64,000 bases of DNA from Candidatus Omnitrophota bacterium (lineage in GTDB: Bacteria > Omnitrophota > Gorgyraeia > JAUYCX01), in the NCBI GenBank assembly GCA_030692045.1, contig JAUYCX010000049.1, positions 42,643-106,642 on the forward strand, read 5' to 3'. The notes under the pieces were generated by a model, which was not told the DNA's origin, ran no database searches, and saw nothing but the letters and a program-made list of their open reading frames with translations. This document shows, one piece after another, positions 1 to 64,000 of this stretch (within the stretch, counting starts at the first letter, position 1; each line of letters begins with the position of its first letter). The position numbers were made by a program, and so were the translations under genes.

Positions 1-2
1 AT

Positions 3-2933
<2,931 letters not shown>

Positions 2934-2952
<19 letters not shown>

Positions 2953-3590
2953 TCCTGCTTTCTCACGCAATAAATGAGCAAACGCCTCTTTATGCAGGCA
3001 AAAAAGGCATTATTCTTAAGAAAATTAAATCTATCACAAAAGGAGATTCTAGCAACGCAATGCATTGGTCATTTCCCAATCATATCGGAACTCATATTGA
3101 TGTGCCTTTGCATTTTATGGCTAAGGGGCTTTCTGTAACGGATTTTAAACCAAAGAGCTGGCTTTTTCAAAAGATATCCTTAATCGAAATTAAAAATATT
3201 AAACCTGATTGTTTAATCGGTTCTGAGTCTGTGGGTAAATTGAGAGATTCTGATTTAATACTTATAAAAACCGGTTTTGAAAAGTACCGTAATAATAAAA
3301 TTTACTGGAAGAAATCCCCGGCTTTGGATTCTGAGCTTGCCGGTTTCTTAAAGTATAAGTGCCCTTCTTTAAGAGCAGTTGGCATTGATTCAATTTCAAT
3401 TTCAAATTTGAATAACCGCCTGATGGGAAGAATCAGCCATAAGGCATTTTTAAGCCGGAATATTTTGTTAATCGAGGATATGAAGCTTTCGGCATTAAAA
3501 AAGAAGATTCCGGATTTGATTATTATTTCTCCGTTATTAATAGAGAATTCTGATGCAAGCCCCTGTAATATTTTGGGCATTTATAATTGA
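2934..3590 (+). CDS. Cyclase family protein (kynurenine formamidase-like)
   Basis: HWSFPNHIGTHIDVPLHFMAKGLSVTDF matches the metal-binding HxGTHxDxPxH pattern of the cyclase family. Confidence 0.8.
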
Positions 3591-4228
3591 TAAAACGAAT
3601 GGCTATAAAATTAAACGGATATTCTAACTTTATCTTTGATTTTGACGGAGTAATCGTGGATAGCGTAAACATCAAAACAGAGGCGTTTGCCCAATTGTAT
3701 AGTGAATTTGGCGAGAGGGTAGTTAAAAAAGTTATTTCACATCACCTATCGCACGGCGGCGTAGACCGCTTCAGCAAGATCCGTTATTATCACCAAGAAT
3801 TTCTCAAGAAAGAATTATCTCGCAGACAATTGCAGATTTTGGCAAGAAGATTTTCAAATTTAGTATTCAAGAAGATTTTAAAAGCCAATTTTATTGGTGG
3901 CGCTTTGGAGTTTTTAAATTTGCTTAAAAAGCAAAACAAGAGAATGTTTTTAATATCTGCAACACCTGAAGATGAATTAAAAAGAATAATTGTTAAGAGA
4001 AAATTGAGTAAGTTCTTCACCGATTTAAAGGGGGCTCCCTCGAGGAAAAAAGAAAATTTAAATTTTATTATCAAAAAATATAAATTAAAACCTGAGGATT
4101 GTGTCTATTTTGGCGATTCGCAAGAGGATTTAAATGCTGCAAACTGCTTTGGTCCGATCTTTATTCCTATCAATTTTTACAAAAGAAATTTTGGTTATAA
4201 GGATTTTACTAATTTTATAAATACATGA
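3587..4228 (+). CDS. HAD-superfamily hydrolase/phosphatase (TTG start, or ATG at 3599)
   Basis: FIFDFDGVIVDS, LISATPEDELK, VYFGDSQEDLNAA. Confidence 0.85.
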   Translation: MIKRMAIKLNGYSNFIFDFDGVIVDSVNIKTEAFAQLYSEFGERVVKKVISHHLSHGGVDRFSKIRYYHQEFLKKELSRRQLQILARRFSNLVFKKILKANFIGGALEFLNLLKKQNKRMFLISATPEDELKRIIVKRKLSKFFTDLKGAPSRKKENLNFIIKKYKLKPEDCVYFGDSQEDLNAANCFGPIFIPINFYKRNFGYKDFTNFINT

Positions 4229-5211
4229 TGAAAAAATATTCTGCTAATTATTCTTTATTTAAAAGAAAATCTCTTAATGTAAAACCTTTGTCAGAAAGAC
4301 ACCATGATTTGGATTTAAACGTTATAAGTGAGCTTAGTGTTGAAACAAATCACAAAATTGTCAAAACATTCCGAAATATTGCCCAACAAATCATTATCGC
4401 AAAGAAAAAAAATGCCTCAATTATTTTAATGATGGGAGGCCATGTTATAAGGTCTGGAGTTCAAAGATTCATAATCGACCTTATGGAAAGAGGCTATATC
4501 TCATGTATTGCCATGAATGGCTCAGGCATAATTCATGATTTTGAATTTGCACTTGTGGGTGCAACAACTGAGAGTGTAGCCAGATATATTAAGAAGGGAC
4601 AATTTGGTTTATGGAAAGAAACCGGAAAGATTAATGATTATATAAATGAAGGATATAAAAATGGTTTAGGCATGGGTGAGGCATTGGGAAAGGTTATTTT
4701 AGAAGGAGATTTTCCGTATAAGGATGTCAGCTTATTATGTACAGGTTATAGATTAAAAATACCTGTAACAGTGCATGTGGGTATTGGCTATGACATTATT
4801 CATGAGCATCCAAACTGCAATGGGGCAGCAACAGGCGCAACATCCTATCAGGATTTTTTGTATTTTGCAAAGATTGTACAAAATTTGGAAAACGGTGTGG
4901 TGATGAATTTTGGCTCGGCTATAATGGCACCCGAAGTTTTTTTAAAGGCTTTAAGTATGGCTAGAAATGTTGCTCATCAAAAGGGAAAGTCCATAAATCG
5001 TTTTGCAACACTGGTTTGCGACCTCTATGAGCTGCCAGACAAATTTAATAAAGAACCAGATAAGAATAATGTATCTTATTATTTCAGACCTTGGAAGACT
5101 ATGTTGGTAAGGACTGTGGCAGAGGGAGGAAAGAGTTTTTATATTAAAGGCAAGCACGCGCAAACTTTACCTGCGCTTTGGCAGGCAATAAATGAACAGG
5201 AAAAAAGTTAA
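4225..5211 (+). CDS. Deoxyhypusine-synthase-like family protein
   Basis: MMGGHVIRSGVQRFIIDLMERGYISCIAMNGSGIIHDFEFALVGATTE and HVGIGYDIIHEHPNCNGAATGATSYQDF resemble the deoxyhypusine synthase-like fold; bacterial function unknown. Confidence 0.55.
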   Translation: MMKKYSANYSLFKRKSLNVKPLSERHHDLDLNVISELSVETNHKIVKTFRNIAQQIIIAKKKNASIILMMGGHVIRSGVQRFIIDLMERGYISCIAMNGSGIIHDFEFALVGATTESVARYIKKGQFGLWKETGKINDYINEGYKNGLGMGEALGKVILEGDFPYKDVSLLCTGYRLKIPVTVHVGIGYDIIHEHPNCNGAATGATSYQDFLYFAKIVQNLENGVVMNFGSAIMAPEVFLKALSMARNVAHQKGKSINRFATLVCDLYELPDKFNKEPDKNNVSYYFRPWKTMLVRTVAEGGKSFYIKGKHAQTLPALWQAINEQEKS

Positions 5212-5710
5212 AGAAAACTGCAAAAAGGTCTTAAAGATAGAAGAATTATCTAAGATAATTCAGAATCTAAAATCGAAAGGAAAAAAAATAGTTCATTGCC
5301 ATGGTTGCTTTGACCTTGTGCACCCAGGACACATTAAACATTTTCAATCAGCTAAGAAAATGGGTGATGTGCTTGTTGTAACAGTTACGCCTGATATTTA
5401 TGTTGACAAAGGCCCTGGCAGGCCGGTATTTAATGAAAGGCTAAGGGCAGAGAGCATCGCTGCTTTAGAATGCGTTGATTATGTGGCCATAAATAAATGG
5501 TCGACTGCAGAGGAGACCTTAAGATTATTAAGGCCGGATATCTATGTTAAAGGCCAAGAATTCCGGAATCTTCAGGATAAAACCGGAAAGATACAGAGAG
5601 AAAGTGAGATTGTGCGCGAAATCGGGGCAGAGTTAAGATTTACGCAGGAAATAGTATTTTCCTCAACACAGTTAATCGAGAAATGCTTAAAGAAAGAGAA
5701 TACGGTATAA
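5192..5710 (+). CDS. RfaE2/HldE-C-type cytidylyltransferase-family nucleotidyltransferase
   Basis: HGCFDLVHPGHIKHF (intact HxGH), GPGRPVFNERLRAESIAALECVDYV, RPDIYVKG, FSSTQLI. Confidence 0.85.
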   Translation: MNRKKVKENCKKVLKIEELSKIIQNLKSKGKKIVHCHGCFDLVHPGHIKHFQSAKKMGDVLVVTVTPDIYVDKGPGRPVFNERLRAESIAALECVDYVAINKWSTAEETLRLLRPDIYVKGQEFRNLQDKTGKIQRESEIVREIGAELRFTQEIVFSSTQLIEKCLKKENTV

Positions 5711-7242
5711 TGGAAAAGATAATCAAGAAAAAAATATTATTATTGGATGGCCTTATAAAAAAAGTAGAGGCCTTTAAGAGGAAAGGCAAAATTATCGTGC
5801 AGAGCCACGGTATTTTTGATTTGATTCATCCCGGGGTAATTAAACATCTAAATTCTGCTAAAGAGCAGGGCCATATATTGGTAGTTTCGGTGATAAAGGA
5901 TAAGGACGTAAGGAGAGGTCCTGGCCGGCCCATTTTTCCGGATTATATGAGGGCAGAAAATGTGGCTAGCCTTTCACAGGTAGATTATGTATGCGTGGTT
6001 GATGATGAAAAACCCTTTGAATGTATTGAGAGGATAAAACCGGATATCTTTGCCAGGGGCCACTCTTTAAAAGACAGTGATACTGAAATCGGACAGAAAA
6101 TATTGGCAGAAGAGAAAGGCTTGTATTTAGGAAAAGTAAAGATTCATGATACTGATGGTTTTTCTTTAAGTTCAACAGAGATAATCAAGAATTTTTTAAA
6201 TATCTATCCTTCAGAAATTAAATCTTTTCTGAAAAGATTTTCTCAAAAATATAGTTTTAATGAGATAGTCCAGAGGATAAATCATTTAAATAAATTGAAG
6301 ATTTTGTTAATTGGTGAAGGGATAATTGATGAATATCATTACTGTGATTCAATGGGTAAGTCTGCCAAGGCGCCATTAGTGGTAAATAAGTACGTAACTC
6401 ATGAGGTATTTGCCGGCGGCACCTTTGCCATCGCCAATCATCTCGCCGGTATATGCGATAATGTACACTTAGTTTCCTTATTGGGAAACGAAGCTAGCAG
6501 GGAGGATTATATCAGGAGCAATATCAAGCCAAATGTGACCAACAAATTCTTTTACCGAGCTGACGGTACCACCATTGTAAAGAAAAGGTACATTGAGCAA
6601 TACCTAAACCAGAAATTATTTGAGGTTAATTATCTGAATAATAATTATATTAATAGCGAATTAGAGTCAGAGATTATCCGCTATTTAAAAGCGACGATAA
6701 CCGCCTATGATTTTGTTTTGGTTTCAGATTTTGGCCACGGTATGATGACCAATAAAATAATTGAAATAATCCAGCGTATGGCCAAAAGATTTGCAGTGAA
6801 TACTCAGATGAACGCTGCGAATGCTGGTTATAATATGATTAACAAATACCATAGTCCAACTTTTGTCTGTCTGGATGAACAGGAGCTCAGATGGGCGGCG
6901 CAAGATAGATTTTCCGAAGTAGAATGTGTGGCAAAAAAAGTTTTAAAGAATATAAAGGCCGATACCTTGATTGTAACTTTGGGCAAAAAAGGTTCGCTAG
7001 GGATAAACAAAAAGAATCAAATCAATAGGACTCCGGTTTTTTCTTCTAAGGTGGTAGATACCGTTGGCGCAGGGGATGCCTTTTTTTCCTTTACTGCACC
7101 CGGCATTGCTTCAAATATGCCGTTGGATTTAGTTTCTTTTATCGGAAACGCCGTAGGAGCCATTGCGGTACAGATTGTCTGCAACAAAAGACCTGTAGAG
7201 AAATATGAACTTCTTGAGTTTATTCATGCACTTTTGAGGTGA
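5683..7242 (+). CDS. Fusion: N-terminal RfaE2-like nucleotidyltransferase domain + C-terminal PfkB/RfaE1-like sugar kinase
   Basis: N-term HGIFDLIHPGVIKHL...GPGRPIFPDYMRAENVASL; C-term FAGGTFAIANHLAGICDNVHLVSLLG and VDTVGAGDAFFSF. Confidence 0.85.
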   Translation: MLKEREYGIMEKIIKKKILLLDGLIKKVEAFKRKGKIIVQSHGIFDLIHPGVIKHLNSAKEQGHILVVSVIKDKDVRRGPGRPIFPDYMRAENVASLSQVDYVCVVDDEKPFECIERIKPDIFARGHSLKDSDTEIGQKILAEEKGLYLGKVKIHDTDGFSLSSTEIIKNFLNIYPSEIKSFLKRFSQKYSFNEIVQRINHLNKLKILLIGEGIIDEYHYCDSMGKSAKAPLVVNKYVTHEVFAGGTFAIANHLAGICDNVHLVSLLGNEASREDYIRSNIKPNVTNKFFYRADGTTIVKKRYIEQYLNQKLFEVNYLNNNYINSELESEIIRYLKATITAYDFVLVSDFGHGMMTNKIIEIIQRMAKRFAVNTQMNAANAGYNMINKYHSPTFVCLDEQELRWAAQDRFSEVECVAKKVLKNIKADTLIVTLGKKGSLGINKKNQINRTPVFSSKVVDTVGAGDAFFSFTAPGIASNMPLDLVSFIGNAVGAIAVQIVCNKRPVEKYELLEFIHALLR

Positions 7243-7832
7243 AAAAAATGTCTATTAAACAGGAATTGATAAGAGGGCGTCTTAAGAATTTTATAGAACT
7301 GCTTAATTCCATTCGGGTTACTGATAAGAAAGGTAGGACATTAGATTTTTGTGATAGTATTAAATCTACAATCCATCTTATTAAAAAAAGATCTAAACAT
7401 GGAGGGAAGGTCTTTTTTATAGGCAATGGTGGCAGTGCAGCTATCGCCAGTCACATGGCCATTGATTTTTGGAAGAATGGAAAGATTGCCGCGATAGCGT
7501 TCAATGACCCTTCATTATTAACTTGTATAAGTAACGATTTTGGATACGCTCAAGTTTTTGCAAAGCCCCTTGCATTTTTTGCCCACAAAAACGATATTTT
7601 ATTTGCAATCAGCAGTTCTGGTAAATCCAAGAATATTCTCAATGGCGCTAGAGCCGCGCAACAAAGAAGATGTAACATCATAACTCTTTCTGGTTTTAAT
7701 AGCAGGAATACATTACGCACCATGGGGACGTATAATTTCTATGTTCCCTCATCTGAATATGGATCTGTGGAGGTAATCCATCAATATATTTGTCATCTAA
7801 TCCTTGATACCATTATTCAGAAAAATTTATGA
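7239..7832 (+). CDS. SIS-domain isomerase, GmhA-like (phosphoheptose isomerase family)
   Basis: GGKVFFIGNGGSAAIASHMAIDF; FAISSSGKSKNILNGARAA; neighbours RfaE-type genes. Confidence 0.75.
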   Translation: MKKMSIKQELIRGRLKNFIELLNSIRVTDKKGRTLDFCDSIKSTIHLIKKRSKHGGKVFFIGNGGSAAIASHMAIDFWKNGKIAAIAFNDPSLLTCISNDFGYAQVFAKPLAFFAHKNDILFAISSSGKSKNILNGARAAQQRRCNIITLSGFNSRNTLRTMGTYNFYVPSSEYGSVEVIHQYICHLILDTIIQKNL

Positions 7833-7843
7833 ATTTTTGAGAT

Positions 7844-8911
7844 ATGGATAAATATAAAATAGATAGCCACAAACTTATTTATCATGTCCAAAGGGTTAGC
7901 GACTGGTTGAATGGCCAGAATGTGTATCCGATTTATTTGGAGATTTCTCCGTCGGGAAGCTGCAACCATCGCTGCATTTATTGCGCCTTAGATTTTATGG
8001 AATATAAGCCGCGGTTTTTAGAGACCTCAATATTTAAAGAAAGATTATTTGAAATGGTTAGTCTTGGCGTAAAAAGTATAATGTACGCTGGAGAAGGCGA
8101 GCCGTTTTTGCATAAGGATATGGCAGATATCATCGCGTCTACAAAAAGTTGTGGTATTGACGTGGCTGTAACCTCAAACGGTGTTTTATTAAATAGAGAA
8201 GTCGCCGAGTGTGTTTTAGTTAATTGTACATGGGTTAAGATTAGTATAAATGCCGCGACCAAAGAGACCTATGCTAAGGTCCATAGAACAAAGTCCGCTG
8301 ATTTCGAAAAAGTAATGGAAAACATGTCTTATGCCGTCAAAATCAGGAAAGCAAAAAAACATAAATGCACGCTGGGGATGCAAATTGTGCTTTTACCGGA
8401 GAATTATTCCGAGGTAACCCTTCTGGCTCGTAAGGCCAAGGATATGGGATTGGATTATCTGGTAGTTAAGCCTTATTCTCAACACCCTTTAAGTAAGACC
8501 ACCAGATATAAAAATATAAAATATGCCAATTATCTAGATTTGGCGCAAAAATTAGAAAAATTAAATTACTACGGATTTCATGTTGTATTTAGAATCCAGA
8601 CCATGAAAAAATGGGATGAGGCCAAACGTAATTACAAACATTGCTTGGCCCTGCCTTTCTGGGCTTATATTGACTCGGGTGGAGATGTCTGGGCTTGCAG
8701 TATCTATTTGACTAAAGAGAGATTTCGCTTGGGTAATATCTGCCGGAATAAATTTCAGGAAATTTGGGAATGTCAGAAGAGAATAAAGCTATTATCTTGG
8801 GCAGAAGAAAAACTTGATACCGAACAATGCCGTATAAACTGCCGGATGGACGAGATAAACAGGTATCTTTGGGATTTAAAATATCCTCCTGAACATGTAA
8901 ATTTTATCTAA
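7844..8911 (+). CDS. Radical SAM/SPASM protein
   Basis: GSCNHRCIYCALD (CxxxCxxC), AGEGEPFLHKD, C-terminal Cys-rich CLALPFW..VWACSIY..CRINCR. Confidence 0.85.
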   Translation: MDKYKIDSHKLIYHVQRVSDWLNGQNVYPIYLEISPSGSCNHRCIYCALDFMEYKPRFLETSIFKERLFEMVSLGVKSIMYAGEGEPFLHKDMADIIASTKSCGIDVAVTSNGVLLNREVAECVLVNCTWVKISINAATKETYAKVHRTKSADFEKVMENMSYAVKIRKAKKHKCTLGMQIVLLPENYSEVTLLARKAKDMGLDYLVVKPYSQHPLSKTTRYKNIKYANYLDLAQKLEKLNYYGFHVVFRIQTMKKWDEAKRNYKHCLALPFWAYIDSGGDVWACSIYLTKERFRLGNICRNKFQEIWECQKRIKLLSWAEEKLDTEQCRINCRMDEINRYLWDLKYPPEHVNFI

Positions 8912-8921
8912 TCTTCAGATT

Positions 8922-9752
8922 ATGCGCTCAAATAAAATAGATTTAAAGAAAAAGGCAAATCAAATCAGAGACTGGGTAATAGATGTGTCGGTAAGAAATA
9001 AGGCCGGGCATATCGCTCCTTCGTTGTCCTGCGTAGATATACTGGTTGCGCTGTATTACGCCGTTATGAGATATAAACCAAAGGATCCCTTTTGGTATGG
9101 GAGGGACAGGCTTGTTTTTTCTAAGGCCCACGGATGCTATGCCTTATACGCTATCTTGACTGATCAGGGAATTCTGCCTAAAAGAGAATGGGAAAGATTC
9201 TATACCTGCGAAAGCACTCTTTTAGGATGCATGGATAGAAGGCTTGAGTTTGGCATTGAAGCTGGTTGCGGCTCTTTAGGACACGGATTGCCAATGGCCG
9301 TAGGAATTGCTTTTGTTGCAAAATTACAAAACAAAAAATATCATACTTTTTGTCTTATGGGCGACGGAGAATTGCAGGAGGGCACAACCTGGGAGGCAAT
9401 ACAATTCGCGGTAAAGCACAAAATAGGCAATCTTACTATTCTTATCGATTCTAACCGGCTTCAGGCAATGGATTTTATTGTCAATATTCTTGATAGAGGA
9501 GAAAATGATAAGGTCAATAAGCTTAAAGGTTTTGGGTTATCTGCGGTTGTTTGTCCTGGCCACGATGTCATTAAACTGGCAAATAGTATAAAAGCTGCAA
9601 GGTCATCATCAAAGGATCTTCCCAAAGTGATAATAGCAAAAACCACAAAGGGGTTTGGATTAAAATGCATGGAAAATATCCCGAAGTTTCATTTTCGTAT
9701 ACCTACCGAAAGAGAACTTAGGATGGGCAGGAGCTATGAATACTGCGAATAA
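8922..9752 (+). CDS. Transketolase N-terminal (TPP-binding) subunit
   Basis: SKAHGCYALYA, GCGSLGHGLPMAVG, LMGDGELQEGTTWEA. Confidence 0.88.
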   Translation: MRSNKIDLKKKANQIRDWVIDVSVRNKAGHIAPSLSCVDILVALYYAVMRYKPKDPFWYGRDRLVFSKAHGCYALYAILTDQGILPKREWERFYTCESTLLGCMDRRLEFGIEAGCGSLGHGLPMAVGIAFVAKLQNKKYHTFCLMGDGELQEGTTWEAIQFAVKHKIGNLTILIDSNRLQAMDFIVNILDRGENDKVNKLKGFGLSAVVCPGHDVIKLANSIKAARSSSKDLPKVIIAKTTKGFGLKCMENIPKFHFRIPTERELRMGRSYEYCE

Positions 9753-10227
9753 TTTCAGGCAAGACATTATAAACTCTTTAATTCCGTATTTTCGAAAGGA
9801 TAAGCGTTTTTACCTATTAGTCTGCGATATGGGATTTGGAGTTACTGATAAACTGAAAAAAGAGTTTCCTAAAAGAACTATTAATTGCGGAATAATGGAG
9901 CAGGCAACTGTAGGTATCGCCGCTGGTATGAGTATGAGCGGGTTAATTCCAATTGTATATTCCATAGTTAATTTTTTGGTCTTCAGGTCTTTAGAACAGA
10001 TTAGGAATGATGTTATACAACAAAAATTGAACGTGAAGTTCATCGCAACGGGAGTAAATAATTATTTTAAATTTCTGGGGCCTTCCCATGCATGCGGTTG
10101 CGACGATATCGCTGTAATGAAACTGATTAATATGAAGGTATACAACCCTTATGTCGGGAAAAAGCCATTTAGCGAGATTATCCATAAATGGATAAGCGAT
10201 ACAGACCCCGGATATATCCGTGTCTGA
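9736..10227 (+). CDS. Transketolase pyrimidine-binding domain protein, lacking the C-terminal domain
   Basis: FPKRTINCGIMEQATVGIAAGMSMSGLIPIVYSI; ends at DPGYIRV* (163 aa). Confidence 0.8.
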   Translation: MNTANNFRQDIINSLIPYFRKDKRFYLLVCDMGFGVTDKLKKEFPKRTINCGIMEQATVGIAAGMSMSGLIPIVYSIVNFLVFRSLEQIRNDVIQQKLNVKFIATGVNNYFKFLGPSHACGCDDIAVMKLINMKVYNPYVGKKPFSEIIHKWISDTDPGYIRV

Positions 10228-10238
10228 ATAAATTAGAG

Positions 10239-11489
10239 ATGTTACAGGACTGTCTTATAAAATTTAGGTTTTTTTGCAATACTCAAATCAGAGAAATATA
10301 CCGGGGAGGAGTTTTCGCTTTTTTGCGAAAAGTTTTTAAATTCTCGTTAATTCCGTTAGCTTTTTTTATTGCTGTTTTGGTCAGGTTATTACGACCATTA
10401 ATATTGATTCGTTTTGGAGCGCTGATTAGTTCAAGGATAGGCAGTTTCTCTTTTTCACCGGAGATGTATCTGTGCAAGCGTGATTTAGGTCTGCAGCCAA
10501 GACATAGGGTATTTGATATATTTTATTGCGAGAATATCGTATGCAGTCATCAATTGAAAAAAAATTGGTCAAGGGTGTTAAATATAGCTCCATTTTCGCG
10601 CTTCATATATTTGGTAGATTTTATTAATCGTTTATTCCCGGGTTATCAGCAGTTTGTAATTCCCTGGCTTATGTGGGATCATCAAGTTTTTTCCAGATGC
10701 AATTATGCGCATCTATATTTTACTGCTCCGGAAAAACTTAAAGGAGAAATCGGTATAAGAAATTTAGGTATTCCAGAAAATGCGCCTTTTATTTGTTTTC
10801 ATACCAGAGATTCCAGGTACCTAAATACAATAATGCCGGGAGCTAATTTTTATTATCATAATTTTAGAGATTGCTCTATCAATAACTATATTCCAGCCGT
10901 TGATGAATTGACTAAGAAGGGTTATTTTGCAATCCGAATGGGAGCCGCGGTAAAAGATCCAATTGTAACCGCTAACCCCATGATTATTGATTACGCTACA
11001 AAATTCAGAAGCGATTTTATGGATATATATTTAAGCGTGAATTGTAAATTTTTTATTGGCTGCTGTTCAGGCATAGATGAAATTCCCAAGATTTTTAGAA
11101 AGGCGCCTGTGTTAGCTGTTAATTTTGTCCCCATAAAAGCTTTATGCTACGCTGGCCCGATTAAATTATTTATTCCTAAGAAACTTTGGCTAAAAAAAGA
11201 AAAGCGCCTTTTAACATTCCGCGAAATTATTGATTCTGATATTGTTGGCTTTAATAGATCCGAAGTATATGAGAAGCACGGAATAGAGGTAATAGAAAAT
11301 ACTCCCGAAGAGATAACCAGCGCGGTTTTGGAAATGGAAGCAATGGTAAGCGGAGAATGGCAAGCAAATAAAGAGGAAGAAGCATTACAACAACGTTTTT
11401 GGTCATTATCAAATAACATATTTGATGGAATAATCCTGCCCAGAATAGGCACAGAATTTTTGCGTCAAAGCAAAGAATTATTAACGTGA
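10239..11489 (+). CDS. TIGR04372-like glycosyltransferase family protein (start placed at internal ATG 10239)
   Basis: FICFHTRDSRYLN, NYIPAVDELTKKGYFAIRMGA, FFIGCCSGIDEIPKIFRKAPVLAVNFVP; hydrophobic N-terminal segment. Confidence 0.7.
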   Translation: MLQDCLIKFRFFCNTQIREIYRGGVFAFLRKVFKFSLIPLAFFIAVLVRLLRPLILIRFGALISSRIGSFSFSPEMYLCKRDLGLQPRHRVFDIFYCENIVCSHQLKKNWSRVLNIAPFSRFIYLVDFINRLFPGYQQFVIPWLMWDHQVFSRCNYAHLYFTAPEKLKGEIGIRNLGIPENAPFICFHTRDSRYLNTIMPGANFYYHNFRDCSINNYIPAVDELTKKGYFAIRMGAAVKDPIVTANPMIIDYATKFRSDFMDIYLSVNCKFFIGCCSGIDEIPKIFRKAPVLAVNFVPIKALCYAGPIKLFIPKKLWLKKEKRLLTFREIIDSDIVGFNRSEVYEKHGIEVIENTPEEITSAVLEMEAMVSGEWQANKEEEALQQRFWSLSNNIFDGIILPRIGTEFLRQSKELLT

Positions 11490-11499
11490 GGAATAAAAT

Positions 11500-13272
11500 A
11501 TGCTATTGAAAGATTATTACCTTTTTATTAAAAAATTCATTTTTCCTGGAAGTAGGCTTTTGTTTTTTTTCACTTTTTTATTAACAATAATTTCTGGCCT
11601 TTTGTCAGGTATCGGTTTAGGTTTGTATATTCCTGTTATCAACTATTTCATTGGAGATAATAAAAGCTCAAATTTTTTTAGTTCTCTGAGTAATAGAATT
11701 ATTAAATTATTTCATATACCTAATAATTTTGTGTCACTTATCGTCGTTGCAACAGTAACAATAATACTTGGTGCGCTGATTACATATTTGACAATGCTTT
11801 GTTCAGGTTATCTTAGCGTTAAAGGTTATCGTTCCGTAAAGATGCGCCTAATAGATGATTTACTGGATAGGCCTTACCAGTATTTTATACGTCAAAGAGT
11901 TGGGAAAATTGTTTCAATAATTATTGATCAGGCAACCCTTGCTTCAAATACGACAGAAAATATTTTTCGTTGTCTAACTAGCCTGTTTTTAGGATTAGTT
12001 TATTTTATCTCTCTTTTAGTAATATCTTTCTATCTTACTCTTGCAATGTTTATTTTTGGCGGCTTTATGCTATTTCTGAACCAGTTTTTTTGTAGAAAAC
12101 AAGAGAAACTATCTTTCGCGTTACTAGATATTAAACATCAGCAATCTAATTTATTCACTGAATCAATCATAGGAATTAAAACTATCAAAAGTATGGGGTT
12201 AGAAATTTTTAGAAAGAAAGAAATAAAATCGTCGTTAGACTGCGAGAAGAAAACGATATTTAATAAGCATAATCTTACTCACTTGCAGCCTTTACTAGCT
12301 AAGACTTTGACTACTCTTTTTGCCAGCGTAGCTATTTGGTTGGGCTTGAGAGTTTTTGCGTTTCCAGCCGCAGTCGTTATTATCTTCTTAATGCTAGCCA
12401 CAAGATTGGGAAGCTCTCTACAAGAAATCAATTATGGATGGATGGAATTGTCTCAAAATATGCCTAATATTCGAGTCGTAATGCAATATATCAACTGGGA
12501 TGAGTCTGATAAAAAGTTCAGGAGTCACAAGATGTTGTTTGATTTTAGAGAATCTATCGAATTGAGGAATGTATCTTTTTCTTATACCGGACATCAAGAT
12601 GTGCTTCAAGATATAAACATGCGTATTTTAAGAAAGCAATTTATAGCCCTTGTGGGACCTTCAGGCGAAGGAAAGACAACTCTTTTAGATTTGATTATTG
12701 GTTTATATCAACCGACCAAGGGCAGTATTTTATATGATGGCCTACTTTTATTTAATTATTCGCAGGAAAATTGGTGTAAGAAAATTGGAGTAGTTGCACA
12801 GGATATATTCCTTTTTAATGACACGATTGCCAAAAACATTTCTTACGGTGACCAACATCCTGATTTTAAACATATTGAAGAATCTGCAAGAATTGCCTTT
12901 ATTCATGATTTTATCACGGGACTCAAGGATGGTTATGATACTTTTATTGGAGATAGAGGAATAATGCTTTCAGGTGGGCAAAGACAGCGAGTAGCATTAG
13001 CCAGAGCACTGTATCATCAGCCAAAATTATTAATCTTGGATGAGGCAACTAGCAGCTTAGATTCGGAATCAGAAAGATGTATTCAGCAAGCGCTGGAGCG
13101 CATGTATGGCAGCTTAACTATTATTGCGGTTGCACACCGCCTATCCACAATTAAAAATGCAGATGTAATATATTATATTGACAACGGAGTTATCAAGGAA
13201 AAAGGCACACACAATGAATTGATCGCCAGCGATAGTTATTACAGGAAACTATCTCTGATGCAGACTACATGA
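11500..13272 (+). CDS. MsbA-like ABC transporter, fused permease/ATPase
   Basis: N-terminal TM domain; GPSGEGKTTLLDLI Walker A, LSGGQRQRVALARAL, LLILDEATSSLD. Confidence 0.92.
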   Translation: MLLKDYYLFIKKFIFPGSRLLFFFTFLLTIISGLLSGIGLGLYIPVINYFIGDNKSSNFFSSLSNRIIKLFHIPNNFVSLIVVATVTIILGALITYLTMLCSGYLSVKGYRSVKMRLIDDLLDRPYQYFIRQRVGKIVSIIIDQATLASNTTENIFRCLTSLFLGLVYFISLLVISFYLTLAMFIFGGFMLFLNQFFCRKQEKLSFALLDIKHQQSNLFTESIIGIKTIKSMGLEIFRKKEIKSSLDCEKKTIFNKHNLTHLQPLLAKTLTTLFASVAIWLGLRVFAFPAAVVIIFLMLATRLGSSLQEINYGWMELSQNMPNIRVVMQYINWDESDKKFRSHKMLFDFRESIELRNVSFSYTGHQDVLQDINMRILRKQFIALVGPSGEGKTTLLDLIIGLYQPTKGSILYDGLLLFNYSQENWCKKIGVVAQDIFLFNDTIAKNISYGDQHPDFKHIEESARIAFIHDFITGLKDGYDTFIGDRGIMLSGGQRQRVALARALYHQPKLLILDEATSSLDSESERCIQQALERMYGSLTIIAVAHRLSTIKNADVIYYIDNGVIKEKGTHNELIASDSYYRKLSLMQTT

Positions 13273-13321
13273 AGATATATTCCGACTTTATAAGAAGACA
13301 ATAAACTAGAGGATAATTTTT

Positions 13322-14662
13322 ATGCAAAGCTCTCAAATTTATAATAAAAATTTAAGAAAAGAAATTCTTAAAAAAGTGGCGGATTTTTATTCACATACCT
13401 ATAAAATGAAAGAGAAGTTTGTTCCCAAAAAGACCAAGATTCATTACGCGGGTAGGGTATTTGATGAGAAGGAGTTAGTAAACTTAGTAGATTCTTCTTT
13501 GGAATTCTGGCTCACCCACGGAAGATATTCATATCAGTTTGAAAGAGATTTCGCTAAGTTCTTAGGAGTGAAACATTGTGCTTTTGTAAATTCTGGTTCT
13601 TCTGCAAATTTAATTGCTTTTATGGTTTTAACCTCTGATGAATTAGGAGAGAGAAAAATAGAAAGAGGCGATGAGATTATTACGGTTTCCGCTGGATTTC
13701 CTACAACTGTGGCTCCGATTATTCAATATGGAGCTGTGCCTGTTTTTCTGGATATCACTCTTGATACTTACAATATTGATGTAAAACAACTTAAAAAAGC
13801 CCTTAGTCGTCGAACTAAGGCAGTGATGCTTGCTCATACATTAGGTAATCCATTTGATATAGACGCAGTTAAAGATTTCTGTAATAAATATGGTTTATGG
13901 TTAATAGAAGATAATTGCGATGCCCTTGGTTCAAAGTACCGAGGTAGATATACGGGGACTTTTGGCGATATTGCCACGAGTAGTTTTTTCCCCGCGCACC
14001 ATATAACTACAGGTGAGGGCGGGGCAGTTTATACCAGTAATGACCTACTATACAAAATCATAATTTCTTTAAGAGATTGGGGAAGGGATTGTTGTTGTCT
14101 TCCCGGGACAGATAATACTTGCAGTAAAAGGTTTAGTCATCAATTGGGAGAATTGCCGTTAGGTTACGACCACAAATATATTTTTTCACATCTTGGTTAT
14201 AACTTAAAGGCTACAGATATGCAAGCGGCAATTGGTTGTGCTCAACTTGAAAAATTACCTTTTTTCATTAAGAAACGAAGAGAAAATTTCGATGTATTGT
14301 ATGAGGGTTTAAAAGGAGCTAAGAAATATCTTTTATTTCCGAGAGCAACAGCTAAGAGTAATCCTTGCTGGTTTGGTTTTATTTTGACAGTTAGAGAAAA
14401 TTCTAATTTATCCCGAGACGACATAGTAAGAAACTTGGAAGAAAATAATATTCAAGCTCGCTTTTTATTTTCCGGGAATCTAATTAAGCACCCCTGTTTT
14501 AATGCAATGCGCAAGAGTCGCAGAGGCTATCGTGTTGTGGGAGAGTTAAAAAATACAGATTATGTAATGAGGAATACCTTTTGGGTTGGGGTATATCCTG
14601 GTATGTCAAAAATTATGCTTAATTTTATTGTGAAGACAATTCAGGATTTATTTAAAAAATAA
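13322..14662 (+). CDS. rfbH: RfbH/DdhC-type CDP-4-keto-6-deoxyhexose 3-dehydrase (DegT fold)
   Basis: SSFFPAHHITTGEGGAV (His at the PLP-lysine position, hallmark of E1), DCCCLPGTDNTCSKRF (Fe-S region), YDHKYIFSHLGYNLKATDMQAAIG. Confidence 0.88.
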   Translation: MQSSQIYNKNLRKEILKKVADFYSHTYKMKEKFVPKKTKIHYAGRVFDEKELVNLVDSSLEFWLTHGRYSYQFERDFAKFLGVKHCAFVNSGSSANLIAFMVLTSDELGERKIERGDEIITVSAGFPTTVAPIIQYGAVPVFLDITLDTYNIDVKQLKKALSRRTKAVMLAHTLGNPFDIDAVKDFCNKYGLWLIEDNCDALGSKYRGRYTGTFGDIATSSFFPAHHITTGEGGAVYTSNDLLYKIIISLRDWGRDCCCLPGTDNTCSKRFSHQLGELPLGYDHKYIFSHLGYNLKATDMQAAIGCAQLEKLPFFIKKRRENFDVLYEGLKGAKKYLLFPRATAKSNPCWFGFILTVRENSNLSRDDIVRNLEENNIQARFLFSGNLIKHPCFNAMRKSRRGYRVVGELKNTDYVMRNTFWVGVYPGMSKIMLNFIVKTIQDLFKK

Positions 14663-14673
14663 GGAATTTATCA

Positions 14674-15588
14674 ATGAGAGTGTTAGTTACTGGAGCAAAT
14701 GGATTTATCGGTTCTCATCTTATCAGGTATTTAGTAGGGTTAAATAAATATGATATTTTCGCCCTTGTTAGAAAGAAAGCGAATATAAATTTATTAAGTT
14801 TAATAAATGATAAAATTAATATTTTAAGAATTGAGCAGAATTTTAAGAGTATAGACAAGGCTTTTAGTAGAGCAAAGCCAGATGTAGTTATCCACTTGGC
14901 AGCAAAAACATTTGTAGGCCATAAACCCGAAGATATAAAACCACTGATTTCTTCTAATATTTTATTTTCCTCTCTTTTAGTGGAAGCAATGATTAAAAAT
15001 GGAGTTAAATGCTTGGTTAATACTGGCACTTTTTGGGAATATACAAGTGGTAAAAGTGATTATTCGCCATTTAATTTATATGCGGCTACTAAGATTGCTT
15101 TTGAGAATTTCCTGAAGTATTACGCTGTTGCTAAAGACATGCGTTGTGTTACATTAAAGCTTTACGGTGTTTACGGTCCAAATGATCCTCGCACAAAGAT
15201 TTTCTCTTATTTTAAGAAAAGTTTAAGTCCAGAAAAACCTGTTTTGTTTTCACCGGGAAAACAGAGGCTCGATCTAGTATATATTGATGATGTTGTAGAC
15301 GCATATGAGAAGGCCGCCAGGTATGTTTATAAAAAGAAAGATTCGATTTATGAATATTTTTTCATTGGTTCTGGGAAAGGAGTGGCACTGCGTCGTATCG
15401 CCAGTATTTATGAGAAATGTGTGGGTAGGCCTTTGAATATCGAGTGGGGTGGTTTACCATACCGTAATAGAGAAATTATATACAGTCATGCCGATATTAG
15501 GCTAGCGAAGAAAAAAATAAATTGGAGTCCTAAGTTTGATTTAAGAAAAGGAATATCTAAGATGCTTGAGGTAGAAGAAAGAGGTTAG
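14674..15588 (+). CDS. NAD(P)-dependent sugar epimerase/reductase (SDR; possibly RfbJ-like)
   Basis: VTGANGFIGSHLIRYL, NTGTFWEY, NLYAATKIAFE, LDLVYIDDVVDAY. Confidence 0.82.
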   Translation: MRVLVTGANGFIGSHLIRYLVGLNKYDIFALVRKKANINLLSLINDKINILRIEQNFKSIDKAFSRAKPDVVIHLAAKTFVGHKPEDIKPLISSNILFSSLLVEAMIKNGVKCLVNTGTFWEYTSGKSDYSPFNLYAATKIAFENFLKYYAVAKDMRCVTLKLYGVYGPNDPRTKIFSYFKKSLSPEKPVLFSPGKQRLDLVYIDDVVDAYEKAARYVYKKKDSIYEYFFIGSGKGVALRRIASIYEKCVGRPLNIEWGGLPYRNREIIYSHADIRLAKKKINWSPKFDLRKGISKMLEVEERG

Positions 15589-15590
15589 TT

Positions 15591-16538
15591 ATGAAAAAAA
15601 TTTCAGTGTTAGTACCGGTATTTAATGAAGAGGAAAATGTTGTCAATACCTATAATGCGCTTAAGCAACTTCTCGAAGATGTTAAATCTAGGTATGACCA
15701 CGAAATAATTTTTACGGATAACCACAGCACGGATAAGACCTTTACTCTCTTACAAACTTTAGCCCATACTGATAAAAGGTTAAAGGCTGTTAGTTTTTCA
15801 AAGAATTTTGGATATCAAAGGTCAATTTATACAGCTTACCTGTTGTCTTCGGGAGATGCTGTTATTCAAATTGATTGCGATTTACAGGATCCTCCGTCCA
15901 TGATTACAGAGTTTATAAAAAAATGGGAAGAGGGATATGCTGTTGTATATGGAATTAGGAAGTGTCGTAGAGAATTCTGGTTGATGAATATTATAAGGAA
16001 GTTATTCTATAGGTTAATTGCTTTTTTGTCTGAAGATAACCTGCCTTATGACGCTGGTGATTTTAGGTTAGTAGATAAGAAAATTGTGGATGAATTAAGA
16101 AAGATTAATGATTGTTCACCATACATTCGTGGTCTAATTGCCTCTTTTGGTTTTGAACAGATAGGCATTCCCTACGAACGCGCGAAAAGAAAGAAAGGAA
16201 AAAGTAAATTTAAGTTTATAGAACTTTTAGAATTAGCAATGGATGGCATAGCAAACCATTCCATCATTCCTTTACGCTTAGCCACATATTTTGGCTTATG
16301 CACATTTATTTCTGCTTTTTCTTTATTATTGCTATCGGTTATTGGCAGAGTATTTTTTACTCAGTATTTCCCAAGAGGGTTTGCTACGACAACTGTTCTT
16401 ATTTTATTCTCCTTAGGGTTAAATGCCTTTTTCTTAGGAATCATTGGTGAATACATTGGCAGGATGTATAAACAGGTTAAAAGCCATCCCATCGCAATAA
16501 TAGATAAAATGATAAATTTTGAATTTGGTAATAAATGA
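15591..16538 (+). CDS. GT2 family polyprenyl-phosphate glycosyltransferase (GtrB/DPM1-like) with C-terminal TM helices
   Basis: ISVLVPVFNEEENV, QIDCDLQDPPSMI, YDAGDFRLVDKKIVD, two C-terminal hydrophobic segments. Confidence 0.88.
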   Translation: MKKISVLVPVFNEEENVVNTYNALKQLLEDVKSRYDHEIIFTDNHSTDKTFTLLQTLAHTDKRLKAVSFSKNFGYQRSIYTAYLLSSGDAVIQIDCDLQDPPSMITEFIKKWEEGYAVVYGIRKCRREFWLMNIIRKLFYRLIAFLSEDNLPYDAGDFRLVDKKIVDELRKINDCSPYIRGLIASFGFEQIGIPYERAKRKKGKSKFKFIELLELAMDGIANHSIIPLRLATYFGLCTFISAFSLLLLSVIGRVFFTQYFPRGFATTTVLILFSLGLNAFFLGIIGEYIGRMYKQVKSHPIAIIDKMINFEFGNK

Positions 16539-17965
16539 ATAAAAATATACTTTTTATCATTCCAGACGAGCGTAAGGTTTATGAGGATGCAAGCGAGAAA
16601 GTTGGTGCTTTCCATCTTCCGTCTCTTGCTTTTGCTATATTGGGTGCCATAGCTAAGAAAAATGGTTTTAATCCAATAGTTCTGGATTTAAGCATTTCTA
16701 ACTCTCCATATGAAGAATTAGAACAGAGATTGCTTATTTATCTTCCAGATTATGTGGGAATAACTTGCACAAGCGCTTTGTATTACGAAGCTATCAGAGT
16801 TGCAAAAATTGTAAAACAGAAATTGCCTTCTTCAAAAATTTTGATCGGTGGGACACATGTCAGCTCAACTGTTGAAGAAACCTTAGAAAAAGATATTTTC
16901 GATTATGTTTTTATTGGAGAAGCAGAAATTTCCTTTGATAAATTTTTAAAAGGAGTTAATCCGGAAAATATCGATGGCATTGCTTTTAAGACGAGGGATG
17001 GAAATATACGTAAATTACAAAACCCTTCTTATCTTAGAAACTTAGACGATTTCCCCTTTCCCGACTATGGTATATACAACTTAGAAAGATATCATTTTTC
17101 AAGATTATATTGTAGAAATTGCCCTGCAGTCTGGATTGAGACTAGTCGAGGCTGTCCTTTTAATTGCCAAATTTGTAACAAAGTAGTTCATGGGCAGACC
17201 TTTAGACCAAAGTCTGTTGAACGAGTGGTTTCAGAGATGGAATTTCTTCTAAAGCAAGGAATAAAAGAATTCCATCTTGCCGATGATGGATTTACTTCAG
17301 ATATGAAAAGAGCAGAAGAAATCTGTGACAGAATAATTGAAAGAAGGCTTTGTTTTACTTGGTCTTGCACAAATGGCATCAGGGCTGATAGGGTAAGTCA
17401 AAATCTTTTAAAAAAAATGAAAAAAGCTGGTTGTTATCGAATTTCTATGGGTATTGAGAGTGGCAATCAGGATATTTTGAATAATCTTGGGAAAAGAATT
17501 TCCCTTGAGCAAGTCGAAAATGCTGTAAGAATTGCAAAAAAGGCAGGAATGGAGATTCTGGGATTTTTTATGTTTGGCTTTGAAAATGAAACCGAAACGA
17601 CAATGCTAGATACTATTAATTTTGCTAAAAGGCTTCCCTTAGACTTGGCTAAGGTAAGCCCAATTATACCCTTTCCAGGTTCTCCATTATTTACAAAATA
17701 TAAAGCACTTGATTTAATTTATCCGACACAAGATTACAGATATTTTAATTTTTATATGCAACCCAGACTTGTTTATAGACATCCATCCATTGAATGGAAA
17801 ATAATAGAGAGATATCAAAGAAAGTTTTACAGAAGTTTTTATTTTAATCCAAGGTATGTTCTAAATAGGTTAATGCACTCTTTTAAAATTGGTACCTTAT
17901 TCTTTGATCTGAAACTTTTATTAAGAATGGGATGGTTTAAAAGCATGGAAGGAAAGGGGAGATGA
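16535..17965 (+). CDS. B12-binding-domain radical SAM protein
   Basis: ILIGGTHVSSTVEETL (B12-binding-like), TSRGCPFNCQICNKV (CxxxCxxC), PFPGSPLF. Confidence 0.88.
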   Translation: MNKNILFIIPDERKVYEDASEKVGAFHLPSLAFAILGAIAKKNGFNPIVLDLSISNSPYEELEQRLLIYLPDYVGITCTSALYYEAIRVAKIVKQKLPSSKILIGGTHVSSTVEETLEKDIFDYVFIGEAEISFDKFLKGVNPENIDGIAFKTRDGNIRKLQNPSYLRNLDDFPFPDYGIYNLERYHFSRLYCRNCPAVWIETSRGCPFNCQICNKVVHGQTFRPKSVERVVSEMEFLLKQGIKEFHLADDGFTSDMKRAEEICDRIIERRLCFTWSCTNGIRADRVSQNLLKKMKKAGCYRISMGIESGNQDILNNLGKRISLEQVENAVRIAKKAGMEILGFFMFGFENETETTMLDTINFAKRLPLDLAKVSPIIPFPGSPLFTKYKALDLIYPTQDYRYFNFYMQPRLVYRHPSIEWKIIERYQRKFYRSFYFNPRYVLNRLMHSFKIGTLFFDLKLLLRMGWFKSMEGKGR

Positions 17966-19008
17966 AAAAATATTTACCTATTTTTGTAGCGATATTTTTT
18001 AGTATTCTTGCTTTATATTTTAGAATTGAAAGGCTAGCGTATCATAGTTTTAATGTCGATGAGCTTATGCAATTGTTTATAATAAACCGGCCTTTTTTAG
18101 ATTTTTTAAAAATGCTTACTACGAATGAATTCTGTTCTTTTTTAAGCGGAGATTATTATTTAATCTACCCCTTCTTTAAGGTTTTTCAATATAACAAATG
18201 GGGTTTAGCCGTTCCTCATATCATTGCCACGATTTTGGGTTTTTATCTGCTGTATCTTATCTGCAGGCTATATTATAAGACTATATGGGGTTATATTATC
18301 ACTTTTGCTATTGTCTGTTTTAATGCTACATTAATCCTGCATGCTACTGAGATAAGGACATATGCAGTTTTACCGACATTGGCATTAGCCGCATTTTATT
18401 TCTCTCAATTACTTATAGCACAACCCTTTATTAATCTTAAAAAGAAATGGCTGATAGGCGCTTTTTTTGTGCTAATAATATGGTTCCATGTGTATGGAAT
18501 ATTGATTCTGCTTCTGTCATTTATTTATTCTTTATTAACAAAACTGCATACCAAATTTTTCAAAGACACCTTTAAGAGCAATATTAAATTTATGTCTGTA
18601 GTTTTAAGTGTTGCTATGCCTTTATGGCTTTATAGCATATTTGGGTCGCACTTTTCATATCAAGGTTTGCGCTCCGAAATAATGTTTGCACATATACCCA
18701 ATCCACTTGTTGACATAATAGCTTTTTTTAAAGCAATATTTGGCAATCTTATGGGATATAAGAAATTATACCCGCTGTTTCTTGGCATAATAATTCCCTT
18801 AATCATCCCTTATAAAGACAGATATAAGCATATAGCACTTTTGCTTATTATGGTATTTCTTCCGATAATTCTAATACTTTTATCAGATTTAAGAACACAA
18901 TATTATTTTTTGCAAAAGCAGTTTATTTGGACTATGCCTTTTTTTGCCTTATTCATAGGGTTAGCCTGGGAGTCGTTTTTGGTTTATATTTACGAAAGAT
19001 TTAAATAA
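17962..19008 (+). CDS. GT39/ArnT-like polytopic glycosyltransferase, short
   Basis: Multiple TM segments; NVDELMQLFIINRPFLDFLKML resembles the first periplasmic loop of GT39 enzymes; LILHATEIRTYAVLP. Confidence 0.65.
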   Translation: MKKYLPIFVAIFFSILALYFRIERLAYHSFNVDELMQLFIINRPFLDFLKMLTTNEFCSFLSGDYYLIYPFFKVFQYNKWGLAVPHIIATILGFYLLYLICRLYYKTIWGYIITFAIVCFNATLILHATEIRTYAVLPTLALAAFYFSQLLIAQPFINLKKKWLIGAFFVLIIWFHVYGILILLLSFIYSLLTKLHTKFFKDTFKSNIKFMSVVLSVAMPLWLYSIFGSHFSYQGLRSEIMFAHIPNPLVDIIAFFKAIFGNLMGYKKLYPLFLGIIIPLIIPYKDRYKHIALLLIMVFLPIILILLSDLRTQYYFLQKQFIWTMPFFALFIGLAWESFLVYIYERFK

Positions 19009-20169
19009 ATGATACCGCTTTCAATTCCTAATATATCAGGGAAAGAGTGGGATTGCCTTAAGGAATGCTTGGATACAAACTGGGTTTCTTCGTCAGGAAG
19101 TTTTTTAGGAAAATTTGAAGAGGCTGTTTGTCAGTATGTCCATGCTAAGCATGGGGTTGTTTGCATAAATGGCACATCGTGTTTATTTATCGCTCTTAAA
19201 CTATCCGGCGTGGGTTATAGAAATGAGGTTATTGTACCAACCCTTACTTTTATTGCACCGGTTAATGTTGTCAGGTATTTGGGAGCAGAGCCGGTTTTTA
19301 TGGATTGCGATGATTATATGAATTTAGATGCAGATAAACTTGAGGAATTCTGCAGAAAGGAATGCCAGATAACAAAAAAAGGCCTAAAGAATAAAAAAAC
19401 TGGCAGGATAATAAAAGCTATAGTTCCTGTGCATATCTTTGGCAATCCTTGCAATATGTCATTAATAATGAAAATAGCAGAAAGGTGCAATTTAAAGGTT
19501 ATCGAAGATGCTACTGAGAGTTTAGGCTCGTATTATTGTGATGGAATTTATAAAGATAGATATACTGGAACAATAAGTGATTTTGGCGTTTATTCTTTTA
19601 ACGGCAATAAAATTATTACTACCGGCGGCGGCGGGATGATTATTACAGATAATAAAAAACTAGCAAAAAAAGCACGCTATTTTACTGAACAAGCAAAGGA
19701 TGACTCCGTAAGATGTATTCATAATGAAATTGGATATAATTTTCGGTTATCAAATTTACAGGCGGCATTAGGGTTTGCCCAGATTAAACAATTAGCCGCT
19801 TTTATAAAGATCAAAAAAAATAACTATGAGTTATATAAAGAAGAACTTAAGAACATTGAGGGGATAAAAATTATGGGCTATCCGTCTGGAACTATGCCAA
19901 ACTATTGGTTTTATTCTTTAATCATTGATAAAAGAAAATTTGGCTTAAGCAGCGAAGAGCTAATGATTAAATTGGCAAAAAACAATATACAGACAAGGCC
20001 TATTTGGTTTTTAAATCATTTACAAAAACCCTATCGCAATAATCAAGCTTATAAAATAGAAAAAGCAGTCTGGTTTTGGAAAAAAGTGTTAAATATTCCA
20101 TGTAGTACTAATTTAATAGTAGAGGAAGTAAAGATAGTAACACAAGCAATAAGGAGGCTAAGAAAGTAA
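19009..20169 (+). CDS. legC: DegT/DnrJ aminotransferase, LegC-like
   Basis: IPLSIPNISGKEWDCLKECLDTNWVSSSGSFLGKFE, VPTLTFIAPVNVVRYLGAEPVFMD, YSFNGNKIITTGGGGMI; inside a legionaminate-type cluster. Confidence 0.85.
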   Translation: MIPLSIPNISGKEWDCLKECLDTNWVSSSGSFLGKFEEAVCQYVHAKHGVVCINGTSCLFIALKLSGVGYRNEVIVPTLTFIAPVNVVRYLGAEPVFMDCDDYMNLDADKLEEFCRKECQITKKGLKNKKTGRIIKAIVPVHIFGNPCNMSLIMKIAERCNLKVIEDATESLGSYYCDGIYKDRYTGTISDFGVYSFNGNKIITTGGGGMIITDNKKLAKKARYFTEQAKDDSVRCIHNEIGYNFRLSNLQAALGFAQIKQLAAFIKIKKNNYELYKEELKNIEGIKIMGYPSGTMPNYWFYSLIIDKRKFGLSSEELMIKLAKNNIQTRPIWFLNHLQKPYRNNQAYKIEKAVWFWKKVLNIPCSTNLIVEEVKIVTQAIRRLRK

Positions 20170-20170
20170 G

Positions 20171-21232
20171 ATGGAGACATTAAAAAAGATCATAGTCAAT
20201 TCTGACCTAAGCATTAAGCAAGCCTTGAAACGCATGGATGAGACAGGCGAAAAGATTTTATTTGTAGCTAAAGATACAAACGTGCTTTTAGGGACAGTTA
20301 CAGATGGGGATATTAGAAGATGGATACTAAAAGGCTTCAGTTTAAGCAGGCCTATATCTAAATTGATGAACACCAATCCAGTTGTCCTTAACGAGGGTTA
20401 TTCTAAAGAAGAAGCCAAGAATTTAATGATATCAAAAGCAATAGAGTGTATTCCTATAATTGATGATGAAAGACATGTAATGTCTGCGATTTGGTGGGTG
20501 GATTTTTTTGATAAAGCAATTAAAAAGTATGAGCCAATAAATATACCAGTGGTAATTATGGCTGGGGGAGAAGGTACGAGGTTGGCTCCTTATACCAATA
20601 TTTTGCCTAAACCGCTAATGCCGATAGGAGATAAGCCTATAATCGAGCTGATAATTGATAAATTTTATGAGTTTGGTTGTAAGGATTTTTATTTATCCTT
20701 AAATTATAAAGAAAGCATCATTAAAGCTTATTTTAATGATTTGACTCGTAATTATAGCATTAATTATTTTCAGGAAGAAAAACCTTTAGGCACGGTCGGA
20801 AGCCTTCATATGCTCGAGGGAGTTATTAAGACACCTTTTTTTGTAAGCAATTGCGATATTTTAGTAAAAGCCGACTATTCAGATATTTTGGGATTTCATA
20901 AAGAAAACAAGAATAAGATAACTTTAATAGTTTCAATGAAGCATTATGTCATTCCTTACGGAACCTGCGAAATTGAAAATGGTGGTATGCTTAAGTCAAT
21001 TAAAGAAAAGCCAGAATACGACTTTTTGGTAAATACAGGTTTATATCTTATGGAATCAGATGTGTTAAAGGATATTCCTAAGAATAAATGTTATCATGCC
21101 ACTGATTTGCTAAACGATTATTTAAAAAATGATGAAAAAATTGGTGTATATCCAGTATCTGAAAAATCTTGGGTTGATTTGGGGCAGTTACAGGAATTGC
21201 AGAATACCCTTCAAAAGTTTGGAGTTAAATAA
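20171..21232 (+). CDS. ptmE: CBS-pair + NTP-transferase sugar-1-phosphate nucleotidyltransferase (PtmE-like)
   Basis: CBS: GTVTDGDIRRWILKG; NTP transferase: VVIMAGGEGTRLAPYTNILPKPLMPIGDKPIIE. Confidence 0.85.
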   Translation: METLKKIIVNSDLSIKQALKRMDETGEKILFVAKDTNVLLGTVTDGDIRRWILKGFSLSRPISKLMNTNPVVLNEGYSKEEAKNLMISKAIECIPIIDDERHVMSAIWWVDFFDKAIKKYEPINIPVVIMAGGEGTRLAPYTNILPKPLMPIGDKPIIELIIDKFYEFGCKDFYLSLNYKESIIKAYFNDLTRNYSINYFQEEKPLGTVGSLHMLEGVIKTPFFVSNCDILVKADYSDILGFHKENKNKITLIVSMKHYVIPYGTCEIENGGMLKSIKEKPEYDFLVNTGLYLMESDVLKDIPKNKCYHATDLLNDYLKNDEKIGVYPVSEKSWVDLGQLQELQNTLQKFGVK

Positions 21233-21233
21233 G

Positions 21234-21878
21234 ATGAAAAAGATTATTCTTCTTGGCGGAGGCGGGCACTGTAAGGTAGTTATAGAGGCTATATTATCTC
21301 AGAAAAAATTTAAAATTGCAGGCATTATTGATAAGAAAAAAAATATAGGAAAAAAAATTTTAGGCTTCTCCATAATCGGAGAAGACAACGATGTAGAAGA
21401 CTATTTTAAAAAGGGAGTTAAAAATTGTTTCATTGCGGTAGGAAGTATCGGCAATACAAATTTAAGGATTAATCTCTTTAACCTAGCAAAAAATTTTGGT
21501 TTTAAATTTCCTAATGTAATCCACCCAGGGGCTTTAATATCTAAATTTGCAAAAGTTGGCGAGGGTAACTATATTGCTCCCGGCGTTATAATTAATGCAG
21601 GGGTAATCATCAGAAATAATTGCATTATAAATACCGCTACAACAATTGATCACGACTGCCAAATTGGAGATTTTGTGCATATAGCTCCGGGCGTAACGAT
21701 AAGTGGTGGTGTAAAAGTAGGACAATCTACGCATATAGGTACAGGTAGTTCAGTTATTCAATCTATTAAAATTGGTAAGAATACAATTATTGGTGCGGGA
21801 AGCATGGTTACCAATGATATTGATAATAATATTATCGCATACGGAAATCCTTGTAGAAAAGTAAAAGAAAATGTCTAA
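21234..21878 (+). CDS. Sugar O/N-acetyltransferase, NeuD/LegH-like (start refined from the ORF-track start)
   Basis: MKKIILLGGGGHCKVVIEAI; left-handed beta-helix hexapeptides (GNYIAPGVIINAGVIIRNNCIINTATTIDHDCQIGDFVHIAPG). Confidence 0.88.
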   Translation: MKKIILLGGGGHCKVVIEAILSQKKFKIAGIIDKKKNIGKKILGFSIIGEDNDVEDYFKKGVKNCFIAVGSIGNTNLRINLFNLAKNFGFKFPNVIHPGALISKFAKVGEGNYIAPGVIINAGVIIRNNCIINTATTIDHDCQIGDFVHIAPGVTISGGVKVGQSTHIGTGSSVIQSIKIGKNTIIGAGSMVTNDIDNNIIAYGNPCRKVKENV

Positions 21879-22878
21879 GAAGGTTTTTATTATCGCAGAG
21901 GCAGGCGTAAATCATAATGGTTCCTTGGTTATCGCCACAAGATTGGTAGATGCTGCTGAGAAATCAGGAGTTGATGCTATAAAATTTCAGACCTTCAGAG
22001 TAGAAAATATTGCGACTATAAATTCACCAAAAGCAGCGTATCAAAAGAAAACAAGCAGAGATATGCAATCGCAATTTGAGATGTTAAAAAAACTGCAGTT
22101 AAATATAAATGCGCATAGAAAACTCATAGATTACTGCAAGAAAAAGAAAATAATGTTTTTATCCAGCGCTTTTGATTTAGAGAGTATAGATTTGCTTCGC
22201 CATTTAGGGCAACAACTTTTTAAAATTCCTTCAGGCGAGATAACAAATCTTCCTCTTTTAAGAAAAATTGGAGGCCTTAAAAAGAAAATTATATTATCTA
22301 CGGGCATGGCTACTTTGGATGAAATTAAAAATACCCTTGCAGTCCTGATTAAGGCTGGCACAAAAAAAGAAGATATTACTGTTCTGCATTGTAATACCGA
22401 ATATCCTACTTCCATGGAGGATGTAAATTTAAGAGCAATGCTCTCTATGAGAGATATATTTAAAGTTAATGTGGGTTATTCTGACCATACTTTAGGGATA
22501 GAGGTTCCAATTGCAGCAGTTGCCTTGGGGGCTTCAGTTATTGAGAAGCATTTTACCCTCAAAAGAAATATGAAAGGTCCTGATCATAAAGCAAGCCTCG
22601 AGCCGAAAGAATTGAAACAGATGGTTAATTCAATAAGAAATATTGAGAAGGCATTGGGCAACAGGATTAAAAGGCCTTCTAAATCTGAGATTAAAAATAG
22701 GGATATTGTGAGAAAAAGTATTGTTGCGGCTAAATCAATAAAGAAAGGCGAGAGGTTTGACGAAATAAATATTACTGTGAAACGTCCTGCAAGGGGAATA
22801 AGCCCAATGAAATGGGATGAGGTAATAGGTCTAAGGGCAAGAAAAGATTTTAAAGAAGACGAATTAATAAAAATATGA
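21871..22878 (+). CDS. legI: N-acetylneuraminate/legionaminate synthase family
   Basis: IIAEAGVNHNGSLVIA, GYSDHTLGIEVPIAAVALGASVIEKHFTL, C-terminal SAF-like RPARGISPMKWDEVIG. Confidence 0.9.
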   Translation: MSKKVFIIAEAGVNHNGSLVIATRLVDAAEKSGVDAIKFQTFRVENIATINSPKAAYQKKTSRDMQSQFEMLKKLQLNINAHRKLIDYCKKKKIMFLSSAFDLESIDLLRHLGQQLFKIPSGEITNLPLLRKIGGLKKKIILSTGMATLDEIKNTLAVLIKAGTKKEDITVLHCNTEYPTSMEDVNLRAMLSMRDIFKVNVGYSDHTLGIEVPIAAVALGASVIEKHFTLKRNMKGPDHKASLEPKELKQMVNSIRNIEKALGNRIKRPSKSEIKNRDIVRKSIVAAKSIKKGERFDEINITVKRPARGISPMKWDEVIGLRARKDFKEDELIKI

Positions 22879-24053
22879 GAAGTAAAGTATGTATAGTTAC
22901 GGGGAGTAGGGCCGAATATGGAATATTGCATCCATTGCTAAGTAAAATTAAATCTGATAGAGGATTTCAGCTTCAGCTTATTGCTACAGGTATGCATTTG
23001 TCTTCTGAGTTTGGATTGACTTACAAGGAGATAGAGAAGGATGGTTTTAAAATAAATGAAAAGGTAGAAATGCTTTTAAGTAGCGATACCGAAATGGGTA
23101 TAGCAGAGTCAATTGGTCTGGGAATAACGGGGTTTGCCGATGCATTTGCGCGATTAAAACCGGATTTGATTGTTTTATTGGGGGATAGATTTGAAATTTT
23201 TGCTGTTGCCATAGCAGCTTTTGTTATGAGGTTACCGATTGCTCATATTCATGGTGGTGAGTTAACCGAAGGCGCAATGGACGATGCCTTTAGACACTCT
23301 ATTACCAAAATGAGCTATCTGCATTTTACTTCTACAGAGGAATACCGGCGAAGAGTCATTCAGCTTGGGGAGTCGCCCGAGAGGGTGTTTAATGTGGGGG
23401 CTTTAAGCATAGATAATATAAGAAGTACAAAATTGCTTAAAAGAGAAGAATTGGAGAAAAAATTAAATTTTACCTTTGGAAAAAGAAATGTCCTTGTAAC
23501 ATTTCATCCGGTAACCTTGGAAAACAATACTGCGGCGTTACAATTTAAAGAACTTTTAAAAGCCTTAGACGATTTTAAAGATTTAAAGATTATCTTTACC
23601 AAACCCAATGCAGATACTAATGGCAGGGTTATAATTAAGCTTATTGATAAATATACGAGAGATAATCGAAACAGGGCAGTTAGTATTGTTTCCTTGGGAA
23701 CTCAGATGTATTTTTCAACTATTAAAGTCGTAGATGCAGTAGTAGGAAATTCTTCAAGCGGAATAATTGAGGTTCCAGCATTTGGTAGGCCAATAGTGAA
23801 TATCGGGGATAGGCAAAAAGGTAGAATTAAAGCTCCAAGCATAATAGACTGTGAACCTCAAAAAAACGCCATCTACAAAGGAATAGTTAAGGCATTTTCA
23901 GTCGATTTCCGGCAGTTTTGTAAGAAGGTAAGAAATCCTTACGGTGATGGTAATGCTGCAGAAAGAATAACCAAGATTATTAAAGAGAAAATAGTAAAGA
24001 TTAGAAGTTTAAAGAAGGCATTTTATAATATAGAATTTAACAAAGATGTATAA
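22875..24053 (+). CDS. legG: Hydrolysing UDP/GDP-HexNAc 2-epimerase, NeuC/LegG-like
   Basis: VTGSRAEYGILHPLLSKI, LLGDRFEIFAVAIAA, IAHIHGGELTEGAMDDAFRHSITKMS, VGNSSSGIIEVPAFGRPIVNIGDRQKGR. Confidence 0.92.
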   Translation: MRSKVCIVTGSRAEYGILHPLLSKIKSDRGFQLQLIATGMHLSSEFGLTYKEIEKDGFKINEKVEMLLSSDTEMGIAESIGLGITGFADAFARLKPDLIVLLGDRFEIFAVAIAAFVMRLPIAHIHGGELTEGAMDDAFRHSITKMSYLHFTSTEEYRRRVIQLGESPERVFNVGALSIDNIRSTKLLKREELEKKLNFTFGKRNVLVTFHPVTLENNTAALQFKELLKALDDFKDLKIIFTKPNADTNGRVIIKLIDKYTRDNRNRAVSIVSLGTQMYFSTIKVVDAVVGNSSSGIIEVPAFGRPIVNIGDRQKGRIKAPSIIDCEPQKNAIYKGIVKAFSVDFRQFCKKVRNPYGDGNAAERITKIIKEKIVKIRSLKKAFYNIEFNKDV

Positions 24054-24750
24054 AAATAAATCTATATTAGCTATTATTCCTGCAAGAGGAGGTTCAAAGG
24101 GATTACCCCAAAAGAATATTTTACCTCTTGTAAATAAACCGTTAATCGCTTGGACAATTAAGCAGGCCCTGAAGAGCAAATATTTGGATAGGGTTATTGT
24201 AAGTACGGATAGTCTTGAGATAGCTAGGATTTCCAAAAAATACTCTGCCGAAATTCCTTTTTTAAGACCAAGCGGATTAGCTTCTGATAAAGCTAAGATG
24301 ACCGATGTTGTTTTGCATGTCATAGATTGGTTAAAGAAAAGAGGTAAAATTTATGATTTAATAATGTTACTGCAACCAACCTCTCCTTTAAGGTCATCAG
24401 AGGATATTGATAAATCAATCAAGTTGTTATTTAAGAAGAAAGCCAGAGCAATCGTCTCTGTTTGTGTATCAGAACATCATCCATACTGGAACACTATTCT
24501 GCTGAGAAACGGCAAAATAAAAGGTTTTCTCAAGCCAGAATTTATTGATAAGAATAGGCAGCAATTACCTATTTTTTATAGGCTAAATGGCGCTATTTAT
24601 TTAGCATATACCAGTTATCTCAAGAGTTATAAGAGTTTTCTGGGGAGTAGTACTTATGCTTATATAATGTCGCCTGAGAGGTCAGTGGATATTGATTCTA
24701 CCTTTGATTTTAAATTTGCTGAGTTTTTATTATCGAGAAAAGCTTTTTAA
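24046..24750 (+). CDS. legF: CMP-nonulosonate (acylneuraminate) cytidylyltransferase
   Basis: AIIPARGGSKGLPQKNILPLVNKPLIAWTIKQAL, LLQPTSPLRSSEDID, VDIDSTFDFKFAEFLL. Confidence 0.92.
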   Translation: MYKNKSILAIIPARGGSKGLPQKNILPLVNKPLIAWTIKQALKSKYLDRVIVSTDSLEIARISKKYSAEIPFLRPSGLASDKAKMTDVVLHVIDWLKKRGKIYDLIMLLQPTSPLRSSEDIDKSIKLLFKKKARAIVSVCVSEHHPYWNTILLRNGKIKGFLKPEFIDKNRQQLPIFYRLNGAIYLAYTSYLKSYKSFLGSSTYAYIMSPERSVDIDSTFDFKFAEFLLSRKAF

Positions 24751-24754
24751 AAAG

Positions 24755-25642
24755 ATGTCCAGAAATATCCGAATTATACCAAGATTAGATATCAAGGGTC
24801 CGAATCTCGTAAAAGGGATTCATCTGGAAGGTTTACGTGTATTGGGTAAGCCGGAGGATTTTGCTAGATATTATTATGAGGCTGGTGCTGATGAGTTATT
24901 GTATATTGATATTGTTGCCAGTTTATATAATCGTAATAGTCTTCATGACATAATAAGCAAAACAGCCAAAGAAATTTTTATACCTTTAACAGTAGGAGGA
25001 GGCTTGCGGACAATCGAAGATATTAAAAGCGTTCTAAGGGTTGGTGCCGATAAGGTTTCCTTAAATACTGCTGCCATAAAAAATCCAGATATAATTAAGA
25101 AAGCAGCAAGAAGATTTGGTTCTTCTACGATTGTTGTTTCCATCGAAGCAATAAAGCAGCCCGATGGAAGGTATTTGGCTTATACCGATAACGGTAGAGA
25201 ATATACGGGATTTGAAGTATTAGAATGGGCAAAAAAAGTTGAAAAACTGGGAGCCGGTGAGATTCTCCTTACCTCTGTAGATAATGAAGGAACGGGACAT
25301 GGTTTTGATATTGAATTGACAAAGATGGTATCTTGTGCTGTCTCCATACCTGTTATCGCTTACGGCGGAGCAGGAAAGGTTGAAGATATAAAAGATATCA
25401 TAATCAAGGGAGAGGCAGATGCTGTAGGCATTGCATCAATCCTGCATTATAACTTTATCAAAGAATGCAATAATTCTTTGAAACCAGATCAGTTCAAAGA
25501 AGAAGGAAATATAGAATATTTGCAGAGTGGCCGTGAGTTTTCCAAGTTCAAAACAGCAAACATACCGCAAATAAAATCATATTTGCACAGCCATGATATT
25601 TGCTGTAGATATGTTGCGAATAATCAAATTGTAAATGTTTAA
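24755..25642 (+). CDS. HisF-like TIM-barrel subunit of a sugar amidination system (start refined to ATG 24755)
   Basis: RIIPRLDIKGPNLVKGIHLEGLRVLG, TVGGGLRTIEDIKSVLRVGADKVSLNTAAI; next to HisH-like and WbpG-like genes. Confidence 0.88.
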   Translation: MSRNIRIIPRLDIKGPNLVKGIHLEGLRVLGKPEDFARYYYEAGADELLYIDIVASLYNRNSLHDIISKTAKEIFIPLTVGGGLRTIEDIKSVLRVGADKVSLNTAAIKNPDIIKKAARRFGSSTIVVSIEAIKQPDGRYLAYTDNGREYTGFEVLEWAKKVEKLGAGEILLTSVDNEGTGHGFDIELTKMVSCAVSIPVIAYGGAGKVEDIKDIIIKGEADAVGIASILHYNFIKECNNSLKPDQFKEEGNIEYLQSGREFSKFKTANIPQIKSYLHSHDICCRYVANNQIVNV

Positions 25643-26312
25643 TATGAATTCACCAATAGTATCGATCATTGACTATGGAATGGGAAATCTATTTAGCGTA
25701 AATCAGGCCTGTAGCCATGTTGGTATTCAGGCAAGAATCACTGCAAAAAAAGAAGATATCCTTAATTCTGATGCAGCGATATTGCCGGGAGTAGGGGCAT
25801 TTGGAGATGCGATGCTGAATTTAGAAAAATTAGGCTTGATAAGTCCAATCCTTGATTTTGTGAAAAGCGCTAAGCCATTTATGGGGATATGTTTGGGGAT
25901 GCAATTACTCTTTAGCGAAAGCGAGGAATTTGGAATCCATAAGGGATTAAATATTATTCCGGGAAGGGTCGTGAGGTTTACGAATAATTCAAAGGAGAAG
26001 GCAAAGGTTCCGCAAGTTGGTTGGAATAGAATAAGTAATCCATCTTCGAAGAGAAACCTCTGGCAAGAATCTCCTCTATCTGGCATTAATAAGGGAGAGT
26101 TTATGTATTTTGTGCATTCCTTTTATTGTATACCAGAGAATAAAGAAATTATTTTATCTAACTCAAAATATTCAGGGACAGAATATGCTTCCAGTATATT
26201 AGTGAAAAATATATTTGCATCACAGTTTCATCCGGAAAAGAGCGGGAATTGTGGGTTAAAGATTTATAAAAATTTTAAAAAAACGATATCCAAGGAGGAT
26301 GCGTATGAATGA
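25635..26312 (+). CDS. HisH-like glutamine amidotransferase
   Basis: IIDYGMGNLFSVNQA, LPGVGAFGDAM, MGICLGMQLLFSESEEFG, SQFHPEKSG. Confidence 0.9.
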   Translation: MFNMNSPIVSIIDYGMGNLFSVNQACSHVGIQARITAKKEDILNSDAAILPGVGAFGDAMLNLEKLGLISPILDFVKSAKPFMGICLGMQLLFSESEEFGIHKGLNIIPGRVVRFTNNSKEKAKVPQVGWNRISNPSSKRNLWQESPLSGINKGEFMYFVHSFYCIPENKEIILSNSKYSGTEYASSILVKNIFASQFHPEKSGNCGLKIYKNFKKTISKEDAYE

Positions 26313-27486
26313 ATCGAAGAATACCCTTAAATTATATAATTTGCCGGAAGAGGTTAAGTTTTGTAAGAAATGTACCATTTCTAATCAAAGGCCAAGGATT
26401 ACATTTGACCATAATGGGGTTTGTTCTGCCTGTCAATTTGCAGAACTAAAGCATACTAAATTTAACTGGGACCACCGCGAAAGAGAATTACGAGAACTTT
26501 TAAAAAGGTTCAAGAGAAAAGATGGTGGCTATGAGGTTATAGTTCCTACAAGTGGCGGTAAGGATAGCGGTAGGGTCGCCCATGAACTAAAATATCAATA
26601 TGGAATGAAGGTTCTAACTGTTACATGGGCTCCTCATATTTATACTGATATTGGTTTTAAGAATCTTCAATCAATGATACATGTCGGTGGTTTAGATAAC
26701 ATTTTGGGAACGCCTAACGGCATTATTCATAGAAAACTTACTAAATTGTCATTTGAAATTCTCGGTGACCCATTTCAACCATTTATCTATGGACAAACAA
26801 ACTTTCCTTTGCAAGTTGCTGTAAAATATAGAATCCCTTTGATAATGTATGGTGAAAATGGAGAAGTTGAATATGGCGGAGATATGAAAAATGCATTTAT
26901 ACCTACGAGAGATTATAAGTCCGATCATACGAAACATTACTTTTCAGGAATTCTGCCGGAAGATTTTACTAAATATAATATAACCAAAGATGAGTTAATA
27001 CCATATTTACCGTCCCCCTGTGAAGAATTGGAAGCGATAAAGACTGAAATCCATTTCTACAGTTACTATCACAAATGGATTCCGCAGGAAAACTATTATT
27101 ATTGTGTTGAGCATACCGGTTTTACTGCTAATCCTATAAGAAGCGAGGGTACTTATTCTAAGTATGCTTCATTGGATGATAAAATAGACGGATTTCATTA
27201 CTATCTTTCATTTATAAAATTTGGAATAGGTAGAGCTACATCAGATACTGCCCATGAAATAAGAGACAGACATCTTACCAGGGAGGAAGGGGTCAGATTA
27301 GTCAAAAGATTTGATGGCGAATTCCCACAAAGAAATTTTGATATATTTTTAGAGTATTGCGGGATAACAAAAGAATATTTTTGGCAGGTTATTGACAGTT
27401 GGCGTTCTCCTCATATATGGGTAAAGGTTAATGGCGAATGGAAATTAAAGCATACAGTTAATCAAGATGGCGTAGTCGCTCGTTGA
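26299..27486 (+). CDS. N-acetyl sugar amidotransferase (WbpG/PseA family)
   Basis: FCKKCTISNQRPRITFDHNGVCSAC, VPTSGGKDSGRVAHEL (PP-loop), MYGENGEVEYGGDMKNA. Confidence 0.92.
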   Translation: MRMNESKNTLKLYNLPEEVKFCKKCTISNQRPRITFDHNGVCSACQFAELKHTKFNWDHRERELRELLKRFKRKDGGYEVIVPTSGGKDSGRVAHELKYQYGMKVLTVTWAPHIYTDIGFKNLQSMIHVGGLDNILGTPNGIIHRKLTKLSFEILGDPFQPFIYGQTNFPLQVAVKYRIPLIMYGENGEVEYGGDMKNAFIPTRDYKSDHTKHYFSGILPEDFTKYNITKDELIPYLPSPCEELEAIKTEIHFYSYYHKWIPQENYYYCVEHTGFTANPIRSEGTYSKYASLDDKIDGFHYYLSFIKFGIGRATSDTAHEIRDRHLTREEGVRLVKRFDGEFPQRNFDIFLEYCGITKEYFWQVIDSWRSPHIWVKVNGEWKLKHTVNQDGVVAR

Positions 27487-27616
27487 TACGTTTATACCGA
27501 AGATTATTCTATGGGATTACTAAATTGGAGAAGTTTATTATTTGATAGATTTAATTGTAAAGCACGGCTTTATCAATAGATCGCAACATATATTAAAATA
27601 TGGCGGAGGTTTGGAA

Positions 27617-29662
27617 ATGAAGAAAAAAATCTATTTTGCTGATTTAACGTATCATTCTAACGTTTTAGCTTCAGACTATATTCCATTAGGTTGTGGTTAT
27701 GTGGCTGCCTATGCGAATAAGATGTATGGTGATAAATTTGATATTCAAATTTTTAGACATCAAGAAGAGTTATTTAAAGTTTTAGAGAATAAACCTCCGG
27801 ATATATTCGCAGGATCGTGTTATGTCTGGAATAAAAATTTAGTTCTTCGTATCTGCAAATTTATAAAAAAAGAGTTTCCCGAATGTTTGACTGTTTTAGG
27901 CGGCCCAGCCTTTCCTCTGGATGTCAAACGACAGAAATTATTTTTTTCTGATAACCCTTATGTAGATTTTTTCCTTCCTTATGACGGAGAAATACCATTT
28001 GCAAATTTTCTTGATAGATACCTTAGAGTAGGCGATAAAATTAAATCTGATGAAATGCCAATAGATGGTTGCCTCTATTTAAGTAAAGATAATCAATTGT
28101 TATCAGGAAGAAATATAAAACGTCCCAAAGAATTAGATATTTTTGTTTCACCTTATCTTACAGGATTATTTGATCGTTTTCTTGAGGATAGAAATTTTTC
28201 TCCAATGATGCAGATAACAAGAGGTTGTCCTTTTAGGTGTGCATATTGTTGGGCATCTAATGAGCAAAATAGACATATAGGTTTCTTTAGTTACGAGAGA
28301 ATAAAGGACGAGCTTTACTATATTGCTAAAATGGCAACAAAAAATAATATCTATGATTTAGTCTTTTGTGATTCGAACTTCGGGATGTATGAGAGAGATG
28401 AAAAGATAGTAGATGTTTTGTATGAATTACAGCAAAAGTTTGATTATCCGCGTTTGTTTTTCCCAAACTTTGGAAATGGCAATCACGCTGACTTGGTTAA
28501 AAACTGTTCAAAGCTTAGAGGCGTAACTTATTGTTTTTCAACACAATCTACAGACCCCAAGATATTAAATACTGTTAAGCGAATTAAGCCTGATTTAGAT
28601 AAGCTTACCGAGTATGTTAAAGCTGTCCACGAAATTGGAAAATGTGCTTCTACGGAAATTATTACTGGAATGCCTTACGAGACTCGAGAGAGTCATATGA
28701 AGACAATACGTGACTTAGTAGATTCTGGATTTGATTTTATCGATCCCTTCACATTTATGTTATTAGATGGAATTGAGCTTGATTCTGAAGAAGCGATTCG
28801 TAAATTTAAGTACGATATTCGCTATAGGTTAGTTCCTAGAAATTTTGGAAAGATAAAAGGAGAGTATTGTTTTGAAATCGAAAGAGTGGTGGTGGGAACA
28901 AATACATACGGGTTCGATGACTATTTGTATTTCAGGACATTCCATTATCTTTTAAGAATATTAGATAATAATACTATTTATAAGGAATTAATTGAGTATT
29001 TAAAACAGAATGGCGTACATGCATTAGATTGGCTATTATTCGTATTTGATGATTTAAGGAGCAGTCAGTCTAAAGCCGCAAAACATTTCGAGGAATATGT
29101 AAGGGAAGCTCGTGCAGAATTAAGGGATTCGCCAGAAGAGCTCAAAGCGTATTATTCTCAAACAGAAAATTATCAGAAACTTATCAGGAGCGAGCACGGC
29201 GAAAACTTAATGCAGAAATATAGTTTTATTGCTTTCTCAATAAATTTTAAAGATTATACTGATTATTTTTTTGAGATGGCCAGGAATTATTTGCTTGCTA
29301 AGTATCCCCATAGAAAAGAAGATATTTCAAAAGAATTAAGTTGTATTGAAAATTTTTGTAGAGCTAAATTATCAGATGTATTTACCATGGAAGATTCTCC
29401 AAAGATAAAGGAATTCTACGTTGAATACTATATTGAAAGTTGGATTAAGGAGAATTTTGCTGCACCGCTTTGCGCATATAAATTGCCCAAGCCTACCTCA
29501 CTTACGATGGAACTCTCTGATAGACAAATGAAATTGATAAAGGATATATTTGCACGTTACCATGTTAAAGATGGCAATTTTAAAGGACTTTATAAAGCCA
29601 CCGCCATAATTCATGCCAATAATTATTTCAGAACGATAAAAGAAAAGGTAATAGATAAATAA
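27617..29662 (+). CDS. B12-binding-domain radical SAM protein with long C-terminal region (start refined to ATG 27617 after GGAGGT)
   Basis: FADLTYHSNVLASDYIPLGCGYVAAYA, TVLGGPAFPLDV, ITRGCPFRCAYCWAS (CxxxCxxC). Confidence 0.85.
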   Translation: MKKKIYFADLTYHSNVLASDYIPLGCGYVAAYANKMYGDKFDIQIFRHQEELFKVLENKPPDIFAGSCYVWNKNLVLRICKFIKKEFPECLTVLGGPAFPLDVKRQKLFFSDNPYVDFFLPYDGEIPFANFLDRYLRVGDKIKSDEMPIDGCLYLSKDNQLLSGRNIKRPKELDIFVSPYLTGLFDRFLEDRNFSPMMQITRGCPFRCAYCWASNEQNRHIGFFSYERIKDELYYIAKMATKNNIYDLVFCDSNFGMYERDEKIVDVLYELQQKFDYPRLFFPNFGNGNHADLVKNCSKLRGVTYCFSTQSTDPKILNTVKRIKPDLDKLTEYVKAVHEIGKCASTEIITGMPYETRESHMKTIRDLVDSGFDFIDPFTFMLLDGIELDSEEAIRKFKYDIRYRLVPRNFGKIKGEYCFEIERVVVGTNTYGFDDYLYFRTFHYLLRILDNNTIYKELIEYLKQNGVHALDWLLFVFDDLRSSQSKAAKHFEEYVREARAELRDSPEELKAYYSQTENYQKLIRSEHGENLMQKYSFIAFSINFKDYTDYFFEMARNYLLAKYPHRKEDISKELSCIENFCRAKLSDVFTMEDSPKIKEFYVEYYIESWIKENFAAPLCAYKLPKPTSLTMELSDRQMKLIKDIFARYHVKDGNFKGLYKATAIIHANNYFRTIKEKVIDK

Positions 29663-29684
29663 TTGAACTGTTAAAAAATTCAGT

Positions 29685-31601
29685 ATGAGACGCTTAAAAT
29701 TAAATATTTGGGTTGAGAAATTGAATTTAATAGATTTCTTTTATTTTTTACCGAAAAGTCTATTTAGCAATAGTAATATTTATTATGATGAGCACGAAGT
29801 TACTAAGTCAACTCAGTGGATTTTATATTTCTTAAATAAACTTAACATAAGTTTTAATTTCTTTCCTGCCTACTTATTTTTAAATAAGAAAGATGAGCAA
29901 GGATTTGCTTTAAACTACCAAATGGAAGATAATCTTGATGCCTGCCTTGAGATATTTTGCAAAAAATATATTTCACGTCAGCCAGAGCGGTTTAAAAGAA
30001 TGCTTAAATCATATCTTGCATTATATCTATATTATCGAGTTACCTTTATTACCATGGTAGCTCATAAACCTGAATTTAACTGTCATGAACGCAAAAATAT
30101 TTTACATCTTGCTAAGGGTCCTTGTAATTCTATAGTTATTAAATTTTATAAAGAAAAAGGTTATTATCTTCAAGAATCATGCTTAAGTTGGCAGACTTTT
30201 AAGTATTATCTTCGGCCCCTGTATCTTTTGTTGAAAATTTTAATTTCTAAATTTAGTCTTAAAAGGATGAACTATAATCTTATTAACATTAAACCATCAA
30301 TCTGGATTGAATATGCTCACGAACAAATCGTTGATTTTTCATTTTGGAGCGAAATGATTAATAGGCAAAAGTTCGATATAGCATATTATTTAGATAGAGA
30401 TGATGACCCTTCTATCGAACAAGCGGCAGAAATAATAGAAAAGCGCGGATTTAAATGGATAAATTTACATTTTAATTCATTGTTAAGATTGGCTAATCTT
30501 AAATTAAAAGAAATTAAAGAACTCATTGTTGTTCTTTGTTGTTTCTATCCTTCTTATCCTTTATGGTTCAGGGTATTTAAATTCGAATATAAAATGTGGT
30601 TTTTGCTTTATCGGTCAGTGGTAGAATGTTTTAAAGTAAAGATTCTTATTCAGCATCAGGAGCACTCATGGTTTCAAGAGGCGCAAGTCAATGCCCTGGA
30701 AAAGTCAGGTGGGATAATGGTAGGTTTTCATTGGTCAAATTTTCCCTTTACAAAAGAATCGTTTCATCTTACCCCTGAGCATGCATATTTTGTTTGGGGA
30801 CAGGCGAAATTAAATTGGGTGAAAGAAAAAGGTAACACTTGCCGCTATATACTTCCTTCTGGGCTTTGGGTTACAAAAAATCGAATTCAAAACTCTAAAT
30901 TAGAAGATTTTGTAAGAAACAAGTCTTTCGTTATAGCTATTTTTGATGCATCGGTGGTATACAATATGTATCATTCTCCAGAGAATCTGAGTATCTTTTA
31001 TTTAGCACTTTTAAAATTGTTAGAAAAAAATAAGATGTGGGGAGGAATTGTCAAAAGTAAGAAATGGGATATCGAGGCTCTTTCTTTTCTTCCTAATGGT
31101 AACGAAATTATCTCAATGATAAAATCACTTAGCCAGGAAAATAGGCTTTTATATTTAAAACGTGTCTTGTCACCGATAGCGGCTTCCTCATATGCAAATC
31201 TATCAGTATGTTCTGAACTAAGTTCAGCTGGAATTATAGCTGGAATATGTGGCTATCGTGCAATTCATTGGGATTGCTCTGGCTGGCTACACCACCCATT
31301 TTATAAAGAAAAGAATCAGAAAATTATCTTTCAGGATTTAGAAGAATTTATAGAGGCGATAATTAAAATTAGCAATGGAGATAAAGAAATTGGTGATTTT
31401 TCTAAATGGAGGCAGAAATTTAATCATTTTGATGATTTTCAGGCTTCAAGACGAGTAGGAAAATTTATCCAATCTTTTATGGAAAAATCAAATGGTATTG
31501 ATTTTGAGAAGCCTTTATCTCTTGCAGTAAAAGAGTATATTGAAGAAAACAAAATTGAAGATAGTTTTTTTACAATTAGTGACTGGTGGGGCAGTGGATA
31601 G
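29685..31601 (+). CDS. Large putative surface-carbohydrate glycosyltransferase-like protein
   Basis: QHQEHSWFQEAQVNALEKSGGIMVGFHWS, HAYFVWGQAKLNWVKEKG, CSELSSAGIIAGICGYRAIHWDCSG; same architecture class as the 39171 and 53964 genes. Confidence 0.4.
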   Translation: MRRLKLNIWVEKLNLIDFFYFLPKSLFSNSNIYYDEHEVTKSTQWILYFLNKLNISFNFFPAYLFLNKKDEQGFALNYQMEDNLDACLEIFCKKYISRQPERFKRMLKSYLALYLYYRVTFITMVAHKPEFNCHERKNILHLAKGPCNSIVIKFYKEKGYYLQESCLSWQTFKYYLRPLYLLLKILISKFSLKRMNYNLINIKPSIWIEYAHEQIVDFSFWSEMINRQKFDIAYYLDRDDDPSIEQAAEIIEKRGFKWINLHFNSLLRLANLKLKEIKELIVVLCCFYPSYPLWFRVFKFEYKMWFLLYRSVVECFKVKILIQHQEHSWFQEAQVNALEKSGGIMVGFHWSNFPFTKESFHLTPEHAYFVWGQAKLNWVKEKGNTCRYILPSGLWVTKNRIQNSKLEDFVRNKSFVIAIFDASVVYNMYHSPENLSIFYLALLKLLEKNKMWGGIVKSKKWDIEALSFLPNGNEIISMIKSLSQENRLLYLKRVLSPIAASSYANLSVCSELSSAGIIAGICGYRAIHWDCSGWLHHPFYKEKNQKIIFQDLEEFIEAIIKISNGDKEIGDFSKWRQKFNHFDDFQASRRVGKFIQSFMEKSNGIDFEKPLSLAVKEYIEENKIEDSFFTISDWWGSG

Positions 31602-31615
31602 AGAGGGAGCATAGC

Positions 31616-32653
31616 TTGAAGTTCCAAACGTTATTTTCTAAGAGCAAAAAAAATCCAGTATATATTATTGCAGAAATAGGTGGCAATTTTCTCACTTACA
31701 AAGAGGGAACAAAATTGATAGATGCCGCAAAAGATGTTGGAGTTGACTGCATAAAACTTCAGACATATCGTGCGCAAACCCTTGTTACTAAGAATGCCTT
31801 ATTCGATATGAAAAATACTGGCAAGGTCTCCCAATACGATTATTTTAAAAAGTATGAATTATCTAAAGAACTGCATAAAAAGATTTTCGATTACGCTGAA
31901 TTTAGTGGTTTAGATTGGTTTTCTACGCCTTCGCATCAGAGTGATGTAGACATGCTTGAATCATTGGGTGCAAAGGCATATAAGGTTGGTGCGGATGATG
32001 CAGTTAATATACCTTTTTTGAGGATTATTGCTAAAAAGAAGTTACCGATTTTTCTTTCTACGGGTATGTGTACCCTGAAAGAGGTTAGAGAATCGGTTGT
32101 GGCAATCTTAAGGGAAGGTAATAAAAAAATTGTTATTATGCATACAGTCTCTGTGTATCCAACTTATCCCGAACAGGTCAATTTAAATGCTATAAAAACG
32201 CTGCAGAAAGAATTTCCGGATTTTGTGATTGGATATTCAGATCATACTCAGTCTAGCCTTGCCTGTATAGTTTCTGTTGTTATAGGAGCAAGGGTTATCG
32301 AAAAGCATTTCACTCTGGATAAGAAAACTAAAGGTCCCGACCATATGCTTTCAGCTGATCCTTCTGAGATGAAATACATTGTTGAGAGCATAAGAACAAT
32401 TGAAAAAATGTTTGGGACAGGTATAAAGAAACCTGTTGAGCAAGAATTAAAGAACAGAACAAATAATAGAAAAAGTATTGTAGCGATAAGGGATATAAAA
32501 AAGGGTGAACATTTTTCTATAGAGAATCTTTCGTTTAAAAGGCCGGGAACTGGAATATCGCCGAAGTATTTATCGAAGTTATTGGGGAAAGAAGCAAAAA
32601 GAGACATAAGAGAAGATGAGTTAATCTGCAGAGAAGACTTAGATGGAAGATAA
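31616..32653 (+). CDS. spsE: Second N-acetylneuraminate synthase family protein (SpsE/NeuB-like); start uncertain (ATG 31586 or TTG 31616)
   Basis: YIIAEIGGNFLTYKEGTKLID, IGYSDHTQSSLACIVSVVIGARVIEKHFTLDKKTKGPDHMLSADP, C-terminal SAF-like RPGTGISPKYLSKLLG. Confidence 0.9.
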   Translation: MKFQTLFSKSKKNPVYIIAEIGGNFLTYKEGTKLIDAAKDVGVDCIKLQTYRAQTLVTKNALFDMKNTGKVSQYDYFKKYELSKELHKKIFDYAEFSGLDWFSTPSHQSDVDMLESLGAKAYKVGADDAVNIPFLRIIAKKKLPIFLSTGMCTLKEVRESVVAILREGNKKIVIMHTVSVYPTYPEQVNLNAIKTLQKEFPDFVIGYSDHTQSSLACIVSVVIGARVIEKHFTLDKKTKGPDHMLSADPSEMKYIVESIRTIEKMFGTGIKKPVEQELKNRTNNRKSIVAIRDIKKGEHFSIENLSFKRPGTGISPKYLSKLLGKEAKRDIREDELICREDLDGR

Positions 32654-33344
32654 ACTGGGTATTATTATACAGGCGTATATGGGTTCAAAGCGCCTGCCAG
32701 GAAAAGTTTTAAAAATAATTAACCACAAGACTATGCTGGAACATATATTCTTTAGGTTAACATTTCTTAAGGCTAATGCAAAAATAGTTTTGGCTACTTC
32801 CATCTCGCCAGTTGATAACATCATTGAAGAATTATGCATTAAACTAAATGTCAATTGCTTTCGTGGGAGTAAAGAGAATGTTCTGGAAAGATATTACATG
32901 TGTGCCAAAAAGTATGGTTTTTATAATATTGTAAGACTCACGGGAGATAATCCTTTTGTGGATATAGAAGAACTAGATAACTTAATTGATTTACACCTTA
33001 AGACTGCCTCAGATTTCTCAAACTCATTTAAGTCGCTGCCAGTTGGTGCAGGAGCAGAGATATTTACTTTTGCTGCCCTTGAAAAAAGTTATTTAGAAGG
33101 AAAAGCCCCTCATCATCTGGAGCATGTTGATGAATATATGCTTGAAAATCCGGCTATTTTTAAGACTTCTATTCTAATGGTAGCCCCCGATAAAAATAGG
33201 CACGAAATACGGCTTACTGTTGATACTGAAGAAGATTATAGAAAGGCCTGCTACATAGTTAAAAATGCCAAAAAAGACTTTATTGCTACTCAAGAGGCAA
33301 TTAGGCTATCTGAGGGTTTTTCAAAGGCGGAAGAAAGTTTATGA
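32643..33344 (+). CDS. spsF: SpsF-like cytidylyltransferase
   Basis: IIIQAYMGSKRLPGKVLKIINHKTMLEHIFFRL, GSKENVLERYYMCAKKYGFYNIVRLTGDNPFVD. Confidence 0.85.
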   Translation: MEDKLGIIIQAYMGSKRLPGKVLKIINHKTMLEHIFFRLTFLKANAKIVLATSISPVDNIIEELCIKLNVNCFRGSKENVLERYYMCAKKYGFYNIVRLTGDNPFVDIEELDNLIDLHLKTASDFSNSFKSLPVGAGAEIFTFAALEKSYLEGKAPHHLEHVDEYMLENPAIFKTSILMVAPDKNRHEIRLTVDTEEDYRKACYIVKNAKKDFIATQEAIRLSEGFSKAEESL

Positions 33345-34294
33345 ATATTTTTGGAATATGCGTTGAATCTTCGCATAAAAAGGGGATGGGCCATCTCTAT
33401 CGGGCATTAAATTTAATAGAATTAATAAAATCCAAGAATGACAAAGTCATCGCATTTATTAATAACGACAAAAATTCAATTAGGATATTAGAAAAAAAAG
33501 GAAAAATGTTTGAGGAAGTGGAATTGAATGATCAGGATTCTGGCTGGGAAACAAAACTCATTAATAAATATAAGATTAATATCTGGATAAACGATAGATT
33601 AGATACTCACATACAGCATTCCCAAAACGTAAAGAAAAATAAGGTTAAACTTATTTCATTTGACGATAGAGGCAGCGGTGCCGATATTGCTGATATCAAT
33701 TTTGGCAGCCTGCCGTTTAATTTCAATTATGATTTAAAGGGCAAGAAAGTTTTGAAGGGTTTAAAGTATTTAATTTTAAACAAAGAGATTGATAAGTTTA
33801 AAAGGGAAAGAAAAAAAGTTAAACAAATTCTGATAAGTTTTGGAGGAAGCGATACTTATGGCGTTACGATAAAGATAGTAGAAATCCTAAGAAAAAGAAA
33901 AATCTGTGCCGAGATAATACTGGGGCCCTGTTTTGCGCATTTAGGAGAATTACAGGAGGTTTTAACCGAAGATTATTCTGTTATTAAAGATGTAACTTCT
34001 CTTATCGAGCAGTTTAATAAATATGATTTAGTTATTACCGGCGGCGGCATAACTCCATTTGAAGCCAATGCATCAGGCCTACCTTGTATCATAGTTGCAA
34101 ATGAACCTTTTGAAATTGATAATGGGCTTTTTTTAGAAAGAATAGGTTGTTCGGTTTTTGCAGGATACCACGAAAATATTAATCAGGATATTTTCGCAAA
34201 AAAACTTGATGTTCAAACTATGAGCATGAAAGGAATGGATAATATAAAAACAGATGGGGTTGAAAATATTTACAGGGAGATTAGATTATTGTGA
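33341..34294 (+). CDS. spsG: SpsG/PseG-like GT-B family nucleotide-sugar hydrolase/glycosyltransferase
   Basis: KKGMGHLYRALNLIELI, LISFDDRGSGADIADINFG, ILISFGGSDTYGVT, LVITGGGITPFEANASGLPCIIVA. Confidence 0.85.
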   Translation: MNIFGICVESSHKKGMGHLYRALNLIELIKSKNDKVIAFINNDKNSIRILEKKGKMFEEVELNDQDSGWETKLINKYKINIWINDRLDTHIQHSQNVKKNKVKLISFDDRGSGADIADINFGSLPFNFNYDLKGKKVLKGLKYLILNKEIDKFKRERKKVKQILISFGGSDTYGVTIKIVEILRKRKICAEIILGPCFAHLGELQEVLTEDYSVIKDVTSLIEQFNKYDLVITGGGITPFEANASGLPCIIVANEPFEIDNGLFLERIGCSVFAGYHENINQDIFAKKLDVQTMSMKGMDNIKTDGVENIYREIRLL

Positions 34295-34995
34295 ATAAGA
34301 CTGTTGTAATCCATCAACCGGATTTCTTGCCGCACATAGGGTTTTTTCATAGATTTCTCTATGCAGATTTATGGGTAATACTCGATAATGTGCAGTTTAT
34401 TCATAAGACGAGCAAGAGTTGGCATAATAGGGATAAGATAAAGACTCCGCAAGGCGAAAAATGGATAACTCTACCGATAAAGAAATGTCCGCGCAACACC
34501 AATATTAGAGAAGTATTTTTATCTACAGAGACAAATTGGAGAAATGACCACTTGAATTTAATAAAGGAGAACTATAAAAAAGCGCCATATTTTAGTGCAA
34601 TCTTTCCCCGTATAGAAGAATTGTACCATTTCAAATGCAATAAAATGATAAATTTTAACCTCAAATCAATTAATATGCTCTTAAAATTATTTGACATAAA
34701 AATTTCTTCTACTTTCGCAAGCACATTAAATTCCGTTGGCAGGAAGAATGAGCTTTTGGTGGATATATTAAAAAAAGTGGGTGGTTCAGTATATTTATCC
34801 GGCTTAGGCGCTAAGAGCTACTTCGACCAAAAACCCTTTGATAATGCAAATATAAAGGTTGTTTGGCAGGATTTTAAGCATCCTGTATATCCGCAATTAC
34901 ATGGAAAATTTATTCCCTATTTAAGTTCGGTTGACTTACTGATGAATTGCGGTATTGAGAAATCAAGAAAAATCCTTAAAGGAGGAGACAATTAA
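34291..34995 (+). CDS. WbqC-like family protein
   Basis: VVIHQPDFLPHIGFFHRFLYADLWVILDNVQF, NRDKIKTPQGEKWITLPI. Confidence 0.85.
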   Translation: MNKTVVIHQPDFLPHIGFFHRFLYADLWVILDNVQFIHKTSKSWHNRDKIKTPQGEKWITLPIKKCPRNTNIREVFLSTETNWRNDHLNLIKENYKKAPYFSAIFPRIEELYHFKCNKMINFNLKSINMLLKLFDIKISSTFASTLNSVGRKNELLVDILKKVGGSVYLSGLGAKSYFDQKPFDNANIKVVWQDFKHPVYPQLHGKFIPYLSSVDLLMNCGIEKSRKILKGGDN

Positions 34996-35622
34996 ATGAA
35001 TATTTTAGCCATAGGCGCTCATTTTGACGATGTGGAGCTTGGTTGTGGAGGGACTATTGCAAGGCATGTGTTAAAGGGGGAAAGGGTACACATATATGTT
35101 GCTACTCATTCCGGATATACGAGCCAGACAAAACTTACAATCAGGAATAAAAGAATAGCCTATGAAGAAGGTAAGAGAGCAGCAAGAATTTTAGGAGTTG
35201 AGTTAATTTGTGGAAATATTGAGACCTTAAGGCTTGAGTTTACAGAGGAATTAAATTCCGAACTGTTAAAACTAATAGAAGAAAAAAAAATAGATTTGAT
35301 TTATACGCATTGGATTGGAGATATTCATCATGACCACGCCTCTCTTGCTAAAGCCACTTTGCATGCAGGAAGACATGTAAAAAGATTATTAATGTATAGA
35401 AGCAATTGGTATCATTCTAACATTGATTTTAGAGCTAATTTCTATGTCGATATTACTAATGTGTGGAAGATAAAAGAAAAAGCTATTATGGCGCATAAGT
35501 CAGAATATAATCGAATAGGAAAAAGGTGGCTTCAGTTTTTTAAGAATGAAGCCGAAAATGCAGGGCAAAGAATAGGGGTAGGTCTTGCAGAGGCATTTGA
35601 GTTAGTGAAGTGGATTGAGTAA
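34996..35622 (+). CDS. PIG-L family deacetylase
   Basis: ILAIGAHFDDVELGCGGTIARH; IYTHWIGDIHHDHASLAKAT. Confidence 0.92.
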   Translation: MNILAIGAHFDDVELGCGGTIARHVLKGERVHIYVATHSGYTSQTKLTIRNKRIAYEEGKRAARILGVELICGNIETLRLEFTEELNSELLKLIEEKKIDLIYTHWIGDIHHDHASLAKATLHAGRHVKRLLMYRSNWYHSNIDFRANFYVDITNVWKIKEKAIMAHKSEYNRIGKRWLQFFKNEAENAGQRIGVGLAEAFELVKWIE

Positions 35623-36677
35623 TGAAAATAAACAAGGGCCAGATAAATCCATCAAAATGGAAAAAGCTCAAATTTGATTACAGGCGGGGAAAAGGGCATT
35701 TCTTGGCATATTTGGCAAACCGTTTTCGCTGGCACTATTACCCAAGGTTGCAATATGTTTCCAAGTTCCCCGACCATGTGGATATAGAGATTTCTTCTGT
35801 TTGCAATATGAAATGCCCTATGTGTTATACCAGGACCAATGAATTTAAACAAAGTGTTAAAAAAGAATTCATGAAAATAGAGCTTTTTAAGAAAATAATT
35901 GATGAATGTTCCTATTATAGAGCTTATTCTATCAGGTTAAGCCTTAGAGGCGAGCCTTTTATTCATAAAGATGTAATAGAGATGATTAAGTATGCAAAGA
36001 AAAAAGGGATTAGAGAAATATCCTCTTTAACGAATAATCTGGCATTAACCCCCTCATTATTTAAAGAGATAATGGATGCCGGGATTGACTGGATAACAAT
36101 TTCTTTTGACGGTTTAGGCCAAACTTATGAAAGAATTAGGCAGCCAGCTAGTTTTGCAGAGTCTTTTGCCAAAATTAAAGAATATAAATATATAAAAGAT
36201 AAGGCACGCTCGTGTAAACCAGTTATAAAGATTCAAACTATCTGGACAGCTATCAAAGATTGCGCTAAAGAATATTTTGGTTCTTTTGAGCCGTATGTGG
36301 ACTATATAGCCATTAACCCTTTGATAGATTATCTTCATAATGACAAAGACATTGTTTATTTAGATAACTTTGTTTGTCCAGTGCTTTATCAAAGATTAGT
36401 AATAGGCTCAGATGGTATAGCTCTTTTATGCTCTAATGATGAATTTTGCTTACATCCCTTAGGAGATGCAAACAAAGAATCTATTTATAATATCTGGCAT
36501 GGAAAAAAAATAAGCGATGCAAGAGAGATTCATAAAAGGCACGAAGGTGTTAAACTTTTAGAGCCTTGTAAGCACTGTTATTTGCCGAGAAAAACCGAGC
36601 CGTGCAAAGAATATATCGGTAGAAAAAAGATTGTTATTGATAAATATATTAATAGGTCAGAAGAGATTGGAAAGTAG
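35622..36677 (+). CDS. Radical SAM/SPASM protein
   Basis: SSVCNMKCPMCYTRTN (CxxxCxxC), LRGEPFIHKDVIEM, CSNDEFCLHPLGD..CKHCYLPR. Confidence 0.88.
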   Translation: MKINKGQINPSKWKKLKFDYRRGKGHFLAYLANRFRWHYYPRLQYVSKFPDHVDIEISSVCNMKCPMCYTRTNEFKQSVKKEFMKIELFKKIIDECSYYRAYSIRLSLRGEPFIHKDVIEMIKYAKKKGIREISSLTNNLALTPSLFKEIMDAGIDWITISFDGLGQTYERIRQPASFAESFAKIKEYKYIKDKARSCKPVIKIQTIWTAIKDCAKEYFGSFEPYVDYIAINPLIDYLHNDKDIVYLDNFVCPVLYQRLVIGSDGIALLCSNDEFCLHPLGDANKESIYNIWHGKKISDAREIHKRHEGVKLLEPCKHCYLPRKTEPCKEYIGRKKIVIDKYINRSEEIGK

Positions 36678-36692
36678 GATAGGCTGAAAGAT

Positions 36693-38213
36693 ATGAACGT
36701 CAAAAGGATTCTTTTTGTCTTTCCAAATACAGCTAATAGTCCAGCAATACCTAATGCTATAGCCATGCTTACTGGCATTGCAAAGAATCTTTCATGGGAT
36801 GTGGATTACTTTGATACTTACATTTATGAAAAGACCAGGGACAGTATGGAGGATAGAGAAATTAGTGGAGAGTTTAAGCCTTCAGATTTTTCAGTTACTA
36901 TTGAGTTTAAATCATTCGATAATTTACTGCAAGACCTGCAGAATAAAATTAATACATTTCAACCAAACGCAATCGCTATTTCATGCATGTCTTTCGAATA
37001 CGAATTTTTGCTTACTTTCTTTCCGAATTTGAGAATTCCAGATTCAACACTTGTTTTAATTGGAGGGATTCATCCTATATTAGAACCAGATAAAGTGATT
37101 GATAGCGGATTGTTTGATTTGGTTTGTATAGGAGAAGGCGAAGAAACTTTTGCTGAAATATTGATAAAATTTGAGAGAGGTGACGATTTAAGCAGGGTAG
37201 AAAACATATTTTTTAGAGATAAGAGAAGTGGCCGAGTCGTTAAAAATTCAAGGAGAGTACTTATTGATGAAAAACGGCTTTGGGATTTTAAGCCAGATTA
37301 TTCATTATTTGATGAAAAATACTTTCTTTATCCATTCGACGGTGAGCTATATAGAAGGCATACTTTCGAAATTGCTCGAGGCTGTCCATACAGTTGTAGT
37401 TATTGTGGCAATATTGCCTTGATGGAGGCATATAAAGGCTCGAATAAATTTGTACGCAGGCGTCCAATTGAATCCATTAAACAAGACATGCGAAAGGTAA
37501 TTTATAATTACAATATAGAATTATTTTATCTCCAAGATGAATGTTTTCTTTCTCATAATATTAGTTGGCTGAGAGAATTTTCTGAATGGTATGGAAGAGA
37601 AATTAAAAAACCATTTATTATTCAGACGCGTCCAGAAACAGTTAGCGAAGAAAAGATTGTGTTATTAAAGCAAATGAATGCTCCCTTTTTTCAGGTAAGT
37701 ATTGGAGTTGAATCTGGGTCTGAAAAGATACTCTTTGAAGTTTGCAACAGAAAAACACCTATTAAAAAGATAATTGATACCTTTGATTTATTGCATAAGC
37801 ACAATATAAGAACGTGCGCATTTTTCATGGTGGGCTTTCCCGAAGAAACCAGAAAAGATATTTTTGATTCAATTAACCTTTGCAGGCGCATCAAGCCTAG
37901 CGTGGCTATAGTAAGCATTTTTCAGCCCTTGCCTGGGCAGTATTTGAGAGAAGTTTGTATCGAAAAGGGGTATATTTCAGGGAATGAAAGATTACAAACT
38001 TTCACAGGCGGTTCTATATTGAAAATGCCTCAGATATCAGCCGAAGAGATTGTAAACTTAAGAAGAGTTTTTTTGCTATACGCGACACTCCCCGAGGAAA
38101 ACTTTTCTAAAATTGAGAAATGCGAAAAAGACTATTATCGCAATGAGGAGCTGTACAGAGAGCTCGTAAGTCTTAGATGGAACAATAGTAGCATCAAATC
38201 AAGAAAGTTATGA
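36693..38213 (+). CDS. B12-binding-domain radical SAM protein
   Basis: LIGGIHPILEPDKVI, EIARGCPYSCSYCGNIA, QPLPGQYLREVC. Confidence 0.88.
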   Translation: MNVKRILFVFPNTANSPAIPNAIAMLTGIAKNLSWDVDYFDTYIYEKTRDSMEDREISGEFKPSDFSVTIEFKSFDNLLQDLQNKINTFQPNAIAISCMSFEYEFLLTFFPNLRIPDSTLVLIGGIHPILEPDKVIDSGLFDLVCIGEGEETFAEILIKFERGDDLSRVENIFFRDKRSGRVVKNSRRVLIDEKRLWDFKPDYSLFDEKYFLYPFDGELYRRHTFEIARGCPYSCSYCGNIALMEAYKGSNKFVRRRPIESIKQDMRKVIYNYNIELFYLQDECFLSHNISWLREFSEWYGREIKKPFIIQTRPETVSEEKIVLLKQMNAPFFQVSIGVESGSEKILFEVCNRKTPIKKIIDTFDLLHKHNIRTCAFFMVGFPEETRKDIFDSINLCRRIKPSVAIVSIFQPLPGQYLREVCIEKGYISGNERLQTFTGGSILKMPQISAEEIVNLRRVFLLYATLPEENFSKIEKCEKDYYRNEELYRELVSLRWNNSSIKSRKL

Positions 38214-39154
38214 AGACGAACAAGATTAAAATACAGTGTGCATATGAAAAATCGAATAGTTTTTTACAAGAACATCTTAATGTTGCATGGTTTAGGCCAG
38301 AAAGCGCCTTATGGGCTACTATAGCCTCAACCTTAATATCTAATTACAAAATAATCTCACCCTCGCTGGACTTGGGTTGTGGTAATGGCATTTTTAGTTT
38401 TATCACAGCGGGAGGTTCTTTTTCGTCAGATTATGATTGGTACATAAATGCAGATCCTGGTGCGAATGATGGAGATATCTATGATATTTTCAAATGTAAT
38501 GAAATTTCAAAATATATAATAAAGAAGCCACTATACTCTTTTACCTTTGGCTTAGACCACAAAGAAAATCTCCTTAAGCAAGCGGAAGCCCTAAATTTTT
38601 ATAAAAAATTAATTTGTCACGACGCTAATAAAAGTTTACCCTTTGGAAACGGAGAGTTAGCTACTATTTTTTCAAACATAGCTTATTGGCTAAGGCAACC
38701 ACAGAGGCCACTGAGGGAAATTCATAGGATTTTGCGGAAAAATGGAACCGCTATCTTATGCATGCCGAGCAGTAATTTCTTAAGGAAGTCATTTACTTAT
38801 TGTTGGAGACAGAAGAAATCTGAATTGCTTCGTCTCTTAAACGGAGGCAGGAGTGAGCATATTCATTGGACTATCTCATTTGAAGATTTTTCAGCTCTGG
38901 TAAAAGAAATAGGGTTTGAGATCATCGGGCACAAATATTACATTTCTCCTTTAATATTGAGAATATGGGATATCGGATTGCGGCCGATTTCTCCGGTTTT
39001 GATAAAAATGGCAAATAGCCTAACCAAAGAGCGAAGAAGGCAGATAAAAAGTGAATGGATAAAGATTATTACTGGTTTTCTTTTACCCTTGCTGGATCTG
39101 GAAAGAGAAAGTCAAAAAAAGGGAGTTTTTCATTTTTTCATCTTAAAAAAATAA
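38210..39154 (+). CDS. Class I SAM-dependent methyltransferase
   Basis: SLDLGCGNGIFSFI, LPFGNGELATIFSNIAYWLRQPQRPLREIHRILRKNGTAIL. Confidence 0.8.
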   Translation: MKTNKIKIQCAYEKSNSFLQEHLNVAWFRPESALWATIASTLISNYKIISPSLDLGCGNGIFSFITAGGSFSSDYDWYINADPGANDGDIYDIFKCNEISKYIIKKPLYSFTFGLDHKENLLKQAEALNFYKKLICHDANKSLPFGNGELATIFSNIAYWLRQPQRPLREIHRILRKNGTAILCMPSSNFLRKSFTYCWRQKKSELLRLLNGGRSEHIHWTISFEDFSALVKEIGFEIIGHKYYISPLILRIWDIGLRPISPVLIKMANSLTKERRRQIKSEWIKIITGFLLPLLDLERESQKKGVFHFFILKK

Positions 39155-39170
39155 GACCAACGTAATAAAT

Positions 39171-40958
39171 ATGAAACATTATCTTGCCACTACTGCGATA
39201 TCAGAAATCTGGGATTACGATAAAGAGTTATTACTATTAGGCCCTTGGTGTTTAACCGGGGGGAATAATAGTCAAATTAAAAAAGATTATTTTTTGATTC
39301 CTTCTCCTTGGAAGCCGGCTATTAAAATAAAAGAAGCGGCAGAATATTGTTATCAAGTTTATAGGGACTTGCTACCTGAAATAACAAGAGAATTAAATAT
39401 AATTCATAGCGTTTCATATCCACAGCGATACTGGCAAATTCTAATTGGGCCTTGGTTATTAATTTTTACAAAGATTTTTTACGATAGGTATAAAAGGCTG
39501 GAAAATGCTATTAATATGTTTTCAGATTTATATACACACATTTTACCTTTGCGGCTCTCTGAATTAGCTTCGGTTGATATGTTCGATTTCGCCTCTGGAA
39601 AAGCGGGAGATGATTTCTATAATTTTCAATTATTTAGTATTATAAGTAATGCACTAATGCCACAAAATGTAGTTGAGACTCAGATTTTATTTAAGCCGAA
39701 AATTTTTAAAAATGAATTTGATTATAATTGGAAGACAAAAATTTTTAATGCCTTAACAAAAAAACTATTATCTAAAGGAAGATTTATTCTCGTTGATATG
39801 TATCATTTGCAAAATATTGATAAGTTGAAAATTAAAATAAGATCTGGTTATAAAAGAATTGGTTTTATTGATTTTTATGATAAATGCAATTTAGTCTCAA
39901 ATCTACCTCCGTTAAATGAAAATTTAAGGCAGACAATTAGTTTCAAGAATCCTAAGGATAAATTTTGCTCACTGCTTTATAGGGTTATTCCTTATGCTAT
40001 ACCGATATGCTATATTGAAGGTTTTAAAAATTATAACAAAAGTATCGATGCTATAAAAAATATATCTAATATAGAGATTCTCGGTTCTGCTCTTGGTTGG
40101 TCGTATAATGACAAATTTAAATTTTTTGCAGCCAAAGCAACTCTTTCCAACACTAAATTAGTGGAATTTCAACATGGTGGTGGTTATGAGACTTTCCTTT
40201 CTGTGCTTTCAGAACGCATCGCATTAGAGAAGGATTTATTTTATGTCTGGGGAGAGAATTCCAGGAAGAGGGAAAGGGTAAGGTATCTGCCTAGCCCCCA
40301 TCTTTCTCGACTTAAAGATTCATATTCAAAGAAGACTGAGCAACTTTTATTTATTGGAGTTAGTATGCCCAAATACCATTACCATTTCACAACATGCCTA
40401 CAGCCAGAGGATATGTTCAAATATATCGATGATAAAAAGTTATTTTTAAGTAATCTTCATAATAAAATAAGAGATAATCTTTTGTATCGTCCACATTATG
40501 AGTATGGGTGGAATGAGCTAAAAACTATTGAGCAGGTTTGCCCAAACATTGGTTATTTACTTAAAGATAGCTTAGTCGATTATGCGAAGAAGGTAAAATT
40601 GGTAGTTATTGACCACCCTCACACGTCTATTTTGGAGGCTTTAACCATAAATGTTCCTTCTGTTTTTTATTGGGATCATGAAGTGTACCTAATGAAGCAA
40701 GAGGCCGAATATTATTTCGACTTATTAAGAAATGCAGGAGTCGTTTATAAAGACCCCTTAAGCGCCGCAAGAAAGGTCAATGAAATATTTGATTCTCCTT
40801 TGGAGTGGTGGTTCAGTAGCGCTGTTCAAGAAGCCAGAGAAAAATTTTGTAAAAGATATGCATTTGCACAGAATAACTGGATAGAAATTTGGGTCAGAGA
40901 GTTAAATAATTTAGCTAAAATTACAAGTAAAAATGAAAATCTTATTGATCTCAATTGA
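39171..40958 (+). CDS. LIC12162-like family transferase
   Basis: LATTAISEIWDYDKELLLLGPWC, SYPQRYWQILIGPWLLIF, EFQHGGGYETFLSVLSERIALEKDLFYVWGEN. Confidence 0.75.
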   Translation: MKHYLATTAISEIWDYDKELLLLGPWCLTGGNNSQIKKDYFLIPSPWKPAIKIKEAAEYCYQVYRDLLPEITRELNIIHSVSYPQRYWQILIGPWLLIFTKIFYDRYKRLENAINMFSDLYTHILPLRLSELASVDMFDFASGKAGDDFYNFQLFSIISNALMPQNVVETQILFKPKIFKNEFDYNWKTKIFNALTKKLLSKGRFILVDMYHLQNIDKLKIKIRSGYKRIGFIDFYDKCNLVSNLPPLNENLRQTISFKNPKDKFCSLLYRVIPYAIPICYIEGFKNYNKSIDAIKNISNIEILGSALGWSYNDKFKFFAAKATLSNTKLVEFQHGGGYETFLSVLSERIALEKDLFYVWGENSRKRERVRYLPSPHLSRLKDSYSKKTEQLLFIGVSMPKYHYHFTTCLQPEDMFKYIDDKKLFLSNLHNKIRDNLLYRPHYEYGWNELKTIEQVCPNIGYLLKDSLVDYAKKVKLVVIDHPHTSILEALTINVPSVFYWDHEVYLMKQEAEYYFDLLRNAGVVYKDPLSAARKVNEIFDSPLEWWFSSAVQEAREKFCKRYAFAQNNWIEIWVRELNNLAKITSKNENLIDLN

Positions 40959-42513
40959 TTTAGTTCTAGGAACTAGAATTTTAATAAATGTGTTAAAATG
41001 TCAAAACTTTGAAGTGCACAATCTTCAAATTGTTGGTATAAAATACTCAGATGATTTTAGTGACGAGGTTTTGCACGATATTTATGATTTTGTTAAAGGT
41101 TATGAAGTCGTTGGTTTATCCTTTAATTCATTTTATTCATTACTGGCAGCAAGGCTGGGAAACTATCTCAAGGGAAAAGGTATCAAATGGGTTATTAGTG
41201 GCGGACCTCATGTAACTGCCTTGCCAAAAGAGGCAATTAAATTTTCAGATGTTGCAGTTATCCATGAGGCGGAACTAACCCTTCCGAAACTTTTAAGAAG
41301 TTTATTTAAAAACGAAAAATCATTTTCCAATGTTAATGGCATAGTCTTCAAAGATAGAAATGGAAAGGTTGTTAATACAGGTTATCCAAAGTTCGAAACC
41401 AATCTTAACAATATTCCTTTTCAAAGTTTTTGTTATGAAGATATAACATATTATGATTTTTCAAATAAGACCTTTAAGAAGCCAACAATTGACAATTTAT
41501 TTCCACACGAGGGAAGAAATTACTTTATAATGACTTCAAGAGGTTGCCCATTTAAATGTACATATTGCTGCAACAGCTTATTTGCTAAAGTTAATAATGA
41601 TTTTATGAAAGTGAGAAAGAGGTCTGTTGATAATATAATTTCCGAAATGAGGAAAGCTAAGGATTTTGGTTTTAAAGGGTTTTATATAGCTGATGATAAT
41701 TTCTTAACCTTCACTTTTGACGAGATCAAGAATTTCTCAAGACTTTATAAGTCTTCAATAAAATTACCGTTTGGCGTGGCGGGAATAAATCCTAATAATA
41801 TGAGAGCAATAGAGTCTGCAAAAAAAATAGAGCTGTTATTAAATGCTGGCTTGTCAGATGTAAGAATAGGAGTGCAAAGCGGCAGCAACAAAACTCTTAA
41901 AATCTTTAATAGAAAATATACCGCTGAAGAATTACCCGGTTTGGTAAAGATTTTCGAGAATAGAAAAACTATTTGGAAAGGAGCAAAAAATAAATTACGG
42001 GTGGCTGTTGATTTTATTTGCGATGCCCCTTGGGAAAACGAAAAAGATAAACTTGCTACTCTTAATTTGGCAAATAATTTGCTATCCGCCTACGGTGTAT
42101 TTTTTTATACACTAATTTATCTACCGGGAACAGATATTTATGAATTGGCTTTAAAAGAGAACTGGCTTCATGATAGAGAAAGAGATATCTATCTAAGAGG
42201 GATAGCCGGAGTAGACGATAATATCTATAACCGACTGTTCTTCTTAGTGGCTATTCTTAAAGAAAGGGCCTCTCGGCTGCCAGATGAAATAATAGCCAGT
42301 GTGTTAGATCTGCACAAAGATAACCCGGATTTAGCGGAGAAATTTATTGATTTCATTATTAAGGTGGTCAATGATATTGAGAGCCATCACGGTTTTAATC
42401 TGGAGCACTTGACGCTGCATCCCTACTTAAAAGGATTTAATAAGTGGGAAAAGACAGTTGGTCAAAGAGGAAGAAAAGTTCTATTCCGAAGTTATCATGA
42501 GCCTTATGGTTAG
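40933..42513 (+). CDS. B12-binding-domain radical SAM protein
   Basis: WVISGGPHVTALPKEAI, TSRGCPFKCTYCCNSLF, YLPGTDIYELA. Confidence 0.87.
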   Translation: MKILLISIDLVLGTRILINVLKCQNFEVHNLQIVGIKYSDDFSDEVLHDIYDFVKGYEVVGLSFNSFYSLLAARLGNYLKGKGIKWVISGGPHVTALPKEAIKFSDVAVIHEAELTLPKLLRSLFKNEKSFSNVNGIVFKDRNGKVVNTGYPKFETNLNNIPFQSFCYEDITYYDFSNKTFKKPTIDNLFPHEGRNYFIMTSRGCPFKCTYCCNSLFAKVNNDFMKVRKRSVDNIISEMRKAKDFGFKGFYIADDNFLTFTFDEIKNFSRLYKSSIKLPFGVAGINPNNMRAIESAKKIELLLNAGLSDVRIGVQSGSNKTLKIFNRKYTAEELPGLVKIFENRKTIWKGAKNKLRVAVDFICDAPWENEKDKLATLNLANNLLSAYGVFFYTLIYLPGTDIYELALKENWLHDRERDIYLRGIAGVDDNIYNRLFFLVAILKERASRLPDEIIASVLDLHKDNPDLAEKFIDFIIKVVNDIESHHGFNLEHLTLHPYLKGFNKWEKTVGQRGRKVLFRSYHEPYG

Positions 42514-42534
42514 GGGGGTGAGAGGTAAGTTTAA

Positions 42535-43845
42535 ATGTTACACAAAAACATAATATTCAATTCGAAGCAGTTATTAGAATTTTATAGTTGCAATAGACAG
42601 AAATGGGAGGAATTCTATCCTTCAGAGAAGTGGGTGTTTGAGAAGATAGCTAAAGATAACAAGATTTTTGGTGATGTTTTAGATGTGGGATGTGCGTGTG
42701 GAGGACTCGGGGTTGCGTTAAGTAATAGGTTTATTCTTAATTCTTATACAGGAGTTGATATTCACAAAGATGTTATAGGCTGGGCAAAAGGGGAGCAGAA
42801 GCTAACTATAACTGCAAATTTTATTTGCGGCGACGTCGTAAATCTGGATATAAATAGACAGTATGATACAGTAGTTTCATTAAGCTGTGCAGATTTTAAC
42901 ATCGAAACAAATACAATAATTAAAAAATGCTGGTCTTTTGTAAAGCCTGGTGGATATTTTATTGCGTCTTTAAGGCTTACCGACAAAAAGGGGATAAATA
43001 ATATACAAAGGAGTTTGTTGGAGAGGATATTGAACGAAGCGTATGACCTTGGTGTTCGAAGTGTTGGTTTTTATACTACCGGAGAACCATTTGTTTCAAA
43101 TAAATTGGCGGAGAGCGTTGCCATGGCCAAGCGCATTGGATTTTATTATGTGTATATTACAACGAATGGAGTCCTGGCAACTCCTGATCGTATGCGTACT
43201 GTCGTTGAAGCGGGACTGGACAGTGTAAAATTTTCGATAAATGCCGGGACTCCGGATACGTACAGACGAATCCATGGCGTAGATGCTTTTGATAAAGTTT
43301 TGAACAATCTTAAATTTATTGTAGAATACAGAAAAAAAATAGGCAGGCCATTTAAAATATATGTTTCGTATGTAGTTATACGGCAAAATCAAGAAGAATG
43401 GGAGATGCTCAAGCATTTGGTTGCTCCCTTTGCGGATTATGTTTTGTTCTTCGCTGTCTACAACCAGGGTGGAATGATTGGTGAGATTGATCAATTATCG
43501 CCAGCCGAAGAGCTGAAGAATAAATTCCCTTGTACGAAAAAGGCACCTTGTAGCATGGTATTTAATCGTCTTCATATTACGTGCAAAGGATACCTGACCA
43601 TCTGTTGCGTTGATTATCAGAACTATCTCGTTGTTGCGGATCTGCATAAGAGCTGCCTGAAAGAGGCGTGGTGCAGTGATATGTTCGTTGAGATACGGCG
43701 CCGACATCTTCAAGATATGCTTAAAGGGACACAGTGTTATAATTGTATATACGACAAACATGAAAAAACTAGACCGCTTATGCCAGAATACGCCACTATT
43801 TACAAACCTAATACGTATCTGGCTTGTATGAAGAAATCAAAATAA
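42535..43845 (+). CDS. Chimeric ORF: N-terminal class I methyltransferase (aa 1-160) joined in frame to a radical SAM/SPASM C-terminal part lacking CxxxCxxC; probably non-functional or neofunctional
   Basis: aa 1-160 align residue by residue with the 47807 methyltransferase; then LGVRSVGFYTTGEPF..ITTNGVLATPDRMRTVVEAGLDSVKFSINA..FNRLHITCKGYLTICCVDY..CYNC, the distal half of a SPASM protein. Confidence 0.75.
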   Translation: MLHKNIIFNSKQLLEFYSCNRQKWEEFYPSEKWVFEKIAKDNKIFGDVLDVGCACGGLGVALSNRFILNSYTGVDIHKDVIGWAKGEQKLTITANFICGDVVNLDINRQYDTVVSLSCADFNIETNTIIKKCWSFVKPGGYFIASLRLTDKKGINNIQRSLLERILNEAYDLGVRSVGFYTTGEPFVSNKLAESVAMAKRIGFYYVYITTNGVLATPDRMRTVVEAGLDSVKFSINAGTPDTYRRIHGVDAFDKVLNNLKFIVEYRKKIGRPFKIYVSYVVIRQNQEEWEMLKHLVAPFADYVLFFAVYNQGGMIGEIDQLSPAEELKNKFPCTKKAPCSMVFNRLHITCKGYLTICCVDYQNYLVVADLHKSCLKEAWCSDMFVEIRRRHLQDMLKGTQCYNCIYDKHEKTRPLMPEYATIYKPNTYLACMKKSK

Positions 43846-44005
43846 AATGTCAAGCACAGTTAAATCAAAGGATTGTGACAATTCCCGGATGCGTTTCTAC
43901 ATGCGTACCTTTGGCTGGACATTGGATTTCTAAAAGACGGACTATGGAGAGGATTGTGGCAGCTTTGATGAAGCCAGAGAAAAATAGTTTTAAGCCAGCA
44001 GGAGT

Positions 44006-44027
44006 TCCCCGTCTGTAAAAGCGGGGG
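44006..44027. repeat. GC-rich inverted repeat (CCCCG..CGGGG hairpin) in intergenic DNA
   Basis: ccccgtctgtaaaagcgggg: five perfect pairs plus G:T wobble and an A:T pair. Confidence 0.6.
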
Positions 44028-44060
44028 TATCTAAACATTCTGAGACTACAGGGGGGCTAT

Positions 44061-45635
44061 ATGAACAAACCTACAATTGTTTTAGTAGCTTTATATAGAT
44101 ACCAAAATTTTCCAGTTCGAATTATGCATCCATTACTTAAAAAGATTGATGGCATTGAGCCACATTCTATTTTCTTTAAGAATTGCGATACAAATATATT
44201 CAATCCTCCAACAGGTCTAGAAGAGAAGTTATTCGTTGATCTTATAACTAAGTTGAATCCAAAACTTGTTGGCTTTAGTGTCCTTTCACCTTATGCACCT
44301 ATAGCAAGACGATTAACCAAACTTGTTAAAGATAATTCTTCATCCTTAGTAATTTGGGGTGGTGTCCATCCTACAATATCTCCAGAGAGTTGTATTGACG
44401 AAGCTGACATAGTCTGCATCGGAGAGGGAGAAGGCGCGATGACAGACCTTGCAAGGCATCTGGCGGATGGCAAGCCCTATGAATCGATCAAGAATTTATG
44501 GGTGAAAGGCAGTGACCGCATTATCAAAAATCCCATGAGGCCCTTGATACAAGATTTAGATTCTCTTCCTTTTCCATCCTATGGAGATAATACATATTAT
44601 TTTATTAATTCTAACAAAATAACAAAAGATGATCCCTCGCTTTTAGATAATTATTTTTGGGTTCAAACCTCCCGCGGATGCCCTTATGTTTGTTCATACT
44701 GTGTTAATAGTCTCCTGCGGACACTATTTAAGGATATTGGGCCTTATACCCGGAGAAGGTCAGTGAATAATATCATAAAGGAGATTAAAGAAAATTTAGG
44801 TTTATCAGGAAATAGGACCGAACGCTTGTATTTTATTGATGAGGTTTTTGGTGCCGAAGAATCCTGGCTTAATGAATTCGAACTGAAGTATAAAAAAGAG
44901 GTCGGGAAACCTTTTGTCGTCGAGTACAATCCAAAAGTCATAAATTCTACCATTCTTGATAAATTAGTTAGTGCCGGCCTTGATACAATAAGTTTTGGTA
45001 TTCAGACGGGTTCGGACGACATAAGGAATCGGATATTTCATAGGCCGGGGAAGAACGACGAAATCCTGGACCTCGTCAAAAAAATAAGCGAGTATAATGT
45101 AAAAATAAAATATGATCTAATATTAGATAATCCATATGAGACCGAGCAATCTTTAAAAGGCACCATCGGATTTTTGCTAAAATTGCCTAAGCCCTTATGG
45201 TTTAATTTATACTCACTTTCATATTTTCCTAATTATCCTTTAACGAAAATGGCGATAGAGGACAAACATATAAAGCCGGAAGAAGTTGAGATTGATAGGC
45301 TGATGGCGAGAATAACAAGGAATTGGGCGTATGTCCCTAGGTTATTACCATATACCGAGAAGCAGATACTCCAAAATATTATTTGGTTAATTGTATGGAA
45401 CCACGTCAAGAACAGCACTATAAAATTCTCTGTATTTGGTGATTCGTTGAGTGCCAAATTATGTTTAAACTACTTTAATCTCAAATCGATTGTTTTAGGC
45501 AAGGTGTTCGGAGTGGGAGGTATTCTTTGGAGAAACGTTTGGATTATGTATATTACCAATGGAGTAAAATATATATTAAAAGGTGATTGGAAAACCCTTG
45601 TTCTTAAAATTAAAAAACATATATTGAAAAAATAA
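44061..45635 (+). CDS. B12-binding-domain radical SAM protein
   Basis: VIWGGVHPTISPESCI, TSRGCPYVCSYCVNSLLR, SFGIQTGSDDIRNRIF. Confidence 0.88.
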   Translation: MNKPTIVLVALYRYQNFPVRIMHPLLKKIDGIEPHSIFFKNCDTNIFNPPTGLEEKLFVDLITKLNPKLVGFSVLSPYAPIARRLTKLVKDNSSSLVIWGGVHPTISPESCIDEADIVCIGEGEGAMTDLARHLADGKPYESIKNLWVKGSDRIIKNPMRPLIQDLDSLPFPSYGDNTYYFINSNKITKDDPSLLDNYFWVQTSRGCPYVCSYCVNSLLRTLFKDIGPYTRRRSVNNIIKEIKENLGLSGNRTERLYFIDEVFGAEESWLNEFELKYKKEVGKPFVVEYNPKVINSTILDKLVSAGLDTISFGIQTGSDDIRNRIFHRPGKNDEILDLVKKISEYNVKIKYDLILDNPYETEQSLKGTIGFLLKLPKPLWFNLYSLSYFPNYPLTKMAIEDKHIKPEEVEIDRLMARITRNWAYVPRLLPYTEKQILQNIIWLIVWNHVKNSTIKFSVFGDSLSAKLCLNYFNLKSIVLGKVFGVGGILWRNVWIMYITNGVKYILKGDWKTLVLKIKKHILKK

Positions 45636-45724
45636 AATAAGCAAAATTATTTTCTTCAATAAGACTATTGCAAAATTCGCAATGGTAGATACATTCGACG
45701 GCGCCAAACCCCGCCTTTTGGTTT

Positions 45725-45764
45725 GACTACGCTTAACATCCTCGAACCATCATTAAGCGAAGTC
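45725..45764. repeat. REP-like palindromic element (GACTACGCTTAA ... TTAAGCGAAGTC)
   Basis: 12-bp arms with a single mismatch flanking a 16-nt loop in a 169-bp non-coding gap. Confidence 0.65.
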
Positions 45765-45804
45765 GAAGGATTAGCCTGGGGTGTGTTGAATGGGATGATT
45801 TAAA

Positions 45805-46905
45805 ATGATAGAACCTAAGAAAAATATAAAACCTTTGGAAAGAGTTGTGCCGAATTGTATGGATCGCATCGGGCAAATAGTGCGGTTGGAAAGAAATGAA
45901 CGTACCATCCCTTTTTCGGCTAGCCATTTGAAGAAAATTTTAAGCAGTATAAATCCCGAAGAAATTGTTGCTTATCCAAACCTTGAGCCGTTTTATGAAA
46001 AACTTTCCAAGTGGTTGAAAGTGGACAGGGAAGAATTACTTCTTACCAGCGGTTCAGATACTGGGATAAGGGCTGTGTATGAAGTTTATGTGAAAGAAGG
46101 CGATGAAGTCTTGATGTTTCCTCCGACTTATGGAATGTATTCAGTCTATTGCGATATGTTTGGAGGGGTAAGAAGAGAAGTGTTTTATAATGAAGATTTT
46201 TCATTACCGTTAGATAAAGTACTTAATGCAATTAATAGTAAGACAAAATTGGTAGCCATCGCAAATCCTAACCATACCGCAACGGTATTAAAAGAACCAG
46301 AACTGATTCGGATAATTAAAAAAGCGAGAGATAGTCAGGCTTTAGTCTTTGTTGACGAAGCGTATTTTAATTTTTATGAAAAAACAGTGGTGCCGCGCAT
46401 TAATGAGTTCGATAATTTAATTGTTATACGGACATTTTCTAAGGCCTTTGGAATAGCGTCATTACGAATTGGTTATTTGGTGGCTAATAAGAATATAATT
46501 AAACAGTTATACAAAGTTAAACTTACCCACGAAATTACAGGTATTTCCGCAAGGTTTGGCGAATATCTTTTAGATCACTTAGATATTATGGAGAGTTACG
46601 TTCAAGATGTTAGGGCGGGGATAAAGTATTTATCAAAGGAATTTGAAAAGCTGGGAATTGCCACTCCTAAGACTCACACTAACTTTTTATTCGCAAAACT
46701 TCCCTTAGGAGTGGATGGAAAACAAATAGTCAGCTTGCTAAAAGAAAGGCGTTTTTGTATCGCAGGCCCTTTTTCGATAACGCCGATTGAAGGATTTATA
46801 AGAGTTACGGTTGGACCGGTTAAACAGATGAGGGGGTTTATTTCGGCTTTTAAACTAGTTTATGAACAGGCGCGAAAAGGCAGGCTTAATGGTGAACATG
46901 CTTAA
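45805..46905 (+). CDS. PLP-dependent aminotransferase class I/II, HisC/CobD-like (copy 1)
   Basis: LLTSGSDTGIRAVYEVYV, VFVDEAYFNFYE, RTFSKAFGIASLRIGY; motif NPNHTATV replaces NPNNPTG. Confidence 0.85.
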   Translation: MIEPKKNIKPLERVVPNCMDRIGQIVRLERNERTIPFSASHLKKILSSINPEEIVAYPNLEPFYEKLSKWLKVDREELLLTSGSDTGIRAVYEVYVKEGDEVLMFPPTYGMYSVYCDMFGGVRREVFYNEDFSLPLDKVLNAINSKTKLVAIANPNHTATVLKEPELIRIIKKARDSQALVFVDEAYFNFYEKTVVPRINEFDNLIVIRTFSKAFGIASLRIGYLVANKNIIKQLYKVKLTHEITGISARFGEYLLDHLDIMESYVQDVRAGIKYLSKEFEKLGIATPKTHTNFLFAKLPLGVDGKQIVSLLKERRFCIAGPFSITPIEGFIRVTVGPVKQMRGFISAFKLVYEQARKGRLNGEHA

Positions 46906-47743
46906 ATTAATCGTAAAAAAGATTTTAGCGGTGTTTAAAATTGATGTCAGAATTTTTATCCAAAAGGTAAGTTATCTTTCTATCAAGCAGACATTAAGAG
47001 AAAATGGATTTAGCAAATTGGCGGAAGAACTGCGAACGATAAAACCGGATATATCAAGGCAATATTCAAATACAGAAGAATTTAATGAGTACTGGGAACT
47101 TAAACTGCGTGTAAAACACGCTTTTCAATGTTCTTTAATGCTTAAGGTTTTAGAGTCTTTGCCTTGCGGCAAGTTAACTATAACTATAGTAGATATTGGT
47201 GATTCAGCAGGCACTCATATGGAATATCTTAAGGAGTTGTCTAAGGGCAGGTTTGATATAAACACTATTAGCGTTAATCTTGACCCCATTGCAGTAGAGA
47301 AGATAAAAGCCCAAGGCCAAATTGCTATTCTTTGCCGGGCTGAAGAGTTGAATTTAGAAAACGATCATAAAGTTGATTTATTTACATCTTTTCAGATGGT
47401 TGAACACTTACATAATCCGGCATTATTTTTTAGGCGTTTAGCAAAAGAATCACCCTGTAACAGAATGGTAGTAACCGTTCCATATGTAAAGATAAGCCGC
47501 GTAGGTTTGCATTTCATACACAAGAATATTCAAAAAGTAACGTTTGCCGAAGACGAGCATATTTTCGAATTAAATCCGCAGGATTGGACATTATTGATGT
47601 TGCATTCCGGCTGGAGAGTTATCTATAGCCAGATTTATTATCAGTATCCCAGAGAAATACCAGCATTGAGTTTTTTGTTATCGAGGTTTTGGAGAAGATA
47701 TGATTTCGAGGGTTTTTGGGAGTTATTTTGGAGAAAGATATGA
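46898..47743 (+). CDS. Class I methyltransferase-like protein (copy 1), C-terminus frameshifted relative to copy 2
   Basis: VDIGDSAGTHMEYLKEL, FTSFQMVEHLHNPALFFRRLAKES; paralogue of the 51435 gene. Confidence 0.75.
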   Translation: MLKLIVKKILAVFKIDVRIFIQKVSYLSIKQTLRENGFSKLAEELRTIKPDISRQYSNTEEFNEYWELKLRVKHAFQCSLMLKVLESLPCGKLTITIVDIGDSAGTHMEYLKELSKGRFDINTISVNLDPIAVEKIKAQGQIAILCRAEELNLENDHKVDLFTSFQMVEHLHNPALFFRRLAKESPCNRMVVTVPYVKISRVGLHFIHKNIQKVTFAEDEHIFELNPQDWTLLMLHSGWRVIYSQIYYQYPREIPALSFLLSRFWRRYDFEGFWELFWRKI

Positions 47744-47806
47744 GTTTTTCGGATTATTATCAGGATTGGGAAGGTGAGGTTTCTCCACAAAAGAAAGAAA
47801 TGCTTT

Positions 47807-48610
47807 ATGTTAAGTAGGAATATTGTTTATAAATCAAAACAGATTTTAGAATTCTATAGTTCTCATCGCCAGCGTTGGAAAGATTTTTACCCTTCTGAAC
47901 AGTGGGTATTTAAAAAGGTAGCAGCCAAGAAAAAAATAATAGGAGATGTGCTGGATGTAGGTTGCTCGTGCGGCGGTCTTGCCGCGGCGTTATCTCAAAA
48001 GTTTAAAATCAATTCATATACAGGCGTTGATATTAATGAGGAAACCATTAAATGGGCTCGTAATAATCAGAAGTTACCAATAGCAAAAAAATTTATCTCT
48101 GGAGACATTCTAAAGCAAAAGTTAAATAGACAATATGATTGGGTAGTTTCATTAAGCTGCGCGGATTGGAATATTGAAACTAATAAAATAATTGAATATT
48201 GTTGGAATAAAGTAAAGCCGGGAGGATATTTTATTATATCGCTGAGAATTACAAAGGCGGCAGGAATTAATGATATGGATAGAAGCTATCAATGCATTGA
48301 TTTTTCAGGAAAAGAGGATAATCCGGAGGTTGTCAATTATGTGGTTTTTAATTTTTTGGATACTTTAGCCATGTTTGGGGGGCTTTGGCCAAGGCCCAAA
48401 ATAATCGGAGCTTATGGCTATTGGGGAAAGCCGTCCCCAACCGCAAGGACGCCTTTTAAGAAACTTGTCTTCGCAGTTTATTATATAAAGAAAGACACAG
48501 AAGATCTTAACTCTAATACTCCAACGCTAGAGATTGAGCTCAATTTGCCATTTGATTTTTTATCAGCGGCTATCTTAAGAAAATCCAGAGTCGGTTGCCC
48601 TACAAATTAG
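47807..48610 (+). CDS. Class I SAM-dependent methyltransferase
   Basis: GDVLDVGCSCGGLAAALSQKF, VVSLSCADWNIETNKIIEYCWNKVKPGGYFIISLRI. Confidence 0.8.
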   Translation: MLSRNIVYKSKQILEFYSSHRQRWKDFYPSEQWVFKKVAAKKKIIGDVLDVGCSCGGLAAALSQKFKINSYTGVDINEETIKWARNNQKLPIAKKFISGDILKQKLNRQYDWVVSLSCADWNIETNKIIEYCWNKVKPGGYFIISLRITKAAGINDMDRSYQCIDFSGKEDNPEVVNYVVFNFLDTLAMFGGLWPRPKIIGAYGYWGKPSPTARTPFKKLVFAVYYIKKDTEDLNSNTPTLEIELNLPFDFLSAAILRKSRVGCPTN

Positions 48611-48623
48611 AAAGGTAAATTTA

Positions 48624-49619
48624 ATGTTTAATAAAGATAGAATCGTAGTCGAGGTAAATTCCAATTTTCACCACGTTGGAGGTGAAAATCTCTTTGAACA
48701 AAAAAATAATAAATTTAACGAATATAGAAAGAAATGGGAAGAATGGCCTAAGACATTTCATGCCGGATTTTTTCCCCTTTTTATAGACATTGAAGTAACA
48801 AGCGTTTGTAATCTAAAATGTCCTTTTTGCGCTACTACTTACTGGAATAAGGCTATAAATAAAGGATATATTTCCTTTACTATTGTTAAGAGAATAATCG
48901 ATGAGGGAGCAGTTAATGGTTTGTATGGTGTTAAATTTAATCTTAGAGGAGAACCATTGCTTCATCAGCAGATACACGAGTTTGTAAAATATGCCAAGCA
49001 GAAAGGGCTCATAGATGTTTACTTCAATACCAATGCGTTGTTTCTTTCAGAAGAGATTTCCAGAAAGCTTATTGATGCCGGACTTGACAGGATTTCTATT
49101 TCCTTCGAGGGCTATACAAAAGATGTTTATGAAAAACATAGGGTGAATTCTAACTTTGAGACAGTGGTGGCAAATATAGAAAATTTACAGTCCTTAAAAA
49201 AGAAACTTAATGTTCGCCATCCTAAAGTAAGAATTCAGTCAGTAATGCTTTCCGCTATTAAGAAAAATTTTGAAAAATATAGAGAATTTTGGTCCTCGCG
49301 TGTTGATGAGATAGGATATCTCGATTATAAAAAAATTAAAATAAAAAGTAAGAATATTAAATATCCTTGGGTATGCCCCCAAATCTGGCAAAGAATGGCC
49401 GTATGGTGGGATGGAACAATATTACCCTGTAACCATGATGACAAGGGGTTACTTGCATTAGGAAATATAGCTAAGACCACAATAAAAGAAGTATGGAATT
49501 CCCAGAGATTAAATACCATTAGGAATATCCATAAAACAGGCATGGCCCATATGATAAATGCCTGTAATGGTTGTTATTTAAGGGATAGCGAGATACTAAA
49601 GCTTATGAAGAAGGCATGA
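48624..49619 (+). CDS. Radical SAM/SPASM protein
   Basis: VTSVCNLKCPFCATTYWNK, LRGEPLLHQQIHEF, TILPCNHDDKGLLALGN..CNGCYLR. Confidence 0.88.
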   Translation: MFNKDRIVVEVNSNFHHVGGENLFEQKNNKFNEYRKKWEEWPKTFHAGFFPLFIDIEVTSVCNLKCPFCATTYWNKAINKGYISFTIVKRIIDEGAVNGLYGVKFNLRGEPLLHQQIHEFVKYAKQKGLIDVYFNTNALFLSEEISRKLIDAGLDRISISFEGYTKDVYEKHRVNSNFETVVANIENLQSLKKKLNVRHPKVRIQSVMLSAIKKNFEKYREFWSSRVDEIGYLDYKKIKIKSKNIKYPWVCPQIWQRMAVWWDGTILPCNHDDKGLLALGNIAKTTIKEVWNSQRLNTIRNIHKTGMAHMINACNGCYLRDSEILKLMKKA

Positions 49620-49620
49620 G

Positions 49621-50355
49621 ATGATTGTAGCTTTTTTAATGGGAAGAAAAGGCAGCAAAGGATTTCCGGGCAAAAACTTATATCCTGTGATGGGTAAGCC
49701 ACTAGCATATTATTCTATGAGAGCAGCAAAGAATTGTCCTGAGATTGATAAAATTTATCTCTCTACAAATGATGAAAGATTGATAAGGCTTGCTAAGAGA
49801 AACGATATTGAAATTATCAAAAGACCCGCCAGTTTATGCAGCGATAATGCTTTAGGGGAAGATGTTTATGTTCATGCTTATAATTATGTTAAGAATAATG
49901 ATAGAAAAAATAAGATTGAAATGGTTGTATTATTAATGTGCAATGTTGCAACTGTTACACCCGGAATCATATCAGTAGGAATAAATATTCTAAGAAAGCA
50001 TCCTGAATACGATTCAACTGTAACAGTTTCAAAATATAATATGTGGAGTCCTTTGCGTGCACGCAAAATTGATAAAAATGGACTACTTAAGCCTTTTGTG
50101 CCATTTAATGTTTTTGGCAATACAAAGGCGCTAAATTGCGACCGAGATTCCCAGGGAGATGTTTGGTTTGCGGATATGGGCGTTTCTATTGTTAGGCCAC
50201 GATGCCTTGAGCATATTGAAAGGGGACTTCTCCCGCAGAAATGGATGGGCAAAAAAATATACCCTTTGAAACAATGGGGCGGGATAGATGTAGATTATGA
50301 GTGGCAGTTACCGCAAGTAGAATATTGGCTTAAAAGCAAGAATTTACAAAAATAG
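49621..50355 (+). CDS. Acylneuraminate-cytidylyltransferase-family protein
   Basis: MIVAFLMGRKGSKGFPGKNLYPVMGKPLAYYSMRAAKN, YLSTNDERLIRLAKRNDIEIIKRPASLCSDNALGEDV. Confidence 0.85.
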   Translation: MIVAFLMGRKGSKGFPGKNLYPVMGKPLAYYSMRAAKNCPEIDKIYLSTNDERLIRLAKRNDIEIIKRPASLCSDNALGEDVYVHAYNYVKNNDRKNKIEMVVLLMCNVATVTPGIISVGINILRKHPEYDSTVTVSKYNMWSPLRARKIDKNGLLKPFVPFNVFGNTKALNCDRDSQGDVWFADMGVSIVRPRCLEHIERGLLPQKWMGKKIYPLKQWGGIDVDYEWQLPQVEYWLKSKNLQK

Positions 50356-50374
50356 CATTTAGTTCATTTAGACT

Positions 50375-51454
50375 ATGTTAAAGGAAAAACAACATTTAAA
50401 AAATGTAAACCGGACAAATATAGAAGAAATAACAAGAAAAGGGTTTTTGCGTTTAGATATGAATGAATGCCCTTTCGGCTTACCGAATGGCTTTATTAAA
50501 AGAACACTTTCTCGCATAGATGGGAATTTTGTCGCGACATATCCGGGATATTCGCGCTCGCAAAATAAAATAGCAGAATATAATAAGCTACGTTCAGAAA
50601 ACATATGCCTCGCCAACGGCTCGGATGCTGCAATTAAATATTTATTTGAAGCGTACGTTTCTCCGGGTGACAGGGTGTTGTTGACGGATCCTACTTTTGC
50701 GATGTACAAAGTCTACTGTAAGATATTTGATGCGCAACCAATAACGGTTCCTTATAAACCAGACTTATCTTTTCCTGGGAAGGAATTTGCTGAGCGAATT
50801 TCATATGACATAAAAATGGCCGTTGTAGTAAATCCGAATAATCCTACTGGTAGCATTATTCCGGAAGACGAATTACTGAGCATACTCCGCAGGGCGCAGA
50901 ATAAAGGTGTATTGTTGATAGTGGATGAAGCGTATTTCTATTTTTATACTGGCACGGTAATCAGGGAAATTATGCATTTCGATAATTTAGTTGTATTGCG
51001 GACTTTCTCCAAATTATGCGGGATGGCAGGGTTAAGAATTGGGTATGCCGCGGCAAATCCCAAGATAATCAAAAACCTTAAGAAGGTAAGGCCTACCTAT
51101 GATGTGAATGGAATAGCGGCGTTATTTGCGGAGGAGATTTTGGATGACCGCGCTATTCTTAAGTCCCTATTAGTCGAAACTAAAAAAGGCAAGAGGTATT
51201 TAATTAAGCAATTAAACGAGAACGGAATTAGTTACCGTGATGGTTATGCAAATTTCATATTAATTAAGTGCGAAATAAACCCTCTTACAATAGCGAACAA
51301 GTTAAGGCAAGATAACATTTTAGTTGGGTTTGGTTTTGAGCAACTTTTTTTAAGGGACTTTATAAGGGTGACGCTGGGTGATAAAAAAAGCATGATTCAA
51401 TTCTGGGGATCATTCATCAAGATATGGAGAAAAAATGTTAGGGAGGGTCGTTAA
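50375..51454 (+). CDS. PLP-dependent aminotransferase, HisC/CobD-like (copy 2)
   Basis: LANGSDAAIKYLFEAYVSPGDRVL, VVNPNNPTGSII, LIVDEAYFYFY, RTFSKLCGMAGLRIGYAAANP. Confidence 0.88.
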   Translation: MLKEKQHLKNVNRTNIEEITRKGFLRLDMNECPFGLPNGFIKRTLSRIDGNFVATYPGYSRSQNKIAEYNKLRSENICLANGSDAAIKYLFEAYVSPGDRVLLTDPTFAMYKVYCKIFDAQPITVPYKPDLSFPGKEFAERISYDIKMAVVVNPNNPTGSIIPEDELLSILRRAQNKGVLLIVDEAYFYFYTGTVIREIMHFDNLVVLRTFSKLCGMAGLRIGYAAANPKIIKNLKKVRPTYDVNGIAALFAEEILDDRAILKSLLVETKKGKRYLIKQLNENGISYRDGYANFILIKCEINPLTIANKLRQDNILVGFGFEQLFLRDFIRVTLGDKKSMIQFWGSFIKIWRKNVREGR

Positions 51455-52310
51455 AAAAATACTTATGAATTGTGGTATAGATTTAAAGAAGATGTTTGAA
51501 AGAGTATTTTCTTGCTCTATACTACTTGCATTAAAAGAAAACTGCCTGAATAATTTGGTAGAAGATTTAAGAAAAATCATTCCCGATATCAGCGATCAGT
51601 ATACCTCAGACAGGGAATCATTTAACGCTTATTTAGAGTTAAAAATAAGAGGGATGCATGCGTTTCAATGCCAGTTAATGCTTAAAGCAATACAGAAAAT
51701 GAATGCGCGCGATATTATGGTGGTAGATATAGGCGATTCATCCGGAACGCATATGCACTATTTACGAGAATTGACCAAAAAGACACATGCCATAGATTCC
51801 ATAAGCGTGAATTTGGACATTAATGCCATTGAGAGAATTAAAGCAAAGGGACAGAAAGCTATTCTCTGCCGTGCCGAAGAGCTAGAGTTGAAAGACCGAG
51901 ACGCGGATCTGTTTACCTCGTTTGAAATGGTAGAACATTTACATAATCCCGCTGTTTTCTTCCACCGTTTAGCCAAGAAAACAAAATGCAATCGTATGCT
52001 TATAACCGTTCCTTATCAGAAGAGAAGCAGGGTAGGGCTCTATCGTATACGCGAGGCTTCTTACAAACCTTGCAATGCCGAGCAGGAACATATTTTTGAA
52101 TTAAGTCCAGAGGATTGGTCTTTGTTAATGCTTCATTCGGGATGGAGAGTTTTGTATAGCGAAGTCTATCATCAATATCCGTACAAAATACCAATAGCTA
52201 GTTATTTTTTAGGTCGATTCTGGAGAAAATATGACTTCGAGGGTTTCTGGGGAGCAATTTTAGAGAAGGATACAAGTTTTTCAGATTATTATCAGGATTG
52301 GGAAATTTAG
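51435..52310 (+). CDS. Class I methyltransferase-like protein (copy 2)
   Basis: VDIGDSSGTHMHYLREL, FTSFEMVEHLHNPAVFFHRLAKK; C-terminus EKDTSFSDYYQDWEI. Confidence 0.75.
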   Translation: MLGRVVKKILMNCGIDLKKMFERVFSCSILLALKENCLNNLVEDLRKIIPDISDQYTSDRESFNAYLELKIRGMHAFQCQLMLKAIQKMNARDIMVVDIGDSSGTHMHYLRELTKKTHAIDSISVNLDINAIERIKAKGQKAILCRAEELELKDRDADLFTSFEMVEHLHNPAVFFHRLAKKTKCNRMLITVPYQKRSRVGLYRIREASYKPCNAEQEHIFELSPEDWSLLMLHSGWRVLYSEVYHQYPYKIPIASYFLGRFWRKYDFEGFWGAILEKDTSFSDYYQDWEI

Positions 52311-52345
52311 CGGGAGAAACTATAAGGATTAAAAAAGGAGTTACG

Positions 52346-53221
52346 ATGAAAGTAATTGTCTTTGGTGGATCGGGTTTTCTTGGCAGCCATGTTGCCGATG
52401 TACTTACTGAGAGTGAATACGAAGTTATTGTATATGATATAAAAAAATCTGAATATTTAAGACCTAAACAAAAGATGGTGATTGGTGATATTTTGGATGA
52501 AGATAAAGTTAATAAAACTATCAAGGGCAGCGATATAGTATATAATTTTGCAGGGATTACCGATATTGACAAGGCACACTCTAATCCATTAGCTACTATT
52601 AATTTTAATGTTTTAGGCAATACTGTAATTCTGGAAGCATGCAGAAAATTTAAGGTAAAGCGTTTTGTATATCCCAGCTCGCTTTATGTCTACAGTAAAG
52701 CAGGTTCTTTTTATCGCTCCAGTAAGCAGGCATGCGAGCTAATTATAGAAGATTATCACCGTCAGTATAATTTAGACTTTTCCATTCTTAGATACGGTAC
52801 CTTGTACGGCCCAAGATCCGGGGAAAATAATTGGCTATGTGCAGCTATAAAACAGGCTCTCAGCTACAAAAAGATCGTGAGAAAAGGTGACGGAGAAGAA
52901 ATCAGGGAATATATACATGTATACGATGCAGCAAAATTAAGCGTAATGATTCTTGATGGTCAGTATAAAAATCAATATTTAATGATTACTGGCAATCAGC
53001 AGATCCGTATTAAAGATTTAATGAGGATGATAAAAGAAATTTTATGTAACAAAATTGATCTGGAATTTATTGAATCAGATGAAGAACAACATTATGAAAT
53101 TACCCCTTACAATTTTAACCCAAAATTAGCAAAAAAGATATTCGCCAATGAATATATTGATTTGGGGCAGGGGATTCTTAATTTAATTAATGAAATTCAT
53201 TCTGATAAAAACTCAACTTAA
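52346..53221 (+). CDS. NAD-dependent epimerase/dehydratase (start refined to ATG 52346)
   Basis: [68 protein letters not shown]. Confidence 0.88.
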   Translation: MKVIVFGGSGFLGSHVADVLTESEYEVIVYDIKKSEYLRPKQKMVIGDILDEDKVNKTIKGSDIVYNFAGITDIDKAHSNPLATINFNVLGNTVILEACRKFKVKRFVYPSSLYVYSKAGSFYRSSKQACELIIEDYHRQYNLDFSILRYGTLYGPRSGENNWLCAAIKQALSYKKIVRKGDGEEIREYIHVYDAAKLSVMILDGQYKNQYLMITGNQQIRIKDLMRMIKEILCNKIDLEFIESDEEQHYEITPYNFNPKLAKKIFANEYIDLGQGILNLINEIHSDKNST

Positions 53222-53238
53222 AGATAGCCCTTTGATAA

Positions 53239-53933
53239 GTGAAAGGAAATAATATGTATTTGCAAAATAATAAATTTTGTTCTTGGTTTGAAGAAAATAA
53301 TGAACGACTTCTTCAAATCTTTGATTTCATAAGTATTGTTTATTTACTTTTTTGTTTTTCATATACAAGGTTCATCGTAGTCCACAATCGTTATTACGCT
53401 TTCTTTAGAATGTCTTGGGATCCAACACTATTTCCTCATGATTTATTAAAAGGAGGTTTTCTCTACAGACTAAGTATAGTATTATTTAAACTTATTGGAT
53501 TTTTGCGCCTATTGTGAAAGTCGTGGGTGAGAAAAATTTCCTTTTTGCAATATTTTTTATTAATAACTTTTTTGTATTATTAATTATGTATAATATTGTT
53601 ATGCCTTTTGATTCGATAAACCTTGCAGCTCTTTTTGTTATTTTATTATTTTCGCCTTGGTAGTTATTTCCAGGAACTGATATTTCAGTAGTATACAACA
53701 GAGGATATATTTCTAAAGTTGATTTTTCTGCGGACAGCGTTAAAGCATAGATATTTACTGTGTCTAGTCTGAGTAAGGATGAAATTAGAGGATTGCTTAA
53801 GACATTTTCTCTTTATGTTAAATTTCCCAAATCCGATTATGAGTTAATTAAGAGAGCCGAAAGATTTGACGAATAAGTAAATAGAATATTTTTGGAACTA
53901 AGCGAGCGCTATAGACGAGAGTATTTTCAATAA
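53239..53933 (+). pseudogene. Decayed region: truncated membrane-protein ORF (92 aa) followed out of frame by further membrane sequence and a radical SAM C-terminal remnant interrupted by three stops
   Basis: Frame starting 53514 reads VKVVGEKNFLFAIFFINNFFVLLIMYNIVMPFDSINLAALFVILLFSPW*LFPGTDISVVYNRGYISKVDFSADSVKA*IFTVSSLSKDEIRGLLKTFSLYVKFPKSDYELIKRAERFDE*VNRIFLELSERYRREYFQ*. Confidence 0.75.
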
Positions 53934-53963
53934 AGTCATTGTGCAAATAATTGAATAAGAAAG

Positions 53964-55700
53964 ATGTTATACATATGTCATCCAAATAACAATACCTTTG
54001 CTCATAAAAATAGTTGTCTAGAATGGATTTATCTTGGTAGCAAAGAAGGGCTTGAGCGCACATTACAAGTTCTGGATAGCACGCGGAGGAAATATCTTGG
54101 ACAGGATATCGAACGCGAAGCTGATTTGATAAGAGACAATTTTATTGATTTTATAGGAAGGGTTTCATTACAACAAAAAAATAAATTGTTATGGTATTCT
54201 TCTCCTGTTGCTTCAAAATCAGTATCGCAAACTACAATTTTTGAACAGTATGTGTATTTGAAAATATTAGAAAATCTGTCGCAGGAGAATAAAGAATATT
54301 TAGCAATCATAGATAATGCTGAACTTATTCATAATCTTCGAGAGATGAACATTGGCGTTTGTGAAGCAGAACCATTCCGATCTTCAAAGCCGCGCTCTTG
54401 TGCTCGTCATTTCAAAAACGCATATGTTATAGCTAAATATTTTATATTTTATGCGTTAAGTAAAATTTTATTCGGAAGAGACGCAATAGCTAATGCTGAT
54501 GCGATCATCTATAGCCCCATCAAAGAAGGGGTATTTAGTAATCTTCCAATGTACGAAGACCCATATTTCGGTTCGCTGGAGGCAATTTTGTTAAAAAGTA
54601 ACTTTAATGTATTTCGTATAATGCTGCTTGGCGAGTCGCTTAAGAATATTTTAAAAATAAAAAAGTATTTTAAGAATGTCATTTCTCCATATGTATTTTT
54701 GACTCTATCGAAACTGATTAAAGTAATTACCACAAAGTTTGTGATTGCCATAGATGAAGGAAGAATATCAGGGATTAAAGATACAAAAATGCTTACCTAT
54801 CTGCTTCGAAATGAGGAAAGAAAAGAAAACGATTCAATGCATTTTCGAGAATATTTGCTTTATTTTTATGCCTTCGAGGGACTTAATAACGTTTGGAACC
54901 AAGACGGTGCATTTATTTACCTTTTTGAAAACCAGCCATGGGAAAAAATGGCAAATATGGCAATGAAGAGAAGGAAAATGATTGGCTATCAGCATGTTGC
55001 GATTCCGATTAACTGGCTCGACTATACTATCTCGGTTTTTGAAAAAGAGATACCACTACCTTCGGTGATATTAACTACCGGAGATAGATGGGCTGCTTTT
55101 CTAAAGAAATATTATCAACATGTTACAATTGAAATAGCCGGGACAACAAGATTATCTCATTTATGGGCAAACAAAACAACTCGTAAAACTTCAGACTCAA
55201 AGGAAATTGTCCTTGCGTTACCAGGATATCCAACAGTTTCATTAACTCTGCAGCGACAGATATTAGATATACTTAGCGACAAACAGTCATATCTTCATGA
55301 ATATACTATTAAAGTTAAACCTCATCCTTACCTATGTAAAAAAGACATATTATTCAAAGATTTTAGAAGATTTAGTAATTGCCAAATTGTAGAAAAAGAT
55401 TTTTCACAACTACTTGATTCGCCCGCAGTAGTGATATGCTCATGCTCCACAACTGTTTTTGATGCATTGTTATCGAGGTGTAAGACCCTATATTTTATTC
55501 CCGAAGAACTTTCAGAAGGAACGGAGTTTTTTATAAGGGAATACCTCGTGATTGCCTATCAAAGTAATTTCCAAGATCAATTACGGTCGGTGTTGAAGAT
55601 GGAAAGCATACCCACTGTAGATAAAAACGAATATTTTTCGCCGCCAAATTATGATGTTTTTTTGAAATACCTGAGGAACAAATATTATGAAAATAATTAA
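53964..55700 (+). CDS. Large putative GT-B-like surface-carbohydrate transferase
   Basis: KMIGYQHVAIPINWLDYT, VKPHPYLCKKDI, DSPAVVICSCSTTVFDALLSRCKTLYFIP. Confidence 0.5.
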   Translation: MLYICHPNNNTFAHKNSCLEWIYLGSKEGLERTLQVLDSTRRKYLGQDIEREADLIRDNFIDFIGRVSLQQKNKLLWYSSPVASKSVSQTTIFEQYVYLKILENLSQENKEYLAIIDNAELIHNLREMNIGVCEAEPFRSSKPRSCARHFKNAYVIAKYFIFYALSKILFGRDAIANADAIIYSPIKEGVFSNLPMYEDPYFGSLEAILLKSNFNVFRIMLLGESLKNILKIKKYFKNVISPYVFLTLSKLIKVITTKFVIAIDEGRISGIKDTKMLTYLLRNEERKENDSMHFREYLLYFYAFEGLNNVWNQDGAFIYLFENQPWEKMANMAMKRRKMIGYQHVAIPINWLDYTISVFEKEIPLPSVILTTGDRWAAFLKKYYQHVTIEIAGTTRLSHLWANKTTRKTSDSKEIVLALPGYPTVSLTLQRQILDILSDKQSYLHEYTIKVKPHPYLCKKDILFKDFRRFSNCQIVEKDFSQLLDSPAVVICSCSTTVFDALLSRCKTLYFIPEELSEGTEFFIREYLVIAYQSNFQDQLRSVLKMESIPTVDKNEYFSPPNYDVFLKYLRNKYYENN

Positions 55701-55748
55701 CAGTTTGTATAAAGAATAGACGTATCTTTACTTAATAAGTACGGTAAG

Positions 55749-57608
55749 ATGTTGACATTTAGCGTAATTACTCCTGCATATAACGCAGAGGCTTTTATTG
55801 GCCGTGCGATTGAGAGCGTGAGAAACCAGACATATCCTGATTGGGAAATGGTTATCGTCAATAATGGTTCAACGGATAATACAAAAGCTGAGATAGAGAA
55901 GTTTATAATTGCAGACTCAAGGATTAAGCTTATTAATTGTGAAAAGAATAGCGGGAGTCCGGCGCGTCCAAGAAATTTAGGACTAAAAGAAGCAATAGGG
56001 GAATATATTGCTTTTCTTGATGCTGATGATGCATTTTTTCCTGAAAAATTGGCGGAAGCTGAAAAGTTCTTTTTGCATAATCCTGACGCTGGTTTAGTTT
56101 GTCATGGTGAAGCGCATGTTAAAAATAATTCGGTTATAAGGAGAGATTATTATGGTCCTTATACAACTTATAGGGATCTTTTATTTCGCGGTAACAGTCT
56201 ATCTACTTCTGCAGTAGTTATGAAGAGAAATTGTATTGAGAAAGTAGGTTTTTTTTCTGTGGGGAAAGAAGTCAGCGGGTTTGAAGATTATGATTATTGG
56301 TTGAGGGTAGCGAGGGTTTGTAAAATTAAATATTTAAGAAAAATTTTGGGAGTTTATACTATTAATAATAATACTGAATGTTCAAGAGTAGCTACAAATT
56401 GTAAAAATGCTTTAGATTTTTTGGAATTCCATTATTCAGAGTGGCCAAATAAATCCTTACATTACAGATATCTCTTTAGAAAAAGAAAGGCGATGTGTCT
56501 AAGAATTGCTGGCCGAGAATTAATCCGCATGGGAGATTTTAATAAGGCAGTATCTATTTTAGGACAATCTATTTTATACTATCCGCTAGATTTTAAAGAG
56601 TGGGTTTTCTTAGTTTTTGCAATTATTGGAAAATTGTTCATCAAAAAAGACACACAACGACTTAGTACTGATTTAGTCAGTGAGAACAGACACGAGATTA
56701 TAAAGAAGGCTTTAAGTGAAATCCTTTGTTGCCCAATTTGTAAGAATGATTTAGTATTGAGCAATTGCGATAGATTAGATTGTTTATACTGCCACACTAA
56801 ATACTCAATAAAAGATGGTATTTTAGTGTTAATGACAGTTGTGTCCGAAGAACAAATCAACGAGCAAAGATTAAGAGAAGAAGTGGCTAAAGGGCATATG
56901 GGTATCGAAGCCGAAAATATATTAGAAGTTGTATCACAGCATCATTGTATTCCTATAATGTCAAGAAGAGCCAATAATTTTCGATTAAAATTCAGCAAAT
57001 CACAATGGATATTAGACGTAGGCTGTGGTTCTGGCTACTATTGGCGCGATACTCTTGGTGGTAATTTGATTGTGATGGATTTTGCCTTTAGTAATTTGAA
57101 ATCAGCAAAAACTCTTCTTAGAGAACAGAAGGATGTTATTTTTATTCAGGCAGATGCTTCTAATTTACCAATTAAAACATATTCATTATCTGGTATTTGG
57201 AGTGTACAAGTCACCCAGCATTTTCCTGGCACTGTTATGAATTCATTTTTAAATGAAGTAAAGAGGGTAATGCAGAACAATTTTTTAATTGAGATTTATA
57301 ATCTTAATCCTGCTGGGATGCATAGAATATTATACAAAGTATTGGGTAAAGAATTTCATATAAAGGGAAAATGGAAGGATATGATTTTAAATCGTTTGAA
57401 CTCATCAGAACTTGCTGCTTTATGGAAAGATATTTTAAGCAAAGCGCATCTTAAAATTGGATATAGCGAATTATTTTTTCATCCCGATTTACATTGTAAG
57501 CCTAAAGGAAATTGCATCGCATTTATTGAAGACTTATTAACATGGATTACATGGTTAGTACGTTTTTTCGCCAGGCAGATTCAGATTACAATTTCTTCAG
57601 GCTTTTAG
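55749..57608 (+). CDS. Fusion: GT2 glycosyltransferase + Trm112-like zinc ribbon + class I methyltransferase
   Basis: FSVITPAYNAEAFIGRAIESVRNQTYPDWEMVIVNNGSTDNT; CCPICKND..CLYCHTKYSIKDGILVLM; WILDVGCGSGYYWRDTLGG. Confidence 0.85.
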   Translation: MLTFSVITPAYNAEAFIGRAIESVRNQTYPDWEMVIVNNGSTDNTKAEIEKFIIADSRIKLINCEKNSGSPARPRNLGLKEAIGEYIAFLDADDAFFPEKLAEAEKFFLHNPDAGLVCHGEAHVKNNSVIRRDYYGPYTTYRDLLFRGNSLSTSAVVMKRNCIEKVGFFSVGKEVSGFEDYDYWLRVARVCKIKYLRKILGVYTINNNTECSRVATNCKNALDFLEFHYSEWPNKSLHYRYLFRKRKAMCLRIAGRELIRMGDFNKAVSILGQSILYYPLDFKEWVFLVFAIIGKLFIKKDTQRLSTDLVSENRHEIIKKALSEILCCPICKNDLVLSNCDRLDCLYCHTKYSIKDGILVLMTVVSEEQINEQRLREEVAKGHMGIEAENILEVVSQHHCIPIMSRRANNFRLKFSKSQWILDVGCGSGYYWRDTLGGNLIVMDFAFSNLKSAKTLLREQKDVIFIQADASNLPIKTYSLSGIWSVQVTQHFPGTVMNSFLNEVKRVMQNNFLIEIYNLNPAGMHRILYKVLGKEFHIKGKWKDMILNRLNSSELAALWKDILSKAHLKIGYSELFFHPDLHCKPKGNCIAFIEDLLTWITWLVRFFARQIQITISSGF

Positions 57609-57615
57609 GTAATTT

Positions 57616-58629
57616 ATGAATATTATTAAAGTAATGATTAAACATTTGATTTATACAAATTCTAATTATTTACAGATAAACAGAATATGTAGTTTATTTC
57701 GTAGAAATTCATACTGCGTTATTTTGGCTTATCACAGGGTATCGCCTCTGAATGATAGAGATTATTTACTAAGAGAGATGATTGTTGACCCAGTTTCTTT
57801 TGAAAAACAAATGTTGTTTCTTATAAAAAATTATACTGTAGTTTCTTTAAATAAGTTCTTAGGGATTTTAGAATGTGATAGGAATCAATCAAATTATGCA
57901 GTCATTACTTTTGATGATGCTTATCTGGACAGCTATGAATATGCATTTCCAATTTTAAAAAAATATAATTTGTCGGCCACCATATTTGTGCCAACGGATT
58001 TTATTGAAACTGGGCGTCATTTTTGGTGGGATAGGCTGGCAAATATATTAGTGAGTTCCAATAAACAATCGTTACTTTTGAATTGGAAAGATAAGCGGTA
58101 TAATCTGAAAATCGGGGGAAATGTTTTTACAATAAAAGCATTTAAAAAATTATGCTATCTTTTTAAATTTGCAAGAAATAAAGAAAAAGAGGGATTGTTA
58201 AATTTAGTATCGAAAAATTTAAATGTAGTTGAAACAAATTCTTATCCGTCTAACCTTACCTGGCGCAATATTAGAGAAATGTCTCAGAATAATATTAGCT
58301 TCGGCGCTCATACCCATACACATAGCGCAGTTTCATCTGTAAGCGATTCGGAGTTTAAAGAAGAGCTCTTAAGCCCTAAAGAAACGTTGGAAAATCGCCT
58401 TAATCAAGCAATAACTGCTTTTGCCTATCCTTATGGCGAAAAGAGCGATTTCAACATTCAATCAGTCAATGCTATTAAGCAATTAGGTTATAAAGTTGCC
58501 TTAACAATGATTCAAAGGCCTATAATATCAAATGATGATTTATTTGTTTTGCCGCGGATTGGCATTGGCGGTTATGATACTGAAGAAATTTTTAGGTTAA
58601 AATTATCCGGATCAATTCCTTTATTTTAA
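57616..58629 (+). CDS. Polysaccharide deacetylase family protein (NodB-like)
   Basis: VILAYHRVSPLND, YAVITFDDAYLDSYEYAFPILKKYNLSATIFVPTDFI, ISFGAHTHTHSAVSS. Confidence 0.9.
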   Translation: MNIIKVMIKHLIYTNSNYLQINRICSLFRRNSYCVILAYHRVSPLNDRDYLLREMIVDPVSFEKQMLFLIKNYTVVSLNKFLGILECDRNQSNYAVITFDDAYLDSYEYAFPILKKYNLSATIFVPTDFIETGRHFWWDRLANILVSSNKQSLLLNWKDKRYNLKIGGNVFTIKAFKKLCYLFKFARNKEKEGLLNLVSKNLNVVETNSYPSNLTWRNIREMSQNNISFGAHTHTHSAVSSVSDSEFKEELLSPKETLENRLNQAITAFAYPYGEKSDFNIQSVNAIKQLGYKVALTMIQRPIISNDDLFVLPRIGIGGYDTEEIFRLKLSGSIPLF

Positions 58630-58635
58630 AAATAA

Positions 58636-59736
58636 ATGCAAATAACAATAGTTAAAGATACGGAAGGATTTAAAGATTTAGAAAAAGAGTGGGATTCGTT
58701 TTTAGATGAGAGCGGGCAGAATAATATATTTTTGACCTTTGACTGGCTGTATAACTGGTGGCAATGTTTTAAAAAAGATTACTCTCTTTATATCATTTTA
58801 GCAAAGGAAAATGACAAGATTTATGGAATAGCCCCATTAATGATATCTAAGAGATTCGGTTTTAGAGAATTAAGATTTATCAGCAGCAATATTTCTGACT
58901 ACGAGGATATTATAACTTCCGGTAGCACAGAAAAAAGAAGGGAAATTATTGAAATTATTTTAAACAAACTTTATGAGTCTAATGAATGGGATATATTTAG
59001 ATTAAATAGAATTAGGCAGGAATCGCCTAGCCTTAGCTCATTTGATAATATTGTTCATAACAGAATATTTGCGAATATTTTTTTAAAACAACATAAGGAA
59101 GGCGCTCCATATATAAAAATAACAAAAACTTGGGATGATTACCATTCTGCCTTAAGGAAGAAACTTGTGGCTGACACAAGAAGGCAATTATCTAAATTGA
59201 CGAAACAAGATGCAAATTTTCTTTTTAAGAAAATTGAGAATGAAAGCGAAATTTCTTTATTTTTAGACAAACTGATAGAATTTTATAAGTTGAGAAGAAA
59301 ATCTAAGCATACAAAATGTATTTTTGACAATGGATTGACGAGTAGTTTTATCAAAATTGTTGCAGATAAATTCTTTCATAAAGGCTGGCTGGATTTAAGT
59401 TTTATGGAATTTAAAGGCAAAAAAGTTGCAATGCATTTCGGCTTTATTTACAGAGATAGATTTTATTATTTTATGCCGGTCCATAATAATGAATTTTACC
59501 AATATTCCCCGGGAAGATTGTTGCTCTACGACCTGATTCATAAATGTTTCGACAATCATATCAGGCAATTTGATTTTATGCTGGGAGAAGAGGACTATAA
59601 ACTGGATTGGAAAACCGGGATTGAAAGATTATATTTTGTAACAATGTTCCAGAAGACTTTAAAGGGAAGTATTGCCAATCAGATTCTTGATAGATTAAGT
59701 TTTAATGTTAAAAAATTGCTTGGGAAAAAATGGTAA
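58636..59736 (+). CDS. FemAB/CelD-like GNAT-fold acyl- or aminoacyl-transferase
   Basis: LTFDWLYNWWQCF, HFGFIYRDRFYYFMPVHNNEFYQYSPGRLLLYDLIHKCFDNHIRQFDFMLGEEDYKLDW. Confidence 0.82.
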   Translation: MQITIVKDTEGFKDLEKEWDSFLDESGQNNIFLTFDWLYNWWQCFKKDYSLYIILAKENDKIYGIAPLMISKRFGFRELRFISSNISDYEDIITSGSTEKRREIIEIILNKLYESNEWDIFRLNRIRQESPSLSSFDNIVHNRIFANIFLKQHKEGAPYIKITKTWDDYHSALRKKLVADTRRQLSKLTKQDANFLFKKIENESEISLFLDKLIEFYKLRRKSKHTKCIFDNGLTSSFIKIVADKFFHKGWLDLSFMEFKGKKVAMHFGFIYRDRFYYFMPVHNNEFYQYSPGRLLLYDLIHKCFDNHIRQFDFMLGEEDYKLDWKTGIERLYFVTMFQKTLKGSIANQILDRLSFNVKKLLGKKW

Positions 59737-61970
59737 GGCAGATAATAACTACTCGCGAACCGGTATTTAGCCCAAAAATTATTTCTTTAAAAGAAATTCA
59801 TTCTTTACCGTTTCCTTTTGAAAATAAAAATGTTTTATTTTTCGGTTATGGCAGAGTTGCTTTATATGAAGGCCTAAGAGTCCTTGGGGTAAAAGAAGGG
59901 GATAATGTATTAGTGCCGAATTATATATGCAATGTGGTTGTTGCCCCGATGCATCGCTTGGATATTAAGGTTAAATTTTATGAAATAGATAGTAATCTAA
60001 AACCTGTTTGGGAATTAGTGGCAAAAAAGATTGATAAAAGTACTAAGGCGTTAATCATTGTGAATTATTTTGGATTTCCTAATGATTTAGATAATGCAAG
60101 ACAATTTTGCTCTGAACATGGATTATATTTAATTGAAGATAATGCCCAGGGATTTTTAAGTTCAGATGATAGTAAACCGTTAGGCAGCTTCGGAGACATA
60201 AGCATCTTCAGTTTTCGTAAAATCTTACCCATACCCAATGGCGCAGCTTTGGTAATAAACAATTCCTTGCTCAAAGGCAAACAGAAAAAAGCCGGATATC
60301 TATTGAATAAAAGCAAAATATTTATTTTTATGGCAAAATCTTTTCTAAGCACATTAAACGCCGGTTTTGGCCGTTTCCATAATAACAGTTTAAGAAAAGT
60401 TGACTTTGAATTGGACCGCATAAAAAATATTCTTCAAGAATATAATGTGGAAGATTATTTTACGAAATTCTCAAAACTTAGTTCTTTTCTTATGAAGCAT
60501 TTTAATTACAATCATATTATTAATGAAAGGATAGCCAATTATAATAAATGGCTGGAATTTTTTTCTAATAATAATTTTGATGGCATAAAAATTGTTTTTC
60601 CTGCGTTAAGGGATGGCACTGTTCCACTTAATCTTCCGGTTTTGGTTGATAAGCGAGAGCAATTCATTTCTCAAATGTTTTCTAAAGGCATTGAGTGTTT
60701 CCCTTGGCCATATTTACCGAGGCATTCTAATGATGAATATCTTGCAAGCCATATGGTTTGCATACCACTTACCCAGAGTCCTGATATGAAAAGAATTGAA
60801 CAATTTTTCCTGCAGGATTTTGATATGAATAATAAAATAAATGTGGCATTGGTGTACACTAGTATGAATAACCACTTAGGCGGTAAGAATATACACCTGA
60901 AGAATTTATACACATATTTAGGCAAGGATAATTTAAGATTATTTATCATCGGCTGCTCCAACATAGAGGATAAATGGAGGCAGTTTATGTTGCAGGAAGG
61001 TGTAAAAGAGGAAGATTTCATTATGATACCAAGATTTAAAAAATGGTTCATGTTTCCTTTTATACTTCAATTACGCGATATCTTTATTGCAAGAGAAATA
61101 GATATAGTGCATACTTTTCAGATACAATCCGATATTTTGGGCGGTTTGGCTGCGCGCTTAGCCGGCATAAAGAATATAATTTCTCAGTATGAATCTAAAA
61201 TAATCGAAGATAATGTTTCTATGATAAAGCAACTTTTTTACAGAATGATCAATAAGTTAATAAAGAAATGGTTTAAAAAAACCATAGTGGTTTCTGAAGG
61301 TTTAAAGAAGGAGCTGCTCTTAGAGAAGTTCCGAGCCCCCGATACAGTTGAGGTAGTGCACTTAGGCCTTCAACTACCGGATAAATATAAAAAAATGCAG
61401 TTCTCATTTAATGATCTAAAAGAAGGCATGCCTTTGATCGGGACCGTCGGCCGTTTAAGCAAAGAAAAGGCAATGGAGCGCCTGATTATGGCTGTGCCGA
61501 TAGTCTTAAATGCAGTGCCTCAGGCTAAATTCCTGATTTTTGGCAGAGGCGAAGAGAAGGAGAATCTGCTGAACCTAATAAATAGATTAGGCGTTTCATC
61601 CCGGGTTATTTTGAATGATGCTCCTTGGATAGAATCCATATATGAATTATTAAAGTCCATTGATATATTTGTGATGCCTTCGGTACGAGAGGGTTGCCCT
61701 ACTGCTTTATTGGAGGCTTTGGCGCTTGCCCGTCCTGTTATAGCTTCGGATATTGAAGGCGTAAGAGATATAGTTGAAAATGAAAAAAATGGGTTCCTAA
61801 TAGAGACGCATAACGCTGAATTATTTGCCGAGAAGATAATTTATCTATGTAAGCATCCTGAAAAAGCAGTTGATTTTGGTAATTGCGGGAGAGAGAAGAT
61901 ATTGAATAATTTTACCATAGAATCCGAGATGGACAAGATAACGAAAATATATTTAGATACTTTGAATTAA
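59730..61970 (+). CDS. Fusion: N-terminal DegT/DnrJ-type PLP enzyme + C-terminal GT4 glycosyltransferase
   Basis: N-term FFGYGRVALYEGLRVLGVKEGDNVLVPNYICNVVVAP..IEDNAQGF..FGDISIFSFRKILPIPNGAAL; C-term from about aa 366: IGTVGRLSKEKAMERLI, FVMPSVREGCPTALLEALALARPVIASDIEGVRDIV. Confidence 0.87.
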   Translation: MVRQIITTREPVFSPKIISLKEIHSLPFPFENKNVLFFGYGRVALYEGLRVLGVKEGDNVLVPNYICNVVVAPMHRLDIKVKFYEIDSNLKPVWELVAKKIDKSTKALIIVNYFGFPNDLDNARQFCSEHGLYLIEDNAQGFLSSDDSKPLGSFGDISIFSFRKILPIPNGAALVINNSLLKGKQKKAGYLLNKSKIFIFMAKSFLSTLNAGFGRFHNNSLRKVDFELDRIKNILQEYNVEDYFTKFSKLSSFLMKHFNYNHIINERIANYNKWLEFFSNNNFDGIKIVFPALRDGTVPLNLPVLVDKREQFISQMFSKGIECFPWPYLPRHSNDEYLASHMVCIPLTQSPDMKRIEQFFLQDFDMNNKINVALVYTSMNNHLGGKNIHLKNLYTYLGKDNLRLFIIGCSNIEDKWRQFMLQEGVKEEDFIMIPRFKKWFMFPFILQLRDIFIAREIDIVHTFQIQSDILGGLAARLAGIKNIISQYESKIIEDNVSMIKQLFYRMINKLIKKWFKKTIVVSEGLKKELLLEKFRAPDTVEVVHLGLQLPDKYKKMQFSFNDLKEGMPLIGTVGRLSKEKAMERLIMAVPIVLNAVPQAKFLIFGRGEEKENLLNLINRLGVSSRVILNDAPWIESIYELLKSIDIFVMPSVREGCPTALLEALALARPVIASDIEGVRDIVENEKNGFLIETHNAELFAEKIIYLCKHPEKAVDFGNCGREKILNNFTIESEMDKITKIYLDTLN

Positions 61971-61982
61971 CAAGAGAGGGAA

Positions 61983-62987
61983 ATGGATATGGAGATATCT
62001 AACAAAAAAATATTAGTTACAGGTGCAGATGGGTTTATCGGTAGCCATTTGGTGGAGGCATTGCTGGAGGAAAAATGTAAAGTACGAGCATTTGTTTATT
62101 ATAATTCTTTTAATAACTGGGGATGGTTGGATACATTATCAAAAGATAAGCTCAAGAACATTGATGTTTTTACAGGAGATATCCGCGATCCTTATGGGGT
62201 AAGAAAATCCGCAGAAGATATTGATGTTATATTCCATTTAGCAGCCTTAATCGCAATTCCTTTTAGTTATCATTCTCCGGATAGTTACATCGATACTAAT
62301 GTAAAAGGAACTTTGAATATATTGCAGGCAGCAAGAGACAAGAAATGTAAGAAAGTGATTGTTACCTCTACTTCAGAAGTATATGGTACGGCGCGGTATG
62401 TCCCCATAGACGAAAATCATCCCTTACAAGGACAATCTCCTTATTCAGCGACAAAAATTGCAGCTGATAAGATCGCCGAATCTTTCTATAGGAGTTTTAA
62501 TTTATCGGTATGCATATTCAGGCCTTTTAATACCTTTGGTCCAAGACAGTCGGCGCGAGCCATAATACCAACAATAATTATCCAACTCCTCTCTGGAAGA
62601 AATAAGATTAAGCTCGGTAGTCTGTATCCTACACGCGACATAATCTTTGTTAAAGATACAGTTCAGGGCTTCATTGAAGTTGCGAAGTCTGAAAGAACTA
62701 TCGGGGAAGAAATAAATGTTGCAACACAAAAAGAAATATCTGTTGGGGATTTAGCTAAGAAAATAATCAATATGATTAATCCCAAAGCGACCATAGCTGT
62801 TGATCGGGTTAGGATTAGGCCGAAAAATAGCGAAGTGGAAAGATTGCTGGGGAGCAATGAGAAAATTATCAAATTAACAAACTGGCGGCAGAAATATTCA
62901 CTTGAGGATGGCATAAGAAAAACAATAGAGTGGTTCAAGGTAAAAGAAAATTTAAGAAAATATAAGGACGAAATTTATAATTTATAA
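61983..62987 (+). CDS. legB: NAD-dependent 4,6-dehydratase, LegB-like
   Basis: VTGADGFIGSHLVEALL, AALIAIPFSYHSPDSYIDTNVKGTLNILQAARDK, TSTSEVYGTARYVPIDENHPLQGQSPYSATKIAADKIAESFYRSFNL, NTFGPRQSARAIIPTII. Confidence 0.88.
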   Translation: MDMEISNKKILVTGADGFIGSHLVEALLEEKCKVRAFVYYNSFNNWGWLDTLSKDKLKNIDVFTGDIRDPYGVRKSAEDIDVIFHLAALIAIPFSYHSPDSYIDTNVKGTLNILQAARDKKCKKVIVTSTSEVYGTARYVPIDENHPLQGQSPYSATKIAADKIAESFYRSFNLSVCIFRPFNTFGPRQSARAIIPTIIIQLLSGRNKIKLGSLYPTRDIIFVKDTVQGFIEVAKSERTIGEEINVATQKEISVGDLAKKIINMINPKATIAVDRVRIRPKNSEVERLLGSNEKIIKLTNWRQKYSLEDGIRKTIEWFKVKENLRKYKDEIYNL

Positions 62988-63010
62988 GAGAAAGATTTAA
63001 TTATTTCACA

Positions 63011-63916
63011 ATGGATAAAGTATTAATATTAGGTATAAACGGTTTTATAGGAAGACATTTTCAGAACTACATCGTAGAGAAAAATCTTATAAGCGATTTT
63101 TCATTCACAGGTGTAGATAAAACAGAGCCAGATAAATTCACGGGCATCAAATACAAGAAAATCGACTTATTGGATTATAGTAGTTTTCAAGAACTAATTC
63201 TGGAAGAATCCCCAGATTATATTATTAATCTAACCGGAACGTTTAATAGCGAGAATTTTGAGCTTATGGAGGATATTAATGTGGGTATCTCAAGAAGCAT
63301 ATTCAAAATTCTACTTAAAAAAGGCGTTAGAATAAAGAATATTCTGTTGATTGGTTCGGCAGCTGAATATGGGCTAAACAATAATTTACCTATTAACGAA
63401 TACGAGCCACTCAACCCCATTAATCCATACGGTTTCTCTAAATCCATGCAAACTTTATATGCGCTTTTTTACTTTAACAATTTTGGTATTAACGTCAACA
63501 TAGCCAGGACTTTTAATTTAGTAGGCAAGGATATTTCAACATCTCTTTCTATAGGTTCCTTTGCAAATCAGATAAAAAAAGCCCAAAATGGTGATACAAT
63601 TTACGTCGGCAATCTAAATACAAAGCGCGATTTTCTAAATGTTGAAGACGCAATTTCCGCTTTTTGGAAGATTTTGATTAATGAAAAAAAAGGCGAAATT
63701 TACAATGTCTGCAGTGGAAGGTCATATTTTATAAAAGATATCCTTAATTTTTTAATTGAAAAATCCAAGAAAAAATTGAATGTTTCAGTAAAAAAAGAAT
63801 ATATAAAAACTTCTGATACCATGGATAGTTACGGAGACAATGCAAAGTTGAGAAAGGATACCGGATGGAGAGAAGAAAATAATATTTTTACAGCATTAAA
63901 GGAAATGTTAGAGTGA
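63011..63916 (+). CDS. NAD-dependent epimerase/dehydratase (RmlD/GalE-like SDR)
   Basis: VLILGINGFIGRHFQNYI, IGSAAEYGLNNNLPINEYEPLNPINPYGFSKSMQ, RDFLNVEDAISAFW. Confidence 0.87.
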   Translation: MDKVLILGINGFIGRHFQNYIVEKNLISDFSFTGVDKTEPDKFTGIKYKKIDLLDYSSFQELILEESPDYIINLTGTFNSENFELMEDINVGISRSIFKILLKKGVRIKNILLIGSAAEYGLNNNLPINEYEPLNPINPYGFSKSMQTLYALFYFNNFGINVNIARTFNLVGKDISTSLSIGSFANQIKKAQNGDTIYVGNLNTKRDFLNVEDAISAFWKILINEKKGEIYNVCSGRSYFIKDILNFLIEKSKKKLNVSVKKEYIKTSDTMDSYGDNAKLRKDTGWREENNIFTALKEMLE

Positions 63917-63931
63917 TAATTTTTAGAAATT

Positions 63932-64000
63932 ATGAATAATTTCTTAGAAAAATTTTTTAAGAAAAATAAACTTATTATTTATTTGCTCGATAAGTTAATT
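63932..64000 (+). CDS. 5' part of an unidentified CDS, truncated by window end
   Basis: ATG at 63932 open to window end: MNNFLEKFFKKNKLIIYLLDKLI. Confidence 0.5.
   Translation, partial: MNNFLEKFFKKNKLIIYLLDKLI

Follow-up and report, generated by a model that had tools for sequence, protein, structure and literature searches.

An in-frame chimera of a truncated methyltransferase and a headless radical SAM/SPASM protein, probably a deletion scar in a putative surface-glycan gene cluster

The plus-strand open reading frame 42535-43845 of the window, the term used here for the whole 64,000-nucleotide stretch of DNA that was analysed, encodes a chimera of 436 amino acids: the 5' portion comes from a class I methyltransferase gene and continues, without a change of frame, into the 3' portion of a radical SAM/SPASM gene. 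We regard it as a deletion scar, most likely recent, left by a single deletion between adjacent genes (probability about 0.6). An earlier note, made from the DNA sequence, had described a breakpoint that fused two genes in frame, and this reading is supported: the two halves are separate genes in relatives, and the fusion was found nowhere else.

Results

The methyltransferase part consists of residues 1-160 (42535-43014, plus strand) and comprises strands beta1 to beta5 of the Rossmann fold. It corresponds to residues 12-171 of the protein encoded by the neighbouring ORF at 47774 (47807 in the earlier numbering) with 63% identity, and the alignment stops at Ser160, which confirms the resemblance and its end point noticed before. 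Methyltransferase motif I is present after beta1 (GDVLDVGCACGGL, residues 46-58). Pfam placed a methyltransferase domain at residues 48-143, Methyltransf_25 scoring 42.5 bits (cut-off 27). The 107 C-terminal residues of the intact paralogue are absent from the methyltransferase part of the chimera.

The remainder of the protein, residues 161-436 (43015-43842, plus strand), is a radical SAM/SPASM part that, compared with relatives from the same class, is missing about 55-60 N-terminal residues including the CxxxCxxC loop. Pfam assigned Radical_SAM to residues 162-293, the profile being entered only at position 33 of 166, and SPASM (PF13186; 29.1 bits, cut-off 21.5) to residues 339-404, a C-terminal Cys-rich domain predicted to bind an auxiliary cluster. 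A motif search of the whole chimeric protein found no CxxxCxxC, so the proposal that the distal part of a SPASM radical SAM enzyme without this motif begins at nt 43015 proved correct. Since the SPASM relatives align with the chimera from Leu161 on, the junction, with Ser160 as the last residue of methyltransferase homology and Leu161 as the first of SPASM homology, can be placed at 43014/43015 to within about one codon. At this position the relative in genome G161 reads LLERLLQEAYELG and the chimera LLERILNEAYDLG, LLERLL of the former corresponding to LLERIL of the latter.

In the structural model of the chimera (mean pLDDT 78.9), methyltransferase strands 1-5 are followed by a link of low confidence at residues 146-154 and then by a barrel, which starts with its first helix and second strand. 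The model of the intact paralogue (47774) has two more long strands, at 197-207 and at 220-229, which we take from knowledge of the fold to be beta6 and beta7; the complete seven-stranded core that includes these two strands is not found in the chimera. The radical SAM barrel of the chimera would likewise be without its beta1 strand and its [4Fe-4S] loop. The SAM-cleaving [4Fe-4S] cluster sits on the CxxxCxxC loop. In the radical SAM superfamily it is a [4Fe-4S] cluster that binds and cleaves SAM, as PMC10470005 states. Taking into account that beta6 and beta7 of the methyltransferase, as well as beta1 and the [4Fe-4S] loop of the barrel, are missing, neither activity is expected, and neither half of the chimera should be catalytically competent. 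Some of the loss may be made good by the intact methyltransferase encoded at 47774. Among the 50 fold-search matches listed for the chimera model, methyltransferases and radical SAM enzymes were listed separately, and no solved protein contained both parts.

Conservation within the two halves was high. All 32 positions that are invariant among 14 relatives were kept in the SPASM half, and 52 of the 54 invariant positions in the methyltransferase half. Parts predicted to be essential for catalysis are lost, as in a pseudogene; a loss of conserved residues is not apparent, and the 436 codons are free of stops and frameshifts. As no decay is seen in either half, either the join happened recently or the ORF has been kept for another reason, under some constraint.

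Sixteen loci in the bacterial and archaeal collection, mainly from gut Clostridia, match the SPASM half with up to 46% identity. Relatives with 41-47% identity occur in five genomes of the same class (G161, G180, G167, G255 and G319), and none of the genomes returned was nearer than this class. The full-length relatives carry the Cys-rich head, most of them having 54-63 residues ahead of the start of homology with the chimera, and none is fused to a methyltransferase. The search for a full-length donor gene, suggested by the earlier note, thus yielded headed relatives but no recent donor in another lineage, the best match being 47% identical. The headed SPASM gene is directly preceded by a methyltransferase gene in four of these five same-class genomes; the gap is 16 bp in G180, 10 bp in G167 and 13 bp in G319, in all three of which an aminotransferase gene follows directly, and the fourth case is G161. 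These upstream methyltransferases belong to families other than that of the chimera. Clostridial relatives (L039, L042) adjoin genes for NeuB, UDP-GlcNAc 2-epimerase and cytidylyltransferase. In one gut Clostridia locus (L034:5824-7248) the SPASM relative has a C-terminal cytidylyltransferase-like domain (PF01467), which is a fusion of complete domains within this family.

The methyltransferase half has few relatives. They were found in G035, G292 and G328 (46-54% identity), in each case as a separate full-length gene next to an aminotransferase gene, so that each component of the chimera has unfused, full-length counterparts. The earlier note had named widespread conserved homologues with the same fused architecture as an observation that would speak against a breakpoint. 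No match spanning both halves was detected in the class and phylum samples, in 72,556 plasmids or in viral contigs, and a widespread conserved fusion is thereby ruled out. In the paper collection searched, none dealt with polysaccharide loci in which a methyltransferase is fused to a SPASM protein.

The chimera belongs to a gene arrangement (methyltransferase, SPASM, other gene, aminotransferase, methyltransferase) that occurs twice in tandem in the window, at 42535-52310, all genes being on the plus strand. In module 1 the chimera is followed by genes for a B12-binding radical SAM protein (44061-45635), a class I/II aminotransferase (45805-46905) and a second methyltransferase (46862-47743). 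Module 2 consists of the intact methyltransferase gene that is the paralogue of the chimera's first half (47774-48610), 13 bp after it an intact radical SAM/SPASM gene (48624-49619), a cytidylyltransferase gene (49621-50355), an aminotransferase gene mirroring 45805 (50375-51454) and a second methyltransferase gene mirroring 46862 (51435-52310). Identity between the modules is 63% for the first methyltransferases, 60% for the last ones, 35% for the aminotransferases and 24% for the SPASM parts. The SPASM protein encoded at 48624 belongs to a subfamily different from that of the chimera's second half; with 24% identity and a different clade, it is ruled out as the source of the latter.

NeuB and cytidylyltransferase genes stand beside the Clostridial SPASM relatives and are also present in the window, and on these grounds the cluster most likely serves a nonulosonic acid or a related surface glycan. 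The window carries two NeuB-family genes (21871-22878 and 31586-32653) besides its cytidylyltransferase genes, which suggests two nonulosonic-acid-type pathways in one cluster. At 53239-53960 a 92-aa ORF precedes sequence that looks coding in another frame but is interrupted by stops. This is probably a decayed membrane-protein gene of the same cluster, and its decayed appearance indicates that gene loss does occur there.

The chimera is separated from the gene after it by a unique non-coding spacer (43846-44060, 44.7% GC). It is not a decayed known gene or a genome repeat, having no Pfam match and being present as a single copy in the genome, and it gave only weak matches (E 0.001-0.008) in same-class genomes. 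The missing methyltransferase tail and SPASM head gave only chance-level matches in the flanking spacers. A short CCCCG/CGGGG inverted repeat at 44007-44026 in this GC-rich spacer has no T run after it. Very low GC (about 18-20%) was observed at 45543-45675, which covers the end of the 44061 gene and the start of the next spacer.

GC content is 34.6% in the first 480 nt of the chimera and 40.3% in the remaining 831 nt, compared with 34.8 ± 2.1% for the genes of the window (n = 55), and this step is the largest within-gene step among 15 long genes. Together with the following spacer (43015-44060) the SPASM part has 41.2% GC. The rise at the junction that had been noticed by eye is therefore real, but it is moderate, and a two-breakpoint change-point scan did not choose 43015 as the best boundary; composition alone would thus not prove a join.

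Discussion

The interpretation of the junction as a breakpoint is further supported by the occurrence of the same types of gene, adjacent and in the same order, in module 2 of the window and in four of the five same-class SPASM relatives. If the deletion took place as we envisage it, the starting state would have been a surface-glycan cluster in which a methyltransferase gene stood a few bases ahead of a radical SAM/SPASM gene of full length. Illegitimate recombination would then have removed about 0.5 kb (estimated 502-517 bp), namely roughly the last 107 codons of the methyltransferase gene, the spacer and some 55-60 codons at the start of the SPASM gene, and the leftover ends would have been joined in frame by chance. 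The lineage would thus once have held both intact genes side by side and lost both by one deletion. Three points speak against this course of events: the exact parental pair was not seen elsewhere, the methyltransferases upstream in the relatives being of other families; the 41.2% GC of the SPASM part with its spacer would also fit import of an already truncated piece; and no parental SPASM sequence is near enough to reveal microhomology at the junction.

The import just mentioned is, in our estimate, the best of the alternatives and still an unlikely one. It supposes that a SPASM fragment truncated at its 5' end, together with the spacer behind it (approximately 43015-44060), came from a source of higher GC and replaced the 3' part of the methyltransferase gene by illegitimate recombination. 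Besides base composition, the missing close relative of the SPASM half is in its favour, as is the direct adjacency of the methyltransferase and aminotransferase genes in G328, which means that the intervening material could here have been inserted. However, no methyltransferase tail is left downstream, the change-point scan leaves 43015 unmarked, and a SPASM gene repeatedly has a methyltransferase gene immediately ahead of it, so that import of a broken gene is not needed.

We consider it less probable again that the contig of this draft assembly was wrongly joined at 43014/43015. The genome (2.19 Mb in 119 contigs, completeness 95.7%) has an estimated contamination of 7.53%, and GC differs on the two sides of the junction, as might be seen in an artefact. 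Against this, the assembly has a single copy of the junction sequence, well inside a 207-kb contig and with no repeat at the breakpoint. The join is also free of Ns, and it is in frame and at matching limits of both genes, which an assembler jump does not usually produce.

That the chimera was kept as a useful new protein, e.g. as a binding partner of other cluster enzymes, would agree with its uninterrupted frame, the preserved invariant positions and the short branch of its methyltransferase half, but is very improbable, because it was found in one genome only, both halves are without the parts needed for known chemistry, and a recent event accounts equally well for the absence of decay. The more specific idea that the truncated SAM-binding Rossmann domain and the headless SPASM barrel combine into a single stable fold, retained for a non-catalytic role in surface-glycan synthesis, has if anything slightly less to recommend it.

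If the chimera is real, it offers a clear snapshot of how duplicated surface-glycan gene modules yield chimeric ORFs through deletion. Automatic annotation would name the product a methyltransferase or a radical SAM enzyme, and it should be neither.

Like class I methyltransferases (Methyltransf_25/Methyltransf_11), the chimera has motif I (DVGCACGG) and strands beta1 to beta5, but it is without beta6 and beta7 and the whole C-terminal region of its paralogue. Residues 161-436 resemble the radical SAM/SPASM proteins of surface-glycan loci in retaining the SPASM domain and the greater part of the partial TIM barrel, and differ from them in that the N-terminal 55-60 residues with CxxxCxxC are missing. 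The pseudo-SAM/SPASM family TIGR04347 is named for SPASM proteins that lack a proper radical SAM portion, a property shared by the chimera; in the chimera, however, the whole head is gone and a methyltransferase part stands in its place. The TIGR04347 profile gave a weak match to residues 164-271 (36 bits, cut-off 525), which rules out membership.

Composite genes that arise when a deletion fuses two neighbours are similar to the chimera in that same-strand genes of neighbouring types are joined in frame and the components are separate in relatives. The fused architecture was, by comparison, not seen in more than one lineage, and the join falls inside both folds, so that no complete domains are linked; for the latter reason the chimera looks like a loss of function and not like a multidomain enzyme. 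It represents an ordinary kind of event, and no new kind of system is indicated.
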